From Verrucomicrobiia bacterium (GTDB lineage Bacteria; Verrucomicrobiota; Verrucomicrobiia; Limisphaerales; Fontisphaeraceae), in contig JAOAIT010000009.1 of NCBI GenBank assembly GCA_026414565.1, forward strand, positions 186,001 through 250,000: 64,000 nucleotides of DNA, in the 5' to 3' direction. A program made the translations under genes and the position numbers. The notes below the pieces were generated by a model. That model saw nothing but the letters and a program-made list of their open reading frames with translations, was not told the DNA's origin and did not search any database. Positions 1-64,000 of this stretch are shown here, piece after piece (within the stretch, counting starts at the first letter, position 1; every line of letters starts with the position of its first letter).

Positions 1-2
1 CG

Positions 3-3000
3 GTGGTGGGGACGGATGAAGCCGGCCGGCAGTACCCCAGCCCGCCGGTGTTGATCGCCGTGGCTTACCGGCTGATTCCCAGCAATTCCGTATGGAAGTA
101 TCTGGATGACGGCTCAGACCAGGGCACCGCCTGGCGCGAGTTGAACTTTGATGACAGTGAATGGGAGAGCGGGCCGGGGCAACTGGGTTATGGAGACGGG
201 GATGAGGCCACGGTCATTAACAGCGGCCCTTCCGGCAATTTTTTCATCACCACTTATTTCCGGCGCGACCTGATCATCGCCGACCCTGCCCAGTTTACCA
301 ACCTGGTTTTCCAGGTGTTGCGGGATGATGGCGCGGTGGTCTATGTCAATGGCGTCGAAGCCGCGCGTTACAACATGCCGGCAGGGCCCATCACTTACAC
401 CACCCTCGCGAATAATGCGATGGACGACGGCACGGTGTACTACGCGGCGGATGTTTCCCCGGCACTCCTTCGGCCGGGCCGCAATGTAATTGCCGTGGAG
501 GTACATCAAAGTTCCAGCACGAGCACGGATGTGACGTTTGATTTGCAACTGCTGGGCGTGCCGTTCATCCCGCGCAATAAACTTCCCGATGTGACCGTGA
601 CCCAGCCGCCCGCCGGCGCCAAATACCTGCTGGGTGAACCGGTACGGGTGGAGGCCACAGCCCAGGATGCCGATGGTGAAGTGGTGCGGATGTCCATTTA
701 TGCCGGGGGGCAGTTGCTGGCCTCGGCCCAGGGGGCGCAGATCAGCTTTGTGTGGTCCAATGCTCCCGCCGGTCTGCATGAGTTGGTGGTGATGGCTGAC
801 GACAGCGCTGGTGGCCGGGGTAAATCACCGGTCATCCCGGTGGCGGTCTTCCCGCCGGGCAACACGGGCTGGCGGGCGGTGAATGATCAACAGCCGGGGC
901 CGGCCTCGCATCCTTATGCGACGTTCTACACTCCCTTTGGCCGGGTGGGCGGCGCTTTGTCCTCCGGGCCGCTGTGGGATGTTTTCAGTGGCACTCCGCT
1001 GGCGGCCCGTTTGAGCGTGTCCGGCCAGCAGCTTGTGGCCACCACGCAATGCGGCGCGCCGCCGCCAGGCACCCCAGCCCACCAGATTTTTGGGCCATAC
1101 GTGGATTTCGGCACGTACTACGGCGACAATGGCATACTCATGTACGGCCAGGGCCAGTTGGTGCACGAGTTCAGCGGCTTGAACCCGGCGCGCAAATACC
1201 GCCTGCGGGCCACCGTCGTGGGCGGCAATGCCGCTTACGCCAACTGGTGGACTTTGTTTGCATTGGAGGGGGCCACGGCTTTCGCCGGCGCGCACACGGC
1301 CAACGTGTTGACGCAGGGGCAGTATCCCCTGGTGTTGCAAGCGCATCAGGCCGCGATGGCGGTGGGCGACAATCGCACCGGCGATGTGATTGGGTGGGAT
1401 GAAATTGTTCCTTCGGCCGCCGGCCGGTTGCGTCTGATTTCGAGCCTGTATTCCGGCCCGGTGCCGGGCGGACAAGTGCCCAGCCCGCTGACCTATGCGC
1501 CGGTGGCGGTGATGTTGGAGGAGGCTGGCGGACCGGCGCCGCTGGTGTGGCTGACCGCTCCCACTAACGGGTGGGTGGAAGAAGGCCCCTTGGCGGTAAC
1601 GCTGCAGGCCGAGGCGCTGGCGTATGACGCCGTCAGCCGGGTGGACTTTGTGGGCAACAATCAGGTTCTTGCCTCGATCGCCTCGGCGCCTTATCGCTTC
1701 ACCTGGACCAATGCACCTTTCGGCACCAATACCGTCATGGCGGTAGCGTGCGGGGCTTCGGGGGCTGGTGCCACCTCTGCACCGGTATCCTTTGTGCTGA
1801 CCGTGCCGCCGCCCAATGAGCTGCCACCTACGGTGGCGTATGTTTATCCGCCGCCGGGCACAGTGACCAACCTGACCCGGATTCAGGTGATCTTCAGTGA
1901 GAAGGTGGTGGGTGTGGATGCGGCGGACTTGTTGATCAACGGTGTGCCGGCCACCAACATGACCGGCAGCGGCTCCAACTATGTGTTCTACTTCCCACAG
2001 CCGGCCTTCGGGAATGTGGGGGTGCAGTGGTCCTCCAATCATAACATCACCGATTTGGGCTGGCCCATCCGCCTCGAATTCTACGAATTCAGCGCCGGGG
2101 CCACCTGGGATTATGTGCTGGCCGATTTGACGCCGCCTACCATCGTGGCCAAGAACCCGCCGGCGGGGGCCTCGCTGACCAACCTGACGCAGGTCACCGT
2201 GACCTTTAGCGAACCAGTGGCGGGTGTGGATGCGGCGGATTTTCTGGTCAACAACGTGCCCGCTTACGACGTGCAACAGCAAAACCTTACCAATTACACC
2301 TTCTTCTTCTCCCAGCCGGCCTCCGGCACGGTGAACATTTCCTGGGCGGTCAACCATGGGATAACCGATCGGGCCACGCCGCCCAACAATTTCAACCGGA
2401 CCGGCTCCGGGGCCACCTGGAGCTACACCCTGGATGCCAAGACCATCCTGATTCCTTCCAACAGTCTGTGGCGCTTTGTGAAGGGTACGCAGGAAGCCTC
2501 GGATCCTCGCGAGGCCTGGCGGCAGTTCGGGTTTGACGACTCGGGATGGTCCAATGCCCCGGCGCCGTTCTTCTTTGGCGATCCCTACTCCAACGGCGTG
2601 CCGGCCTACACGCTGTTGGACGACATGCGCTCCAATTACACGAGCATCTACCTGCGCCGGCCGTTTGTGGTGCCCAATCCCACAGCCGTGACCAATCTCT
2701 ATCTGCGCGCCATCATGGATGACGGCATGGTGGTGTGGATTAATGGCGTGGAGGTGCTGCGCTACAATGTGCCGGCGGGCGACCTGGCCTATGATGCCAC
2801 CGCCTCCAGTGCCATCATGGAGCAGAACGGCCTGCCATACACCAATTATGCACTGTTGGACCCGCGCTTGTACCTGCGCGCCGGCACCAATATCATCGCT
2901 GTGCATGCCCTCAACGAATCGCTCTCCGCCAGCAGTGATTTCTGCTTCAACGCCGAGTTGTTCACCTATATTCCCAACACGGAATTGGAGGCCCCGCGGC

Positions 3001-5429
3001 TGGTGCAGCGGCTGCCGGATGCCACGTATCTCTTTGCGCTGACCAACATTACGGTGGTGTTTAGCGAGCCGGTAACCAATGTGCAGGCCAGCGATCTCCT
3101 CATCAACGGCCAGCCGGCCGCCAGCGTCAGCTCGCCCAGCAATCACATTTACATCTTTAGTTTCCCGCAGCCGCCGTATGGTCCCGTCACCGTGGCCTGG
3201 GTGGCCAACCATGGGATCGTGGATTTGGACCTGGTGCCCAAGCCATTCACCGGCGGGACCTGGCAGCATGTGCTGCTCAATCCGGATTTGCCGTATGTCA
3301 CCGCGGTGACGCCCGCCGCGGGCAGCCGCCTGGGTGAACTGACCCAAATCGCCCTCACTTTCTCCGAGCCGGTGCAAGGGGTGAAGGCCGGCGATTTGTT
3401 GATCAACGGTACGCCCGCGGCTGCGGTCAGCGGTGGCGGGGCGCAATATGTCTTCACCTTCCCGCAGCCGGCCTACGGCAGCATCTCGGTCACCTTCGCC
3501 GAGAACCATCAAATCCGCGACTTCGCCGCCAGCCCGAACCGATTGGATGTGACCTGGCCGGCCCACACCTGGAGTTACACCTTGGTGGATATGACACCGC
3601 CGGTGCTGGCCGGCATCCAGCCTCCTCCCAACACGATGGTCACGGGTTTGACGCAAATTACCGTGACCTTCAGCGAGCCGGTCTCCGGAGTCACCGCCAA
3701 TGATCTGCTCATTAACGGGCGCGCGGCCCGAACGGTCACCGGCTCGAATGCGGTGTACACCTTCACCTTCCCGCAGCCCAATGCTTCGCAGGTCACTGTG
3801 ACCTGGGCGGCCAATCATGGCATACGCGATCTGGCCGCCACGCCCAACAACTTTGACGCCGCCGCTCCGGGCGCCAGTTGGGTTTATCTCACGCCCGACA
3901 ACCTCCCGCCGTCCTTGGCCTCCGTCTCCCCCGGCCCCAATCTGCGCGTGCGTTCGCTCAAGCGCATCCGGGTGACCTTCGATGAGCCGGTGACGGGGGT
4001 GGACGCGGCCGATTTGCGGGTGAACAACCAGCCGGCCCTCTCGGTGTCCGGCACGGGCGCCGGCCCGTATGAGTTTGTGCTGCCGGCGGTGTCCACCGGC
4101 GTGGTGAATGTGGCTTGGGCTGCCGGTCACGGCATCCGCGATGTGGCCACGCCGGCCAACTCCTTTGCGGGCGGCAGTTGGACCTACACGGTGGAGCCGG
4201 GCTTGCCGGGACCGTTTGCCGTCAAGCACGTGATATTGATCAGCGTGGATGGTCTGGGCTCGGTCTATTTGTCCAACTACATTTATCATGCCTCGGAATA
4301 CTTCCCCAACTTCACCCGCCTGTTTACCGAGGGCAGCTCCACGCTGAACGCGCGGAATGACTACACCCAGTCGGAGACCGTGCCCAATCACTCCTCGATG
4401 CTGACCGGCCGGCCGGTGGCCCAGCCCGAGGGTTGGGATAACACCACCCACCATGGCGTGACCTTCAACTCCGACAACGGCCTGACCATCCACGTCACCG
4501 GCAACACGGCGGTCCCATACAAGTCCAGTCCGTTTGACGTGGCGCACGATTACGGCTTGAGCACCGCTTTCCTGTACAGCAAACAGTCGCTGACCTTCCT
4601 GGCTCGCAGTTGGAGCACCGGCGGCGGGGCCGATTTGATCGGCACGGACAATGGCTCCAACAAGATTGACCGGCTGCTGTCCTCTGTGAACGCGGGCAAC
4701 TACGGCCCCAGCTCGGCGCTGGTGGATGAATTGGTGGGGCGCATTGCCGCCACCAATCTGTGGAATTTCACCTTCATGCACTGGACAGAACTGGACCAGT
4801 ACGGCCATCAGGCGGGCTGGGGTTCGGCCACCTACAGCAACCAGATGCGCAATCTGGATGAACAGATGGGCCGGCTGCTTGATGCACTGTTGGCCAATCC
4901 CGAGGTGGGGCGGCAGACGGTGATCATCGTCACCGCCGATCATGGGGGCACGGGCATCGGTCATGCAGACCCTGCCAACAGCACCATTTACTCAATCCCG
5001 CTCTGCTTCTGGGGCGCGGGCATTGCGGCCGGTGGCGATCCCTACCAGATGTTCAGCAATCGCGCCAATCCCGGCAGCGCGCGTTACAATTACAATGAAA
5101 CACGCGTCCTGCTGCCGCTGTATAACGGCGATTGCGCCAATCTAAGCGTCACGCTGCTGGGCTTGCCGCAAGTCCCCGGTTCCAGCTTGATGCCGGTGTT
5201 TGGGCCGAAACCCGTGTCGCTGGTGGCGGGCCGCAGCCAGGGGGCCGTGCAAATTGTCTGGCCCGATCATGAAGCCCTGGTTCTGCAGGTCTCCCCGGCC
5301 CTCGGCCCGCAAGCCAACTGGCAGCCGGTAACTCAGGGCATCACGCTGGAAAATGGACTCCGGATCTTCCGGGTGATGCCGCAGGGCGGCACCCCGCCGC
5401 AATTCTACCGCCTGGTGCGGGAGAATTGA
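3..5429 (+). CDS. Giant secreted protein, Ig-like repeats plus type I phosphodiesterase/alkaline phosphatase-like domain (5' partial)
   Basis: The reading frame is open from the window edge. The GTG at 3 is probably internal, so the N-terminus and any signal peptide are missing. Visible parts, in residues of the 1808 seen: a jelly-roll-like module at about 24-187; Ig-like segments at about 195-280 and 510-600; two Ig-like repeats at about 610-815; a second copy of the jelly-roll module at about 816-980; four more Ig-like repeats at about 997-1398. Each repeat of about 100 residues carries the pattern FSEPV..V.A.DLLING and ends near W.Y.L. From about 1408 a phosphodiesterase/phosphatase fold follows. 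It has ISVDG (metal Asp), ETVPNHSSMLTG (likely Thr nucleophile), ELDQYGH and VTADHGG (metal ligands). The tail ends in FYRLVREN. It probably acts outside the cell on phosphoesters or sulfo-/phospho-substituted polymers; the substrate is unknown. Confidence 0.85.
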   Translation: MVGTDEAGRQYPSPPVLIAVAYRLIPSNSVWKYLDDGSDQGTAWRELNFDDSEWESGPGQLGYGDGDEATVINSGPSGNFFITTYFRRDLIIADPAQFTNLVFQVLRDDGAVVYVNGVEAARYNMPAGPITYTTLANNAMDDGTVYYAADVSPALLRPGRNVIAVEVHQSSSTSTDVTFDLQLLGVPFIPRNKLPDVTVTQPPAGAKYLLGEPVRVEATAQDADGEVVRMSIYAGGQLLASAQGAQISFVWSNAPAGLHELVVMADDSAGGRGKSPVIPVAVFPPGNTGWRAVNDQQPGPASHPYATFYTPFGRVGGALSSGPLWDVFSGTPLAARLSVSGQQLVATTQCGAPPPGTPAHQIFGPYVDFGTYYGDNGILMYGQGQLVHEFSGLNPARKYRLRATVVGGNAAYANWWTLFALEGATAFAGAHTANVLTQGQYPLVLQAHQAAMAVGDNRTGDVIGWDEIVPSAAGRLRLISSLYSGPVPGGQVPSPLTYAPVAVMLEEAGGPAPLVWLTAPTNGWVEEGPLAVTLQAEALAYDAVSRVDFVGNNQVLASIASAPYRFTWTNAPFGTNTVMAVACGASGAGATSAPVSFVLTVPPPNELPPTVAYVYPPPGTVTNLTRIQVIFSEKVVGVDAADLLINGVPATNMTGSGSNYVFYFPQPAFGNVGVQWSSNHNITDLGWPIRLEFYEFSAGATWDYVLADLTPPTIVAKNPPAGASLTNLTQVTVTFSEPVAGVDAADFLVNNVPAYDVQQQNLTNYTFFFSQPASGTVNISWAVNHGITDRATPPNNFNRTGSGATWSYTLDAKTILIPSNSLWRFVKGTQEASDPREAWRQFGFDDSGWSNAPAPFFFGDPYSNGVPAYTLLDDMRSNYTSIYLRRPFVVPNPTAVTNLYLRAIMDDGMVVWINGVEVLRYNVPAGDLAYDATASSAIMEQNGLPYTNYALLDPRLYLRAGTNIIAVHALNESLSASSDFCFNAELFTYIPNTELEAPRLVQRLPDATYLFALTNITVVFSEPVTNVQASDLLINGQPAASVSSPSNHIYIFSFPQPPYGPVTVAWVANHGIVDLDLVPKPFTGGTWQHVLLNPDLPYVTAVTPAAGSRLGELTQIALTFSEPVQGVKAGDLLINGTPAAAVSGGGAQYVFTFPQPAYGSISVTFAENHQIRDFAASPNRLDVTWPAHTWSYTLVDMTPPVLAGIQPPPNTMVTGLTQITVTFSEPVSGVTANDLLINGRAARTVTGSNAVYTFTFPQPNASQVTVTWAANHGIRDLAATPNNFDAAAPGASWVYLTPDNLPPSLASVSPGPNLRVRSLKRIRVTFDEPVTGVDAADLRVNNQPALSVSGTGAGPYEFVLPAVSTGVVNVAWAAGHGIRDVATPANSFAGGSWTYTVEPGLPGPFAVKHVILISVDGLGSVYLSNYIYHASEYFPNFTRLFTEGSSTLNARNDYTQSETVPNHSSMLTGRPVAQPEGWDNTTHHGVTFNSDNGLTIHVTGNTAVPYKSSPFDVAHDYGLSTAFLYSKQSLTFLARSWSTGGGADLIGTDNGSNKIDRLLSSVNAGNYGPSSALVDELVGRIAATNLWNFTFMHWTELDQYGHQAGWGSATYSNQMRNLDEQMGRLLDALLANPEVGRQTVIIVTADHGGTGIGHADPANSTIYSIPLCFWGAGIAAGGDPYQMFSNRANPGSARYNYNETRVLLPLYNGDCANLSVTLLGLPQVPGSSLMPVFGPKPVSLVAGRSQGAVQIVWPDHEALVLQVSPALGPQANWQPVTQGITLENGLRIFRVMPQGGTPPQFYRLVREN

Positions 5430-5457
5430 TCACCCCAGACGGTGCGGAGGCTTGTTC

Positions 5458-5493
5458 AAGAGGGGCCGGCGGGCATGCCGGCCCTTCTCTTTG
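5458..5493 (+). terminator. Rho-independent terminator after the phosphodiesterase gene
   Basis: A strong GC-rich hairpin, with arms GGGCCGGC and GCCGGCCC inside a longer AAGAG/CTTCTC stem, is followed by a short T-rich stretch. It lies about 30 bases after the stop codon and before purS. Confidence 0.7.
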
Positions 5494-5647
5494 CCAGGGG
5501 GAAGGGACGCGGCCCAAACCTCCGCCGGCCGACGTTGCGGACCGCCGCTCCCGGCCCCGTTAAAAAATTGCTGGCGTTTTGGGCCGCTTGGCCCAACATC
5601 GCCCCCGTCTTTTTTAAGGGCCGGGGCGCCCTTTCCAGACAAATGAA

Positions 5648-5887
5648 ATGAAAGCAAAGATTGTCATTGCGCCGAAAAAGGCGGTGTTGGACCCGCAGGG
5701 CAAGGCCGTGCAAAATGCGCTGGAGCACATGGGTTACCGCGGCATCAAGGCCGTGCACGTGGGCAAGTACATTGAAATCGATTTGGAAGGTCAGGATCCC
5801 CAGGCCGCAGCCGCGTGGCTGCACGAGGCCTGCCACAAGCTGTTGAGCAACCCGATCATCGAAGATTATCACTTCGTTATCGAATAA
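5648..5887 (+). CDS. purS: Phosphoribosylformylglycinamidine synthase subunit PurS
   Basis: A small 79-residue protein of the PurS family. It forms a dimer that bridges PurL and PurQ in the multi-subunit FGAM synthase, step 4 of de novo purine synthesis in the cytoplasm. The sequence has the family's βαβ pattern (KAKIVIAPKKAVLDPQG at the start, a G-Y-x-G-I-K-x-V-x-x-G-K motif in the middle, and an acidic end with NPIIEDY). Its length matches PurS proteins of Bacillus-type synthases. It is followed by purQ after 69 bp and purL after that, the normal partners. No clear Shine-Dalgarno sequence precedes the ATG. The identification is firm. Confidence 0.95.
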   Translation: MKAKIVIAPKKAVLDPQGKAVQNALEHMGYRGIKAVHVGKYIEIDLEGQDPQAAAAWLHEACHKLLSNPIIEDYHFVIE

Positions 5888-5956
5888 CCCCCGACGGGAG
5901 GCGTCTGCGAGCGGCTCGCGGCAGGCGCGGCCCGCCACTGGACTGGAAGAGGTCTT

Positions 5957-6670
5957 ATGAATTTTGCGGTGTTGCAATTTCCCGGCTCCAATTGTGACCA
6001 GGATTGCGTGCATGTCCTCAAGAATGTGCTGGGGCACTCGGCCTGGCTGCAGTGGCACAAGGAGCACTCCCTGGGGGCGGCCGATGCCGTCATCGTGCCC
6101 GGCGGATTCAGTTATGGCGATTACTTGCGCACGGGGGCCATTGCCCGGTTCAGCCCTGTGATGCAGGCGGTGCAGGAGTTCGCCGCCCGGGGCGGTTTGG
6201 TGCTGGGCATCTGCAATGGTTTCCAAATCCTGTGCGAAGCCGGCCTGTTGCCGGGCGCGCTGGTGCGCAACCGCTCGCTGCAATTCCGTTGCGAGCACGT
6301 CTATCTGCGCGTCGCCACAGCCGACTCACCCTTCACCTGCCTGACGCCCGAAGGCTCCGTGCTGCGAATCCCCGTGGCGCATGGTGAAGGATGCTATTTT
6401 GCAGATGATGCCACGCTGGCGCAGCTGCAGACGGGCCGCCAGATCCTCTGGCAATATTGCAACGTTCACGGGGAGCTGACTGAGCGCGCCAATCCCAACG
6501 GCTCGCTCCTGAACATTGCCGGCATTTGCAATGCAGCCCGCAACGTGGCCGGCCTGATGCCCCACCCCGAGCGGGCCAGCGAGTCCATCCTGAATGGTGA
6601 AGATGGCCGGCGGCTGCTGGAAAGCATAATCCACTGGTGGCAAAAGTACGCCGCCGCTCCGGCCGCCTGA
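5957..6670 (+). CDS. purQ: Phosphoribosylformylglycinamidine synthase glutaminase subunit PurQ
   Basis: A class I glutamine amidotransferase of 237 residues that hydrolyses glutamine and passes ammonia to PurL. The catalytic triad is visible: Cys86 in GICNGFQ, and His203 and Glu205 in GLMPHPERA. The N-terminal [11 protein letters not shown] and [10 protein letters not shown] motifs are typical of PurQ. A purine-rich GAAGAGG lies just upstream of the ATG, one of the few good ribosome binding sites in this window. It sits between purS and purL, with 36 bp to purL. Confidence 0.97.
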
Positions 6671-6706
6671 CGCCGGCAGGCGCCTCCCCTCAAGCCATGA
6701 TTTCTT

Positions 6707-9025
6707 ATGAGTGACCCTGCCATTACCCCCGAGCTGGTGCAGAAACACGGCCTGACGCCCGAGGAATACCATATGATTCTGGACATCCTGGGACGGCCCC
6801 CCACCTACACCGAATTGGGCATTTTCTCGGTGATGTGGAGCGAGCATTGCTCCTACAAGAACACCCGGCCCCTCCTTAAAACCTTTCCTACCAAGTCCTC
6901 TTCCATCCTGGTGGGCGCGGGCGAGGAGAATGCCGGTATTGTGGACATCGGCGACGGCCTGGCCATCGCCTTCAAAATGGAGTCGCACAACCATCCCAGC
7001 GCGGTGGAACCGTTCCAGGGTGCGGCCACCGGCGTGGGCGGCATCATCCGCGACATTTTCACCATGGGCGCGCGGCCCATTTGCGCGCTGGACTCGCTGC
7101 GTTTTGGGGATCTGTCCAAACCCTCGGTCAAGCGCCTCTTTTCCGGTGTGGTCTCGGGCATCGCGCATTACGGCAACTGTTTCGGCATCCCCACCGTGGG
7201 GGGCGAGGTGTATTTTGACCCCTCCTTTGAGGGGAATCCGCTGGTCAACGTGTTCGCGCTGGGGGTGTTGCGCCACGAGCAGATCGCCCGCGGCAAGGCC
7301 TCCGGCGTGGGCAATCCCGTGTTCTACGTCGGCCCGGCCACCGGCCGCGACGGTCTGGCGGGGGCGGCCTTTGCCTCGCAGGACCTGACCGAAGAATCCG
7401 CCGAGCAGCAACGGGGCGCCGTGCAAGTGGGCGATCCCTTCATGGAAAAACTGCTCGTCGAGGCCTGCCTGGAATTGCTCGCCACCGACGCCGTGGCCGG
7501 CATCCAGGACATGGGCGCCGCGGGCTTGACCTGTTCAACGTGTGAGACCGCCGCCCGCGCTGGTACCGGCATCGAAATCGAATTAGACCGTGTGCCTCAG
7601 CGCGCGCCCAACATGAGCGCGTACGAGATCATGCTCAGTGAATCCCAGGAACGCATGCTCATCATTGTCAAAAAGGGCCGCGAGGCCGAGGTCCAGCGCA
7701 TTTTCGACAAATGGGATCTGCCGTGGGCCCAGATTGGCGTGGTGACCGACACCGGCCGGATGGTGGTCAAACACCACGGCCAGGTGGTGGCCGACATCCC
7801 CGCCGCCAAACTGGCCAACGACGCCCCGGTGTATTATCGCGAATCCCGGACGCCGGCCTACTTCCAGGTCACGCGCGCCTTTTCCCTGGCGCAACTGCCC
7901 GACGTGCCGCAGCCGATGGCGTGCCTGAAGAAACTGCTGGCCTGGCCCACCATTGCCTCCAAAAACTGGGTATATCGCCAGTACGATCACATGGTGCGCA
8001 ACGGTACGGTGGTGTTGCCCGGCTCGGATGCCGCCGTGGTGCGGCTCAAGGAGGACTGCCTGCCCGTGCTGCCGGCTGGTTCGCCGGCTGCGGGGCGGCC
8101 GGTGCCGGAGAAGTACCTGGCGCTCACCTCCGATTGCAATGCGGCCTATGTTTATCTGGATCCTTACGAGGGCGGCAAGGCGGCGGTGGCGGAGGCGGCG
8201 CGCAACCTGGCCTGCTCGGGTGCCCGGCCCCTGGGGGTGACCGACAATCTCAATTTTGGCAATCCACACAATCCCGAATTGTTTTTCCAGTTGAAGGAAG
8301 CGGTGCGTGGCGTGGCCGAGGCCTGCCGGGTGTTTGACGCCCCGGTCACGGGCGGTAATTGCAGCCTGTACAACCAAAGTCCCGAGGGCCCCATTGATCC
8401 CACCCCGACGGTGGCCATGGTGGGCATCATTGAAAGACGGGAGCACATCACCACCCAGTGGTTCAAGGCGGAGGGCGATGTCATCTTGTTACTTGGCCAT
8501 CCTGTGGAGGCCTCTGACCCTTATCAGGGCCTGGGCGGCTCGGCGTATCTGTTGCTCCTCCACCGCCAAAAAATGGGGACGCCGCCGCCGTGCGACCTGG
8601 CCCGGGAGAAACGCCTGCATGACACGCTGCGCGAGTTGATTGCGCAGGGGTGGGTGCGGAGTGCGCATGATTGCAGCGAGGGCGGCCTGGCAGTCTGCCT
8701 CGCCGAGTGCTGCATGTCCCAACGTGAGGCACGCGGCCACAGCGTGCTGCGTGGGGCGGAAGTGGACTTCACCCCTTGGCAGGATGCCCGCCAGGATGCC
8801 CTGTGGTTTGGCGAGGCCCACGGCCGGGTGGTCATTTCCACCGCTCCGGCCGACGCGGAAAAAGTGGAGGCATGGGCCAGAAACCGGGGCGTGCCCGTCC
8901 ATCGCCTGGGCGTGGTCAAGGGGCGGACGTTGAAAATTAAAACTGCCTCAAGCTCCCATTCCGCCCGCGTGAGCACCCTACATGATTTATGGTGGAATGC
9001 CATTGACCGCGCCATGAGCCAATAG
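6707..9025 (+). CDS. purL: Phosphoribosylformylglycinamidine synthase subunit PurL (small form)
   Basis: The synthetase subunit of FGAM synthase, 772 residues, the usual length for the small PurL that needs PurS and PurQ. It converts FGAR to FGAM with ATP and ammonia. Motifs: WSEHCSYKN near 45-52 with the conserved His, ESHNHPS at 92-98, a glycine-rich GAATGVGG stretch, and the second AIRS-type half with DNLNFGNP and TGGNCSLYN. It is the last gene of the purS-purQ-purL operon. A weak terminator-like hairpin follows the stop. Confidence 0.97.
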
Positions 9026-9035
9026 TCTTTGGTCT

Positions 9036-9068
9036 GGTACTGGTAGCCACAGTACCGGCGGACTTTTC
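9036..9068 (+). terminator. Possible terminator after purL
   Basis: A perfect 7-bp inverted repeat (GGTACTG and CAGTACC, 7-base loop) sits 11 bases after the purL stop. A short ACTTTT run follows, but several bases separate the stem from the T run, so this is only a candidate. Confidence 0.35.
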
Positions 9069-9088
9069 CCCCGGCCCCAAAACTCCCG

Positions 9089-9116
9089 TTGCGGAATGGC
9101 GGGAAGGCGTTATGCT
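9089..9116 (+). promoter_or_regulatory. Candidate sigma-70-type promoter for hisG
   Basis: TTGCGG (9089-9094) and TATGCT (9111-9116) are separated by 16 bases, in the purL-hisG gap. The match is moderate (3/6 and 4/6). Between the -10 and hisG lies a small GCAACC/GGTTGC hairpin at about 9146-9164, which may form part of the leader. Confidence 0.3.
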
Positions 9117-9191
9117 AGAAGGCTGTCGCGTGGACGTGAGGGGGGCAACCTGAGGGGGTTGCAACGATGCCGCCACGCCTGATCATCGCAC

Positions 9192-10100
9192 ATGAAAGCG
9201 AAAGCCAAGCAAGACAACACGGAAACACCGCGCAAATTGCGGTTGGGGCTGCCCAAGGGCAGCCTGCAGGATGCCACCTTGGAGAAAATGGCCAAGGCGG
9301 GCTGGAACATCACCTTGAGCAGCCGTTCATACGTGCCGTATGTGGACGATCCGGAGCTGGAAATCCGGCTCATCCGGGCGCAGGAAATCAGCCGTTATGT
9401 GGATCATGGGCATCTGGACTGCGGCATCACCGGCTACGACTGGATTGTAGAAAATGGTAGTGACGTGCACGAGGTGGGCGAATTTTTGTTCTCCAAGGCC
9501 ACCCGCCAGGCGGCGCGCTGGGTGTTGTGCGTGCCGGAAGATTCGCCCATTCAGTCGGTCAAGGACCTGGAGGGCAAGCGCATCGCCACCGAGGTGGTGA
9601 ACATCACCAAGAAATACCTGCGCAAGCACGGCGTGAAGGCCGAGGTGGAGTTTTCCTGGGGGGCCACGGAGGTGAAGGCGCACGAGATGGTGGACGCGAT
9701 TGTGGACATCACGGAGACCGGCTCCTCGTTGCGGGCCAACAAGCTGCGCATTGTGGATACGCTGTTGTCCTCGACGCCCCGGCTCATCGCCAATCATCAG
9801 GCGTGGAAAGATCCCTGGAAGCGGCGCAAGATTGAAATCCTGGCTCTGCTGCTCCGGGGCGCGCTGGATGCCGAGGCCAAGGTGGGGTTGAAGCTCAACA
9901 TCGAGCAATCCCGCCTGCCGGGCGTGCTGGAGCGGCTGCCCGCGCTGCGCAATCCCACCATTTCGCAGCTCAGCCAGCCCGGCTGGGTGGCGGTGGAAAC
10001 GATCATTGACGAGCATGTGGTGCGGCAGTTGATCCCGGAATTGAAGGCGGCCGGGGCGGAGGGGATTATTGAATATCCCTTGAACAAAGTGGTCTATTAA
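9192..10100 (+). CDS. hisG: ATP phosphoribosyltransferase (long form)
   Basis: This enzyme carries out the first step of histidine synthesis, joining ATP and PRPP. The 302-residue length and the C-terminal extension (about 225-302, ending [13 protein letters not shown]) fit the long HisG form with its own ACT-like regulatory domain, so HisZ is not needed. Motifs: LGLPKGSLQ at the N-terminus, the E-x-R-L-I-R-A-Q-E-I strand, CGITGYDW, and the PRPP-binding [15 protein letters not shown]-like loop. No other his gene is present in the window. It is flanked by the pur operon and the small ribosomal protein gene. Confidence 0.95.
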
Positions 10101-10191
10101 GCCAAACTTCAACCAATGGGCGCCGCTCCGCCGCTGTCCCCACTGGAATGACAGCGCGGGCCGGGGCGCCAATGGAAGCACAAGCATTGTT

Positions 10192-10293
10192 ATGGGTTCA
10201 TTAAAGAAACGTCGGAAAGCGAAGATCAACAAGCATAAGCGGCGCAAGAAGCTCCGGGCGCATCGTCACAAGAAGCGCACCTGGCAGAAGTAA
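10192..10293 (+). CDS. Small ribosomal subunit protein bS22-like (AURKAIP1/COX24 domain), 33 aa
   Basis: A 33-codon gene, easily missed because of its size. The product begins MGSLKKRRKAKINKHKRRKK and ends KKRTWQK; more than half of it is Lys, Arg or His. This is the pattern of the AURKAIP1/COX24 C-terminal family: the start MGS-[LV]-K-KRRK and the internal H-R-K-L are characteristic. Family knowledge: mitochondrial mS38 and the small mycobacterial protein bS22 belong here and bind the decoding-site region of the small subunit. The gene has its own downstream terminator and lies 91 bp after hisG, with no evident Shine-Dalgarno sequence. Confidence 0.88.
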   Translation: MGSLKKRRKAKINKHKRRKKLRAHRHKKRTWQK

Positions 10294-10324
10294 ACGTTTC
10301 GGTGCCGCCGTGCACCTGGCAACC

Positions 10325-10366
10325 GTTCACCCGCGGCCTGTGGCGGCGGGTGAACGTTGTCGTTTT
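10325..10366 (+). terminator. Rho-independent terminator after the bS22-like gene
   Basis: A 10-bp perfect stem, GTTCACCCGC and GCGGGTGAAC, has an 11-base loop and is followed by GTTGTCGTTTT. It lies 31 bases after the stop of the 33-codon gene and supports that gene being a real transcribed unit. Confidence 0.75.
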
Positions 10367-10389
10367 ACGGACTGCTGGCATGACTTGAT

Positions 10390-12162
10390 ATGTGCAACAC
10401 CTCTTGGATACGGCGGGCAACCTTGATGCTCGCCGCCTTGCTGGTGGCTGGCTGCGCCCGCTGGCCGGACAGTCCCCCTCTGCTGCCCTATTCGCGGCCC
10501 GCCCCCAAGCCCACTCCCAAGCCGGCCGCCAAACCGCCCGCCAAAACGCCTGCCAAACCAGTTTCCCGCACCAACGCTGTTTCCCATGCCCGCACGGAAG
10601 CGGCCAAGGCCGCCGAGGTGGAAAGCCGGGCGGAGGTGCTGGCGCGATATGCGGCCGGGGTTGCCGCCGAAGCCCAGGGCAATCTGCCCCAGGCCTTGAG
10701 CGAGTATCTGGAGGCTGCACGCCAGGACCCCGGCAATGAACCGCTGGTTTTGGAGGTGGCCATGCGCTTGTTGCAGGCGCGGCAGGTCGAGCAGGCGCTG
10801 GACCTGCTGCAAAAATGCGCGGCCCGCACCAATGCCTCCAGTCTGATCCTCGGCCATCTGGGATGGTTGAGCGCCCAAACCGGCCGCACCAATGAAGCCC
10901 TGGCAGCCAGTCAACGCGCCTGGCAACTGGCCCCCACCAACTTTCTGGCCTGCCGTACCCTCGTGACGTATTATCTGGAGCAAAAGCAGCCCGAAAAGGC
11001 CCGTCCTTATTTGGAGACGGCCGCCCGCCAGAAAGTGGATGCCGTTTATGATGTGGATTTGGCCGAGTTGATGCTGGTGTACAATCGCAACTGCCCGGCA
11101 GCCCAACAAATTCCCACCAATCAAATCCTTCAGGTGTTGGGCCGCTCGCGCAACGCCCTGGCCGACAATCCCGTGTACCGCGTAAAGCTGGCGGAAATGT
11201 ATGAGGCGGCCGGCGACACACAAACCGCCCTGGCCATGTACGTGGAGCTGTTGGAGGTTTTTGCTGAAGCGCCGCCCGTCCGCGACGGCCTGCGGGCCAA
11301 GCTGGCTGATCTGTATTTGAAAGGCGGCCAGCGCCGGCAGGCCATGAGCCAGTTGGAGGCCTTCTTAAAAGACCATCCGCGCAATGCTCAAGTCTGGTAC
11401 ATCCTCGGGCAGTTGGCATTTCAGGAGCGCCAATTTGCGCAAGCGGGAGAATGGCTGCGGCAGGCCATCCGCCTCAACCCGGACAACGAGCCGGCCTACT
11501 ATGAGGCGGTGGGCGCTTTTTTGAGCACCAACAAGGTGGCCGAAGCCTTTGAAGTCCTGGACCTGGCCCGCAAGCGGTTTCCAGCCAGTTTTACTTTGGA
11601 GTACTTCACCGGCCTGGCCCACGCGCGGAAGGAGGATTTTGCCAGCGCGCTCAAGGCTTACACGGCGGCCGAAGTGATGGCTGGAGCCACGGATCCCGAG
11701 CGGCTCAACGCGGGTTTCTATTTTCAAGTGGGGGTGGCGTGCGAGCGCTTGAAACGTTTTGAGGAGGCCGCCACCTATTTCAAAAAAGCCATCGCCCTGG
11801 AGCCTGACTTTGCGGAGGCGCTCAATTACCTGGGCTATATGTGGGCGGAGCAGGGCATCCATTTGCAGGAGGCCCGCGAGCTGTTGGAACGCGCCTTGAA
11901 GCTGGAGCCCAAAAATGCCGCCTTCCTCGACAGCATGGGATGGATTTATTTCAAACTGGGCGACTTGGAGCGGGCGCGCTCCTTAGTGGAGCAGGCCATT
12001 GCTTTGAGCGAAAAGCCGGACGCCACCTTGCACGATCACCTGGGGGACATCTACGCCGCGCTTAAACTCTGGGACAAGGCGCGGGCCGAATGGCAAAAAG
12101 CGCTCGAGATTGAGCCTAATGAGGAGATCAAAAAAAAGCTAGAGGCTGCTCCTCACTCCTAA
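10390..12162 (+). CDS. TPR-repeat lipoprotein
   Basis: A 590-residue protein with a lipoprotein signal peptide: hydrophobic stretch, then LLVAGC with the lipid-attachment Cys at 22. A Pro/Lys/Ala-rich linker follows at about 30-60 (repeated KP and PAK units), then a long array of tetratricopeptide repeats. Good TPR units are seen near 80-150 (AEAQGNLPQALSEYLEAARQ), 330-420 and 470-580, with A..LNPDNEPAYY and ALKLEPKNAAFLDSMGW signatures. TPR arrays bind other proteins; the partner is unknown. It is probably anchored to the outer membrane facing the periplasm. The DUF2203 gene follows after 23 bp. Confidence 0.88.
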   Translation: MCNTSWIRRATLMLAALLVAGCARWPDSPPLLPYSRPAPKPTPKPAAKPPAKTPAKPVSRTNAVSHARTEAAKAAEVESRAEVLARYAAGVAAEAQGNLPQALSEYLEAARQDPGNEPLVLEVAMRLLQARQVEQALDLLQKCAARTNASSLILGHLGWLSAQTGRTNEALAASQRAWQLAPTNFLACRTLVTYYLEQKQPEKARPYLETAARQKVDAVYDVDLAELMLVYNRNCPAAQQIPTNQILQVLGRSRNALADNPVYRVKLAEMYEAAGDTQTALAMYVELLEVFAEAPPVRDGLRAKLADLYLKGGQRRQAMSQLEAFLKDHPRNAQVWYILGQLAFQERQFAQAGEWLRQAIRLNPDNEPAYYEAVGAFLSTNKVAEAFEVLDLARKRFPASFTLEYFTGLAHARKEDFASALKAYTAAEVMAGATDPERLNAGFYFQVGVACERLKRFEEAATYFKKAIALEPDFAEALNYLGYMWAEQGIHLQEARELLERALKLEPKNAAFLDSMGWIYFKLGDLERARSLVEQAIALSEKPDATLHDHLGDIYAALKLWDKARAEWQKALEIEPNEEIKKKLEAAPHS

Positions 12163-12185
12163 ACTCGCAGGCCTCCGTCCCCACC

Positions 12186-12575
12186 ATGAGCTACCGATTC
12201 ACCAAACACTACACGCTGGACGAGGCCCGGGCGTTGCTGCCGCAGGTGCGTGAGTGGCTCAAGGATTTGCAGAACACCGGCGAGGCGCTCCGGAAGGTGG
12301 ATCAGCAACTGCTTCAAATGCATCGCTGGGGTGGGGACTTGGGCGGGCCGCAGGTGCATGCGTGGCTCCATCTGAATTTGAAATGCACCGAGCTGCTGGC
12401 GGAGTTTGAGCGCCGCCAAATCTTGATCAAGGATGTTCAGCGCGGCCTGGTCGATTTTCCCTCCTTGCGAGGCGACCGGGAAATTTTTCTCTGCTGGGAG
12501 ATGGACGAGGAGGACATTCAATTCTGGCATGAGCTGGATGCCGGTTACGCCGGCCGCGAGGCCATAGAGGAATAA
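12186..12575 (+). CDS. DUF2203 family protein
   Basis: A 129-residue soluble protein matching the DUF2203 family. It has the start FTKHYTLDEARALLPQVREW, a helical middle, the segment LIKDVQRGLVDFPS, and an acidic end with CWEMDEEDIQFWHELDAGY. The family is widespread and its function is unknown. It lies 23 bp after the TPR lipoprotein gene, so the two are probably co-transcribed. No signal peptide or membrane segment. Confidence 0.85.
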   Translation: MSYRFTKHYTLDEARALLPQVREWLKDLQNTGEALRKVDQQLLQMHRWGGDLGGPQVHAWLHLNLKCTELLAEFERRQILIKDVQRGLVDFPSLRGDREIFLCWEMDEEDIQFWHELDAGYAGREAIEE

Positions 12576-12663
12576 GCCGGCGCCAGCCGGTTGGCGGCCG
12601 GCCCGCCGCGCCCGCGCGTAGCATTTGCCAAGCGCGGCCTTTTTGCGTAAGGTATTAGTGCCT

Positions 12664-13818
12664 ATGAGCACCGCCCATATTCCTCTCACCGAGTTTGCGC
12701 CCGCCGAGCGCGTGCCCATTGACATCATTCGCCAGCAGGCCGCGGAGATTGAAAGCCTGCCCTTGACGCCGCAGGTGCTCAACTCGGTGCTGAACTGTGT
12801 GTTCATTCTCAATGCCCAGCGGCAGATCGTTTTCGCCTCTGACAACGTCAAGCATTATCTTGATGGGCGGACGGCGGCCGACATCATCGGCCTGCGGCCG
12901 GGGGAGGCTTTTGGTTGCGTCCATTCCGACGCTCATGACAGCGGCTGCGGCACCAGTCGTTTTTGTGCTGAATGTGGCGCGGTAAAGGCGGCCCTGGCCA
13001 GCCTGGCGGGTTATCATGATTTGCAGGAGTGCCGGATGTTGCGGCTGGTGCAGGGTCAGCCGCAGGCGCTGGATTTGCTGGTGTATGCCTCGCCCTTGCA
13101 ACACAACGGTCAGACGTTCAGCCTCTTTTGCATCACTGACATCAGCCATCAAAAACGCCGGCGCGCCATGGAGCGCATTTTCTTTCACGATCTGCTCAAT
13201 TCAGTGGGCAGTCTCGCCTCTTTGATGGAGCAGTTGCGCGAGATGGCTTCGGAGGATTTACAGGAGGATTTGGAACTGGCCGAGAGCGCCTGCCAGGATG
13301 CCGTGGAGCAAATCCTCAGCCAGAAGGACCTGATGGCGGCGGAAAACAACGAATTGACCGCTCATCCCGAGCCGGTTAACGCCCTGCTGTTGTTAAATCA
13401 TTTGGTGAAACTCTTTGCGCGGCATCCAGTCGCCACCGGCCGGCAGTTGCAAATCGGGCCATGCCCGGTGGCGGTGGCCCTGTTGACCGATCCCACCCTG
13501 CTGCGGCGGGTGTTGGGTAATCTCATCAAAAATGCCCTCGAGGCATGTCCCCCGGGAGGCACGGTGACGGTGTCCTGCACCGCCGAGGGGGAGCGGATTC
13601 GCTTCGCCGTCAACAACCCCGGCGTGATGCCGCAATCGGTGCAGTTGCAAATGTTCCATCGCTCCTTTACCACCAAGGGCGACGGCCGGGGTCTGGGCAC
13701 GTATAGCGTCAAGTTGATTACCGAGCGTTATCTCAAGGGCACCGTGGGCTTTACCTCGGAAGAGGAGCAGGGCACGACCTTCTTTGTTTTGCTGCCCCGC
13801 CGGCTGGTGGAGGAGTGA
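12664..13818 (+). CDS. PAS-domain sensor histidine kinase with Cys-rich insert
   Basis: A 384-residue soluble kinase. The start chosen is the ATG at 12664; an upstream in-frame start at 12625 would add 13 non-conserved residues. A PAS-like region spans about 35-165. It holds a Cys/His cluster: Cys85, His87, Cys95, Cys101 and Cys104 (GCGTSRFCAECG). The phosphoacceptor is probably His175 in FFHDLLNSVG. The ATP-binding domain has the N-box NLIKNALEA (286-294), a G1-like NNPGVMP (the canonical Asp is replaced by Asn), an F-box FHRSFTTK and the G2 GRGLG (341-345). There is no membrane segment, so the signal is probably cytoplasmic, perhaps redox or metal through the Cys cluster (inference). No response regulator is adjacent. 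Confidence 0.88.
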   Translation: MSTAHIPLTEFAPAERVPIDIIRQQAAEIESLPLTPQVLNSVLNCVFILNAQRQIVFASDNVKHYLDGRTAADIIGLRPGEAFGCVHSDAHDSGCGTSRFCAECGAVKAALASLAGYHDLQECRMLRLVQGQPQALDLLVYASPLQHNGQTFSLFCITDISHQKRRRAMERIFFHDLLNSVGSLASLMEQLREMASEDLQEDLELAESACQDAVEQILSQKDLMAAENNELTAHPEPVNALLLLNHLVKLFARHPVATGRQLQIGPCPVAVALLTDPTLLRRVLGNLIKNALEACPPGGTVTVSCTAEGERIRFAVNNPGVMPQSVQLQMFHRSFTTKGDGRGLGTYSVKLITERYLKGTVGFTSEEEQGTTFFVLLPRRLVEE

Positions 13819-13880
13819 ACCGCACTCCCTTGCAACCCCCTCACGCCAGGGGGGCTGACCGTTGTTTCGTCCGGGCAAGG

Positions 13881-13904
13881 GGCGCTTTCAAGCCTATAAG
13901 CGCC
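13881..13904. other. Perfect inverted repeat upstream of the tricorn-type protease gene
   Basis: GGCGCTT (13881-13887) and AAGCGCC (13898-13904) form a perfect 7-bp stem with a 10-base loop. It lies 100 bases before the protease start, in the gap after the kinase gene. It could be an operator or a leader hairpin; no T run follows, so it is not a typical terminator. Confidence 0.3.
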
Positions 13905-14003
13905 GGGCAAATCCATGCTTCGATGCGGTATTGCAGGAGTGCGCCGGAGTCACCCGCATCCCTTAACTTGCTGTGGGGAGTCAGGTGGGTTAACCTCCCG
14001 GGC

Positions 14004-17000
14004 ATGAAGTCGCTTGCCGCGTCCGTTTTCAAATTCACGCTTTGCTTCTGCCTCACTCATTTAGCCTTGGGCAAATGGGCTGCCCCATCGTCTGGCGCTG
14101 AGCCGCCCCCGGCGCCCGGCGCCATTCACGCCGGTTTGATGCGGTATGCAGATGTTTCCGCCACCCAGATTGTGTTTGTTTATGCCGGGGATATCTGGCT
14201 GGCGCCCAAGTCGGGTGGCCTCGCCATCAAGCTCAGCTCGCCCCCCGGCGAGGAGATGTTTCCCAAGTTTTCGCCGGACGGCACCCAAATTGCCTTCAGC
14301 GCCAATTACGATGGCAACACGGATATTTACGTGGTCCCGGTGACCGGCGGATTGCCCCGGCGGCTCACCCATCACGGCGCCGCGGACCGCGTGATCGATT
14401 GGTATCCGGATGGCCGCTCCCTCCTTTATGCCACCATGATGACCAGTTACAAGGACCGGTTTAATCAGCTTTATCGCATCCCGGTCACCGGCGGTCTGCC
14501 GGAAAAGTTGCCGGTGCCCTATGGCGAATTTGGCGCCCTGTCACCCGATGGCAAGGTCCTGGCCTACACCCCCATAAGTGTGGATTTTCGCACGTGGAAA
14601 CGTTACCGCGGCGGCATGAATCCTGACATCTGGCTTTTTGATCTGGAGAAAAACACCGCCCGCAACCTTACCCGTCATGAGGCCAACGACTCGCTGCCCA
14701 TGTGGCGGGGGGACACGATTTATTTTCTCTCCAATCGTGATCCCCACGGCCGCGACAACCTGTGGGCGTACGACACCAAAAAAGAACGCTTCCGCCAACT
14801 GACCGCCTTTCAGGATTTTGATGTCAAGTTTCCCAGCCTGGGCCCCGCGGACATCGTCTTCGAGTGTGGCGGCAGGCTGTATTTGTTGGACCTGGCCACC
14901 GAGAAATATCAGGAGGTGAAGATTCAAGTCGTCACCGACCGCAGCACGCTCAAGCCGCGGCTGGAAAATGTTTCCGGTTACATTCACAACGCCGCCGTTT
15001 CGCCCGCGGGCAAGCGGGTCATTTTCGAGGCGCGCGGTGATTTGTTCAGCGCGCCGGCGGAAAACGGGGTGGTGCGCAATCTGACCCGCAGCTCCGGCGT
15101 GGCCGAGCGCTACCCGGCCTGGTCGCCCGATGGCCGCTGGGTGGCGTACTTCAGTGATCGCACAGGCGAGTATGAGCTGACCCTTCGGGCGCCCGATGGC
15201 AGTGGAGAGGAACAAACCTTGACCTCTTTGGGGCCCGGATACCGCTACCGGCCGCAGTGGTCGCCGGACAGCCAGAAAATCGTCTGGATTGATCAGGCCA
15301 TGAAAATCTGGCTCCACGATTTAGCCCAAAAACAGACCCGCATGATTGACCGGCAGAAGTGGCGTTACCACGGCGCCTTGCACGCTTTTTCGGTGAGCTG
15401 GTCACCGGACAGCCGTTGGCTGGCTTATGATGCGGACAAGGACAACCGCCAGAGCTGCATAGTTTTGTACGACACGGAGAAGCAGCAACGGCACGAAGTT
15501 ACCGCCGGTTTCTATGACGATCGCGAGCCGGTTTTTGATCCGGACGGCAAATACCTTTTCCTGCGCACCGGCCGGCAGTTTACCCCCAGTTACAGCGAGC
15601 TGGATAATTCCTGGATTTACGCCAACACCTGGCGGCTGGCCGCCGTCCCCTTGCGCCGGGATGTGCCCTCGCCCCTGGCTCCCCGCAATGACGACGAGCC
15701 GATGAAAAAAGAGGAAACCAAGGAGGAAAACCCCAAGCCGGAAACCGCCAAAGCACCCGAAAAGGCGGAGGAAAAACCGGCTGCCGAGAAGCCGGCGGCC
15801 AAACCCTCCGACAAGAAACCCAAGCCGGTCCACATTGACCTGGAGGGGTTTGAAGAGCGCATGGTGCTCCTGCCACCCAAAGCCGGGCGTTACGGGGATT
15901 TGTGTGCCGTGGCCGGCAAGTTGATTTATCGTGTGTTGCCGCGCACCGGCTCGGATGCCACGGCCTCCCCGATCGAGTTTTATGATTTGGAAAAACGGGA
16001 AACCCGGCGGATCCTGGATGATGCCGACGACCTCCAGCTTGCAGCAGGCCGTGAAAAACTGCTGGTGCGCAAGGACCGCACTTATGCGGTCATTGAGCCC
16101 AAGGAAAATCAGAATTTGAACAAGAAGGTGGACACCGCGGGTTTCGAGGCGCTGATTGATCCCCCGGCCGAGTGGCGGCAAATCTTCACGGATGCCTGGC
16201 GCATCGAACGCGATTATTTCTACGATCCCAACCTCCACGGCGTGGACTGGAAGGCCATGCGCGAGCGCTATGGGAAAATGCTGGAGGACTGCGTCACCCG
16301 CTGGGATGTGAATTTTGTTATCGGCGAATTGATTGCCGAATTGAACGCCTCGCACACCTATCGCAGCGGGGGCGATGTGCCACGCACGCCCGAGCGCGGG
16401 GTGGGATATTTGGGCTGCGACTTCAGTTTTGAAAACGGGACCTATCGCATCAAGAAAATCATTCGGGCCGCCCCTTGGGACACCGAGGTTACTTCGCCCT
16501 TGCTGCGCCCGGGCCTCACCAATGTGCAGGAGGGGGATTACCTGCTGGCCGTCAACGGGCAGCCGCTGGACCCGCAACAAGATCCTTGGGCGGCCTTTCA
16601 GGGGCTGGCTGACAAGCCGGTGCTGTTGACTGTCAATGAACGCCCGGACATGCAGGGAGCGCGGGAGGTCTTGGTGCACACCCTGGCCAGCGAGGCCCGG
16701 CTGCGGCATTTGGCGTGGATCAATGAAAATCGCCTGAAGGTGGAGCGCCTGAGCCAGGGGCGCATTGGTTACGTGTATGTGCCCGACACCGGTGTCAATG
16801 GCCAGACCGAGCTGGTGCGCCAGTTCCGCGCCCAAATAACCAAGGATGCCCTGATCATTGATGAACGGTTCAACAGCGGCGGGCAGATTCCCGATCGCTT
16901 CATCGAGCTTTTATCCCGGAAGCGGGAAAATTATTGGGGCGTGCGCGATGGTTTGGACTGGCCTTGGCCGCCGGTGGCGCACACCGGGCCGAAGGCCATG

Positions 17001-17369
17001 CTCATCAACGGGTGGAGCGGCTCCGGGGGCGATTGTTTCCCTTATTATTTCAAACAAGCGGGCCTGGGGCCGTTGATTGGTATGCGCACCTGGGGCGGCC
17101 TGATTGGCATGACGGGCACGCCGGCGCTGGTGGACAATGGGAGCGTGACCGCTCCCACCTTCGGCATCTACAATCTCAAAGGCGAATGGATTATCGAGGG
17201 CTATGGGGTGGATCCGGACACTGAAGTGGTGGATGATCCAGCCCGTATGGCCCAGGGGGGTGATCCCCAACTGGAGCGGGCCGTCGAGGAGCTGCTCAAG
17301 GCCCTCAAAAAGAATCCGCCTACGCCGGTGAAGCGGCCCAAATATCCCAACCGCGCGGGTAAGGCCTGA
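14004..17369 (+). CDS. Exported tricorn-type protease (S41 family)
   Basis: A protein of 1121 residues from the ATG at 14004, which opens a signal peptide (MKSLAASVFKFTLCFCL...). The frame stays open upstream to 13815, but those residues look non-coding. Order: a β-propeller region at about 40-270 and 310-560 with repeated SPDG/WSPDS motifs; a Lys/Glu/Pro-rich linker at about 567-611; a PDZ-like domain near 795-880; and a C-terminal S41-type peptidase core. Catalytic candidates are the Ser783-His784 pair in NASHTYRSGG and Ser1007 in GSGGD, with WGGLIGMTG after it. Tricorn core enzymes trim peptides. Here the protein is predicted to be exported, so it probably acts in the periplasm. Confidence 0.9.
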   Translation: MKSLAASVFKFTLCFCLTHLALGKWAAPSSGAEPPPAPGAIHAGLMRYADVSATQIVFVYAGDIWLAPKSGGLAIKLSSPPGEEMFPKFSPDGTQIAFSANYDGNTDIYVVPVTGGLPRRLTHHGAADRVIDWYPDGRSLLYATMMTSYKDRFNQLYRIPVTGGLPEKLPVPYGEFGALSPDGKVLAYTPISVDFRTWKRYRGGMNPDIWLFDLEKNTARNLTRHEANDSLPMWRGDTIYFLSNRDPHGRDNLWAYDTKKERFRQLTAFQDFDVKFPSLGPADIVFECGGRLYLLDLATEKYQEVKIQVVTDRSTLKPRLENVSGYIHNAAVSPAGKRVIFEARGDLFSAPAENGVVRNLTRSSGVAERYPAWSPDGRWVAYFSDRTGEYELTLRAPDGSGEEQTLTSLGPGYRYRPQWSPDSQKIVWIDQAMKIWLHDLAQKQTRMIDRQKWRYHGALHAFSVSWSPDSRWLAYDADKDNRQSCIVLYDTEKQQRHEVTAGFYDDREPVFDPDGKYLFLRTGRQFTPSYSELDNSWIYANTWRLAAVPLRRDVPSPLAPRNDDEPMKKEETKEENPKPETAKAPEKAEEKPAAEKPAAKPSDKKPKPVHIDLEGFEERMVLLPPKAGRYGDLCAVAGKLIYRVLPRTGSDATASPIEFYDLEKRETRRILDDADDLQLAAGREKLLVRKDRTYAVIEPKENQNLNKKVDTAGFEALIDPPAEWRQIFTDAWRIERDYFYDPNLHGVDWKAMRERYGKMLEDCVTRWDVNFVIGELIAELNASHTYRSGGDVPRTPERGVGYLGCDFSFENGTYRIKKIIRAAPWDTEVTSPLLRPGLTNVQEGDYLLAVNGQPLDPQQDPWAAFQGLADKPVLLTVNERPDMQGAREVLVHTLASEARLRHLAWINENRLKVERLSQGRIGYVYVPDTGVNGQTELVRQFRAQITKDALIIDERFNSGGQIPDRFIELLSRKRENYWGVRDGLDWPWPPVAHTGPKAMLINGWSGSGGDCFPYYFKQAGLGPLIGMRTWGGLIGMTGTPALVDNGSVTAPTFGIYNLKGEWIIEGYGVDPDTEVVDDPARMAQGGDPQLERAVEELLKALKKNPPTPVKRPKYPNRAGKA

Positions 17370-17380
17370 GCGCCATCCGC

Positions 17381-18727
17381 TCAGTTCATTTTCGCCAGGG
17401 CGCGGTCCAGCCGCTGCAACACCCGCTCCTTGCCCAGCACTTCCAGCAGGTGATATAGGCTTGGCCCGGCGGTGCGGCCGGTGCAGGCCAGGCGGGTGGG
17501 ATGCACCAGCACGCCGGCCTTCACGCCCAGCTCGGCGGCCAGTTTCTTCAACGTGGCCTCCAGCGTGGCGGCGTCAAAGCTGGGCAAGGCGGCAAAGGCC
17601 TCCCGCAGCTTCTGCAGGCGCGGCCGGTTTTCCGGGGTGAATTCCTTTTGCGCCGCCTCGGCCTCGTAGGTCAGTTCCTCGGTGAAATAAAAGCCGGCAA
17701 AGGCAGGCAGCTCCGCAAACAAATCGATCTTTTCCTTGCAGGTATCCAGCGCCGCCTTGACGTAGGGCAGGGGATAACGGTTGGTGTCAATGCCGGCATG
17801 AGCCAGGGCATGGACGGCCAGCTCGTAATAGCGGTCCGGAGCCATGCGGGTGATGTATTCGCCGTTCATCCACACCAATTTCTGGTAATCAAACCGCGCA
17901 TTGTGGCGCAGGACCTGCGGCAGATCAAACCGCTCAATTAATTCCTCGCGGCTCATGATCTCGCGGTTGTCCTTGGGGGACCACCCCAGCAGGCACAGGT
18001 AGTTCACCACGGCCTCGGGGGCAAAGCCCTCGGCTTGGTAGGTGGTGAGCGAAGCGCCTTTGTCCCGCTTGCTCATCTTTGAGCCGTCCTGGTTGAGAAT
18101 CAGCGGGATATGGGCGTACTTGGGCGGCGTGACTCCAAAGGCCCGAAACAACGCCAGATGCTTGGAGGTGTTGCTGATATGGTCTTCGCCCCGGATGACG
18201 TGGGTGATTTGCATGTCAATGTCGTCCACCACGTTGACCAGGTGAAACACCGGCTGGCCGTCGGAGCGGACAATCACAAAATCCGGGTCCAGCTCTTCAC
18301 GATCGGTGAGCTGTCGCTTGATTTCCCCCACCACCAAATCCTCAATGATGATCGGCTCGCGGCTCATCTTGAATTTGATGGCCCCGTCCTTCTCATAGGC
18401 ATGGCCGGCGCGCAGCAGATCCTGTACGCGGTCCATGTACAGCTCGCGCCGCTGACTTTGGAAATACGGCCCATAGTCGCCGCGGTAAGGGCCGGTGGCC
18501 TCCGGCGTCAATGGCCCTTCATCCCAGTCCAGCCCCAGCCAGTGCAACCCGTCCAGGATGACCTTGACCGCCTCCTCCGTGTTGCGGGCCGCATCGGTGT
18601 CCTCGATGCGCAGGATAAATTTGCCGCCGTGATGCCGCGCAAACAGCCAGTTGAATAACGCGGTGCGGGCACCCCCGATGTGCAGGTACCCCGTGGGACT
18701 TGGCGCAAAACGCACGCGAACTTTCAT
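17381..18727 (-). CDS. gltX: Glutamate-tRNA ligase
   Basis: A class I aminoacyl-tRNA synthetase of 448 residues that charges tRNA-Glu. The ATP-binding signatures are clear: PSPTGYLHIGGA (10-20, the HIGH-type motif) and KMSKR at 217-221 within DGSKMSKRDKGAS. IEDTDAARNT and VIRGEDHISNTSKH are typical of GltX. It has no Cys-rich zinc-binding motif and is slightly shorter than many bacterial GltX. It converges with the tricorn-type protease gene, with 11 bp between the stops. The rpsT gene lies upstream on the same strand, separated by a terminator, so gltX probably has its own promoter. Confidence 0.96.
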   Translation of the reverse strand: MKVRVRFAPSPTGYLHIGGARTALFNWLFARHHGGKFILRIEDTDAARNTEEAVKVILDGLHWLGLDWDEGPLTPEATGPYRGDYGPYFQSQRRELYMDRVQDLLRAGHAYEKDGAIKFKMSREPIIIEDLVVGEIKRQLTDREELDPDFVIVRSDGQPVFHLVNVVDDIDMQITHVIRGEDHISNTSKHLALFRAFGVTPPKYAHIPLILNQDGSKMSKRDKGASLTTYQAEGFAPEAVVNYLCLLGWSPKDNREIMSREELIERFDLPQVLRHNARFDYQKLVWMNGEYITRMAPDRYYELAVHALAHAGIDTNRYPLPYVKAALDTCKEKIDLFAELPAFAGFYFTEELTYEAEAAQKEFTPENRPRLQKLREAFAALPSFDAATLEATLKKLAAELGVKAGVLVHPTRLACTGRTAGPSLYHLLEVLGKERVLQRLDRALAKMN

Positions 18728-18807
18728 GCCGGCAATCTACCCCGCCGCTGCGCCGGCGAAAAGCAGGAAGTCACTCCCGGCGGAGTGCGGCAAACGGGGC
18801 AGAGTGC

Positions 18808-18835
18808 AAATAAAAGGCGGCCCGCCAGGGCCGCC
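18808..18835 (-). terminator. Rho-independent terminator after rpsT
   Basis: Read on the minus strand, an 8-bp stem GGCGGCCC/GGGCCGCC with a 4-base loop is followed directly by TTTTATTT. It sits 30 bases after the rpsT stop and before gltX. Confidence 0.85.
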
Positions 18836-18865
18836 CAGAAAGTGCATCTTGAACCGCCGGAATAA

Positions 18866-19129
18866 TTACTTGACCGCGTTGACGCGGTGGGCCAGCCGGG
18901 AGCGCTTGCGGCTGGCGGCGGTCTTGGGGATGACCCCGCTCTTGGCTGCCTTGTCGAGCGCCGAGCTGACCTTGCGATAGGCGGCTGCGGCCTCTTCCTT
19001 CTTGCCGGCGGCCACCAAGGCATTCAATTCCTTTTGCAGGGACTTCAGGCCCAGCTTGACCTTGCGGTTGCGGATGCGCCGCCGGGCGCTGCTGCGCACG
19101 CGGCGTTCTGCAGATTTGGTATTCGGCAT
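18866..19129 (-). CDS. rpsT: Small ribosomal subunit protein bS20
   Basis: An 87-residue basic, helical protein of the bS20 family, a 16S rRNA-binding protein of the 30S subunit. It begins MPNTKSAERRVRSSARRRIRN and has the conserved pattern of Lys/Arg-rich helix, A-x-x-x-x-x-S-x-L-D-K-A-A-K-x-G-V-I-P-K-x-x-A-x-R-x-x-S-R-L near the end. Length is normal. It is flanked by a strong promoter upstream and a strong terminator downstream, so it forms a single-gene transcript. Confidence 0.97.
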   Translation of the reverse strand: MPNTKSAERRVRSSARRRIRNRKVKLGLKSLQKELNALVAAGKKEEAAAAYRKVSSALDKAAKSGVIPKTAASRKRSRLAHRVNAVK

Positions 19130-19180
19130 AATCGCTACTTATTCAATAACCCAACAAAAACGTTAATCCTAAAGCGCGCT

Positions 19181-19208
19181 ACCATAGCGGTTGGCCCTGA
19201 AATGTCAA
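19181..19208 (-). promoter_or_regulatory. Sigma-70-type promoter of rpsT
   Basis: On the minus strand, TTGACA (19203-19208, a perfect -35) and TATGGT (19181-19186, -10) are separated by 16 bases. The start codon lies about 50 bases downstream, an ordinary leader length for a ribosomal protein gene. Confidence 0.65.
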
Positions 19209-19259
19209 CCCCCGGACTTAACATTCTTTTGTACCGCAGACGCCAATGGCGCAAAGGGC

Positions 19260-19287
19260 TTGTCAGGCGGAGGACTTGGCCCATAAT
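19260..19287 (+). promoter_or_regulatory. Candidate promoter of the Tat-exported oxidoreductase gene
   Basis: TTGTCA (19260-19265) and CATAAT (19282-19287) have a 16-base spacer; each matches consensus at 5 of 6 positions. Transcription would begin near 19294. This argues for the ATG at 19321 as the start rather than the ATGs at 19297 and 19300. Confidence 0.5.
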
Positions 19288-19320
19288 GAAATCACCATGA
19301 TGAAAAAAGACGCCCTTGCC

Positions 19321-20718
19321 ATGAAAACCAACCGCCGCCAATTTTTGCGGGCCGCCGCTGCGGCCACGGCCGCTTTTTCCCTCGTTCCCCGCCATGTCCT
19401 GGGGGGGCCGCGCTTCGTACCGCCCAGTGAGAAAGTGAACATCGCCCTGGTGGGGGCTGGCGGCCAGGGCCGCACCAATGCGCGCAGCCTCTTCCAACAG
19501 GAGGATGCGCAGATCATCGCCATTGCCGATCCGGCTGAGTATTGGGAATTAAAGCGCTTTTATTATGGCGGCGTCGGGGGACGCAAACCGGTGAAGGAGG
19601 AGATTGAGAAGCATTACGCGCAAAAGACGCCTAATTTCAAATGCGCGGAGTACGAAGATTTCCGGGTCATGCTCGAAAAGGAGAAGGCGATTGACGCGGT
19701 GTTGTGCGCAACACCGGATCATCTGCATGCCTACGTCTGCATCCTGGCCATGAAAATGGGCAAGCATGTTTATTGCGAAAAGCCCCTCACGCATAGTGTG
19801 TGGGAGGCGCGCATGGTGGCCAAGGTGGCGCGCGAGACCGGCGTGGCCACCCAAATGGGCAATCAGGGGCATTCGGATGAGGGGATCCGTTCCACTTGTG
19901 AGTGGATTTGGGACGGGGCGATCGGCGAAGTGCGCGAAGTCTGCGCCTGGACGGGGGCCGGCAAGTGGATGAAGGAAGTGGGCCGGCCGGCCACGCAGGA
20001 CCCCGTGCCCAAGGGATTGAACTGGGATTTGTGGCTGGGACCCCGCGAGCCGCGGCCCTACCATAATTCCTATGCGCCGGTGAGCTGGCGGTCCTACTGG
20101 GATTTTGGCACGGCGGCGATCGGCGACATGGCCTGCCACAACCTGGACCCCGCCTTCATGGCGCTGGATTTGGCCACGCCTGCCAGCGTGGAGGGCACGG
20201 CGTTCGCCCTGGATGACTACACCTGCTACGAGTGCGGCATGTTCACCTACAAATATCCGGCGCGCGGCCAGTTCCCGCCCCTCGTGGTGCGGTGGTTCGA
20301 CGGCGGGTTGTATCCGCCACGGCCCGATGAGCTGGAAGAAGGCGAGCAGATGGGCGCCAACAATAACGGCATTTACTTTGTGGGCACCAAGGGAGTCATC
20401 ATCTGCCCCGGCTGGGCCGGCAACCCGCGCATCTGGCCAGACTCGCTCATGCAGGCGTACAAGCGCCCCCCCAAAAAGCTCAAGCGCGTTAAAGGGCATC
20501 ATCGGGACTGGCTGGATGCCTGCAAGGGCGGCGAGCCGGCCAGCGCCAATTTTGAATACGGTGCCAAGCTGACGGAGGTGGTGCTGCTGGGCACGGTGGC
20601 CCTGCGCTCCCGCAAGAAGATCTATTGGGACGCTGCCAACATGAAGGCCACCAATGCGCCGGAGGCCGACCGCTTCCTCAAGGGCACCTATCGCAAAGGA
20701 TGGGAGTTGCCAGTGTAA
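19321..20718 (+). CDS. Gfo/Idh/MocA family oxidoreductase, Tat-exported
   Basis: A 465-residue NAD(P)-dependent sugar-type oxidoreductase. The twin-arginine motif NRRQFLRAAAAAT lies right after the ATG at 19321. In-frame ATGs at 19297 and 19300 would lengthen the n-region; the candidate promoter position favours 19321. A Rossmann domain follows, with VALVGAGGQGRTNARS binding the nucleotide. The conserved CEKPLTHSVWEARM is the EKP motif with the catalytic-type Lys. The rest is the C-terminal α/β domain with WRSYWDFGTAAIGDMACH. Export with cofactor bound suggests a periplasmic substrate, often a sugar or glycoside in this phylum. The exact substrate is not readable. Two relatives occur at 35873-37198 and 41910-43256. 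Confidence 0.88.
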   Translation: MKTNRRQFLRAAAAATAAFSLVPRHVLGGPRFVPPSEKVNIALVGAGGQGRTNARSLFQQEDAQIIAIADPAEYWELKRFYYGGVGGRKPVKEEIEKHYAQKTPNFKCAEYEDFRVMLEKEKAIDAVLCATPDHLHAYVCILAMKMGKHVYCEKPLTHSVWEARMVAKVARETGVATQMGNQGHSDEGIRSTCEWIWDGAIGEVREVCAWTGAGKWMKEVGRPATQDPVPKGLNWDLWLGPREPRPYHNSYAPVSWRSYWDFGTAAIGDMACHNLDPAFMALDLATPASVEGTAFALDDYTCYECGMFTYKYPARGQFPPLVVRWFDGGLYPPRPDELEEGEQMGANNNGIYFVGTKGVIICPGWAGNPRIWPDSLMQAYKRPPKKLKRVKGHHRDWLDACKGGEPASANFEYGAKLTEVVLLGTVALRSRKKIYWDAANMKATNAPEADRFLKGTYRKGWELPV

Positions 20719-20820
20719 CGCCTTGAACAACGGGCTTGGCGGAGTGCGCGGAACAGGCCGGAGGTCCTGTCCAACGGGTTCTTTGCCGTCCCAACGCCCG
20801 CCCAGGGGCCAGGCGGCGGC

Positions 20821-21978
20821 TTACGCCGGCTTTAGACCCAGGGCTTCGGCCACAACCGTATCCACCACCGGCTTGCCGTCCAACCAGCGGCGATTCAGCC
20901 CGAAGCCTTCATCCCATCCCCAGACGGCCCAGCCGATGCGGTTTTCCGCAAGTACCTGGCCGAAGTCACGGAACCAGTTGGCGCGGTGTTCCGATTTGGC
21001 ATAGGGCGGGAAGACCCCAAATTCGCCGCAATACAACGGCACGCCGTTCCGTGCGCCCCACTCAATACCTTCCTTGAACCGCGCGGCCAGCCGTTCCTTG
21101 TTCCAGCGCTGGCGGCCGTAGTTTTCCAGCATCCGCTGGGAGGACGGTTTGTCGGCCAGCGCCGGGAGCAGGGGGGCCACCGCTTCGGGACTGGAGGGAT
21201 AGGGGACCTGCCGCAGCGGTTTGACGTCTTCGCCCGCCCAGGTGGCGCCCTGGTGGGTGAAGGGGAAGGGGTCGTAGCAGTGGAAGGAGTAAATGACGTT
21301 TTTGTCGGGCAGCAGCTTGAGTTTTTTCAAGCCGTCAATCCCGCCCCAGTTTGGCCCGGAGGTCATGATGGTGTGCCGGGGGGCGTTGGCACGGATGGCC
21401 TCGGCCAATCGCGCGTTCAAGATATTCCATTCCTCCTCGCGCCGGTCAAAGACCGGCTCGTTGATGATTTCAAGAATGGTCCAGTCCGGGTCAAAACTGC
21501 TCAGGCGTTTGGCCAAGGCGGACCAGAACTTGACGAAGGCGTTCTGCCACTCGGGATTCAGCTCCGCCGCGCGATCTTCATTGTGAATGTCCACGACCAC
21601 TGCCAACTGGGCGTTTTGAAAGCGGCGAATGGCGGCCTCCAACTGCGCCCCGCGTTCCTCGAGGATGGCGCCGGTGGTCTGGTCCATGATCACGCGCGGC
21701 GCCACGCAAATCCGCACGTGTTTCAAGCCCATGCGCGCCATTAAGGCCGCCTCGGCCTCCCCAATATAGTTCTGAAAATGCTCCGGCGTATTCCGGGCGG
21801 GGAAGCGAAACCAGCGGCAGACATTGGCCCCGGTGGCTAGCCGCTCGAGGCGCACGGCGGGCACCCCCGCAGGCGCCGCTGCTCCCTGCAACCAGGGGCG
21901 GCAGGTCAGCAGGCCGCCGGTAACCAGGGCGGATTGACGCAAAAAGGCGCGACGCGGCAAGGCAGATTGATTTTTCAT
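20821..21978 (-). CDS. GH5-type glycoside hydrolase (cellulase family), Tat-type signal
   Basis: A 385-residue secreted (β/α)8-barrel glycosidase of clan A. The acid/base Glu174 lies in EIINEPVFD and the nucleophile Glu319 in YCGEFGVFP. The two are separated by 145 residues, as in GH5. VVVDIHNED and YSFHCYDPFPFTHQG are further barrel strands with conserved His. The N-terminus has a twin-arginine-like PRRAFLRQSALVTGG followed by a hydrophobic stretch, so it is probably exported by Tat. The substrate may be a β-1,4-glucan or mannan; this cannot be decided here. It converges with the oxidoreductase gene at 19321-20718. Confidence 0.88.
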   Translation of the reverse strand: MKNQSALPRRAFLRQSALVTGGLLTCRPWLQGAAAPAGVPAVRLERLATGANVCRWFRFPARNTPEHFQNYIGEAEAALMARMGLKHVRICVAPRVIMDQTTGAILEERGAQLEAAIRRFQNAQLAVVVDIHNEDRAAELNPEWQNAFVKFWSALAKRLSSFDPDWTILEIINEPVFDRREEEWNILNARLAEAIRANAPRHTIMTSGPNWGGIDGLKKLKLLPDKNVIYSFHCYDPFPFTHQGATWAGEDVKPLRQVPYPSSPEAVAPLLPALADKPSSQRMLENYGRQRWNKERLAARFKEGIEWGARNGVPLYCGEFGVFPPYAKSEHRANWFRDFGQVLAENRIGWAVWGWDEGFGLNRRWLDGKPVVDTVVAEALGLKPA

Positions 21979-22286
21979 GGCGATTTATATAGCCAACCAA
22001 GGCACTGGCCGAAAAGTTATTTCTAAGGTTCAAACCATAAATATGGGCTTATCACACAAGGGGGAAGCGGGGATAAAACCCGCATTTTCATGCGCTACCG
22101 TCAGGCCTGAAGCTGGGAAATGCCCTCATCTGGGGCATTAACCCGGGGCAGTTGGGCTTTGCCGGCTGGTGCCGGGTGGTCGGCGGCCGTTACCCCGCCA
22201 TTTTTTTGTCGCAGGTCAAATCGGACAAAAAATATCCTGTTTGTTCACTTGATACTCAGTCTCAATTGGTCTATGGTGACCGTGCT
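21979..22286. other. Divergent intergenic region between the GH5-type gene and the feo operon
   Basis: About 308 bases without a gene. It holds a perfect 7-bp hairpin (AATGCCC and GGGCATT, 22119-22139), an AT-rich stretch at 21985-22060 next to the GH5 start, and a Fur-box-like palindrome just before the first feoA. No convincing promoter pair was found for feoA. The frame is open from 22152, but that upstream part does not resemble FeoA. Confidence 0.5.
22249..22265 (+). promoter_or_regulatory. Fur-box-like operator upstream of feoA
   Basis: TTGATACTCAGTCTCAA reads as an interrupted palindrome, TTGA-n-ACT-n-AGT-n-TCAA. It matches the general Fur-box shape TTGAnAnTnAnTnTCAA (7-1-7 core TGATACT-C-AGTCTCA). 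It ends 21 bases before the GTG start of the first feoA, where a repressor would block transcription or its start. The position ahead of an iron-uptake operon makes Fur control likely. Confidence 0.6.
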
Positions 22287-22586
22287 GTGAGCAACAAACC
22301 ACAACGGGTGGTGCGTGAGGTGCAGGATTGTCCGCATCCGGACGTCTGTCCCTTGGCGCACTGTTTGGCGGGGACTTCGGCGCGAATCAAGCGGTTATCG
22401 CTGACGCCCGAGGTGGCGGAACGCCTGCGGGAGATGGGGGTGTTTGAGGAGCAGGAGGTGCGGCTGGTGCTGAAGGGCAACAATTTAATTTGCAAGGTGT
22501 GCAACGCCCGGGTGGGCATCAGCAAGCGGCTGGCGGAGCAGATTTTGGTGAAACCGCTGAACGGGGCCGGCAAGACAGCGGGATAA
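22287..22586 (+). CDS. feoA: FeoA-domain protein with Cys-rich N-terminus
   Basis: A 99-residue protein if it starts at the in-frame GTG at 22287; the longer ATG-led frame from 22152 would run through the Fur box. The core has the SH3-like FeoA pattern (I-K-R-L-S-L-T-P-E-V-A-E-R-L-R-E-M-G-V-F-E-E-Q-E-V). Before it comes DCPHPDVCPLAHC with Cys15, Cys21 and Cys26, and later CKVC (69-72). Five cysteines are unusual for FeoA and may bind a metal or Fe-S cluster (inference). FeoA helps FeoB take up ferrous iron. The second feoA starts 35 bp downstream. Confidence 0.8.
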   Translation: MSNKPQRVVREVQDCPHPDVCPLAHCLAGTSARIKRLSLTPEVAERLREMGVFEEQEVRLVLKGNNLICKVCNARVGISKRLAEQILVKPLNGAGKTAG

Positions 22587-22621
22587 ACAACAGTCATTTC
22601 TCGTCTTTTTCCCACGGCGCC

Positions 22622-22867
22622 ATGAGCCAAATTCACCCGTTGACTTCTTTAAGTCCCGGCCGGGCGGCGGTGGTGGTGGAGATTCACCTGGGGGAGGAGG
22701 AGCGCTCCCGGCTGCTGGAGCTGGGCTTGGTGCCCGGCACGGTGGTGGAGCTGGTGCGTTTTGCGCCCCTGGGGGATCCGGTGGAAATCAAGGTGCGCGG
22801 GTATCATCTCACTTTGCGCCGGCATGAGGCGGAGCAGGTGCGGGTGCAAAGCCCGCCCGCGGGCTGA
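22622..22867 (+). CDS. feoA: FeoA-domain protein (second copy)
   Basis: An 81-residue SH3-like protein with the standard FeoA signature: LTSLSPGRAAVVVEIHLGEEE, then RLLELGLVPGTVVELVRFAPLGDPVEIKVRGYHLTLRR. Start chosen at the ATG 22622; upstream codons in this frame overlap the first feoA and look non-coding. It has no cysteines, unlike its neighbour, so the pair is probably specialised: this one resembles the classic FeoA partner of FeoB. feoB begins 8 bp after its stop. Confidence 0.92.
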   Translation: MSQIHPLTSLSPGRAAVVVEIHLGEEERSRLLELGLVPGTVVELVRFAPLGDPVEIKVRGYHLTLRRHEAEQVRVQSPPAG

Positions 22868-22875
22868 AGGGGACC

Positions 22876-25179
22876 ATGGCGCCAACACCGTCCAAAACTG
22901 CGGCTTCTACGCCCGTTTATGTGGCTTTAACCGGCAATCCCAATTGCGGAAAAACCACCGTTTTCAATGCCCTGACGGGATTGCGGGCCAGGATCGGAAA
23001 TTATGCGGGGGTTACCGTGGAGCGCAAAGAGGGCCGATTGCGCGGCCTGCCGCCGGGCCGGGACATCATCTTACTGGATTTGCCGGGGACCTACAGCCTC
23101 AGTCCCAAATCGCAGGATGAACGCATTGCGCGGGATGTTTTGTTGCATCGGTTGCCGGAGGTGCCCCCCCCGCGCGTGATCGTGGTGGTGGTGGATGCCT
23201 CGAATCTGCAGCGGCACTTGTATTACACCACGCAGGTGATTGAACTGGGACGGCCCGTCATCGTGGCCCTCAACATGATGGACGTGGCTGAGCAGAACGG
23301 GATGCACGTGGACGCCGCGGCGCTGGCCGAGGAGCTGGGGGTGCCCGTGGTGCCGATGGTGGCCAGCACGGGCAAGGGGGTGCCGGAGCTGCGGACACGC
23401 ATCCTGGATTGGGTCCATCGCGACGCCCCGCCGCGACCGCGGCACCCACTGGTTGAATTGCCGGCCCCAGTAAAGGATGCCCTCCAACCCCTGACCGACG
23501 CGGTGCGGCAACTGCCCGATTGGGATGGGATGGTGGCCGCCGAGACGGCAGCCTGGTTGTTTTTAAGCGAGGACGAGCGCCACGAGGGGGAAAAATCCAC
23601 CCCGACCGCCCTCCAACCCCTTTTGCACCAGACCCGCCAGCAGCTTGAACAAATATGGCCGGACTGGCGCGGGCGTTTGATTGAGTTGCGGTATGCCCGG
23701 GTGGCGGAGCTGGCCGGCAGGGTGGTGCGTCAGGCGGAGGCCCCGCGGGAGACCTTTAGTGACCGGCTGGATCGGGTAGTGACGCATCGAGTCTGGGGCC
23801 TGGTGATTTTCTTCGGGTTGATGGCCCTGTTATTTCAGAGCATTTTTGTCTTTGCCCGCGTCCCCATGGACTGGATTGCCGGCTTGTTTGATGCGGCGGG
23901 GGGATGGGTGGAGGGGCAGATGCCCCCTGGGCCGTTGAATGAATTGCTGGTGCACGGGGTTATTCGCGGAGTGGGGGCGGTGGTGGTGTTCCTGCCGCAA
24001 ATCCTCTTCCTGTTTTTATTCATCTGCCTGCTGGAGGACACAGGCTACATGGCGCGGGCGGCTTTCATCATGGACAGCCTGATGAGCAAGGTGGGGCTAC
24101 ATGGCAAAAGCTTCATCCCGATGTTGTCCTCGTTCGCCTGCGCGATCCCCGGCATCATGGCCACCCGTACCATTGAAAGCCCCAAGGATCGGCTGGTGAC
24201 CATTCTGATCGCGCCGTTAATGAGCTGCTCGGCGCGGCTGCCGGTGTACACCGTACTCATTGCGGCATGCATTCCTGAGCAGCGGTTATGGGGTGTGCTC
24301 AATCTGCAGGGGCTGACCCTGCTGGGGGCATATTTATTGGGGGTGGTATCGGCGCTGGCCGTGGCGTGGGTGTTCAAGCAGACCCTCCTTAAAGCCACCA
24401 CACCGTTGCTGATCCTTGAGCTGCCGCCCTACAAACGGCCGGTGTTCACGGTCATTCTGCGCCACATGTGGGAGCGCTCGAAGTTGTTTCTTACCCAGGC
24501 GGGCACAATCATATTGGGCATTAACATTCTGTTGTGGTTTCTGGCCAGTTACCCCAAAAACGCCGAGGCGGAGGCCCAACTGGCCCGGCAACGCGTGGCG
24601 GTGATGACCCATGCCCTGCCGCATCTGGCCGGGGCCGGTGAAGCGGAGCGCGAGCAGGCATGGCAACGCTATCTGGAAACGCCATCCCCGGAAAAGGAGC
24701 CATGGTTGGCGCAATGGCATGCCTTGGAGACGGAGGCCAGCGCGGCGCGGTTGCGGCACAGTTTTGCGGGGCGTTTGGGGCGTGCCATTGAGCCGTTGAT
24801 TGAGCCGCTGGGATTTGACTGGAAAATGGGCATCGGCATCCTGGCGTCCTTTGCCGCGCGGGAGGTTTTTGTGAGCACCATGAGCGTGGTGTATAACGTG
24901 GGCGGAGGGACGGATGACGATGCTGCCACGACAAGCCTGGCCCGCGTGATGCAGCAACAAAAGCGGCCCGACGGCACTCCTGTTTACACCACGCTGACCG
25001 GCATCACCCTGATGGTGTTTTATGTATATGCCCTCCAATGCGCCAGCACGGTGGCAGTGGTGCGGCGGGAGACCAATTCCTGGAAATGGCCGGCCTTTCA
25101 GTGGTTGTATTTGGGGCTCCTGGCTTGGACGATGTCCTTCCTGGTGTACCACTTCGGACGTTGGATGGGCTGGGGCTGA
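22876..25179 (+). CDS. feoB: Ferrous iron transport protein FeoB
   Basis: An inner-membrane Fe(II) transporter of 767 residues. The N-terminal G domain has G1 GNPNCGKT (20-27), G3 DLPG (68-71) and G4 NMMD (133-136), with an ASTGKG G5. After a helical spacer come the membrane segments with the two Gate regions. The first contains EDTGYMARAAFIMDSLMSKVGLHGKSFIPMLSSFAC, broken here into parts: GYMARAAF and GKSFIPMLSSFAC. The second has GIGILASFAAREVFVSTM. A purine-rich AAGGGGA precedes the ATG. It is the last gene of the feoA-feoA-feoB operon, likely Fur-controlled. Confidence 0.97.
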   Translation: MAPTPSKTAASTPVYVALTGNPNCGKTTVFNALTGLRARIGNYAGVTVERKEGRLRGLPPGRDIILLDLPGTYSLSPKSQDERIARDVLLHRLPEVPPPRVIVVVVDASNLQRHLYYTTQVIELGRPVIVALNMMDVAEQNGMHVDAAALAEELGVPVVPMVASTGKGVPELRTRILDWVHRDAPPRPRHPLVELPAPVKDALQPLTDAVRQLPDWDGMVAAETAAWLFLSEDERHEGEKSTPTALQPLLHQTRQQLEQIWPDWRGRLIELRYARVAELAGRVVRQAEAPRETFSDRLDRVVTHRVWGLVIFFGLMALLFQSIFVFARVPMDWIAGLFDAAGGWVEGQMPPGPLNELLVHGVIRGVGAVVVFLPQILFLFLFICLLEDTGYMARAAFIMDSLMSKVGLHGKSFIPMLSSFACAIPGIMATRTIESPKDRLVTILIAPLMSCSARLPVYTVLIAACIPEQRLWGVLNLQGLTLLGAYLLGVVSALAVAWVFKQTLLKATTPLLILELPPYKRPVFTVILRHMWERSKLFLTQAGTIILGINILLWFLASYPKNAEAEAQLARQRVAVMTHALPHLAGAGEAEREQAWQRYLETPSPEKEPWLAQWHALETEASAARLRHSFAGRLGRAIEPLIEPLGFDWKMGIGILASFAAREVFVSTMSVVYNVGGGTDDDAATTSLARVMQQQKRPDGTPVYTTLTGITLMVFYVYALQCASTVAVVRRETNSWKWPAFQWLYLGLLAWTMSFLVYHFGRWMGWG

Positions 25180-25204
25180 CGAGGGAAGCGGCGCGTGGCC
25201 TCGT

Positions 25205-25223
25205 GGGCTAAAAGCCCTATTTT
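25205..25223 (+). terminator. Weak terminator candidate after feoB
   Basis: A short stem GGGCT/AGCCC with a 3-base loop is followed by TATTTT, 25 bases after the feoB stop. The stem is only 5 bp, so confidence is low. The rest of the gap to 25369 shows no gene. Confidence 0.35.
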
Positions 25224-25369
25224 CCATCATTCTCTCAGCGAGGAGGCGGAAGTGAACGGGTGCTCATTTTTCATTTGGCGGGAAGGGGGGCAGGCCGCCA
25301 TGATGGCCTTAACGTGCGCTGGCAATGATCAGCGCAAAACCTTTACCTGCTTTTTTGGGGCGCTGAGTA

Positions 25370-26086
25370 ATGAAACCGCGGGCCATCATATTTGACGTGT
25401 ACAAAACGCTGCTCGAAGTGGGGCCGCCTCCGCCGGAGGTGGAAACGCTTTGGGCAGAGCTGTGGCAGCGGTTTTTCTCACAACCACCCCCCTTAAGCCT
25501 GGCGGAGTTTGGGCTGGCGTGCGAACGATGGATGCGGGAAGAGTTTGCCCAGGCCCAGGTGCGGGGGATTCCGTTCCCGGAGGTGTACTGGCCGCGCATT
25601 GCGTGTCTCGCTGCCGCCGATCTGGCCGCGCTGAAGCCGCGGCAACTCGAGGATTTCCTCGTGGCTCAGGCGCGCATCTGGCATCGGGTGTGGCTGGCTG
25701 ACGGGGCGGCAGAAACCCTGCGCTGGGTGAACCGCCAGGGGATGCTCATGGGCATTGCCTCGAATGCGCAGGCTTATACGTTGGCGGAATTGAGCGAGGC
25801 GCTGGCCGGGGCGGGACTGGATTTATCGCTGTTCCATCCGCGCCTGCAATTTTGGTCTTTCGAGCACGGCTTCTGCAAACCCGATCCCCATGTCTTCCGT
25901 TCGTTGCAGGCGCGGCTTTGGGCGCTGGATGTGGTGCCGGAAGCAGTCCTGATGGTGGGGGACCGGCTGGATAACGACATTCAACCGGCACGGGAGCTGG
26001 GCTGGCAGACATGGCATTTGGGGGCGCGCGAGGAAGGGGCTGACGGGGACTGGCGGGCTTTGCTTCGGGCGCTGGCAGGCACTTAG
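25370..26086 (+). CDS. HAD-superfamily hydrolase
   Basis: A 238-residue cytoplasmic HAD hydrolase. Motif I is FDVYKTL: the nucleophile Asp is present, and the +2 position is Tyr, as in haloacid-dehalogenase-like members rather than the DxD of phosphatases. Motif II is GIASNAQ, motif III CKPDPHVF with Lys, and motif IV VLMVGDRLDNDIQPARELG with the metal-binding Asp. An α-helical cap domain lies between motifs I and II. The substrate is unknown; it might be a small phosphate ester. It converges with addA, with 38 bp between the stops. Confidence 0.88.
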   Translation: MKPRAIIFDVYKTLLEVGPPPPEVETLWAELWQRFFSQPPPLSLAEFGLACERWMREEFAQAQVRGIPFPEVYWPRIACLAAADLAALKPRQLEDFLVAQARIWHRVWLADGAAETLRWVNRQGMLMGIASNAQAYTLAELSEALAGAGLDLSLFHPRLQFWSFEHGFCKPDPHVFRSLQARLWALDVVPEAVLMVGDRLDNDIQPARELGWQTWHLGAREEGADGDWRALLRALAGT

Positions 26087-26124
26087 AAACGCCAGGCGCG
26101 GGGCAGCCAAAACACGGGCGTCAA

Positions 26125-29100
26125 TCAAGACGTTTTGTTCCAGGCGGTCTCCGCCCCGATGGGGGGAATGGATGCGGTGATGCCCGGATGCAAAAAATGC
26201 AGCCAGAGATGGCGCACCCGGCGCTTGAAGATGCGGCCCAAAGCCAGCCCGTAGAGCTGAATTTGCAGGGCATAGAAAGCGGAGCGATCGGCGATTTCCT
26301 CGGCGGTGATGTGATCGGTTTTATAATCCAGCACCCACAGCTCATCATCGAGCACCACGACAAGATCCGCAATGCCCTGAACCACCATGAACTCTGTGTT
26401 GTCCAGTTTGTCATTGAGGGAAATGCCTGTCCGGCGCAGATCCTCGGCGGTAAAACGGGCCGTGAAGGGGATTTCCCGATGCACCCGGGCGGCTTGGTCA
26501 CGAATGGCGCGGCCAATGTCAGAGTTCCAAAAATGGATTAAACTGCTCCAGTTCAACTGTTTGATTTCTTCTTCGTTAAGGAGGCCTTCTCGCATCATTT
26601 GTGCGGCCTGTTGTTGCAAATGCTCGCGATCGGGGGGAAGAGACAAATCCAGCCGCTCCAGAAACAAATGGTGAACTGCGCCGGCCTTCATGCCGCGGGC
26701 TTGGTCTGCCCAGGCGGCCTGGTGCCGGGTTGGGGGTTGTGTCTGCCGCAGCACCTGTCCCTCAGGGACATCCTCGTGCTCCAGCGCAGCTCGATGGCGG
26801 AGGGCTGAGACATGGGTCTTGGCCGGCTCGAGCGTGGCGGCCAGGGCGGGATATTTCCAATTCGCCAGGGAGGTCCACAGTTGAACAAGCTCAAGTGGCG
26901 CGGCTGCGGCATCCTCATCTTGGGCGGGTGAGGCAGCAGGGGAGGGGGGCGCGGGGGAGGACGCCGGCTCCTGGGCGAGGGACTGCGGAGGGTAAATCCG
27001 CCAGCGCAGAAACTCATTCACGCCGCTGGCCCCGTCCAGATGATCCGTGGGGGTGTGATTAAACCACCACCGCGCCAGCCATTCCAAGGGGCCTTGGGCA
27101 CTGGCGATGGTTTGTGCGCTGATGGGCAGGAAAGCCCTATTTTGCCAGCGGTTCCATTGCGCTTGCGTGGTGCTGCCCGTGAGGATGAGAAGATCGCGGG
27201 CGCGGGTCATGGCCACATAAAGCAGGCGCAGCTCTTCGCCAATGAGTTCCGGCCGGTTGTTTTTTTGGGCCAGTTTGCGCACCAGAGTCGGATAAGGGGG
27301 CAGGCCGGCGCCGCGAACCCGGGGGCACAAACCTAATTCATCGTCCCAAAGGACTTCTTCCTGGGCGAGGTTGAATCGGGTGCCCAGGCAGGCCAGTACG
27401 ACGATGGGAAATTCCAAACCCTTGCTTTGATGAATGCTCATCAAGCGCACGCAGTTGTCCGGCACGGTTTGCGGGGACTCAACCTGCAGTTCCAGCTTGG
27501 CGTACGCCTCCACATATTGCAGGAAACGATGCAAACCCTGGCGTTGCAGCGTGTCGAAGTGACGGGCGAGGTGCAGAAAATGCTGCACGTTGGCGTGGCG
27601 CTGGGCGCCTTCGGGCTGGTTGCGGCACCAGACATCGTAAAAGGTCTCGTTCAGGATGGTTTCCAGGCATGTGATCAACGATCCGCGGCAGGCCAGATCC
27701 CGCCAGCGGCGGTAACGCTCGAGGAAGCATTTAACCCGCCCCTGGGGTGAATTGGCCGTGGCTTCGGCGGGGCCCTGCTCCACCCAGCGTTGCAGGGCAA
27801 GCCACAGGCAGCCTTTGCGGCTGGCCAGGCGAATGGCGGCCAGATCGTCAAGCTTCAATCCCACGAACGGCGAGCGCAACACCGCCACCAGTGGGAGGTC
27901 CTGCCTGGGATTGTCCAGCAACCGCAGCAGGTTCAGCAAATCTTTGACTTCCTGCGATTCCAGAAAGTTGTCGGCCTCCGCGCGCAAGGGAATGCCGGCC
28001 TGGTTAAACTCATGCAGAAAAGCAGGGATGCGTCCACGCGGGCCGCGGAGCAAAACGACCATGTCCCGCCAATCGGCAGGGGAGAATTTGTTTGCCTCGG
28101 GGCGCCAGACGGCATATTGGCCCTTGAGCTGCTGCAGTTTCTGGGCCACCAGCCGGGCCTCGATTTTCAATTTATCCGCTTCCACCGCCGCGGTACCTCC
28201 CGGGCTTTCCACGGTGGCTTCGTCGGCTTCTTCCATTTTCTCTTCGGGCTCGGTTTCTGCCGCCGCCTGGCCCCACATGATCAGATTCAGTTCCACGCGG
28301 CGGCTGTCCTCTGGCTCACTCTGGCGACTCAGGGGTTGGCGGTGGTCCGGCGCGCCAAATTGGAGATAGACGCGCTGATCGTATTGGACCCCGCCCACCT
28401 TTTCGATCATCAGGCCGGCGAAAAACTGATTCACAAAATGCAGAATGGCCTCCCGGCTGCGGAAATTTTCATTCAAGTACAAGACCTGGCAGTGGGGGGC
28501 CTGGGCCCATTGACTGGCGTAGTTTTGAAAGATTTTTGGATCGGCTTCACGAAAGCGATAGATGCTTTGTTTGACATCGCCCACTAGAAAGCGATTGGCC
28601 TCCCGGCCTTCGCGGGAAAGGGCACGCAGAATGGCGTCCTGGGCAGGGTTGATGTCCTGGTATTCATCCACCAGCACAAACTCAAACCGTTGCCGCCATT
28701 GTTGGGCGATGGCGGAGGGCTGGCCGTGGTCGTAAAGCAGCCGGAGCGCTAATTGCTCAAAATCATTAAAGTCGAGGGCGCCCTGCTGCCGCTTGGCGGT
28801 GGTGTAACACTGGTCAAACTCACGCAGCAGTTCCAGCAGCGTCGTCAGCCAGGGCCGGACGATTCCCCAGTCTTCCGCCAAAGGATTTGCCCCGCCCACG
28901 TCCGAATCAGGCAGGTAGGCCAGCAAAAGGTCGGTTTCTTGGAGAAACTTTTTAATGGGCGCCCGGCCTGCCTCGGCCTGCCTCTTGGGCCAGTTGGAAG
29001 TGGTATCATGTTTTTGTATGGCTCGCAAACAGGCGCTGACTTCCGCCAGCGTGGAAAACCCATTGGGTATCAGTTGAGCAAAACTCTTCGCATGGTGGAT

Positions 29101-29835
29101 GGTCTCCGGCAAGATTTTGGCATTGTCGGCATAGTGCGGCTGGTCCAGCAAGTCGAGGTATTCTTTCCAGGCTGCTGCCCAGGCCGTGAAGGCGCGCGGG
29201 AGCTTTTGCATCCAATCTTCCGGCGAACTTTTAGCCAGCAGTCCTAGCTGGTCGTTCAGCCAGCCTTCGGCATTAGGGCGGGTGCGCCAATGGCGGTGCA
29301 ATTCGAGAATCCACTGCCGCGCCAGTCGCTCGGCATCGGGGCCAAGAGATTTCAACCATTGGCGCACCTGAGTCATCCGCGTCTCCTCCTTTGGCGCGAG
29401 CCAGGCATCCCAGAGTTCATCCAGGACCTCCTCCTGCAGCAATCGGGCCTGGGGGGGATCGAGCACTGCCGGTTGGGGGTCAATGTTTAGTTCCAGGAAA
29501 TGACTGCGTATGAGTTCCAGGTTGAAGCTGTGCAGGGTGCGGATGTGGGCGGAGTCCAACAGGGCCAGTTGGTGCTGCACTGCTTCCCGCTCCGATTCTT
29601 TTTGACTCCGTTCCCAGAGTGCGCGGCGCAGGCGTTCCCGCATCTCCGTGGCGGCCGCCTCGGTAAAAGTGACCATGAGGATGCGGTCCAGCGACGTGCG
29701 GGTTGGCGCGTCAAACAACCAATACAAGCACCGGGCCACCAGGGTGCTGGTCTTGCCGGTGCCGGCGCCGGCCATCAGCAGCACGTTGCCGGAGGCTGCG
29801 ACGGCGGCTTGCTGTTGGGCGGTGAGCTGGGGCAT
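26125..29835 (-). CDS. addA: AddA-type helicase-nuclease (UvrD/RecB family)
   Basis: A 1236-residue superfamily 1A helicase with a nuclease end, matching AddA in size and layout. Walker A is AGAGTGKT (22-29); the DEYQDIN Walker B and later helicase motifs such as VKQSIYRFREADPKIF and SIHQSKGLEFP follow. The C-terminal RecB-like PD-(D/E)xK nuclease shows GIADLVVV (1154-) and DYKTD (1170-1174). AddAB processes double-strand breaks for recombination and stops at a Chi-like site. The partner AddB is not next to it, as it usually would be. It follows rmuC with an 11-bp gap, so they are co-transcribed. Confidence 0.9.
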   Translation of the reverse strand: MPQLTAQQQAAVAASGNVLLMAGAGTGKTSTLVARCLYWLFDAPTRTSLDRILMVTFTEAAATEMRERLRRALWERSQKESEREAVQHQLALLDSAHIRTLHSFNLELIRSHFLELNIDPQPAVLDPPQARLLQEEVLDELWDAWLAPKEETRMTQVRQWLKSLGPDAERLARQWILELHRHWRTRPNAEGWLNDQLGLLAKSSPEDWMQKLPRAFTAWAAAWKEYLDLLDQPHYADNAKILPETIHHAKSFAQLIPNGFSTLAEVSACLRAIQKHDTTSNWPKRQAEAGRAPIKKFLQETDLLLAYLPDSDVGGANPLAEDWGIVRPWLTTLLELLREFDQCYTTAKRQQGALDFNDFEQLALRLLYDHGQPSAIAQQWRQRFEFVLVDEYQDINPAQDAILRALSREGREANRFLVGDVKQSIYRFREADPKIFQNYASQWAQAPHCQVLYLNENFRSREAILHFVNQFFAGLMIEKVGGVQYDQRVYLQFGAPDHRQPLSRQSEPEDSRRVELNLIMWGQAAAETEPEEKMEEADEATVESPGGTAAVEADKLKIEARLVAQKLQQLKGQYAVWRPEANKFSPADWRDMVVLLRGPRGRIPAFLHEFNQAGIPLRAEADNFLESQEVKDLLNLLRLLDNPRQDLPLVAVLRSPFVGLKLDDLAAIRLASRKGCLWLALQRWVEQGPAEATANSPQGRVKCFLERYRRWRDLACRGSLITCLETILNETFYDVWCRNQPEGAQRHANVQHFLHLARHFDTLQRQGLHRFLQYVEAYAKLELQVESPQTVPDNCVRLMSIHQSKGLEFPIVVLACLGTRFNLAQEEVLWDDELGLCPRVRGAGLPPYPTLVRKLAQKNNRPELIGEELRLLYVAMTRARDLLILTGSTTQAQWNRWQNRAFLPISAQTIASAQGPLEWLARWWFNHTPTDHLDGASGVNEFLRWRIYPPQSLAQEPASSPAPPSPAASPAQDEDAAAAPLELVQLWTSLANWKYPALAATLEPAKTHVSALRHRAALEHEDVPEGQVLRQTQPPTRHQAAWADQARGMKAGAVHHLFLERLDLSLPPDREHLQQQAAQMMREGLLNEEEIKQLNWSSLIHFWNSDIGRAIRDQAARVHREIPFTARFTAEDLRRTGISLNDKLDNTEFMVVQGIADLVVVLDDELWVLDYKTDHITAEEIADRSAFYALQIQLYGLALGRIFKRRVRHLWLHFLHPGITASIPPIGAETAWNKTS

Positions 29836-29846
29836 GGCCGGAAGCT

Positions 29847-31340
29847 TCAGGACTGAGGCTGCGCCGGCAGCGATTGTGTTGCAAGCGCGTGCTCAATTTC
29901 ACGGGGTTCCCGCAACTGCCGCTCGGACGGCGCAACGCCCAGTTCACGCAGGCGCTCTCCCTGGGGCCGCAGGCGGTACTGATAACTATTCACGGCCGCG
30001 TTGAAAGCCTTGTTGGCTTTTTCCAGCCCTTCGCCCAGATCCCTGAAGTGCCCCAGAAATGTGGTGACCCGGTTGTACAATTCCTTGGCGGCTTCGGCGA
30101 TTTTCTGCGCATTTTGGTTTTGCTGGTAGTACTGCCAGCTTACGGAGACGGAGCGCAGCAGGGCGATTAACGTGGCTGGCGTGGCGAGGAGAATCTTCTG
30201 CTGGGCGGCATAAATCAACAAGTCGCGATCTCCTTCCAGGGCGGCGCTGAAGAGGGACTCCGCCGGAAGAAACAACACCACATAATCCAGGGATTGCGGA
30301 ATCGTCCCGGGATAATTGCGCTTGGCCAGATCGACAATGGTTTGTTTGAGTTTGATGGCGTGGTCCTTGAGGCGCGCCGCGCGCCGCTGGGGATCGGCTT
30401 CCTCCATGGCCTGGCAATAGTCCAGTTCCGGGACTTTGGCGTCCACAATGATGACCCGTTCGCCGGGGAGTTTGATCACCAGATCGGGACGCTGCCCTTC
30501 CACCCCCATTTGCACCTCGAAGTCGCAAAAGCTGCTCATGCCGGCGGCTTCGACAACCCGCCGCAGCGTTTCCTCGCCCCACTTGCCGCGGGCCTGGGAG
30601 TTTCTTAGGACCTGCCGGAATTGCTGGGTTTCCTGGGCAAGTGTGGCGCTTTGTTGATTGAGCGATTCAAGCTGGGCTTTGACCTCCCCCAACACCTTGC
30701 TTTGCAGGGTCTCGGCCTGCTGCAGGCGCTGCTGGTATTGCTGCAGCGATTCCTGCAACGGTTTGAGCAGGCCGGCAATGGCCTCCTGCCGCTGGGCCAA
30801 ATCCCCTTTGGCCGTCTCCTGAAAGCTCTTTAAGGTTTCTGTTGCCAGCCGTAAAAATTCGGGTTGGGTGGCCTTGAGCGCCTCCAAACTCAAGGCCTTA
30901 AATTTATCGGACAAGTCTTGCAGGGCCTTGGCGTGGTTGGCGCGCAATTCCTCCATGGCCTGCTGGTGGGTCTGCTCCTGGCGTTGCAGCAGCTCGCGGG
31001 TGGCGCGCAAATCAGCCTGGGCGGCGGACAATTCGCGGGCGGTTTTTTCCTGGGTATCGCGCAGTCGCGCCAGCTCCTCCCGGGCCTGCTCGCGTTGTAG
31101 TTTTTCCTCCAGTACGGCCCGCTCAAGGTTTTTGACTCCAGCCTCCGCGGCGGCTTGTGCCTGGGCGGCAGATTGCAACTGCGCCCGCAGATGGTTCAAG
31201 TCGGTGTCGCGCTGAGCCAGTTGTTGGCGAAGTTCCTGAAGCAGGGCGGTGTCGGCCGGCGCGGCCCGGCGGCTGCCCAGCAGCCAGCCCATGGCAAATC
31301 CCACCGCGCTGCCGAGGAGGAGGTAAAGCAGGGGTTCCAT
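29847..31340 (-). CDS. rmuC: DNA recombination protein RmuC
   Basis: A 497-residue RmuC family protein. It has one N-terminal membrane anchor (about residues 4-22), a long coiled coil (about 30-235, rich in Glu, Gln and Ala), then the RmuC domain. That domain shows RGKWGEETLRRVVEAAGM, the PDLVIKLPGERVIIVDAKVP segment with Asp and Lys in a nuclease-like arrangement, and GTIPQSLDYVVLFLPAESLFSAAL. RmuC limits recombination between inverted repeats in other bacteria and is thought to act near the membrane. The addA gene follows after 11 bp, linking it to DNA end processing. Confidence 0.93.
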   Translation of the reverse strand: MEPLLYLLLGSAVGFAMGWLLGSRRAAPADTALLQELRQQLAQRDTDLNHLRAQLQSAAQAQAAAEAGVKNLERAVLEEKLQREQAREELARLRDTQEKTARELSAAQADLRATRELLQRQEQTHQQAMEELRANHAKALQDLSDKFKALSLEALKATQPEFLRLATETLKSFQETAKGDLAQRQEAIAGLLKPLQESLQQYQQRLQQAETLQSKVLGEVKAQLESLNQQSATLAQETQQFRQVLRNSQARGKWGEETLRRVVEAAGMSSFCDFEVQMGVEGQRPDLVIKLPGERVIIVDAKVPELDYCQAMEEADPQRRAARLKDHAIKLKQTIVDLAKRNYPGTIPQSLDYVVLFLPAESLFSAALEGDRDLLIYAAQQKILLATPATLIALLRSVSVSWQYYQQNQNAQKIAEAAKELYNRVTTFLGHFRDLGEGLEKANKAFNAAVNSYQYRLRPQGERLRELGVAPSERQLREPREIEHALATQSLPAQPQS

Positions 31341-31455
31341 AATTTATGCGGCCAATCTACGCGCAAACATGGGCGTGCTCAAGCGCGAAACCGGCTGGGT
31401 CTCTTCCTCCTTTACTCCGGCGCGGAATCGAAACCAGCAACCGAATGTCCAACCC

Positions 31456-32676
31456 TCATGGCCGGCGGGGTTCTCTGGATTTGGAGTAAGACTCGTACAG
31501 TTGGTCCCCTAGGAGCACACGCAGAGCGGCCTCGCGCTGCTCACGCAGGGTTTGCAAGGCGGCGGTGCGGGCATCGGGAGTTAGCGCGGGATTGTTGCGA
31601 ATGGCCAATTCCTCCTCGGCGCTGGCCTTTTGGATTTCGTACAGCGGCAGGGTGGCCTCAGGCGGCACCCCCAGCTCCTCGGCCAGCAGGCGGGTTTCCC
31701 GAAACACGGGGTCCTGATTGAGTTTGTATTCCTGGAAACGCTCTCGTCCCAGTTGCCGTTGCAATTCGGCCTCGGCTTGTTTCTGCAACTGCTGGCGTTG
31801 CGCCTCATAGGCCTCCGGCGAGGTGACGGTGGCCCACATGAGCTGGCGCTCGGCCCGGTCCAGAATGCGGAAAATGCCGCGGAATTCCTCCGGGGAGGCA
31901 TCGAATCCCTGCAATATGACGCGGGCGCGGTCAGCGAGGGGGGAGTTGCGCAGGAGAAATTCTTCGAGCTGCTCGGCCGTGAGCAAATGCTCCAGGCGTT
32001 CGCGATATTCGCGCTGGAGGTGGGCGCTGACCAGGGGATCGGGCGGGCGGCCTTCGGCGGCCTGCTGGCGGACATGCTCGGCGAGGCGGCGTTGTAAGGT
32101 TTCCCAGGCATCATAAATGGCGCTGATGGTGGCGGCGGGCAGTTGGCTGAGGACCGGGCCGGTGAACCTGGGGCCGGCCGGTTTATTCCCCGGCGTGGCG
32201 GCACGCTCCTGCGCCTCCCAATCCGCTCCCAGCAGGGCGCGCAACAACTGGCGCCGCTCCCGCTCCAGCAGTTCCAGGGCTGACGCCGCCCGGCTCAACA
32301 CTTCCAGGTCCGGCTCCAACCGCCACCATTGATCATGCTCGGTGGTGATCAGCGCGGCGCGTTTGCGGGCGTAATGCTGATTCACATCGGCCACGATGAT
32401 GTCGCGGATGGTGGCTTCGGGGCAGCCAATGGCGCGCAGGTTGGCAACATACTGAAAATAATCGTCCGATTCCACCTGCCGCCAGTGGAACGTGTTGGTC
32501 TGGATAAAAATGTTGGTGGTGACCACCCGTGCCGGCACAATGACCGGGCGGGCCTCCGTCGCCGTCACCACCACGGGCGGCGGGGCCGGAGGGGGGCGGT
32601 GGCCGGCCTGCCACCACAACCCCAGAAGCAGCAGATTCAGGGCCAGCGAGAGCCCCAACCAAAACCGGGAGCGCAT
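31456..32676 (-). CDS. Membrane-anchored or secreted protein of unknown function
   Basis: A 406-residue protein I cannot place in a named family. The N-terminus MRSRFWLGLSLALNLLLLGLW is a signal anchor or signal peptide, followed by a Pro-rich stretch. The segment LRAIGCPEATIRDIIVADVNQHYARKR (about 85-111) looks like a conserved core. The remainder is mostly helical, rich in Glu, Gln and Arg, with several heptad-like runs, suggesting a coiled coil in the periplasm. No catalytic motif is visible. It is divergent from the methyltransferase-like gene at 32763, with 86 bp between them. Confidence 0.7.
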   Translation of the reverse strand: MRSRFWLGLSLALNLLLLGLWWQAGHRPPPAPPPVVVTATEARPVIVPARVVTTNIFIQTNTFHWRQVESDDYFQYVANLRAIGCPEATIRDIIVADVNQHYARKRAALITTEHDQWWRLEPDLEVLSRAASALELLERERRQLLRALLGADWEAQERAATPGNKPAGPRFTGPVLSQLPAATISAIYDAWETLQRRLAEHVRQQAAEGRPPDPLVSAHLQREYRERLEHLLTAEQLEEFLLRNSPLADRARVILQGFDASPEEFRGIFRILDRAERQLMWATVTSPEAYEAQRQQLQKQAEAELQRQLGRERFQEYKLNQDPVFRETRLLAEELGVPPEATLPLYEIQKASAEEELAIRNNPALTPDARTAALQTLREQREAALRVLLGDQLYESYSKSREPRRP

Positions 32677-32762
32677 ACCCGATGTAATTTGCGCTCGACG
32701 AAGCCCGGAGGCAACGGCTAATTGTAACCTTCGTCAGCAGAATTGCGTCCAAAACCATAACT

Positions 32763-33380
32763 ATGCAGCCATACCAAAAGAAACTCGCTCGTACCGCCCT
32801 GCTGGCCTGCGCGCTGGCCATGGCGGCCCTAACCCCAACCCTCTTTGCCGCGGACACCCCGGCGCCCAAACGCCAGCCGGACGTGGTCTTCGTGCCCACT
32901 CCGCAGGAAGTCGTGGACAAGATGTTGGAGCTGGCTGAAGTGAAGAAGGGGGACATTGTTTATGACTTGGGCTGCGGCGATGGCCGGATTGTGGTGACCG
33001 CCGCCAAGAAATTTGGGGTCAAGGCCTATGGCTTTGACATCAACCCTGAGCGCGTCAAGGAATCCCTCGAAAATGTTAAAACCAATAAAGTCGAGCACCT
33101 GGTAACCATCAAGGAAGCCGACATTTTTGAACTGGACCTGAGCGAGGCCACGGTGGTGACACTGTACCTGCTGCCCGATTTGAACGTGAAATTGATGCCG
33201 CAGCTCCGCAAGCTCAAACCCGGCTCGCGCATCGTCTCCCATGATTTTGACATGCGCGGCGCCAAGCCGCTCAAGGTGGAAAAGGTGGTCGTCAAACGGC
33301 AGGACGGCGACAATTCTTATGTGCATGAAGGCGAGCACACCGTTTATTTGTGGAAGGTGCCCTGGGAAGAGGAAAAATAG
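32763..33380 (+). CDS. SAM-dependent methyltransferase-fold protein with signal peptide
   Basis: A 205-residue class I methyltransferase-like protein. The first 30 residues form a Sec-type signal peptide (KKLART, hydrophobic stretch, LFAADTPAP), so export is predicted. The mature part begins with DVVFVPTPQEVVDKML. The SAM-binding motif I is VYDLGCGDGRIVV (68-75 core), followed by GFDINPE with the ribose-binding acidic residue (Asp92). A later strand holds VVTLYLLPDLN. The acceptor is unknown. A SAM-dependent enzyme outside the cytoplasm would need a SAM source. The PL11 lyase frame overlaps its 3' end. Confidence 0.8.
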   Translation: MQPYQKKLARTALLACALAMAALTPTLFAADTPAPKRQPDVVFVPTPQEVVDKMLELAEVKKGDIVYDLGCGDGRIVVTAAKKFGVKAYGFDINPERVKESLENVKTNKVEHLVTIKEADIFELDLSEATVVTLYLLPDLNVKLMPQLRKLKPGSRIVSHDFDMRGAKPLKVEKVVVKRQDGDNSYVHEGEHTVYLWKVPWEEEK

Positions 33381-35202
33381 TTCCCGCCTTTGCTTCGTCA
33401 GCGCACTCCGGCTGAGTGCCGGAGTGTTTTTGTTTTCAGGGCTGGCCCTGGCCGTGGTGGCCGGCATAGTGCCGCCTGAGGCGTTGGGCCGGGGCACGGT
33501 GGCCCTCCAAACGGCGCCGGGGCGGGTTTACCTTGGCTGGCGGTTGCTAACCACGGATGCGCCGGGAACGGCCTTCCATGTCTATCGCAGCGTCCATGAG
33601 GCTGCGCCCGTCAAATTGACCCGTGAGCCCCTGCGTCGCACGACGGACTTTGTGGACGACGCCGCACCGACCAATGGCGTGGCGGCGTATTTTGTGCGGC
33701 CGGTGGTGCAGGGGGTGGAGCAGGCCATGGGTCGTCCTTGGGTCATCAATCTTTCCCAGGAGCCGCGGCCCTATCTGGCCATTCCCGTGCAGACGCCGCC
33801 GGGTTACCTGCCCAACGATGCCGCCCCTGGTGATCTCGACGGGGACGGGGAATACGAAATCGTACTGCACCAGGCAGGGCGTGGCCGGGACAATTCGCAG
33901 CGGGGACAGACGGATCCGCCCATCCTGGAGGCATACAAGCTGGACGGCACGCGGCTCTGGCGCATCCTCCTGGGCCGCAACATCCGGGAAGGCGCGCATT
34001 ACACGCAATTCCTGGTGTTTGATTTCGACGGAGATGGCCGCGCGGAAGTGGTTTGCAAAACAGCGGATGGGACGGTGGACGGCACCGGGCAGGTGCTGGG
34101 GGATGCCGGGGCGGATTATCGCAGTCCCTCCGGCTATGTGCTGAGCGGGCCGGAATATTTGACGGTGTTTGAGGGACGCACCGGCCGCGCTCTGGTGACC
34201 ACCAACTATCTTCCCCCCCGGGGGGACGTGGCCGCCTGGGGGGATGATTACGGCAACCGCGTGGATCGTTTCCTGGCGGCGGTGGCCTATCTGGATGGAC
34301 AGCGGCCCAGTTTTATCATGTGCCGCGGTTATTATACGCGCACCGTGTTGGTGGCGTGGGACTGGCGGGACGGCCGGTTGACCCGACGTTGGACCTTTGA
34401 CAGCCATGACGGCCCGCCCGCCCGGCGCGAGTACGCCGGCCAGGGGAATCATAACCTGTCCGTGGCCGATGTGGATGGCGACGGGCGCGATGAAATCATT
34501 TATGGGGCCTGCACGGTGGATGACAACGGGCAGGGCCTGTACACCACCGGCCTGGGCCATGGTGACGCCCTGCATGTCGGTGATTTGGACCCCACCCATG
34601 CCGGTTTGGAGGTTTTTGGCATCCATGAAAAAGCTCGCCATCCTCATGGAGTCTCATTTCGAGAGGCCCGCACGGGAAAAATCCTGTGGAGCAAAAGCTC
34701 CGCCGATGTGGGGCGGGGGCTGGCGGCGGACATTGACCCACGGCATCCTGGCACCGAGTGTTGGGCGGCGGGGGCCGGCCTCAGCGGGCTTTGGAACGCC
34801 CGGGGCGAAGTAATTTCCGAGCGGCGGCCCCGCTCCTGCAATTTTGCGGTGTGGTGGGACGCGGACCCCTTGCGGGAGCTGCTGGACCGCAATGTGATCA
34901 CCAAATGGAACTGGGAAACGGCCACGGAGACAACGCTGCTGGTGGCGGAAGGCTGCGCTGCCAACAATGGGACCAAGGCCACCCCGTGTTTGAGCGCCGA
35001 TCTTCTGGGGGACTGGCGGGAGGAGGTGTTGTGGCGGAGCGTGGATGGGCGGGAGCTGCGCCTATACGTTTCCACCCTTCCGGCCGCCTTCCGGTTGCCC
35101 ACCCTCATGCAGGACCGGCAATACCGCCTGGCGGTGGCCTGGCAGAATGTCGCTTACAACCAGCCACCGCATCCCAGTTTCTGGCTCAAGGCGCCGGAAT
35201 AA
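33325..35202 (+). CDS. Rhamnogalacturonan lyase (PL11-like), secreted
   Basis: A polysaccharide lyase of about 625 residues that would cleave pectin rhamnogalacturonan I by β-elimination. The fold is a propeller with calcium-binding D-x-D-x-D-G loops: GDLDGDGEYEIVL, FDFDGDGRAEVV, VADVDGDGRDEII. EGAHYTQFLVFDFDG, AAWGDDYGNRVDRFLA and CRGYYTRTVLVAWDWRDG are family-like stretches. The start is uncertain. The ATG at 33325 gives a signal peptide with a long basic n-region and overlaps the methyltransferase gene by 56 bases; a GTG at 33424 avoids the overlap but has no positive n-region. Confidence 0.85.
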   Translation: MKASTPFICGRCPGKRKNSSRLCFVSALRLSAGVFLFSGLALAVVAGIVPPEALGRGTVALQTAPGRVYLGWRLLTTDAPGTAFHVYRSVHEAAPVKLTREPLRRTTDFVDDAAPTNGVAAYFVRPVVQGVEQAMGRPWVINLSQEPRPYLAIPVQTPPGYLPNDAAPGDLDGDGEYEIVLHQAGRGRDNSQRGQTDPPILEAYKLDGTRLWRILLGRNIREGAHYTQFLVFDFDGDGRAEVVCKTADGTVDGTGQVLGDAGADYRSPSGYVLSGPEYLTVFEGRTGRALVTTNYLPPRGDVAAWGDDYGNRVDRFLAAVAYLDGQRPSFIMCRGYYTRTVLVAWDWRDGRLTRRWTFDSHDGPPARREYAGQGNHNLSVADVDGDGRDEIIYGACTVDDNGQGLYTTGLGHGDALHVGDLDPTHAGLEVFGIHEKARHPHGVSFREARTGKILWSKSSADVGRGLAADIDPRHPGTECWAAGAGLSGLWNARGEVISERRPRSCNFAVWWDADPLRELLDRNVITKWNWETATETTLLVAEGCAANNGTKATPCLSADLLGDWREEVLWRSVDGRELRLYVSTLPAAFRLPTLMQDRQYRLAVAWQNVAYNQPPHPSFWLKAPE

Positions 35203-35237
35203 CAAATCATCTGCCCACGGGGCAGGGCGGGTGCCTG

Positions 35238-35711
35238 TCATTCGGAGCTGGCCACGGGGGAGGGGGTGTTTTGCCGGGCCAGCGCCTTTTCAAACGCCTC
35301 CCAGAACCATGCCGGGGGCCGGATGGGTTTGCCCTGGGCATCGGTGAACCCATGCACGGTGTAGCCGCGGGCCACGGGTTTGCCCGTCTCGCCGTGGACG
35401 ATTTCCACCATACAGCGCAGGCGCGCGCGGCCTTCGGGCGCGGCCCGGACGGTCAACTGCAGCAGGTCATCATAGCGGGCGCGGCCGAGGTATTCGACGT
35501 GGGCTTCAACGAGCGGCAGCAGGACGCCGCGGCGCTCCATTTCCGCGTAGGGCAGCCCCAGGCTGCGGAGCAGCTCGGTCCGGGCGCACTCAAACCATTC
35601 GAGGACCCGGGAGTTGTAGTAAGTGCCCATCTGATCCGTTTCACTGTAACGGACGCGCAAGCTCAGCGTATGCTGATAGGCGGCCGGCGTGGCCGGGCGT
35701 GGCTCATTCAT
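35238..35711 (-). CDS. Acyl-CoA thioesterase, YbgC/FadM type
   Basis: A 157-residue hotdog-fold thioesterase from the ATG at 35711; the frame stays open upstream to 35813, but that part does not look like a protein. The signature LRVRYSETDQMGTYYNSRVLEWFECARTEL is the 4-hydroxybenzoyl-CoA thioesterase type, with the Asp of SETDQMG as the likely catalytic residue (given here in parts: RYSETDQMG, YNSRVLEWFE). ARYDDLLQLTVRA and ARGYTVHGFTDAQGKP follow. The substrate is some acyl-CoA; which one cannot be read. It faces the PL11 lyase gene, with 35 bp between the stops. Confidence 0.9.
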   Translation of the reverse strand: MNEPRPATPAAYQHTLSLRVRYSETDQMGTYYNSRVLEWFECARTELLRSLGLPYAEMERRGVLLPLVEAHVEYLGRARYDDLLQLTVRAAPEGRARLRCMVEIVHGETGKPVARGYTVHGFTDAQGKPIRPPAWFWEAFEKALARQNTPSPVASSE

Positions 35712-35872
35712 GCACAGGATGTTGAACAAGGGCGCCGCCCTTGGCAATGTGAAGATGCGCCCGGAAGCCGTCGTCCAATCCTTATCACGCCGCTCGCTGC
35801 GGTACAGAAACAATCATAAAAAAGGCTGGCTTTTTGCCTGCCGATGGTTGAAATAACCTGTCACAGACACTT

Positions 35873-37198
35873 ATGAAAAAGACCAATACACAGCAAACTG
35901 AAGTCACCCGTCGTAACTTTTTGAAGGGCGCCACCGTCGTGGCGGGCGCCGCCGCCGTGGGTTTCCCCTCGATTCTTCACGCGCAGGCAAACATCACGCT
36001 GAACGCGGCCATCATTGGGCTGGGCGGCCGCGGCTCCGGCGCGGGCAATAATTTCCTCTCCGCGGCCCAAGCCGCCGGCGTGCAGGCCAAGATTGTGGCC
36101 ACCGCGGACATTTTCCCCGGCAAGGCCCGCGACCTGCAGGACAAATGGGGTGTGCCGGAAAACCAGCGGTTCAGCGGTTTTGACAGCTACATCAAGGCCA
36201 TGCAAGTGCCGGGGGTGAACTATGTCATCCTGGCCGAGCCGCCCGGTTTCCGGCCGATTCACTTCAAGACCGCCATCGAGCTGGGCAAGCATGTATTCAC
36301 GGAAAAGCCGGTGGCGACCGACGCCCCGGGCTGCCGCATCATGTACGCGGCCTACGAGATGGCGAAGCAGAAGGGATTGAAAGTGGCCGCCGGCACGCAA
36401 CGGCGCCATCAGGCGGGTTATGTGGAGACCATCAAACGTTTGCAGGACGGGGCAATTGGGGACATCGTCACCCTGCGGGCCTACTGGGTCAACGGCGGCC
36501 CGATCTGGCATCGCGGTGTCAAACCCGGTGTCAGCCCGCTGGAGGTGCAGATTAATAACTGGTACCACTACATCTGGCTGTCCGGCGACCACATTTGCGA
36601 GCAGCACGTGCACAACCTGGACGTCTGCAACTGGATCATGAACGGGCATCCCGTCCGTTGCTGGGGCATGGGCGCCCGCCAGCAACTCGGCGACAAGGCC
36701 GGGGAAATTTGGGACAACTTTGCCGTGGAGTACGAGTATGCCAACGGGGCCCGCATGTACAGCTACTGCGGCCAGATCAAACGCGCGTGGGCCAGTGTCA
36801 GCGAGGCCGTGCATGGCACCCAGGGCACTTCCAACCCCAGCGGCAGCATCACAACCAAGGACGGCCAGCGCTGGCGCAGCAGCCTGCGCTTGCAGAGCAA
36901 TGATCCTTACACCCAGGAGCACATTGACCTCATTAATGCCATCGTTAAAGGCACCGAGTTGAACGAGGCCAAAAATGTGACCGACAGCACCTTGACGGCC
37001 ATCATGGGCCGCGAGGCGGCCTACAGCGGCGGCGAGGTCAAATGGGACGACATCCTGAACAACGAGTTCAAGTACGGACCCGACCTGCTCTACACCGATG
37101 TATCCAAGATGCAGTGGGGCGAGTTCCGCACGCTCAAACCGCCGATGCCCAGCCAGCACAACATTCTGGCCAAGCCGGCGCAGGTCAGCGTGGCTTAA
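35873..37198 (+). CDS. Gfo/Idh/MocA family oxidoreductase, Tat-exported
   Basis: A 441-residue member of the same broad family as the gene at 19321. The Tat motif is TRRNFLKGATVVAG, then a hydrophobic stretch and an ILHAQ cleavage region. The nucleotide fold shows NAAIIGLGGRGSGAGNN and the later TEKPVATDAPGCRIMYAAYE motif with the catalytic-type Lys. The C-terminal domain includes WYHYIWLSGDHICEQHVHNLDVCNW with His residues that may bind substrate. Predicted role: periplasmic NAD(P)-dependent conversion of a sugar; substrate unknown. A strong terminator follows 24 bases after the stop. Confidence 0.88.
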   Translation: MKKTNTQQTEVTRRNFLKGATVVAGAAAVGFPSILHAQANITLNAAIIGLGGRGSGAGNNFLSAAQAAGVQAKIVATADIFPGKARDLQDKWGVPENQRFSGFDSYIKAMQVPGVNYVILAEPPGFRPIHFKTAIELGKHVFTEKPVATDAPGCRIMYAAYEMAKQKGLKVAAGTQRRHQAGYVETIKRLQDGAIGDIVTLRAYWVNGGPIWHRGVKPGVSPLEVQINNWYHYIWLSGDHICEQHVHNLDVCNWIMNGHPVRCWGMGARQQLGDKAGEIWDNFAVEYEYANGARMYSYCGQIKRAWASVSEAVHGTQGTSNPSGSITTKDGQRWRSSLRLQSNDPYTQEHIDLINAIVKGTELNEAKNVTDSTLTAIMGREAAYSGGEVKWDDILNNEFKYGPDLLYTDVSKMQWGEFRTLKPPMPSQHNILAKPAQVSVA

Positions 37199-37222
37199 AC
37201 CCCATTTAACCTGGTTTCACAC

Positions 37223-37254
37223 ACGGGTGGAGTTTCTGCTCCACCCGTTTTTTT
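37223..37254 (+). terminator. Strong rho-independent terminator after the oxidoreductase gene
   Basis: A perfect 10-bp stem ACGGGTGGAG/CTCCACCCGT with a 6-base loop is followed by seven T. It is one of the clearest terminators in the window and ends the unit at 35873-37198. Confidence 0.92.
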
Positions 37255-37304
37255 GTTCTTACTTCAGGCCCTGCCTCTGGCAGGCAGACCAGCCAGGGGA
37301 TGAC

Positions 37305-39863
37305 TTAATGGAGGAGATAGAGGACCGCTCCTTTACGCAGCGATACCGAGCAACGTCCATTGGGCGCGGCCACGCGGCGGCTTTCCCCCATCGTATTCAT
37401 TAATGTGACCTGAGCACTGTCCACGGGCACCGTGACCTGGGCATCGCGCAGCGGATTCCAGACGGCGGTCACCCGCGACGCGCCTTGTTTGGCTTTGAAT
37501 GTGTAGGCCAGGGTGTCGCCTTCCATGGGTAGTTGGCGTTCCAGGACTTTCCCGCGCAGCAGGCCGGCCAGCACGGCGTAGGCGCGATAGGCCGGTTTGG
37601 GACGGAAATCCCGGTGCACAATCCCCATCTGATGCTCGAAATAAATGGGGTCCTCGCCGTCATTGCGGAAGTTGTACCAAAACGTGCGCGGCTCCACCCC
37701 GGAGACAATGGCGCACAGGTAGCTGCGTGCGATCAGCTCGGCCTGGGCGCGAAGGGTGGTGGGCACAAAATCCTGGCGCAACGTGTTGTGCGGTGTAAAT
37801 GTGGCCCAGCCCATCTCGGTGAGCCACACCGGCCGCCGGCGGCCATCGGGCAGCATGACCTTGTCGGAGGCCTTCTTCAAATCGGCAATGAACTCGGTGT
37901 CCTTGAGCACCCGGCGGTAGGGGTGAATGGTCAGGATGTCGAACGGCGCCTGCAGGGCGAGCATCTGGTCAATGAACTTGTAATCAATGCCGGCGGTGGA
38001 AAGCCCCAGCACCTCGGCCTGCGGATCCAACTCCTTGATGGCGGCGTAACTGCGCTTCAGCAGCTCGGCGTACATTTCCTTGGGCCCCTGCCAGAAAAAG
38101 ATGTTGGGTTCATTCCAGATTTCCCATTGTTTAATGTCCTTGCCATAGCGCCGCACCAGGGCCTGGACATAGCGCACGTAATCGTCCACGCCCTCCGGGG
38201 TGTAGGCCTTGGTCCAGGGCGCCCAGTAACAGACGATGGCATACACGGTGATGCCGTTGCGTTTGGCGCAGGCCATCATGTCGTCGTAGAATTTCCATTG
38301 GAATTCGCCTTTGCGCGGCTCGATGCGTGACCAGGCGAATTCTTCGCGTGACCACTTGACCCCGGCATCGCGGGCCATCTGGGCGGCCTGTTCCATTTGG
38401 GCCAGGCCGCGGGCATCGCCGCCGTAACGATAGAGGTACAGCCCCATGCCAAAGAGCGACTCCGGCTCCAGCGTGGCCTCCCCTCTGGTTTCCAGCGGGG
38501 CCACCCAGGCGGTGGTCACGGGGGGCACATCCTGGCCGGGGAGGTCCACGGAGAACTCGGCCTCCAGGAATTTAGTGGCAGTTTGCCTTGGCAGTGGCAC
38601 GGTAATCTCCAGCGGCTGGCCCAGGGCAGGCACGCGCACTTTTTGGCGGTTGCGGGCCACTTCCTGGCCCTCCCAGGTGCGCCACACCCACGTTAGCTCG
38701 CCTTCGAGCGGTGTTTCAGAAAGTGCGCGCAACGTGGCGGTGCTTTGCCAGCGGCCTTGCTGCTCGCGGGTGTCGGCGGTAAGCAGGCAGCGTTTGTCGG
38801 CGGGGCAGGAGCCGTCAATGCGGACTTCGAGCAATTCCACGGTGCGCTGATCCCGCAGGTTGCCGGCTTGCACCTGCAGCGTGCCCAAGCGCAGCGGGCC
38901 GTGCATCTTGCCGTCGTTCTCGCCTCCGTACCATTCCCAGCCCGGGCCGGGCGGGCCGTCGGTGACATATTCGGTAATGCCGTCGCCGGTGGTGGAGGGC
39001 ACGCGGGTCAGCTCTTTGTGAAAGGTCATGAAGTGCGTGTACACACTGAGACGGACGGGGTGCCCCTGTAAATCGCCGCGCAAACGCAGGCGCAGGCGGT
39101 CCACATTGCCCAACAAGGTGCGCTCCGGCAGGCTTAGGCCGATGGAGCGCGCGCCTTGGGAAAAATCGAGCGTCCATTGGCGGCCCTCCAGGCGGCTGGC
39201 TCCCCCGTTGCCGTCCACCCGCAGACGCCAGCCCTCGGCCTCAGTGAACTGGTACGCAGGCCAGGACACGCGGGCTATCAAGGCATCGGCATTGATAAGA
39301 GTCAGGTCATCGAAGTCCAGTACGCCCTGGCGGGTCTCGCCGTTGTCAATCAAAAGGGCCAGTTGCTGTGGCGGGCCGTGGATTTTCCCATCGTTGGCGC
39401 CACCCCAGTGGCCCGACCACTGCGCGAAGGTTACCGAGGCCCGCACCCAGCGGCCGGCCGGACATTCCACCGGCTTTTGCAGGGTCTGGCCGGTGGGGTC
39501 CGTGTAGCGAAAGACAAGGCTGTGGCCTTCGGGGCGCCTCACCCAGAATTGCAAGGCATTAAGATGGGTTGGCACGTTGGTGGGGACCCGGAAAATTGCT
39601 GCCACGTAATTGCCGCCGCCGGAAAAATCGAACTCCAGACGGCCGCCCATTTTCCCGGCATGGGCGGCCTGCGGGGAAAAGAAGAAGCGGCCTTTGGCAC
39701 CCGGGAATTCTGCACCAGGACTGAACGACCAGCGGTTGGTGGGGCCTTCAAAGTCTTCGAGCAACATCGGCGGGGCAGGGGCTGCCGCCAGGGGCAGGGA
39801 AAGTGTTAGCAGCCAGGCCAGCTTGAGGGCGGTGTGCCAGTCGGGTTTGGGCGTATATTTCAT
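37305..39863 (-). CDS. Clan GH-A glycoside hydrolase (GH39-like) with N-terminal carbohydrate-binding-like modules
   Basis: An 852-residue secreted protein. The signal peptide occupies about 1-28 (KLAWLLTLSLPLAAAPAP). Two β-sandwich modules at about 30-190 and 200-350 resemble carbohydrate-binding domains (LEDFEGPTNRWSF; repeated W...GGANDGKIHGP and GGENDGKMHGP). A (β/α)8 barrel runs from about 455 to 790. The acid/base Glu585 is in WEIWNEPN and the probable nucleophile Glu683 in WLTEMGW. FAWSRIEPRKGEFQW is typical of clan A xylosidase- or glucosidase-like families. A small β-domain ends the protein. The exact GH family and substrate are uncertain. Confidence 0.82.
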   Translation of the reverse strand: MKYTPKPDWHTALKLAWLLTLSLPLAAAPAPPMLLEDFEGPTNRWSFSPGAEFPGAKGRFFFSPQAAHAGKMGGRLEFDFSGGGNYVAAIFRVPTNVPTHLNALQFWVRRPEGHSLVFRYTDPTGQTLQKPVECPAGRWVRASVTFAQWSGHWGGANDGKIHGPPQQLALLIDNGETRQGVLDFDDLTLINADALIARVSWPAYQFTEAEGWRLRVDGNGGASRLEGRQWTLDFSQGARSIGLSLPERTLLGNVDRLRLRLRGDLQGHPVRLSVYTHFMTFHKELTRVPSTTGDGITEYVTDGPPGPGWEWYGGENDGKMHGPLRLGTLQVQAGNLRDQRTVELLEVRIDGSCPADKRCLLTADTREQQGRWQSTATLRALSETPLEGELTWVWRTWEGQEVARNRQKVRVPALGQPLEITVPLPRQTATKFLEAEFSVDLPGQDVPPVTTAWVAPLETRGEATLEPESLFGMGLYLYRYGGDARGLAQMEQAAQMARDAGVKWSREEFAWSRIEPRKGEFQWKFYDDMMACAKRNGITVYAIVCYWAPWTKAYTPEGVDDYVRYVQALVRRYGKDIKQWEIWNEPNIFFWQGPKEMYAELLKRSYAAIKELDPQAEVLGLSTAGIDYKFIDQMLALQAPFDILTIHPYRRVLKDTEFIADLKKASDKVMLPDGRRRPVWLTEMGWATFTPHNTLRQDFVPTTLRAQAELIARSYLCAIVSGVEPRTFWYNFRNDGEDPIYFEHQMGIVHRDFRPKPAYRAYAVLAGLLRGKVLERQLPMEGDTLAYTFKAKQGASRVTAVWNPLRDAQVTVPVDSAQVTLMNTMGESRRVAAPNGRCSVSLRKGAVLYLLH

Positions 39864-40016
39864 ATCGTGACATGAGTCATGCTGCCGCGTGAGCCACCAG
39901 GGCTCAATGTTAAAACGGCACGCCCGCCTGAATTATTCAGATTTGCCAAACAGGGAAGAAGGCCCACATTTAGCCGTTGGCCAGCCCGAAAAGGGGGGCT
40001 GTGCCTGGTGTATTCC

Positions 40017-40826
40017 ATGAGCAAACAGACAAAGCTTAATCAGGCCACCGACTGCGCCTTGCATGCATGGCCTTGTCCGTTTCGTCTGGACGGCGAGCTG
40101 GCCTTGATCACCGGCGGCGGCACCGGCCTGGGACTGGCGATGGGGCGATGCCTGGCTGCAGCGGGGGCACGGGTTATTTTGGTGGGACGACGCGTGGCGG
40201 CCCTGGAAGCCGCGGCGCACAGCATCGGGCCACTGGCGGGCTTTGCGGTGCATGATGTAGATCAGGTGGCCGAGGCGCCGCGCTTCATCGAGCAGGTGCA
40301 AAAGGCCCATGGGACCATCACCATTCTGATCAATAACGCGGGCATTCACCTGAAAAAGCCGGCGGTGGAGACCACCGAGCAGGAGTTCCTGCAGGTGCTG
40401 ACCACCCATGTGTTGGGGGCGCATGCCCTCAGCCGCGCGGTGGCGCCGGCCATGATCCAGCGGGGACGCGGCAGCCTGCTGTTTATTGCCTCCATGGCCT
40501 CGCTGTTCGGCATCCCCAAGGTGGTGGCTTACAGCGCGGCCAAAAGCGCTTACGTGGGTATGGTGCGCGCCCTGGCCACCGAGCTGTCGCCGCACGGGGT
40601 GCGCGTCAATGCCATTGCTCCCGGCTGGATGGATACGGACATGTCCCAAAAAGCCCTGGCCAATGATCCGGCGCGCCGGCAGAAGATCCTCAGCCGTACT
40701 CCCATGGGCCGCCTGGGACATCCTGAAGATGTGGGCATGGCGGCGGTCTATTTGTGTTCGCCGGCCGCCCGGTTTGTCACCGGGGTGGTCTTGCCCGTGG
40801 ATGGCGGGGCGAGCATCGGCTTTTAG
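40017..40826 (+). CDS. Short-chain dehydrogenase/reductase
   Basis: A 269-residue SDR from the ATG at 40017; the upstream open frame to 39879 lacks family features. The nucleotide motif is TGGGTGLG (32-39), then NNAG (106-109), Ser159, and the catalytic Tyr172-x3-Lys176 in YSAAK. The end, GRLGHPEDVG...YLCSPAARFVTGVVLPVDGG, is typical. It lies 8 bp before the mannonate dehydratase gene, which suggests a role in uronate breakdown, for example fructuronate/mannonate reduction. That is inference from context; the sequence alone does not fix the substrate. Confidence 0.88.
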   Translation: MSKQTKLNQATDCALHAWPCPFRLDGELALITGGGTGLGLAMGRCLAAAGARVILVGRRVAALEAAAHSIGPLAGFAVHDVDQVAEAPRFIEQVQKAHGTITILINNAGIHLKKPAVETTEQEFLQVLTTHVLGAHALSRAVAPAMIQRGRGSLLFIASMASLFGIPKVVAYSAAKSAYVGMVRALATELSPHGVRVNAIAPGWMDTDMSQKALANDPARRQKILSRTPMGRLGHPEDVGMAAVYLCSPAARFVTGVVLPVDGGASIGF

Positions 40827-40834
40827 TTTGGCGC

Positions 40835-41896
40835 ATGAAACTGGGACTTGGACTTTACCGTCATCAACTGGACGAGCCGCATTTTCGTTTTGCCCGTCAG
40901 TGCGGCTGCACGCATATCGTGGCGCATCTGGTGGATTATTTCCGCTCATCCCGCAGCAATTTGCCGGGGGATCAACCTGTGGGCGATGATTTAGGATGGG
41001 GGCTGGCGGGTGATCCTGATCAGTTGTGGACGGTGGAAGAACTGGTGACCCTGCGCCGCAGGGTCAATGCGGCCGGCCTCGAATTGGAGGCCATTGAAAA
41101 CTTTGATCCAGCCCACTGGCATGATGTGCTGCTGGATGGCCCCCGCAAGGCGGAGCAGCTTGAGAACGTGAAGCGCATCATCTGGAATCTGGGGGAAGCC
41201 GGCATTCCCATCATGGGCTACAACTTTTCCATCGCCGGAGTGGCCGGGCGGGTCAAAGGCCCTTTTGCGCGCGGCGGAGCAGAAGCCGTGGGCATGGAGG
41301 GGCCAGTGGACAAGCCCATGCCCCAAGGCATGGTGTGGAACATGGTTTATGATCCGCACGCGCCGCCGGGCACCGTGCCCCCCGCCACGCCGGAGCAGTT
41401 GTGGCAGCGCTGCCGTGATTTTCTGGAGGCCGTCCTGCCCGTGGCCGAAGCGGCGGGGGTCACACTGGCGGCGCATCCGGATGATCCCCCCATGCCCACC
41501 GTGCGTGGCCAGCCGCGGCTGGTTTATCAGCCGCATTTATATCAGAAACTCATTGCGTTAGCTCCCAGCCCGCGAAACCAGTTGGAGTTCTGCGTGGGTA
41601 CTCTGGCGGAAATGACCGAGGGAGATGTCTATGAGGCCGTGGACACCTACAGCCGGCAGGGGCGCATTGCCTATGTGCATCTGCGCAACGTGCGGGGCAA
41701 GGTGCCCACTTACAAGGAAACCTTCATTGATGAAGGGGACGTGGACGTGCTGGAGGTATTGCGCATCCTCAAGCGCAATGGTTTTTCGGGTGTGATCATC
41801 CCGGATCACGCCCCGCAAATGACTTGCTCCGCCCCGTGGCATGCCGGCATGGCCTATGCCCTGGGTTATTTGCAGGCTGCGCTCAAGGCGGTGTGA
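40835..41896 (+). CDS. uxuA: Mannonate dehydratase
   Basis: A 353-residue TIM-barrel enzyme from the ATG at 40835, which sits 8 bp after the SDR stop. It converts D-mannonate to 2-keto-3-deoxygluconate in glucuronate degradation. Motifs: EAIENFDPAHWHDVL, AGIPIMGYNFSIAGVAGR, a His- and Asp-containing LAAHPDDPP, and the metal-site region IAYVHLRNVRG with His and, later, VIIPDHAPQM. The pairing with an SDR supports a small uronate module, and the PL11 lyase 5 kb upstream could supply sugars. It converges with the oxidoreductase gene at 41910. Confidence 0.87.
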   Translation: MKLGLGLYRHQLDEPHFRFARQCGCTHIVAHLVDYFRSSRSNLPGDQPVGDDLGWGLAGDPDQLWTVEELVTLRRRVNAAGLELEAIENFDPAHWHDVLLDGPRKAEQLENVKRIIWNLGEAGIPIMGYNFSIAGVAGRVKGPFARGGAEAVGMEGPVDKPMPQGMVWNMVYDPHAPPGTVPPATPEQLWQRCRDFLEAVLPVAEAAGVTLAAHPDDPPMPTVRGQPRLVYQPHLYQKLIALAPSPRNQLEFCVGTLAEMTEGDVYEAVDTYSRQGRIAYVHLRNVRGKVPTYKETFIDEGDVDVLEVLRILKRNGFSGVIIPDHAPQMTCSAPWHAGMAYALGYLQAALKAV

Positions 41897-41909
41897 GCCG
41901 CTGTGCCGC

Positions 41910-43256
41910 TTAGACCAGTTTCCAGCCTTCGCGGTAATCCCGCTTGAGGAAGGCGTTAGCCTCCGGGCAGTTGGTGAACTTGAAGGCCACCGGGTCCCAC
42001 AGCAGTTTGGTGCGGGTTAATTCCTCGCGCAGTTGCACCCTTAACGCCACATTCCCCAACAGCACGGCCTCGGTGAGCGGCCCGGCGAAGGCAAAGTTGC
42101 TGCCGGGGGTTTTGCCGCCTTTGCAGGCCAGGATCCACTCCTGATAGTGCCCCGGTGAGCGTTCCAGACTGCGCGGCGGGTCTGTATATTCCTTGCGGCG
42201 GGATTCCGGGAACAGGCGGTTGCCCAGGATGAATCCCTTGTCGCCCACCAGCAATCGTCCATTGTCCCCCATCGTGACGCCGTCGGGCAGCCCGTCGGGC
42301 CGCGGCGGGCGCAGGCCGCCGTCGTACCAGACCAGTTTCATGGGCGGCAGGTTGCCGCGCGCCGGAAACTGGTAGGTGACCATTGAGCCGAGGGGGTAGG
42401 TCTCGGTATTGACCCGCGTGGAGGAGGCCTGCACGCTGACGGGCGCGGTAAGTTTGCAGGCGCGAAAGATCGGGTCAATGGCGTGACAGCCAATGTCACC
42501 CAGCGCGCCCGTCCCGAAGTCCCACCAGCCCCGCCACTTGAAGGGCAGATAAGCAGGATGATAGGGCCGCATGGGGGCGGGGCCGACCCACAAATCCCAG
42601 TCCAAGCCCTCGGGCACCGGCGGAGTTTCCTTGGGGCGGGCTACGCCCTGGGGCCAGTACTCGTTGAACAGGCCCTGGGAGGGGCGATCCGTCCAGATGT
42701 GAGCCTCCAGAACATTGCCAATGGCGCCATCCCATACAAATTCGCACAGCCGGCGGGTTTCTTCCGAGGCCTGGCCCTGGTTGCCCATCTGGGTGGCGAC
42801 TTTTTTCTCCTTTGCCACCTGGGCCACCATGCGGGCTTCATACACCGAATGCGTCAGCGGTTTCTCGCAATAGACGTGCTTGCCGCGTTGCATGGCGGCG
42901 ATGCTGGCAAAGGCATGCATGTGGTCGGGCGTGGCCACCACCACCGCATCAATGCTCTTTTCCATCTCGTCCAGCATTACGCGGTAGTCCTTGTATTTTT
43001 TGGCTTCCGGCCACTCCTTGAAGGCCCCGGCCGCCTGCCGCCAGTCCACGTCGCACAGGGCCACGATGTTTTCGCTCTTCATGTTGCGCAGGTCACTGTG
43101 ACCCTGCCCCCCAACGCCCACCCCCGCGATGTTCAAACGGTTGTTGGCGGGAGTTTGCCCGTTTAATCCCAGCACCCCGCCGGGAACAATGTTCAGGGCG
43201 GCGGTGGTAAAAAGTCCGGCTTTGAGAAATTTCCGACGATTCATAGGGTTGTTCAT
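41910..43256 (-). CDS. Gfo/Idh/MocA family oxidoreductase, Tat-exported
   Basis: A 448-residue relative of the protein at 19321. The N-terminus MNNPMNRRKFLKAGLFTTAAL has the twin-arginine motif. NIAGVGVGGQGHSDLRNM binds the nucleotide, CEKPLTHSVYEARMVAQVA is the EKP motif, and KWRGWWDFGTGALGDIGCHAIDP is close to the equivalent stretch of the 19321 protein (SYWDFGTAAIGDMACHNLDP). The shared LWVGPAPMRPYH also supports paralogy. The end is FLKRDYREGWKLV, versus FLKGTYRKGWELPV in the first copy. Substrate unknown. The start ATG at 43256 places the Arg pair at positions 7-8. Confidence 0.88.
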   Translation of the reverse strand: MNNPMNRRKFLKAGLFTTAALNIVPGGVLGLNGQTPANNRLNIAGVGVGGQGHSDLRNMKSENIVALCDVDWRQAAGAFKEWPEAKKYKDYRVMLDEMEKSIDAVVVATPDHMHAFASIAAMQRGKHVYCEKPLTHSVYEARMVAQVAKEKKVATQMGNQGQASEETRRLCEFVWDGAIGNVLEAHIWTDRPSQGLFNEYWPQGVARPKETPPVPEGLDWDLWVGPAPMRPYHPAYLPFKWRGWWDFGTGALGDIGCHAIDPIFRACKLTAPVSVQASSTRVNTETYPLGSMVTYQFPARGNLPPMKLVWYDGGLRPPRPDGLPDGVTMGDNGRLLVGDKGFILGNRLFPESRRKEYTDPPRSLERSPGHYQEWILACKGGKTPGSNFAFAGPLTEAVLLGNVALRVQLREELTRTKLLWDPVAFKFTNCPEANAFLKRDYREGWKLV

Positions 43257-43473
43257 AGGTCAAATATTTGGACGACAGGGGCCGCAAATTTCATCAAAGG
43301 AAAGCCAAAAAAGATGCGGCCTCCTCCCCGGGAAAAACCGGGCGCAGGGCGGGAAGCCCGCGTGGCCGCGAGTGAATTTTGCCACCGGGGGGACGGCTGC
43401 AGCCTTGGAGCGCCTGCCTCACCAGCCCCGGCGGTTTCGGCCAGCGAGGGCAGGCCGGGTGAATTTCCTTTCC

Positions 43474-43502
43474 TTGACCCCGCAAGCCGGCCCCTTTAGA
43501 TT
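43474..43502 (+). promoter_or_regulatory. Sigma-70-type promoter of the SurA-like gene
   Basis: TTGACC (43474-43479, 5/6) and TAGATT (43497-43502, 4/6) are separated by exactly 17 bases. The start codon follows only 11 bases after the -10, so the transcript leader would be very short. Confidence 0.55.
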
Positions 43503-43513
43503 CGCCCTGCTGC

Positions 43514-44623
43514 ATGACAAAGCGAATCCAATGGTTGGGAGCGCTGGCCGGGCTGTGCTGCCTGTGGGCCACGATGGCGGTGCACGGCCAGAGTCTGAGA
43601 CGCGATGGCATTCTGGCCATTGTCCACAATGCGGTGATCACCGCCGGGGACGTGGATTACCTGACGGAGCCGGTGATGGCCGCGTTGCGGGTGATGTATC
43701 AGAACCGGGATGAACTGCGCCAGCGGCAGGAAAAGGCTTTTCAGGACGGCCTGGAGACGCTCATCGAACGCAAGCTCATCCTGCATGAGTTCAAGACCTC
43801 GGGGCTGATGCTGCCGGAAACGGTGATTGATGAGGAAATCCGGGATCGTATTCGCAAGCGTTTCGGGGACCGGGTGCAGTTGATTCAAACCTTGAAGGCC
43901 CAGGGGCGGACGTTTGAATCCTGGCGGCAGGAGGTGCGCGAGCAGATCATTGAGGAGGCCATGCGCGCCAAGAATGTGAGCCGGGCCATCCTGATTTCTC
44001 CCCACAAAATTGAGTCTTACTACGCCACCAATCAACAGCAGTTTGCGCACGAAGACCAGGTCAAACTGCTGATGATCCGCCTGGAGGGACGCGGCGAGGG
44101 CATGGAAGCCGCCAAAAAACGCGGATTGGAGATTTGGGGCAAACTAAAATCCGGCCAGCCGTTTCGTGAGATGTTGATTTATAACGAAGGCGCCCAGAGC
44201 GACTGGGGCTGGGTGGATCGCAAGAGCCTGCGGCGGGGGATTACGGATCAGTTTTTCCATTTGAAACCTGGCCAGTACACCCCGCTGGTGGGCCGAAGCC
44301 TGGATTCGGAGGAGCATGGCTATTGGGTTTTTGTTTATGGCGAAGACGGCCAGGTGAAAATGGCCCGGCGGTATCTGGTTCAGCAAGACGGCTCGGAAAA
44401 ACTGGCTGCTGAACATCAAGCCGGAGATCCAGCCTTGAATGATGCTCCGCCGCCCCGCGAGTTTTATCTCTTATTTGTGGAAGACGTGCGCAGCCGCAGT
44501 GTGCGTCCCCTGCCCGAGGTGCGCAACGAGATCGAAAAACTGCTGGTGGTGCAGGAGCGGGACCGCCTCCAAAAGAAGTGGATTAACCGCTTGCGTGCCA
44601 AAACCTTTGTGCAAATATTCTAA
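43514..44623 (+). CDS. SurA-like periplasmic chaperone/peptidyl-prolyl isomerase
   Basis: A 369-residue exported protein with a signal peptide (MTKRIQWLGALAGLCCLWATMAVHGQ, in parts: basic start, hydrophobic core, AVHGQ cleavage site). The SurA N-terminal domain follows: RRDGILAIVHNAVITAGDVDYL, then LETLIERKLILHEFKTSG and helices up to about 185. A parvulin-like region is seen at about 185-290 (QVKLLMIRLEG, SDWGWVDRKSL, LKPGQYTPLVG). Such proteins escort outer-membrane proteins through the periplasm. The isomerase domain looks degenerate, so chaperone function is safer to assume. pdxA lies 99 bp downstream; in some bacteria surA and pdxA are also adjacent. Confidence 0.85.
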   Translation: MTKRIQWLGALAGLCCLWATMAVHGQSLRRDGILAIVHNAVITAGDVDYLTEPVMAALRVMYQNRDELRQRQEKAFQDGLETLIERKLILHEFKTSGLMLPETVIDEEIRDRIRKRFGDRVQLIQTLKAQGRTFESWRQEVREQIIEEAMRAKNVSRAILISPHKIESYYATNQQQFAHEDQVKLLMIRLEGRGEGMEAAKKRGLEIWGKLKSGQPFREMLIYNEGAQSDWGWVDRKSLRRGITDQFFHLKPGQYTPLVGRSLDSEEHGYWVFVYGEDGQVKMARRYLVQQDGSEKLAAEHQAGDPALNDAPPPREFYLLFVEDVRSRSVRPLPEVRNEIEKLLVVQERDRLQKKWINRLRAKTFVQIF

Positions 44624-44722
44624 TCAGCCCGGCGCAGCATAACCCTCCCCAGGGTGACGGGTTGTAGGGCGCCGGCCCAAACGTACCTAACGCTGCCCTG
44701 CATTGTGACGCAGGCCTGAAGT

Positions 44723-45706
44723 ATGATCGGCATCTGCATCGGGGATGTGACCGGCATTGGTCCGGAAGTCACGCTAAAAGCGCTGGCGGAATTGGCGGGG
44801 CAGGACCAGGAGCGGTATTTGCTGATTGGCGATGGCGGCTGGCTTGAGCGTCTCAATGACCGTTTTAACATAGGTCTCCCCTTATCCCCCTATGATGCCA
44901 ATGATGCGGAGGCGCGCTTTTTGGTGCTTACCCCGGGGGGGACCAGCCTTCCCGATGATTTGTCGCCCGGCTCGCCGGCAGCGGCGCGGGCGGCGTTGTC
45001 GGCCCTGCGCGAAGCCGCGGAGCGCTGCTTGCGCCAGGAGTTAAGCGCCATGGTGACCGCCCCGGTCAACAAGGAGGCCATCATCCGCTGCGGCATTCCC
45101 TTCATTGGTCAGACGGAATATTTGGCTGCCATCGCGGGGAATTGTCCGGTCATCATGATGTTATTGGGCGCGGATGACCGCGGGCGATGGTTACGCGTGG
45201 CCCTGGTCACCACCCACGTGGCCATCAAGTTGTTGCCGGCGGAGATCACCCAGCCCAAAGTCGAGCTGGCCATTAACATGGCCGCCCAGGCCTGCCGGGA
45301 TTTGGATTTGCCGCGCCATCGCATCGCGGTGTGCGGCTTGAATCCCCATGCGGGCGAGGGCGGCGAATTTGGGGACGAAGAGATCACCACCATCCGCCCC
45401 GCCGTGCTGGCGGCGCGCAGCCGGGGCCTGGATGTGCACGGGCCGCTGGCGGCGGACACGGTGTTTTATCATGCGGCCCACGGGGCCTATGATGCCGTGG
45501 TGGCGATGTACCATGACCAGGGGTTGGGGCCGCTGAAATTGCTGGCTTTCGAGCATGGCGTGAATTGGACACTTGGCCTGCCTTTCATTCGCACTTCGCC
45601 CGATCACGGCACGGCCTATGACCTGGCCGGCCGCGGCACGGCCAATCCCTCCAGCATGAAGGCAGCCATCAGTTTGGCCCGGCAATTGGCGGCGCGGCGG
45701 GCCTGA
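44723..45706 (+). CDS. pdxA: 4-hydroxythreonine-4-phosphate dehydrogenase
   Basis: A 327-residue NAD-dependent enzyme of vitamin B6 (PLP) synthesis in the DXP-dependent route. Motifs: GICIGDVTGIGPEVTLKAL at the start, TAPVNKEAIIRCGIPFIGQTEYLA, VTTHVAIKLLP with a metal His, GLNPHAGEGGEFGDEE, and YHDQGLGPLKLLAFEHGVNWTLGLPFIRTSPDHGTAYDLAG near the end (cited here in parts), carrying the other metal His residues. Length fits the family. It ends 2 bp before the convergent TauE/SafE gene. Confidence 0.95.
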   Translation: MIGICIGDVTGIGPEVTLKALAELAGQDQERYLLIGDGGWLERLNDRFNIGLPLSPYDANDAEARFLVLTPGGTSLPDDLSPGSPAAARAALSALREAAERCLRQELSAMVTAPVNKEAIIRCGIPFIGQTEYLAAIAGNCPVIMMLLGADDRGRWLRVALVTTHVAIKLLPAEITQPKVELAINMAAQACRDLDLPRHRIAVCGLNPHAGEGGEFGDEEITTIRPAVLAARSRGLDVHGPLAADTVFYHAAHGAYDAVVAMYHDQGLGPLKLLAFEHGVNWTLGLPFIRTSPDHGTAYDLAGRGTANPSSMKAAISLARQLAARRA

Positions 45707-45708
45707 CT

Positions 45709-46488
45709 TCAGCGCCAGAGGCGGGACACATCCCATCCCACCACCAGTTGCAGGCCGGCCAGGAAGGTGATGGCGTACACGGCGTTCAGGAAGAACTTCT
45801 CGCTCATGCGGCGATTCAGCCAGACCCCCAGCCAGACCCCCAGGGGCACCAGGGGAAAATAGTACAGGCCGGTGCGCAGCGTTTCCCAGGTGATCACGTC
45901 ATTGGCTACGAAAAAAGGGACTTTAATCCAGTTGATCCACGTGAAGATCAGCACGGTGGTGCCGACAAAAACCTCCTTGGGCAGCCGCTGCGGCACCAGA
46001 AACATGGTCACCAGCGGGCCGGCCCCGTGGGCAATGGTGGAGGTGACCCCGGCGCCGAAGCCAAAAGGCAGGCCAATCCAGGGGGTGGGCCGAAACTGGC
46101 CTTCAGCGCGAAAGACCCACTCTTTGGCGAGTTGAAAGACCACAAAGGCAATGGCGATCACACCAATCCAGAAATTCAAGGCCCGATCGGACAGCGCACG
46201 AAATAATTGTGATCCCAGGGCCACCCCCACAATGACTCCCGGCAGCAGGCAGCGCAGATTACGTTTTTCCCATTTGCCCCAGTAGTGATACAGGGAAAAA
46301 GCGTCGCCCGCGCAAAGCAAAGGCAGGATGACACCCACGGCAAACATGGCCGGTTTGCCGCCCGCCCCAAACGCCAGCACGCACAGCGGGGTGGTGAGCA
46401 TCCCCAGACCACCGCCAAAGCCGGCCTTGGAGAGGCCGATGAACAGCACTCCCAGCGCGGCCAGCAAGCTTGTTTTCCACTCCAGCAC
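45709..46488 (-). CDS. TauE/SafE family membrane permease
   Basis: A 259-residue membrane protein with about eight hydrophobic segments. The start SLLAALGVLFIGLSKAGFGGGLGMLTTPLC is the family's G-rich first repeat, and GLPFGFGAGVTSTIAHGAGPLVTMFLVPQRLPKEVFVGTTVLIF is the second, related half (quoted in parts: KAGFGGGLGMLTTP, GVTSTIAHGAGPL). The family exports or imports sulfite, sulfonates and similar anions; the substrate here is unknown. It is on the same strand as the nuo operon but lies 95 bp downstream of nuoN, so it could be read with it, though no link is evident. Confidence 0.88.
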   Translation of the reverse strand: MLEWKTSLLAALGVLFIGLSKAGFGGGLGMLTTPLCVLAFGAGGKPAMFAVGVILPLLCAGDAFSLYHYWGKWEKRNLRCLLPGVIVGVALGSQLFRALSDRALNFWIGVIAIAFVVFQLAKEWVFRAEGQFRPTPWIGLPFGFGAGVTSTIAHGAGPLVTMFLVPQRLPKEVFVGTTVLIFTWINWIKVPFFVANDVITWETLRTGLYYFPLVPLGVWLGVWLNRRMSEKFFLNAVYAITFLAGLQLVVGWDVSRLWR

Positions 46489-46583
46489 CGGCGCGAATGT
46501 GCCGGGGCAGGGGAGGAGGTGTCCAGATTTTTATGATTTGGGCCGGTCAATGCCGCCCGAGGCCATGGAAATTTCCCGTGACC

Positions 46584-48065
46584 TTATCGCAGCCAGCGCA
46601 GCAGCCAGTCGGGGAAGCAGCCCAGCAACAGCACGGCGAGGCCCAGGATTGCCACTACGCCATGGGTAAGCGGGGCGCGCAGAGGAGCCGCAGATTCGAC
46701 TGGGTCTGCGCGATAAGCATGCTTGAGCACGATCAGGTAGTAGTAGAGCGAGACGGCGCTCATCCCAATCGCCAGAATGACCAGATACAGCAGCCCCGGA
46801 ACAGGCCGCCCCCCCGCGCCCGGATCATCCCGCAGCACCTCGAGGAAGACATAGAACTTGCCGAAGAAACCGGCCAGGGGCGGGATGCCGGCCAGTGAGA
46901 GCAGGAAAATTAACAGTGCCCCGGCCAAAAGCGGCGAGCGCCGCGCCAGTCCGTTGAAGTGGTTAAGGTCGGAGCCGCCGGTTTGCCGCTCCACCGCGGC
47001 AATGACGCCAAATGCTCCCACAATGGCCAGACCGTAGGTGATGACGTAATAGGCCAGCGCGGTTTCCTGTTGCACCAGAATGGCGAGCACGGCATAGCCG
47101 CTGTGGGCGATTGCGCTGTACGCCAGCAGCCGGCGCACGTTGCGCTGGACCAGCGCCGCCAGATTTCCCAGGACCATCGAAAGCGCTGCCAACAGGGCGA
47201 ACAGCGGCTTCCAACCGGCGGCAAATTGGCCCCAATGGGCGTTGCCACTGACCCCGGCAAACACGGAGAGCACCACGGCATTCAGCACCAGAAAGCTCGC
47301 CACCTTGGAGCCTGATGCAATCAGGGCGGCGCTGGGTGCCGGCGCGCCCTGATAGGCATCGGGCGCCCACAAGTGAAACGGCACTGCGGCAATTTTGAAG
47401 GCCAGACCGCCGAGCACCAGGGCCATGGCCAGGGCCATGATGGGGTCCAGGGGCAGCGGGCCGCGGGGGATCTTGCCGGGAATCTCCTGGAAATAATACT
47501 CCCCGGACAAACCAAACAGCAGACTCAAGCCAAACAGCAGACAGGCCGCCGCCATGCTGCCATACAGGAAATATTTGAGGCCAGCCTCGGCGCTGCGGGG
47601 ATGGCGTTTGTCGAGCGCGGTCAGAAGATAGAGGCTCAGGCTGGACAGCTCGAGGGCGACAAAGAGCAGCAGCAGGTTGTTGGCGCTGACGAGCAGCATG
47701 AAGCCCAGGGTGGCGAAAAGTAGCAGGGCAAAATACTCTCCGGCATGGGGGGTGAAATCCGTCTCCGCCGCCAACAGCACCACGGCCAGGGTAAGCACCA
47801 GCAGCGCCAGCTTATAATGTTGGATTTGGAGAGAGATTCCCAATAACGGCACCCTTTCATTTGCGGAAGGCGGCCAGCCAATCACCGCCACGGCGGCGAA
47901 GGCACATCCCAATGCGGTCAACAAACCGGTCAGTCTCATCCGCCAGGATACGGAACGGTCGCGGCCCCAGCGTAAATCCGCCAAGAGCACGCCCAGCGCC
48001 GTGAGCACTAGCACCGCCTCGGGCCGGAGGGCCTTCAACACGTCGAGATAGGCAATGTCGCTCAT
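46584..48065 (-). CDS. nuoN: NADH-quinone oxidoreductase subunit N
   Basis: A 493-residue antiporter-like membrane subunit of complex I, the pump closest to the NuoH/A/J/K part. About 14 hydrophobic segments are present. The conserved lysine-bearing segment LGGLAFKIAAVPFHLWAPDAYQGAP and the ASGSKVASF stretch are typical of NuoN, and ALELSSLSLYLLTAL carries the helix-5 Glu. It is the last gene of the nuo operon, and its start overlaps the nuoM stop by ATGA, a sign of translational coupling. Confidence 0.96.
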   Translation of the reverse strand: MSDIAYLDVLKALRPEAVLVLTALGVLLADLRWGRDRSVSWRMRLTGLLTALGCAFAAVAVIGWPPSANERVPLLGISLQIQHYKLALLVLTLAVVLLAAETDFTPHAGEYFALLLFATLGFMLLVSANNLLLLFVALELSSLSLYLLTALDKRHPRSAEAGLKYFLYGSMAAACLLFGLSLLFGLSGEYYFQEIPGKIPRGPLPLDPIMALAMALVLGGLAFKIAAVPFHLWAPDAYQGAPAPSAALIASGSKVASFLVLNAVVLSVFAGVSGNAHWGQFAAGWKPLFALLAALSMVLGNLAALVQRNVRRLLAYSAIAHSGYAVLAILVQQETALAYYVITYGLAIVGAFGVIAAVERQTGGSDLNHFNGLARRSPLLAGALLIFLLSLAGIPPLAGFFGKFYVFLEVLRDDPGAGGRPVPGLLYLVILAIGMSAVSLYYYLIVLKHAYRADPVESAAPLRAPLTHGVVAILGLAVLLLGCFPDWLLRWLR

Positions 48066-49576
48066 GGCGTCACCACCTTTCTAAGCCCGTCAAATAGCGG
48101 GCTGTTGAATGCCGGAATAATCCAGTCCAGCAACAACCGGGGGTACAACCCCACCGCCAGCGTGCAAAGGATGAGCAGCAGCGCCCCCATCTTTTCCGGC
48201 CACGTGATGGGCGGCAACGGCTCGCCGCGCAGTGCCGCGGGTACGGGCCGATCGCTAAAAAATGCTTTGTGCAGGGCGCGCCACGTGTAGGCCACGCCGA
48301 TGATGACGCCCGCCCCCGCCAACAGCATCAGCCTTGGAAAGGCCTGCCACGCGCCCAGGAGCACCTGCAACTCGGCCACAAAACCGCTGAAGCCCGGCAG
48401 GCCCATTGAGGCCGCCCCGGCAATCACAAAAGTGACCGCCGCGAAGGGCAGCGCCCGCGCCAGTTGCAGACCCTCCAGGGTGTCCAGCTCGCGCGTGTGC
48501 GCCCGGTCATAGACCATCCGGCCCACCACACCGAAGAGCAGCCCGGCAATCACGCCATGGGAGAACATTTGCAGCACCGCGCCATGTAATCCGATGGATG
48601 TCAGGGTTGCCAGCCCCAGCATTACAAAGCCCATGTGGCTGACACTGGAGTAGCCAATGACAAACTTGAAATCATTTTGCGCCAGCGCCGCCAGCGCGCC
48701 ATAGACGATCCCAATGACCGCCAGCCATGCCAGCAGCATCTGCCAGTGCACCAGCCCCTGGGGGAAAAGTGCCATGGCAACCCGCAAGGCGCCATAGGCT
48801 CCCAGTTTCATAATCACCCCGGCCAGCAACATCGAAGCCGCAGTGGGCGCGGCCACGTGGCCGGTCGGCGCCCACGAATGAAACGGCCAGAGACCCGCCA
48901 GAATGGCAAAGCCGATGTACATCAGTGGAAACACCCAGAGCTGAAAGGATGCCGGGAACTCCAGCCGGCTCAGCGTGAGCAGATCGAAGGAACGCGGCGC
49001 CGCCGCCGTCAGAGGGGCTTGGCTGCCGCTCATTACATACGTGGCCAGCAAGGCAATGAGCACCATCGCGCTGCCCACGAAGGAATACAGCGCCAGTTTC
49101 ATCGCGCCATATTCCTTGCGCGTCGAGCCCCACAGCGCGATGAGGAAGTACTTGGGCACAATGGCCAGTTCGTAAAAAACAAACAACAGGAACAAGTCCA
49201 CGCTGAGAAACACCCCATACACCCCCCCAATCAGGGCCAGGTAAAAGGCGAAGTACTCCCGGGCGCGATGTTCAATGTTCCACGAGAACAACACGCCCGC
49301 CACGGCGGCAACGCCGGTGAGCAGCACCATCACCACCGTGATGCCGTCCGCCGCCAGATGAAATCGGATGCCCAGCCATTCGATCCAGGGGACATTGACC
49401 AGCGTGAGCATGCCGTTCAGAGGATGGACCTGCTGTGCCCCGGCCAGCCCCAACAACAGCCCTCCCACGGAGACGGCCAGCGCGACGAGGCGCGCCCACG
49501 CCCCCGCTGCCCGCCCTGGCAGCAGGAGCACGAGCAACAGCCCGGCAAAAGTCAGATATAACGGCCAGTGCAGCAT
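48062..49576 (-). CDS. nuoM: NADH-quinone oxidoreductase subunit M, second copy (NuoM2)
   Basis: A 504-residue antiporter-like subunit. Glu136 lies in FYELAIVPKYFLI, and Lys257 in GVIMKLGAYG matches the Lys of helix 8 in NuoM. The helix-7 Lys seen in the neighbouring copy (FAIKTPILPFH) is replaced: the aligned stretch here is FAILAGLWPFHSW, with Leu226 in its place. WPFHSWAPTGHVAAPTAASMLLAG marks a distinct NuoM branch. It lies 2 bp after the first nuoM and overlaps nuoN by 4 bases. The presence of two nuoM genes makes this a '2M'-type complex I. Confidence 0.93.
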   Translation of the reverse strand: MLHWPLYLTFAGLLLVLLLPGRAAGAWARLVALAVSVGGLLLGLAGAQQVHPLNGMLTLVNVPWIEWLGIRFHLAADGITVVMVLLTGVAAVAGVLFSWNIEHRAREYFAFYLALIGGVYGVFLSVDLFLLFVFYELAIVPKYFLIALWGSTRKEYGAMKLALYSFVGSAMVLIALLATYVMSGSQAPLTAAAPRSFDLLTLSRLEFPASFQLWVFPLMYIGFAILAGLWPFHSWAPTGHVAAPTAASMLLAGVIMKLGAYGALRVAMALFPQGLVHWQMLLAWLAVIGIVYGALAALAQNDFKFVIGYSSVSHMGFVMLGLATLTSIGLHGAVLQMFSHGVIAGLLFGVVGRMVYDRAHTRELDTLEGLQLARALPFAAVTFVIAGAASMGLPGFSGFVAELQVLLGAWQAFPRLMLLAGAGVIIGVAYTWRALHKAFFSDRPVPAALRGEPLPPITWPEKMGALLLILCTLAVGLYPRLLLDWIIPAFNSPLFDGLRKVVTP

Positions 49577-49578
49577 GG

Positions 49579-51126
49579 TCAGGTCTGGAGATGCGCCGCC
49601 AGGCGCAGGACGGTTTCGTTGATCAAATTGATGACCGGCGCCGGCCAGACTCCCAACAGCAGCATGAGGGCCGCGGCCGGCACGAAGCGCAAACGCTCGG
49701 CGGGCGTCAGCTCCGCCAGGTTTTCCCAGGCCGGATTCAGCGGGCCGTGAAAGATCCGCTGTATGACCGTCAGAATGACCACCGCCGTGGCCAGCAGGCC
49801 GAAGGTGGAGATCGCCGCCGCCCAGGGCGCCAGCCCAAACACGCCTTTAAACACCAGAAATTCTCCCACAAATCCATTCAACCCCGGCAGCCCCAGCGAG
49901 GCAAACCACGCCACCCCCGTCAGCCCCGTATAAACCGGCACCACCCGGCGCAGGCCGCCAAAATCTTCCACCCCCCGGCGGCCGCCGCTGCGCTGCTCCA
50001 ACCAGCCGACGGCGGCAAACAGGGTGGCGGCGGTGATGCCGTGATTGAACATTTGCAGCAGCACACCGTTGAGGGCGGCGGCCTGGTGGGCGGCCCCGGC
50101 GGCGGAGCTTGTCGCCGCTGCCACCATGCCAAGCACGCAGTAACCCAAATGATTGATGGACGAGTAACCAAGCAGTCGTTTGAGGTCTCGTTGGGCAAAG
50201 GCTGTAAAAGCGGAAATCACCACCGTCGCCACGGCCAGCCCCAGCAGCAGCCCGCTTAAGGCCCGGACTTCGTGCGGAAAAATGGGCAGCGCCAGCCGCA
50301 GCAGACCATAGACGCCGAGCTTGGACATCACGCCGGTGAGCAACATGGCCGTGCTCGTGGGCGCTTCCGCATACGCGGCGGGCAGCCACGTGTGAAAAGG
50401 CAGGATGGGCGTCTTGATGGCGAAGCCCAGAAACACCCCGCCAAAAAGGAGCAACATGACAGAACGCGGGGCCCAGTCGCCGAGGGGCAGATTCATCGCC
50501 ACCAGCGCGTAAAGCTCCCCGCTGCGCCCCAGCCGCGCCAGCTCCGGGAAGTCAAATTGTCCGCTGGCGCGATACAACCCCAGCATGGCCAGCAGCAGCG
50601 TTACGCTACCTACCATGGTATAAACAAAGAACTGCATCGCCGCCGGCCCGCGCCCCGCTCCGCCCCACAGTTTGATGAGGAAAAAGGCGGGGATGAGTGT
50701 CAGTTCCCAGAACAGGAACCAGTGAAAGAAATTCAGGGCGGTAAATGCCCCCAGCAAGCCGGTCTCCAGCAGCAACATCAATGCGAAGTAGGGCGCGGCC
50801 TTGTCCTTGATCTCTTGCGCGGCGAGGATTGCCACCGGCGTGACCAGGGCGGTGAGCAGCAGCATCAGCAGGCTCAAGCCGTCGGCACCTACATAATAAT
50901 GCACCCCCAGCGAAGGCACCCACGCCTGACGCTCAACTAATTGGAGGCCGCCCTGCATGGGATCAAAGCGGTTCCAGAGCAGCAGGGCTTCTGCCAGCAC
51001 GGCCAGCGCGGCGAGCATGGCCAAATGCCGTGCCCGCCGTGCGCAACTGCGCCCCGCCAGCAGCACCAGCGCCGCCCCCACCAGGGGGGTGAGCGTCAGC
51101 ACGGTCAAATTGAGCCACGATTCCAT
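49579..51126 (-). CDS. nuoM: NADH-quinone oxidoreductase subunit M, first copy (NuoM1)
   Basis: A 515-residue antiporter-like subunit from the ATG at 51126 (MESWLNLTVL). The open frame extends 5 codons further to 51141, overlapping nuoL. Glu141 lies in FWELTLIPAFFLI, Lys238 in GFAIKTPILPFHTWLP and Lys269 in MSKLGVYGLLR: the full set of pump residues known for NuoM. FNHGITAATLFAAVGWLEQRSG is the helix-12 region with His. This copy is the more standard NuoM. It is followed by the second nuoM after a 2-bp gap and lies 5 bp after nuoL. Confidence 0.95.
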   Translation of the reverse strand: MESWLNLTVLTLTPLVGAALVLLAGRSCARRARHLAMLAALAVLAEALLLWNRFDPMQGGLQLVERQAWVPSLGVHYYVGADGLSLLMLLLTALVTPVAILAAQEIKDKAAPYFALMLLLETGLLGAFTALNFFHWFLFWELTLIPAFFLIKLWGGAGRGPAAMQFFVYTMVGSVTLLLAMLGLYRASGQFDFPELARLGRSGELYALVAMNLPLGDWAPRSVMLLLFGGVFLGFAIKTPILPFHTWLPAAYAEAPTSTAMLLTGVMSKLGVYGLLRLALPIFPHEVRALSGLLLGLAVATVVISAFTAFAQRDLKRLLGYSSINHLGYCVLGMVAAATSSAAGAAHQAAALNGVLLQMFNHGITAATLFAAVGWLEQRSGGRRGVEDFGGLRRVVPVYTGLTGVAWFASLGLPGLNGFVGEFLVFKGVFGLAPWAAAISTFGLLATAVVILTVIQRIFHGPLNPAWENLAELTPAERLRFVPAAALMLLLGVWPAPVINLINETVLRLAAHLQT

Positions 51127-51131
51127 GCGCC

Positions 51132-53177
51132 TTAACCCCACGCCAGATATAGCACCAGCGCCACCAGACCCGCGCCCAGCGCGCGCAACCAGAGCTGAAC
51201 CCGGCCGCTTTGCGCGCGCGACAACCCCCCGCCTGTCCGGCGGAGGCTGTGGCAGCCTGCGTCAAACCCGCCATTCACCACGTATTCATCGGTGAGCCGG
51301 GCCAGCCACGCAAAACCTTGAGCCATCAACCCCATGAGCGCGACCATGGCCCCCCAGAGCCAGCGATCCAGCACGTCCCCCAGGCGGGCCAGCCAGGCAT
51401 TCCAGCGGATGACCGTGGTCTCGTACAACTCATCGAAATAAAACTTGGCGCGCAATGCATGAAACACGGCCGGCTGCCAGCGCTCCAAAGGGTCTGGCTC
51501 TTCCGGTGTCTGGCGGGGGACCCGGCCGTAAATCAACCAGCCGGCGGTCAAGCCCCCCAGGGCCGCCACGGTGGATGCCGCCATAACGCCCAGAGTGCCG
51601 CCCTGCCAGAGGCGTGCCCAATCCACCAGCGGCGCACGGCCTTCCCAGTAATCGCGTAACCACGGCCAGGCTGGCGTGCCCAGAAAGCCCAGCCCCACCG
51701 CCCCAAAGGCCAGCACCACCAGCGGACCCAGCATGACGGCGGGACTTTCATGCGGAGCCTTCAGGGGATTAAGCAAAGGGCCTCGATAGCTGCCCAAAAA
51801 GACCAGCACCGTTTGGCGGGTCATGTAAAAAGCGGTCAGCACCGCCGCCGTCAGCGCCAGATAAAAAGGCCCCTGCGAAACCGGCCAGCCGTGGGCGGCA
51901 TGCAGGATTTCGTCCTTGCTCCAAAAGCCGCTGAAAAACACGGGGAACCCCGCCAGTGCCAGCATCCCCACGGCATAGGTGGTAAAAGTCCACGGCATGA
52001 AACGCCGCAGGCCGCCCAGATGGCGGATGTCCTGCTCGTGATGACAGCCATGAATGACCGAACCGGCCCCCAAAAACAACAGCGCCTTGAAGAAGGCATG
52101 GGTGATGAGATGAAACATGCCCACCGCCACGCCGCCCGTGCCCAGGCCCAGCATCATAAAGCCCAGTTGCGACACGGTGGAATAGGCCAGAATGCGCTTG
52201 ATGTCCGTCTGGGCCACCGCCACCAGCGCGGCAAATAAAGCCGTGGCCGCCCCTGTCCAGGCCACCACTTTCAGCGCCGGCGTAATCCCGGCAACCCCGT
52301 CCGGCAGGGCGGAAAATACCGGGTACATCCGCGCCACCAGGAACACGCCTGCCGCCACCATTGTCGCCGCGTGAATCAGGGCGCTCACCGGCGTGGGGCC
52401 TTCCATGGCGTCTGGAAGCCACACGTGCAACGGCAACTGGCCGGACTTGCCCACCGCGCCGCAGAAGATCAGCAAGGCCAGTGCGGTGCTCAGGCTCATG
52501 CCGCTGGCCACGGTTACGGCCGTCAGCCGGGCCAGGACGGCATGCTCCAGACAGCCTGCGCCGTCATCATAAAACAACAGCGTGCCGGTCTCGCAATAGA
52601 GCCAGAGCAATCCCAGCAGGAAACCGAGGTCGCCGATGCGTGTAGTGATGAACGCTTTTTTGGCGGCGGCCGCCGCAGAGGGCTTGTGAAACCAGAAGCC
52701 GATTAATAAATACGAGGTCAATCCCACCAGCTCCCAGCACACGAACAACAGCAGCAGGCTGTTGGCAATCACCACCCCCAGCATGGCCGCAGCAAAGAGC
52801 GAGAGGAAACAGAAGAAGCGGGTGAAGTTGGGATCCTGGGCCATGTAGCCCACGCTGAAGATAAAAATCAGCAGCCCCACCAGCGACACCATCAGCGCCA
52901 TGCCGGCGGAGAGCGGATGCAGCACCCAGCCCAGCCGCAGGGCCTCATCACCCACCACAAACCAGGTGAAATTGACATATTGGCGGTACTCGCCATCCAC
53001 CCCGCCCTGCAGAGTGGTTGCAAAGGCCCAAACGGACAGCGTCAGTGCCCCGCTTAGCGCTCCGATGGCCAGCGTTGCCGCCAGGCCGCGGCGCTCCCGG
53101 CGCAACAGGGCAGTCAGCCCCGCCGCCACCAGCGGCAGGAGCGGTATCAGATAGAGGTGTTGGGCAATCCAATTCAT
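51132..53177 (-). CDS. nuoL: NADH-quinone oxidoreductase subunit L, with long C-terminal lateral helix region
   Basis: A 681-residue distal pump subunit. Standard features: ICWELVG-like CWELVGLTSYLLIGFW, GKSGQLPLHVWLPDAMEGPTP with the pump Lys, and ALIHAATMVAAGVFLVARM. The C-terminal part from DELYE (about 582) to SGRVQ (about 661) is the lateral-helix region. It spans roughly 76-80 residues, against about 47 in the E. coli protein as I remember it. An extension of this size fits a helix that must run along one more antiporter-like subunit, consistent with the two NuoM copies. The start overlaps nuoK by ATGA. Confidence 0.96.
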   Translation of the reverse strand: MNWIAQHLYLIPLLPLVAAGLTALLRRERRGLAATLAIGALSGALTLSVWAFATTLQGGVDGEYRQYVNFTWFVVGDEALRLGWVLHPLSAGMALMVSLVGLLIFIFSVGYMAQDPNFTRFFCFLSLFAAAMLGVVIANSLLLLFVCWELVGLTSYLLIGFWFHKPSAAAAAKKAFITTRIGDLGFLLGLLWLYCETGTLLFYDDGAGCLEHAVLARLTAVTVASGMSLSTALALLIFCGAVGKSGQLPLHVWLPDAMEGPTPVSALIHAATMVAAGVFLVARMYPVFSALPDGVAGITPALKVVAWTGAATALFAALVAVAQTDIKRILAYSTVSQLGFMMLGLGTGGVAVGMFHLITHAFFKALLFLGAGSVIHGCHHEQDIRHLGGLRRFMPWTFTTYAVGMLALAGFPVFFSGFWSKDEILHAAHGWPVSQGPFYLALTAAVLTAFYMTRQTVLVFLGSYRGPLLNPLKAPHESPAVMLGPLVVLAFGAVGLGFLGTPAWPWLRDYWEGRAPLVDWARLWQGGTLGVMAASTVAALGGLTAGWLIYGRVPRQTPEEPDPLERWQPAVFHALRAKFYFDELYETTVIRWNAWLARLGDVLDRWLWGAMVALMGLMAQGFAWLARLTDEYVVNGGFDAGCHSLRRTGGGLSRAQSGRVQLWLRALGAGLVALVLYLAWG

Positions 53178-53485
53178 CCGCGCAGCGTGCTCACCTGGTC
53201 CAGGTCCGTGGTTTTGAAATGGCGATAAACCAGAATGATCAGCGCCAACCCCACCCCGGCTTCGGCGGCGGCAATGGCCATGGAAAACAGCACCAACAAA
53301 ATGCCCCCGATTTGGTGTTCCGGGACATGGTGGCGGGCAAAGGCCAGAAAGCTCAAGTTGGCGGCATTGAGCATCAACTCAATGCCCATCAGCATGATGA
53401 TGGCATTGCGGCGCAACACCGCCCCGGCAAACCCGATGGCGAACAGGGCGGCAGCGATCATCAGATAGGGATGCAGGGGATTCAT
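53174..53485 (-). CDS. nuoK: NADH-quinone oxidoreductase subunit K
   Basis: A 103-residue membrane protein with three helices. The two key glutamates for proton transfer are present: Glu36 in MGIELMLNAANLSF and Glu75 in IAAAEAGVGLALIIL. The length is normal for NuoK. The start overlaps the nuoJ stop by ATGA and the stop overlaps the nuoL start, so nuoJ, nuoK and nuoL form a tightly coupled block. Confidence 0.96.
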   Translation of the reverse strand: MNPLHPYLMIAAALFAIGFAGAVLRRNAIIMLMGIELMLNAANLSFLAFARHHVPEHQIGGILLVLFSMAIAAAEAGVGLALIILVYRHFKTTDLDQVSTLRG

Positions 53486-54000
53486 CGCGGGGGAGGTTTG
53501 GTTTCCGGTGGCTCCTTGACCGCCAGCAGGAGGGCGCCCACCAGCGCCGCGGTGAGCAGCAACCCCATGGCCAGCAACGGCACCACCGCGAGCATCATGG
53601 TCTGGCCGAGTTCTGCCACCGTCGGCTCGGTCATGGCCGCAGGCACAGGCTGCGTACCGGGCAGGAGATGCGAGCCGCCCATGCCGCCCACCAACACCGC
53701 CAGGACGCCGAGGGTGACCATCCCGCCCGCCAGCACCCCTTTTTTAGATAACGGCGGCTCCTGGGGATTCCCTCCCCGGGTGAGCAGGATGGCAAACACG
53801 ATCACAATGGACACCGCGCCGACATACACCAGGATTTGCGCAAAGCCGACAAATTGCGCCTGCAGGTCGAGGAAGCAGCCAGCCAGCCCCAGGAAAGTCA
53901 GCGCCAGCGCCAGCGCGCAATGGACCAAATTCCGCATCGTCATGGCCGCCGTGGCGCCCACGATCACCAGGAGGCCGAGGAGGTAGGGGGTTATGCTCAT
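53482..54000 (-). CDS. nuoJ: NADH-quinone oxidoreductase subunit J
   Basis: A 172-residue membrane subunit from the ATG at 54000 (MSITPYLLGLLVIVG); the frame stays open to 54027, where MAFGIFPPV is less like a NuoJ start. The typical NuoJ helix-3 segment is present: FVGFAQILVYVGAVSIVIVFAILL with the Tyr and Gly kink of the π-bulge (quoted in parts: AQILVYVGAVSIVIVF). Five helices are expected and seen. It is separated from nuoH by about 104 bp, the largest gap but one in the operon, and no gene was seen in the gap. Confidence 0.94.
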   Translation of the reverse strand: MSITPYLLGLLVIVGATAAMTMRNLVHCALALALTFLGLAGCFLDLQAQFVGFAQILVYVGAVSIVIVFAILLTRGGNPQEPPLSKKGVLAGGMVTLGVLAVLVGGMGGSHLLPGTQPVPAAMTEPTVAELGQTMMLAVVPLLAMGLLLTAALVGALLLAVKEPPETKPPPR

Positions 54001-54104
54001 AACGGGTGGAAAAATTCCAAAGGCCACGCCCCCGGCCTCCCTCCAGCAAGGGATTGCAGCATCCGGCGTTTGTTATTTGTTTGTTCCGTCATCAAATCTT
54101 TTCC

Positions 54105-55292
54105 TTATTCCGCATACCGATATTCCCGTTTGCCCCAGCCCCGCCGGGCGCTCAAGCCGCGTCCCAGTCCCCACCACGCCGCCAGCAGGAGACCGCCGCC
54201 CACCACCCATTGCACCAGACCGCCCCACCACCCCTCGCCCGGCAGAAATCGGCACAAGCCGGCCACCACGAGGTTGACCAGCGCCAGCGGCAGCAGAAAC
54301 TTCCAGGCAAAACTCATGAGTTGATCCATGCGCAATCGCGGCAGCGTGCCCCGCACCCAGATAAACAGCGCAATGAGCGCCAGCAGCTTGGTGAAAAACC
54401 AAAACCACGAGGGCAGCCCCGTCAGCCACGGCAACGGCGCGTGCCATCCCCCCAGAAACAAGGTGATGGCCAGCCCGCTGACGGCGAACATTCCGAGATA
54501 TTCGCCAAGGAAAAACAAGGCGAACTTGAAGCCGCTGTACTCCACGAAATAGCCGGCCACCAGCTCCGACTCGCCCTCCGGCAAATCAAACGGCGAGCGG
54601 TTGCTTTCTGCCGTGGCGGCAATCAGGAACAGGATAAAGCCTGCCAGGCCCCACGGCGTGAACACATGCCAGTTGGGAATCCAGCCCCAATACCCCGCCT
54701 GGGCTTCCACCAGTTGCGTGGTGGAGAGCGTGCCCGCCATCATCAGCACCGGCACGGCAGCCAGCACCAGCGGGATTTCATAGCTGAGCATCTGGGCGAT
54801 GGCCCGCAAAGCCCCCAGGAGCGAGTACTTGTTGCTGCTTGCCCACCCGGCCAGGAAGGGGGCAAGCTCCGTGGCCGCGCCCGCGGCGAAAAAAAACAGC
54901 ACCGCTGCATCCAGATCAATAGCCACCATGTTGCGCCCCATCGGCAACACCGAATAGGCCAGCAGCACGGGCGCCACCAACACGAACGGGGCGAGAAAAT
55001 GCAGCACCCGGTCCGCGCCCGCCGGCACAATGTCCTCCTTGATGAGCGCCTTGATGCCATCCGCCGCGAATTGCAAAAAGCCCGCCGGCCCCACCCGGTT
55101 GGGACCGCGCCGGTTCTGGATGCGTCCCAGTCCTTTGCGTTCGAGCACTGTCACCAGAGCGAACAGCAGGCCGAACACCGCAATGATGGCGGCAATATTG
55201 ATCAGCATCGAGGCCAGCGGTTGCAACGCCGGAGGCGCCAGCTCCACCAAGCGGTGCTTCAGTTGCACGAAAATCTGGTCCAGCGAATTCAT
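54105..55292 (-). CDS. nuoH: NADH-quinone oxidoreductase subunit H
   Basis: A 395-residue membrane subunit that forms the quinone chamber next to NuoB and NuoD. Signature segments: RKGLGRIQNRRGPNRVGPAG at the first loop, LADGIK-like AADGIKALIKED, and PFDLPEGESELVAGYFVEYSGFKFALFFLGEY (in parts: FDLPEGESELVAGY, SGFKFALFFLGEY), with the acidic residues of the E-channel. Length is on the long side owing to the N-terminus and C-terminal tail. In this operon nuoH follows nuoI, the reverse of the common H-I order. Confidence 0.96.
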   Translation of the reverse strand: MNSLDQIFVQLKHRLVELAPPALQPLASMLINIAAIIAVFGLLFALVTVLERKGLGRIQNRRGPNRVGPAGFLQFAADGIKALIKEDIVPAGADRVLHFLAPFVLVAPVLLAYSVLPMGRNMVAIDLDAAVLFFFAAGAATELAPFLAGWASSNKYSLLGALRAIAQMLSYEIPLVLAAVPVLMMAGTLSTTQLVEAQAGYWGWIPNWHVFTPWGLAGFILFLIAATAESNRSPFDLPEGESELVAGYFVEYSGFKFALFFLGEYLGMFAVSGLAITLFLGGWHAPLPWLTGLPSWFWFFTKLLALIALFIWVRGTLPRLRMDQLMSFAWKFLLPLALVNLVVAGLCRFLPGEGWWGGLVQWVVGGGLLLAAWWGLGRGLSARRGWGKREYRYAE

Positions 55293-55456
55293 GGTGCATC
55301 AATGCCCTTGCCCCACGGCTTACGGGCGGGGAAGGGGCGGCCGTCCCCCATCCTCCTCAAAATGGTTGCAGGCTCCGGTGAATTTCTCCTCCTGGCGGGC
55401 AGTGGTTTCCGTTCTGTAGCCTTGAATCTGTCCATGCGTTTTCCCAAAGTTCAGCC

Positions 55457-56068
55457 TCAGGCTCCCTCGCCTTTCCCCGGCTCATAAGTTTCCGTGGCCT
55501 TGGCCACTTTGGCCGCCATTTCTTTGGCCTTGGCTTCGGCCTTGGCGCGCTCCATGGCCATGCGCGCGTCGGTCTCGGCCGCCTCGGTGGGATGAATCCG
55601 TTGGTAGTAACTGTTCGGTTTGGCCAGGTCTTCCTTGTGCAGCAGCAGGCGCCCGAAACGATCGCCGGTGCTCAGCTCAAAGGCCACGTCCATCTTGATG
55701 GCGTCAAAGGGGCATACCTCCACGCAAATCTGGCAGCCCATGCACACCGAGATGTCAATGTCGAAAATCTTGGGCTGCATTTGCAGCTTGCCGGTGTGAT
55801 CCCGCTTCTTGTTGGTATCTTTGACGATGTAAATGCACTGCGGGGGACATTCCTTCTCGCAAATCTGGCAGGCCACACAGCGCAACCCGGCGGCGGCATC
55901 CTCCCCGTCATACACCAGGAAGGGAAACGTGCGGGCATTCTCAACTTGCGGGAGGCGCTCCTCGGGGTATTCCACCGTCACCAGGCGGGCGGGATTGGTG
56001 TAACTGCCCACAAAATTGCGGGCCGTCACCATCATGCCCTTGAGTATGCCTGTGCCCAGCATGTCCAC
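55457..56068 (-). CDS. nuoI: NADH-quinone oxidoreductase subunit I
   Basis: A 203-residue ferredoxin-like subunit with two 4Fe-4S motifs carrying clusters N6a and N6b: Cys64, 67, 70 and 74 (CVACQICEKEC), with the extra Cys78, and Cys109, 112, 115 and 119 (CMGCQICVEVC). The N-terminal amphipathic helix GILKGMMVTARNFVG fits its membrane-facing position. The C-terminal tail (about 165-203) is a charged Ala/Lys/Glu-rich helix, longer than in many NuoI. It is encoded between nuoD and nuoH; a 164-bp gap to nuoH shows nothing recognisable. Confidence 0.96.
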   Translation of the reverse strand: MDMLGTGILKGMMVTARNFVGSYTNPARLVTVEYPEERLPQVENARTFPFLVYDGEDAAAGLRCVACQICEKECPPQCIYIVKDTNKKRDHTGKLQMQPKIFDIDISVCMGCQICVEVCPFDAIKMDVAFELSTGDRFGRLLLHKEDLAKPNSYYQRIHPTEAAETDARMAMERAKAEAKAKEMAAKVAKATETYEPGKGEGA

Positions 56069-56089
56069 CGTGAGTTGTGCGCTTTTGTT

Positions 56090-57301
56090 TTACCTGTCCA
56101 CCTCGCCCAAGACAATATCCACGCTGCCCAGAATGATGACCACATCGGCCACCTTGTGCCCCAGACACATGTCTTCCAGCACCGTCAAATTGATGAAGCT
56201 GGGCGGCCGCACCCGGTAACGATAGGGATTGGGACCGCCGTCGCTGATAAGATAAAAGCCCAACTCGCCCTTGGGGGCCTCGATGCGCCCGTAGGCTTCG
56301 CCGGGTTTGGGCCGGAATCCGCGTAACTTGGCCTTCGGATCCATCACCGGCCCGGCGGGGATGTCCCGCAACGCCTGCTCCAGAATCCGGACCGATTCCC
56401 GCATTTCCAGCAGCCGCACCATGTACCGGTCATACACGTCGCCGTGCGCGCCCAGCGGGACGCGGAACTGGAAACGCTCATAGATCCCATACTTGTCCAC
56501 CTTGCGCAGGTCATAATTCACCCCGCTGGCGCGAAGCATCGGGCCGGTGATGCCGGCGTTGACGGCCAGCGCAGGCGGCAGCACGCCCACCCCCTGCGTG
56601 CGGGCCATGAGAATTTCATTCTCGGTGAACAACGTTTCGTATTCGTCCAGAAAACGCGGATACTCCGCCACCACTTTTTTCACGCGGTCCAGCCACCCGG
56701 GCGGGGCATCGCAGCGGCAGCCGCCAAAGCGCATGTAGTTACACATCATCCGCGCGCCGGTCAGTTCCTCAAACAAATCCAGAATCTTCTCCCGTTCGCG
56801 AAAGGCATACATCAACGGCGTGCCCAGCGCGCCCATGTCCTGCACCAGAAAGCCGATCAAACACGTGTGGTTTTGCAGACGGGTCAGCTCGGCGGTGATG
56901 ACCCGCAAATATTCCGCCCGCTCCGGCGGCTGCAGGCCGGCCAGTTTTTCGACCGCCAGCGCGTAGGCCCAGTTGTTGGTCAGACTGCAAAAGTAGTCCA
57001 GCCGGTCCGTATAGGGCATGGAGCCGAGATAACTGGTGTTCTCTGCTATTTTTTCATGGTTTCGGTGCAGATAACCGAACACCGGTTTGAGTTTCACCAC
57101 CGTCTCTCCCTCCAGCACCACATCCATGCGGAAGACGCCGTGCGTGGAAGGATGATGCGGCCCCATGGCTACTTCCAAGCGGTCCGTCTCCAGTTCCCAC
57201 CGGCCATGCTCCATGCCTTCGCCGGGCGATGGGCCGATGGGCTGGAGTAGGCCCGTGGGGTTGGGGGCAGCTTGTGGCGGGGAGGTCATCGGTGAGTTCA
57301 T
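56090..57301 (-). CDS. nuoD: NADH-quinone oxidoreductase subunit D
   Basis: A 403-residue 49-kDa-type subunit, related to [NiFe] hydrogenase large subunits, that forms the quinone site with Nuo[16 protein letters not shown] holds the conserved His residues of the quinone pocket. [22 protein letters not shown] and [24 protein letters not shown] are characteristic, and the end [14 protein letters not shown] is the usual NuoD end. The N-terminus has an extra 35-40 residues rich in Pro before [10 protein letters not shown]. The start overlaps nuoC by ATGA. Confidence 0.97.
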
Positions 57302-57951
57302 GCCTGCCTCCCTTGTTGGCCGGCGCCTGCTGCGGGATAATGCCGCCGGGCTTTTTCCAGCACCTGGTCATGCGGCGTGGGCTCGTATTCGTAGTCGTCC
57401 GGCTCCACGTAATCCCGCCGCATGGGGTGCCCTTCGAAGCCTTCCCACATCAGGATGCGGCGCAAATCCGGATGGCCTTCAAAAAACACGCCAAACAGGT
57501 CATACACCTCCCGCTCCTGCAACTCGCAGGAGCGCCAGATGGGCGTGAGCGAAGCCACCCTGGCCCCCTCCCGGCGGTCTGCCGTGCGCTGGCGCAACAC
57601 CAGCGGCCCATGCCGCAGCTCCATGGAAAACAAATGATAAACCACCTCCAGGAAACCCGGCTCCACCTGCTCCCGGATTTCCTCAAAAACACGCTCCACG
57701 CCCTCCACCATTTGGGTGGTGCGCACCTTCTCCTTGACCACCTTGTCCAGCCAGTCCACGCCGGTGACGTTCGAGACATAGTCGAATCGGCACGCCGGGT
57801 CATCGCGCAGAAAACGGGCGACGGCCACTGCATGGGCGGTGTCCACCAGCAGTGAGGGCTGATTGGCGGGGGAGGGGTTGGGGAGTATTTTCAACCCGGC
57901 CCCGGGTACTGCGGCCGCCAGGCGTTGCACCAATGACTCCAGTGCTTCCAT
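57298..57951 (-). CDS. nuoC: NADH-quinone oxidoreductase subunit C
   Basis: A 217-residue 30-kDa-type subunit in the peripheral arm. It has the signature [20 protein letters not shown] and [24 protein letters not shown]. The start [17 protein letters not shown] at 57951 gives a normal length and lies 3 bp after nuoB. NuoC is separate from NuoD here, not fused. It links NuoB and NuoD to the rest of the peripheral arm. Confidence 0.95.
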
Positions 57952-57954
57952 GCT

Positions 57955-58599
57955 TCAATCCTCACGGGGAAGGCTCGGTGGCTGCCATACTTCCGGGTTG
58001 AAGGGCGGCTCCAGGTCCTGCGCACCATGACGGGGCACGAGATACTCGCCCGGCACGGCACGGTTGAGCGCGGGCGCCTGTCCAGGGCCGCGCAAGGTTT
58101 GGGCGGCGATCTTCTCCTGCAACGTGATCAAGGCGTGCAATAATGCCTCCGGCCGCGGCGGGCAACCGGGAATGTGCACGTCCACCGGGATATACCGGTC
58201 AATCCCTTTAAGCACGTTGTACCCCTGCTTGAACGGCCCGCCGGAAATGGCGCAGGCGCCCATGGCAATGACATACTTCGGCTCCGGCATCTGATTGTAT
58301 AGACGCACCACCTGCGGCGCCATTTTCTTGGTCACTGTGCCGGCCACGATCATCAGATCGGCCTGCCGCGGGGAAGGGCGGAAAACCTCGGCGCCAAACC
58401 GCGCGATGTCATACCGCGCCATCGAGGCGGCAATCATTTCAATGGCGCAGCAGGCCAGCCCAAACTGGAGCGGCCACACCGAATTTTTCCGGCCCCAGTT
58501 GTAAAGCTCCGCCAGCGAGGTCAGGAAGACCCCCTGTTTGCGCAGCTCATCACGTAATCCTTCGTCCACGGCCATGGTAGATCCAACCGGCGCATTCAT
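57955..58599 (-). CDS. nuoB: NADH-quinone oxidoreductase subunit B
   Basis: A 214-residue subunit carrying the terminal 4Fe-4S cluster N2. Ligands: Cys50 and Cys51 in [10 protein letters not shown], Cys116 in [11 protein letters not shown] and Cys146 in [31 protein letters not shown] is typical. The start chosen at 58599 makes an ATGA overlap with the nuoA stop; in-frame ATGs at 58605 and 58575 are alternatives. The C-terminal tail after about 165 is longer than in E. coli and Pro-rich. Confidence 0.95.
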
Positions 58600-58970
58600 T
58601 GCCATCGCAACAAGCCTTTGGCCCAGGCCCACACCAGCCCCTCGGCCAGCAGCAGCAGAAAAATCAGCATCGCCAGGCAGGCCCCCAAGGGCAGATCTAA
58701 AAAGGCGACGGCAAAGGGCAGCAAAAACAACACCTCCACATCAAAGATGAGGAACAAGATGGCGTAGAGGTAGTATTCCACCTTGAATTGAATGGCACCC
58801 CGGCCGCGCGATTCCAGGCCGCATTCATAAATGGCTTGTTTCACCGGCCCGGGTTTGGGCGGCGAAATCCACCATGCCCAAAGTTTGGCAACCAGCAGGG
58901 GCCCGAGGCCAAAGCCGACGGCGGCCAGCAGAAAGACCACCAGAAAGGCGTATGGGTGATACTCAGTCAT
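58596..58970 (-). CDS. nuoA: NADH-quinone oxidoreductase subunit A
   Basis: A 124-residue membrane protein with three helices from the ATG at 58970 ([19 protein letters not shown]); the open frame goes to 59018, but those 16 residues do not match. The conserved loop shows [20 protein letters not shown] with the Cys and Glu near the quinone channel (in parts: [28 protein letters not shown]). It is the first gene of the twelve-gene nuo operon. Confidence 0.95.
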
Positions 58971-59423
58971 ACGGCACGTGCCACGGTGCTGGGTACAACC
59001 GTGCCAGCCGCACGCCACGGCGTCAAGCCGATGCGCCAGACCTTTGGAAAAAATTTGTTTTGTGGGCCGTAACGCCCCCGCAAAGAGAAGAAATTTGGAT
59101 CAGATATCAAGCGGTTTTATGATTTTTTCATCAGGGACTGCTTCTAGGTGAACGTGAATGGTCTTCTCGAAGTGCAATGGCCAACACGATAATTGCCAGT
59201 CGTGGCCTTGGCTTTAAAAGATTTCATCTTTTTGGCTGGGCTTCCGCAATTCACGCGGCGATGAACTACCCCTGTAGACAAGGCAAGCCAACTCAAGCGG
59301 GGACTGCCTGCAAGATTAAGACAATGAATACATTGTTTTAATATCTAACACCGGCCGGGACAAACCGGACAACGACTACTCCCACAGGAGGTGCTTGTAG
59401 GCACAGTCCCAAATTGGGACAAG
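58971..59423. other. Intergenic region upstream of nuoA; GC drop begins here
   Basis: About 450 bases without a convincing gene. On the minus strand a TTGACG at 59021-59026 is a possible -35 for nuoA, but no good -10 is found 16-18 bases further, so the nuo promoter is not settled. From about 59050 onward base composition becomes clearly richer in A and T (several lines are around 40% GC by eye, against more than 60% in nuo). The stretch ends with a perfect palindrome at 59406-59420 next to the stop of the nuclease-like gene. Confidence 0.5.
59406..59420. repeat. Perfect palindrome next to the stop of the nuclease-like gene
   Basis: GTCCCAA-A-TTGGGAC forms a perfect 7-1-7 inverted repeat, 3 bases beyond the stop on the minus strand. 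No T run follows, so it is not a clear terminator; it could be an operator-like or boundary element. Confidence 0.5.
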
Positions 59424-60527
59424 CTAGATCAGTTTTAGGTCTTTCCCAAAACGCACTCCGGCAACTTCGCAGGCAAGCTCAATTGCATGCCTTATGGTGG
59501 AGCGACTGTAGTTGGTTCCAATCCACCAACCTCCAAACCGTTCCTCTGAATATTGCTCCGATAAATCTGGGCGGCCAGGATAGAGATCTAGCTTGTTGCG
59601 AGCAAGGTAGCGCCGTTTCCGTCCGTGCTTCGGAAGGGCAGCATATCGTTCAAGAAAAGATGGATCCCTTTGCCGAAAGACATCGAGAACTCGGAACAGG
59701 GTTCCAATTGCGCTTTCTTCACGATAATGCCTTCCTTCGAAGGTGAAACCCGAAAAGTCATGGTCTGTACTTGTTGGGGGTTCAAAAGATTTTGTTTGAG
59801 ATGGCGGGGGCTGGAATTTTGTTGATTCAGATTTGGTTGCTGGCTGGGGTTGTATGAGGGCGTTTAAATTAAGGGTGTTTAAAAAATCTCGGACTACCTC
59901 AGGCTCGGGTTTGAAGCCACATAGTGTTTCGACCTTTTCTGCGATCAGGTCCACAAGAATCTCATCTTGTTCCTCGATCAATTGCTTGAATGCTTGAGGT
60001 AAAGCGGCTGCCATTTGGCGTTGCCTGCTGGAGTGCCCGTGGTCCTCCCTTGCATTTGTAATAGCTTTTCCGGAAGCGACTTCCGCATACTTCAAATACC
60101 GCTCAAATATACGGCAGCATTCATCTGTTGTGCGAGCAACAAGGTCCAATTTGTAAACGCACCGCTCGTGATAGTTACCCTGCTCTGCAGGAAGGAAAAA
60201 ACTCCATTCTTGACCGTCGGTAAGTATGGCCATTGGTATGCCATGGTGAAAAGCATACTCAAAAAGCTGCTTTTCGGCCCCCACGGCGTTGCCGATATCC
60301 TTTGACTCAACAATAACTACGGGTTTTGACGGTGGATGACACAGTGCAAAGTCAACCCGGCCGTTACCAGAATTGTACTCAGGACAGACTATCGTAGTGT
60401 CATAAATGGCCCATCCAAGAGCATTGAGAAGGCGTAAGATGATGCCTTGTGAAACTGAGGCCTCGTTTTTATACCTACCGGCCCGGAGGCCTTCCCGGAT
60501 ATCATTAATATCTTCCGCGAGTGACAT
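59424..60527 (-). CDS. Solitary HsdR-N-type nuclease-like protein
   Basis: A 367-residue protein from the ATG at 60527 (MSLAEDINDIREGL). The frame stays open to 61430, but that part is antisense to DUF1080 and not protein-like. The N-terminal domain resembles the HsdR N-terminal nuclease: VSQGIILRLLNALGW, then VDFALCHPPSKPVVIVESK with Asp59 and Glu74-x-Lys76 of a PD-(D/E)xK site, and EKQLFEYAFHHGIPMAILTDGQEW. The middle is helical and Gln/Pro-rich. The C-terminal domain (about 268-367) has GRHYREESAIG and IGTNYSRSTIRHAIELACEVAG, a type seen on such proteins. No methylase, specificity or helicase gene is nearby. The AT-richer composition suggests transfer. Confidence 0.75.
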   Translation of the reverse strand: MSLAEDINDIREGLRAGRYKNEASVSQGIILRLLNALGWAIYDTTIVCPEYNSGNGRVDFALCHPPSKPVVIVESKDIGNAVGAEKQLFEYAFHHGIPMAILTDGQEWSFFLPAEQGNYHERCVYKLDLVARTTDECCRIFERYLKYAEVASGKAITNAREDHGHSSRQRQMAAALPQAFKQLIEEQDEILVDLIAEKVETLCGFKPEPEVVRDFLNTLNLNALIQPQPATKSESTKFQPPPSQTKSFEPPTSTDHDFSGFTFEGRHYREESAIGTLFRVLDVFRQRDPSFLERYAALPKHGRKRRYLARNKLDLYPGRPDLSEQYSEERFGGWWIGTNYSRSTIRHAIELACEVAGVRFGKDLKLI

Positions 60528-60533
60528 GGCTGT

Positions 60534-60562
60534 ATTTAAGCAAAAAAAGTTTACACAGACAA
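60534..60562 (-). promoter_or_regulatory. Candidate promoter of the nuclease-like gene
   Basis: On the minus strand, TTGTCT (60557-60562) and TTAAAT (60534-60539) have a 17-base spacer within an AT-rich stretch. The -10 ends only 6 bases before the ATG at 60527, so the transcript would be nearly leaderless. The rest of the gap to 60752 holds no gene. Confidence 0.45.
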
Positions 60563-60752
60563 TGTTCTTTGCCGCCGTGCTGGTCGCTCTCATAAAGGTG
60601 TTAGGACATTTGCAGGTGTTGGGCATTACAGAGGCGCATCGAAGGGCAATTTTGGGGGTAGGAATAAGCAGATTGATGCCCCCTTTCGCGAATTGTTGCT
60701 TGGGTTTTTCCCATGCTTGCTTCCGGTGCGGTGGCAGGGTAGAAGGGTGGGT

Positions 60753-61505
60753 ATGAAGCCTGTTTTCAACCGTTGGGCCGTCGCCTTGGGCGTTGCGGCG
60801 TGTCTTTGTCCCATGCTCGTTCTTCCAGCCGAGGAGGGCTTTGTGCCGCTCTTTGACGGCAAGACGCTTCAGGGCTGGCATGTTAGTGCCAAAACCGGGC
60901 ACAGCCGCGCCAGCACCAATACTTCGGGCGGGCGTTGGGTGGTGGAACAGGGAGCGATTGTGGGCAGCCAGGATCGGCCGGGCAATGGCGGCATCATCAT
61001 CACCGATGCCCAGTTTGGTGATTTTGAGGTGGCGCTGGAGATGAACAATGACTTTGGGCTGGATAGCGGCCTTTTTCTGCGCAGCACCGAAGATGGACGG
61101 GCGTATCAGGCCATGATTGATTATCACGCGCGCGGCAATTTGATGGGCATCTATGGCGAGGGCATTGGCGGCTTCGGCGTGTCCACCTTCAACTTTGACG
61201 GCGATGTTACCCGCATCCGGCCCCGGACTAATGCGGTGTCCTTCGCGCTGCCGGTGCGGCCCGAATCGTGGCCCTTTTTCTGGCGGCATGGCCAATGGAA
61301 TGAACTGCGGGCGCGGATTGTGGGCAACCCGCCCACCATCACCACCTGGATCAATGGCGTGAAGTTCATGGAGTGGACAGACACCCAGAAACGGCTGCCC
61401 GACACCGGGGGCATCGCCTTGCAGGTGCACGGTGGCGGCAATTTGACCAACACTTTCGTGCGGTATCGCAACATCCGGGTCAGGCCGCTGGCCCCCAAAC
61501 CATAA
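60753..61505 (+). CDS. Secreted DUF1080 (3-keto-disaccharide hydrolase family) protein
   Basis: A 250-residue protein from the ATG at 60753; the open frame from 60693 is not needed. The signal peptide is MKPVFNRWAVALGVAACLCP... with cleavage near Ala26. The DUF1080 jelly roll begins with FVPLFDGKTLQGWHV, and has WVVEQGAIVGSQDRPGNGGIIITD, GDFEVALEMNNDFGLDSGLFLRS and WNELRARIVGNPPTITTWINGVKF (in parts), then a final GGIALQVHGGG strand with FVRYRNIRVRPL. Members of this Pfam family hydrolyse 3-keto-disaccharides made by oxidoreductases, which fits the three Tat-exported Gfo/Idh/MocA enzymes elsewhere in the window. The pairing is inferred. Confidence 0.9.
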   Translation: MKPVFNRWAVALGVAACLCPMLVLPAEEGFVPLFDGKTLQGWHVSAKTGHSRASTNTSGGRWVVEQGAIVGSQDRPGNGGIIITDAQFGDFEVALEMNNDFGLDSGLFLRSTEDGRAYQAMIDYHARGNLMGIYGEGIGGFGVSTFNFDGDVTRIRPRTNAVSFALPVRPESWPFFWRHGQWNELRARIVGNPPTITTWINGVKFMEWTDTQKRLPDTGGIALQVHGGGNLTNTFVRYRNIRVRPLAPKP

Positions 61506-61555
61506 TTATCGCCCGGGACCTGCCCGCTCCGCCGTCCATTGACGCCTGTCCTATA

Positions 61556-62665
61556 ATGGACGGCGTGTTGCGCATCGGTTCATTGCAGTTGGCGTCCAAC
61601 CTGTGCCTGGCCCCCCTGGCCGGTTACACCAATCTGCCTTTTCGGTTGACGATTCGGGAAATCGGCGGAGTCGGCCTCTGCACCACTGACCTGGTGAATG
61701 CCCGTTCTTTGTTGGAGCGCCGCGCCAAAGCCCTTAAGTTGGTGGAAACCTGTCCTGAAGATACGCCGCTGGCTGTGCAGCTTTTTGGGGCCGTGCCCGA
61801 GGAGATGCGGGATGCCGCGCAACTCGTCGCGTCGCTGGGCGTGGCGGCCATTGACATCAATATGGGCTGTCCGGCGCGGAAGGTGTGCCGCGTGGGCGGG
61901 GGGGCGGCAATGATGGCTGATTTGGATAAAACCGCCGCCCTGGTGCGCCAGGTGGTTGAGGCGGTCAAAGTGCCGGTCACGGTCAAGATGCGGTTGGGAT
62001 GGGACGCGGAAAACATCACGGCCCCGGACTTGGCGCGGGCGCTGGAAGATTGCGGCGTGGCCGCGGTCTTTGTGCACGGCCGCACGCGCGAGCAGGGATT
62101 TGGCGGCACGGTCAATCTCGCCGGCATCCGGCAGGTGGTGCAGGCGGTGCGGCGCATTCCCGTAATAGGTAATGGGGATGTGACCACGCCGCAAGCCGCC
62201 CGGATGATGTTTGAAGTCACCGGCTGCGCCGGCATCAGCATCGGGCGGGGGGCCTTTTATGATCCGTGGATTTTTCAACATACCCTCCATCATCTGGCCA
62301 CCGGCGAGCTGCTCCCCGAGCCTCCCCTGGAGGAGCGATTGCGGGTGATGCGCCGGCATTTGGACAGGATGATCCAGGTTTTTGGGGAGGCCCATGGGTG
62401 CCGGATGTTTCGCAAGATTGCCCCGTGGTATGCCCGCCGCTTTGGTCCGGCCCATGAATTTACCCGCCCCGTGGCCTTGTTGCAGAGCCGGGCGCACTTC
62501 GAGGAAATCGTGGCGCATTATCTCCATTGGCGACAGCAGTTTCTCGATGATAAAGGCGAGCTCAAACCCAAGTACCGTCCCCCACCTCTGGTGGCTAGTT
62601 TCATGCACCCGGCCCCTGATCATGCAGGCATCCCGGTGCCCAAGGGGCCGGTGGAACGGTGGTGA
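61556..62665 (+). CDS. dus: tRNA-dihydrouridine synthase
   Basis: A 369-residue FMN enzyme that reduces uridines in tRNA to dihydrouridine. From the ATG at 61556 the TIM barrel has LAPLAGYTNLPFRLTIREIG, AVQLFGAVPEEM, and the catalytic Cys105 in DINMGCPARKV followed by GGGAAM. VTVKMRLGWD, VFVHGRTREQGFGG and PVIGNGDVTTPQAARMM bind FMN and tRNA. The helical C-terminal domain includes CRMFRKIAPWYARRF. An in-frame extension to 61373 overlaps the DUF1080 gene and is not used. The stop overlaps the start of the next gene. Confidence 0.93.
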   Translation: MDGVLRIGSLQLASNLCLAPLAGYTNLPFRLTIREIGGVGLCTTDLVNARSLLERRAKALKLVETCPEDTPLAVQLFGAVPEEMRDAAQLVASLGVAAIDINMGCPARKVCRVGGGAAMMADLDKTAALVRQVVEAVKVPVTVKMRLGWDAENITAPDLARALEDCGVAAVFVHGRTREQGFGGTVNLAGIRQVVQAVRRIPVIGNGDVTTPQAARMMFEVTGCAGISIGRGAFYDPWIFQHTLHHLATGELLPEPPLEERLRVMRRHLDRMIQVFGEAHGCRMFRKIAPWYARRFGPAHEFTRPVALLQSRAHFEEIVAHYLHWRQQFLDDKGELKPKYRPPPLVASFMHPAPDHAGIPVPKGPVERW

Positions 62666-63621
62666 AGGAACTGAGGGCGATGGGCCTGCTGAGACAAACA
62701 TTACGGCTGGTGGCATTCATGCTGCTGGGGGGCGGCTCCGGTTTGTGGCCGGCCACCCGCGAATTGGTGCAAGACCCAGGTTTTACGCATGGGTTTCAAC
62801 TGCTGGCGCCTGAGCCGGGCCGGGCGGTTTCGGCCGGAATACTCCCGGGTTGGGAGGCCGGGCCGCCGCGCTGGAAACTGGCCCAGTGGAGCAGCCGTTT
62901 CCCTTTGTCCACCAATGCCGTGGTCCAACACCCCCAATGGCTCGTCTATTCCAATGCCGCCAAATCCGTGAGGGTGGCCCGCCTCCCGGGCGGGCAAACC
63001 ACCGAGCTGGCACTCTCCGTGATCGCCAGTGTGGAATACGCAGGTAGGGCGCGTCGGGCCGACGAGCCATGGGTGCACCTGCTCCTTGAACAATCTTTTA
63101 CCAATCCTCCGGCCTTGAGCGGGTTGGAGCGGTTGGATTTATCGTTTGAGGCGCGCTTGTTGCACTGTCGCAAAGTGGAAACGCCGAATTACCATCCCTC
63201 CCGCCATGCCGCCCAATTTTTAATGTATTTCACCGTGCAGAACCTCAACCGACAATCGGAGGGTTACGGCAAGTATTTGTGGTTTGGCGTGCCCCTGTTT
63301 GATGACCGGGAGCGCATGCCAGGCGGGCATCAGGCGCCGGATACCGGCGGTACCCGCATGTTTATTTATAATCCTCCGCTTTCTGCCTACACCCGGCACA
63401 GTTTGCAGGATGGGCAATGGATCAAGCTCAGTGCCGATTTGCTCCCCTTGATGCAGGAGGGATTGAAGACAGCCTGGCAGCGCGGTTTCCTGCGGGAATC
63501 TCAGAACTTGGCGGATTACCATATCACTGGCATGAACGTGGGATGGGAGGTGCCGGGGGTTTTTGATGTGGGCGCCGCCCTGCGCGGATTGAGCCTCCAA
63601 GCGGTTTTGTGTGGCCCTTGA
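62659..63621 (+). CDS. Secreted protein of unknown function, β-rich
   Basis: A protein of about 320 residues that I do not recognise. It has a signal peptide (LLRQTLRLVAFMLLGGGSG, then LWPATRE). The GTG at 62659 overlaps the dus stop, giving possible translational coupling; GTG 62662 or ATG 62680 are other starts. The mature part looks like a β-sandwich with repeated W and Y, for example WVHLLLEQSF, LDLSFEARLLHC and YGKYLWFGVPLFDD. It contains two short, charged loops around RERMPGGHQAPDTGG. It could be a carbohydrate-binding or lyase-like protein, but no catalytic site is visible. Confidence 0.7.
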   Translation: MVKELRAMGLLRQTLRLVAFMLLGGGSGLWPATRELVQDPGFTHGFQLLAPEPGRAVSAGILPGWEAGPPRWKLAQWSSRFPLSTNAVVQHPQWLVYSNAAKSVRVARLPGGQTTELALSVIASVEYAGRARRADEPWVHLLLEQSFTNPPALSGLERLDLSFEARLLHCRKVETPNYHPSRHAAQFLMYFTVQNLNRQSEGYGKYLWFGVPLFDDRERMPGGHQAPDTGGTRMFIYNPPLSAYTRHSLQDGQWIKLSADLLPLMQEGLKTAWQRGFLRESQNLADYHITGMNVGWEVPGVFDVGAALRGLSLQAVLCGP

Positions 63622-63701
63622 GCCGGGGTGGCCTGCCGGATTAAATCCATTGGCGGAGCCTCCGAGTTAGGGTAATGTTGAAGCTGGAAAGCCTAAGTGT
63701 C

Positions 63702-64000
63702 ATGCATGGTGCTCAAATCTTTTTCCAGCGCGGGCGCTTCTCCCAGGTTGGGTTGGTATTGGTGGCCGGGTTGCTGCCCGCCTGGGGGCAGGAGGAGCCG
63801 GTGGTGCGGCCCCTGCCGGCAGCCCGTATCCTGCAGGCGGCGGCGGAGGTGATCGCCTCCTCGGCAGCGAAGCCTGCCGCCGCCACCAACGCGCCTGCGG
63901 CAAAGGCGCCGGTGGATATTTTGGAGTTCAATTCCGGCGACACCCTTCGCGGGCGGTTTTTGGGCTGGAGCGCGGCAGGTGGAATTCGCTGGCAGCATGA
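63702..64000 (+). CDS. Secreted protein of unknown function (3' partial)
   Basis: The frame runs off the window end with at least 99 residues. It begins MHGAQIFFQRGRFSQVGLVLVAG, a signal peptide ending near AWGQ; an in-frame ATG at 63675 would add nine residues. After an Ala/Pro-rich linker comes VDILEFNSGDTLRGRFLGWSAAGGIRWQH, a compact β-type motif with the pattern LEF..GD.L.G.FLG....G.RW. I recognise it only as a recurring motif of secreted proteins in this type of genome and know no function. Confidence 0.7.
   Translation, partial: MHGAQIFFQRGRFSQVGLVLVAGLLPAWGQEEPVVRPLPAARILQAAAEVIASSAAKPAAATNAPAAKAPVDILEFNSGDTLRGRFLGWSAAGGIRWQH

What the first reader, a model, noticed from the sequence alone, without database searches (positions are those of the whole stretch)
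48062..51126. The two NuoM copies differ at a pump lysine
Seen: NuoM1 has Glu141, Lys238 (FAIKTPILPFH) and Lys269. NuoM2 has Glu136 and Lys257, but Leu226 in place of the helix-7 Lys (FAILAGLWPFH). In NuoM this Lys is part of the proton channel. NuoM2 may use another residue, or may serve as a spacer or pump in a different way.
Basis: partly seen in the sequence, partly recalled or inferred. Interest (0 to 1): 0.6.

Follow-up and report, generated by a model that had tools for sequence, protein, structure and literature searches.

The report
Proton-pump subunits without the helix-7 lysine
One of the two NuoM proton-pump subunits in this bacterium's enlarged respiratory complex I lacks a lysine thought essential for pumping; this is not a quirk of that subunit but an old trait of a whole NuoM lineage that also serves in ordinary complex I, so the textbook rule for this residue has natural exceptions.

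Summary
NuoM2 (48062-49576, minus strand) has Leu226 where E. coli NuoM has Lys234, the TM7 lysine; NuoM1 keeps Lys238. The alignment is not shifted, and every other channel residue is present. The reading as a peculiarity of NuoM2, perhaps a spacer, is not supported. All 111 NuoM2 rows from two-M complexes in Verrucomicrobiota and Acidobacteriota share the replacement. So do 59 single-M NuoM, among them the organism's own second complex I and gut Bacteroidota. All form one clade, also with the key columns removed, so the lysine was lost once, long ago. NuoM1 and NuoM2 are not sister copies (AU p=0.002). The cluster otherwise fits the published 2M complex I, with 25 extra residues in the NuoL lateral helix. 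New here: every NuoM2 carries an invariant Lys142 on TM5, six residues after the ion-pair Glu136; single-M relatives instead carry His or Lys on TM8. In all, 181/181 Lys-less NuoM have such an extra basic residue, against 0/163 with LysTM7. I propose that NuoM2 still pumps, with the ion pair's positive charge moved to TM5. That last step is inference: positions were chosen afterwards, and E. coli HycC lacks LysTM7 without any substitute.

The parts
48062..49576 (-). nuoM2 (504 aa), Lys-less NuoM lineage, next to nuoN
   Evidence: TIGR01972 420 bits; Lys-less clade
48899..48901 (-). NuoM2 Leu226 codon CTG, at the site of E. coli NuoM Lys234 (LysTM7)
49151..49153 (-). NuoM2 Lys142 codon AAG on TM5, Glu136+6; invariant in and specific to NuoM2 of 2M complexes
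   Evidence: 111/111 M2 rows; 0 in M1 and single-M rows
49169..49171 (-). NuoM2 Glu136 (GluTM5)
48806..48808 (-). NuoM2 Lys257 (LysTM8)
49579..51126 (-). nuoM1 (515 aa), keeps Glu141, Lys238 (LysTM7) and Lys269
   Evidence: TIGR01972 463 bits
51132..53177 (-). nuoL (681 aa) with lengthened lateral helix HL
   Evidence: PRK06590; HL span 76 aa in 2M against 51 in single-M relatives
51207..51434 (-). NuoL lateral helix region (aa 582-657) containing the ~25-aa insertion
46584..48065 (-). nuoN
   Evidence: TIGR01770
53174..59018 (-). rest of the cluster: nuoK, J, H, I, D, C, B, A; no nuoE/F/G adjacent

Best explanation
NuoM2 is a working antiporter-like subunit of a 2M-type complex I (three usual pumps plus one extra NuoM). 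It belongs to a NuoM lineage in which the TM7 lysine was lost once, before the 2M complex of Verrucomicrobiota and Acidobacteriota arose. The 2M complex joins one NuoM of a Lys-bearing lineage (M1, gene next to nuoL) with one of the Lys-less lineage (M2, gene next to nuoN). Shown: the replacement, its conservation, the single clade, the intact remaining channel residues, and the invariant Lys142 on TM5. Inferred: M2 still takes up a proton through LysTM8 and passes it to GluTM12, while the positive partner of GluTM5, which gates that transfer in ordinary NuoM, is supplied from a different place: Lys142 on TM5 in M2, His/Lys on TM8 in the single-M relatives.
For: Leu or Met at the LysTM7 site in 111/111 M2, 51/51 and 8/8 single-M NuoM; Lys in 115/115 M1 and 39/39 other single-M NuoM. 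The Lys-less rows are one clade: SH-aLRT 96 in the large tree, 99.9 with TM5, TM7 and TM8 columns removed. M1+M2 as sisters rejected, AU p 0.0023. GluTM5, LysTM8, His322, His348 and GluTM12 kept. Lys142: 111/111 M2, none in the other NuoM types. All 181 Lys-less rows have K/H at one of four positions (E. coli 150, 259, 263, 264), 0 of 163 Lys-bearing rows do. NuoL HL is 25 aa longer. A 2M cluster of Acidobacterium capsulatum is transcribed (PMC11636273).
Against: The four positions were picked after seeing the data and stand for only about three or four lineages. NuoM1 also has lineage-private basic residues (H138, K/R155), so private basic residues arise without loss of LysTM7. E. coli HycC has Leu at this site (PMC5061711) and none of the four substitutes. 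No side-chain geometry was available to show that Lys142 can reach Glu136. Lys142 is six residues from Glu136, not on the same helix face by simple helix geometry, though the conserved Pro141 should kink TM5.
Confidence: 0.55

Rival explanations
1. NuoM2 pumps without any substitute: the Glu-Lys pair is dispensable in this lineage, GluTM5 cycling alone or with water and the neighbouring NuoN TM12 residue.
For: HycC of formate hydrogenlyase has Leu at the site, none of the four candidate basics, and a nearly identical local sequence (FGLLAGIIPLH against FAILAGLWPFH).
Against: In E. coli and P. denitrificans NuoM the pair (E144/K234; E141/K232) is essential (PMC5061711, PMC9802314). Every Lys-less NuoM examined has an extra basic residue on TM5 or TM8. 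FHL is not shown to need proton transfer through HycC: 18 substitutions there had no effect.
Confidence: 0.22
2. NuoM2 is a non-pumping spacer or conduit that has lost its own proton channel.
For: Loss of one residue of the charge axis; an extra subunit need not pump.
Against: GluTM5, LysTM8, both linking His and GluTM12 are kept in all true M2 rows; the same Lys-less type is the only NuoM of ordinary complexes; strong conservation (71% mean column identity).
Confidence: 0.1
3. Lys142 has nothing to do with the lost Lys; it is a contact residue peculiar to M2's place in the four-pump row (with NuoN or NuoM1), since TM5 lies at the subunit interface.
For: Lys142 is specific to M2 of 2M complexes, not shared by all Lys-less NuoM; M1 likewise has private basic residues on and after TM5 (H138, K/R155).
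Against: Single-M NuoM is expected to abut NuoN with TM5 too, but never has this Lys; each Lys-less type has some extra basic residue while no Lys-bearing type has one at the same four positions.
Confidence: 0.12
4. Alignment shift, sequencing error or pseudogene.
For: None found.
Against: Conserved in 111 M2 rows from many genomes; open frame; gapless alignment; Leu226 falls at the TM7 break in the model.
Confidence: 0.01

Closest known systems
2M complex I (Chadwick et al. 2018, ISME J; A. capsulatum in PMC11636273; Nitrospira in PMC6606698, PMC9040806; Chloroflexi in PMC7117926)
   Same: Two NuoM genes between nuoL and nuoN; NuoL lateral helix longer by about 25-26 residues; no nuoE/F/G in the cluster; M1 and M2 in separate clades.
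   Different: No difference in kind seen. Not found in the papers I could read: that M2 lacks LysTM7 and carries an invariant TM5 lysine. The Chadwick paper itself was not held, so prior mention there is not excluded; Nitrospira and Chloroflexi sequences could not be reached.
Canonical NuoM/ND4/Nqo13 (E. coli, P. denitrificans, T. thermophilus)
   Same: Fold (Z 47-51), GluTM5, LysTM8, His links, GluTM12.
   Different: LysTM7 and the following Pro (KxP) replaced by LxG in M2; Trp before GluTM5 replaced by Tyr; extra Lys on TM5.
HycC, E. coli formate hydrogenlyase
   Same: Leu at the LysTM7 site (L208), same LLAG-like motif, GluTM5 and LysTM8 kept.
   Different: A hydrogenase subunit outside the NuoM family; no extra basic residue at the four positions.
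Single-M NuoM of Bacteroidota (Prevotella, Phocaeicola) and of Verrucomicrobiota/Acidobacteriota
   Same: Leu at the LysTM7 site; same clade as NuoM2.
   Different: One NuoM per complex; normal-length NuoL helix; His (and Lys) on TM8 instead of Lys on TM5.

Membership tests
2M complex I | Two NuoM genes in one complex I cluster with L and N | tested here: met
   L-M1-M2-N at 46584-53177, kept across the order
2M complex I | Lengthened NuoL amphipathic (HL) helix | tested here: met
   76 aa in 2M against 51 in single-M relatives; published insertion 26 aa
2M complex I | Translocates a fifth proton per cycle | not testable with these tools
   Needs a purified complex
NuoM (TIGR01972) | Profile score above curated cut-off | tested here: met
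   M1 463 and M2 420 bits, cut-off 264
NuoM (TIGR01972) | NuoM fold | tested here: met
   M2 model Z 50.9 to 8e9g_M, 491 residues, rmsd 1.9
Canonical proton-pumping antiporter-like subunit | GluTM5, LysTM8, Lys/GluTM12 | tested here: met
   E136, K257, E402
Canonical proton-pumping antiporter-like subunit | LysTM7 paired with GluTM5 | tested here: not met
   Leu226 in M2; Leu or Met in all 111 M2 rows
Lys-less NuoM clade (named here) | Non-Lys at TM7 and grouping with other such NuoM independent of that site | tested here: met
   SH-aLRT 99.9 with TM5/TM7/TM8 columns removed

The most novel reading that the evidence does not exclude
The GluTM5-LysTM7 ion pair, taken as a required switch in every antiporter-like subunit, was dismantled once in a large bacterial NuoM lineage and rebuilt in at least three ways (Lys on TM5; His on TM8; His plus Lys on TM8), so the switch depends on a positive charge near GluTM5 and LysTM8, not on a lysine in TM7. 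In the four-pump complex a canonical and a rebuilt module work side by side.
Probability: 0.35. Interest if true: 0.68.

Novelty: new variant of a known kind. Interest (0 to 1): 0.5.

Why it matters
Current models of complex I give LysTM7 a required role in each antiporter-like subunit (PMC10212512, PMC11496545, PMC9802314). A natural lineage that does without it, found even in gut and oral Bacteroidota, gives a direct test of which part of the pair matters. The 2M complex holds both designs in one enzyme.

Tried and rejected
Shifted lysine in helix 7 or 8: rejected by alignment and model. Recent tandem duplication of nuoM: rejected. Sequencing error: rejected by conservation. E. coli Lys173 site as the substitute: conserved as Lys in M2 but also in Lys-bearing NuoM, so not specific. 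The Chadwick 2018 paper is not held. Plasmid collection gave only a few Bacteroidota NuoM and no L71-type. Nitrospira and Chloroflexi 2M sequences could not be reached: the one genome-contig scan returned only Verrucomicrobiota- and Acidobacteriota-like loci. Atomic distances could not be measured because model coordinates are not exposed. One row labelled M2 is a hydrogenase-type subunit (L075) and was set aside.

Full report
What was checked. The window holds a complex I cluster on the minus strand, nuoA-B-C-D-I-H-J-K-L-M1-M2-N (46584-59018), without nuoE, F or G. M1 (49579-51126) and M2 (48062-49576) both pass the curated NuoM cut-off. Against E. coli NuoM, Leu226 lies opposite Lys234 without gaps; Glu144, His241, Lys265, His322, His348 and Glu407 all have their counterparts in M2. 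In an AlphaFold2 model of M2 (pLDDT 87, pTM 0.90), Leu226 ends the first half of TM7 at the helix break. The model matches solved NuoM chains over 491 residues (Z 50.9).

Is it peculiar to NuoM2? No. NuoM genes were gathered from 58 genomes of the same order, from the phylum and class, from Acidobacteriota, and from plasmid records. In the final alignment, the TM7 site is Leu or Met in 111/111 M2 of two-M clusters, Leu in 51/51 single-M NuoM of one type (L71, including this organism's own second complex I at G000:C4), and Leu in 8/8 of another (L69, including Prevotella nigrescens and Phocaeicola massiliensis). It is Lys in 115/115 M1 and in 39/39 single-M NuoM of the common type (L72). Seven of the 51 and fourteen of the 39 lie at contig or locus edges, so their single-M context is not fully seen.

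History. In a tree of 83 rows all Lys-less NuoM form one clade (SH-aLRT 96). With the TM5, TM7 and TM8 columns removed and a few rows added, support is 99.9. Holding M1 and M2 together as sisters is rejected (AU p 0.0023). So LysTM7 was most simply lost once, and the 2M complex combines two old NuoM lineages rather than a fresh duplicate. That M1 and M2 form separate clades was already reported for Chloroflexi 2M complexes (PMC7117926). Trees are the quick kind, with SH-aLRT only; the direction (loss rather than gain of Lys) rests on the NuoN outgroup, which is joined by a long branch.

Is this a 2M complex? The NuoL lateral helix between DELY and the last transmembrane helix spans 76 residues in most two-M clusters and 51 in single-M relatives, a 25-residue gain (the motif-based measure failed or scattered for some rows). 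The published 2M insertion is 26 residues (PMC9040806). An expressed 2M cluster is known in Acidobacterium capsulatum (PMC11636273).

Replacement residue. M2 Lys142, on TM5 six residues after Glu136 (motif FYE(I/L)AI(I/V)PKYF), is Lys in 111/111 M2 and in no M1 or single-M NuoM examined. The L71 type instead has His259 and Lys264 on TM8 (E. coli numbering), plus His143 before GluTM5 in 48/51; the L69 type has His259 or, once, His263. His259 is next to the equivalent of T. thermophilus Nqo13 Asp228, described as part of the N-side input channel (PMC11496545; the numbering transfer is mine). All 181 Lys-less rows have a basic residue at one of positions 150, 259, 263, 264; none of 163 Lys-bearing rows has. 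Limits: the positions were chosen after looking, they represent three or four lineages, and M1 too has private basic residues (H138, K/R155). HycC of E. coli has Leu at this site (PMC5061711) and none of the substitutes.

Mechanism proposed. Published work holds that GluTM5 and LysTM7 form an ion pair in each antiporter-like subunit that gates transfer from LysTM8 to Lys/GluTM12 (PMC10212512, PMC11496545), and that the pair is essential in P. denitrificans (PMC9802314) and E. coli (PMC5061711). M2 keeps all other elements, and its lineage serves as the only NuoM of ordinary complexes, so I judge it a working pump module whose ion-pair partner sits elsewhere: Lys142 in M2. The kept residues, clade and conservation are shown; pumping and the role of Lys142 are inferred.

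Novelty. The 2M complex is known. I found no paper among those held that reports a Lys-less NuoM clade or the TM5 lysine, but the defining 2M paper was not held, so earlier mention is possible. Leu at this site is published for HycC.

Noticed in passing
G000:C4, C18, C38, C44, C53, C65 (L071-L076): The same genome carries several further complex-I-like or group-4-hydrogenase-like clusters: a single-M Lys-less complex I (C4), a cluster with a short MrpD-like plus an L subunit and Lys-bearing M (C18, resembling 'green' complex I), and a cluster with two ~640-aa HyfB-like subunits in tandem (C44). 18 Proton_antipo_M domains in all.
   Followed up: partly
window 49579-51126 (NuoM1): NuoM1 has its own lineage-private basic residues on or after TM5 (His at E. 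coli 138, Lys/Arg at 155) and Lys/Arg five residues after GluTM12, absent from other NuoM; unexplained.
   Followed up: partly
window 54105-56068: nuoI lies before nuoH in this 2M cluster and its relatives, while most single-M clusters seen have nuoH before nuoI; possibly a marker of the 2M gene order.
   Followed up: no
L262, NuoM: A single-M Lys-less NuoM in the phylum has its TM8 His at E. coli position 263 instead of 259, one turn away.
   Followed up: no
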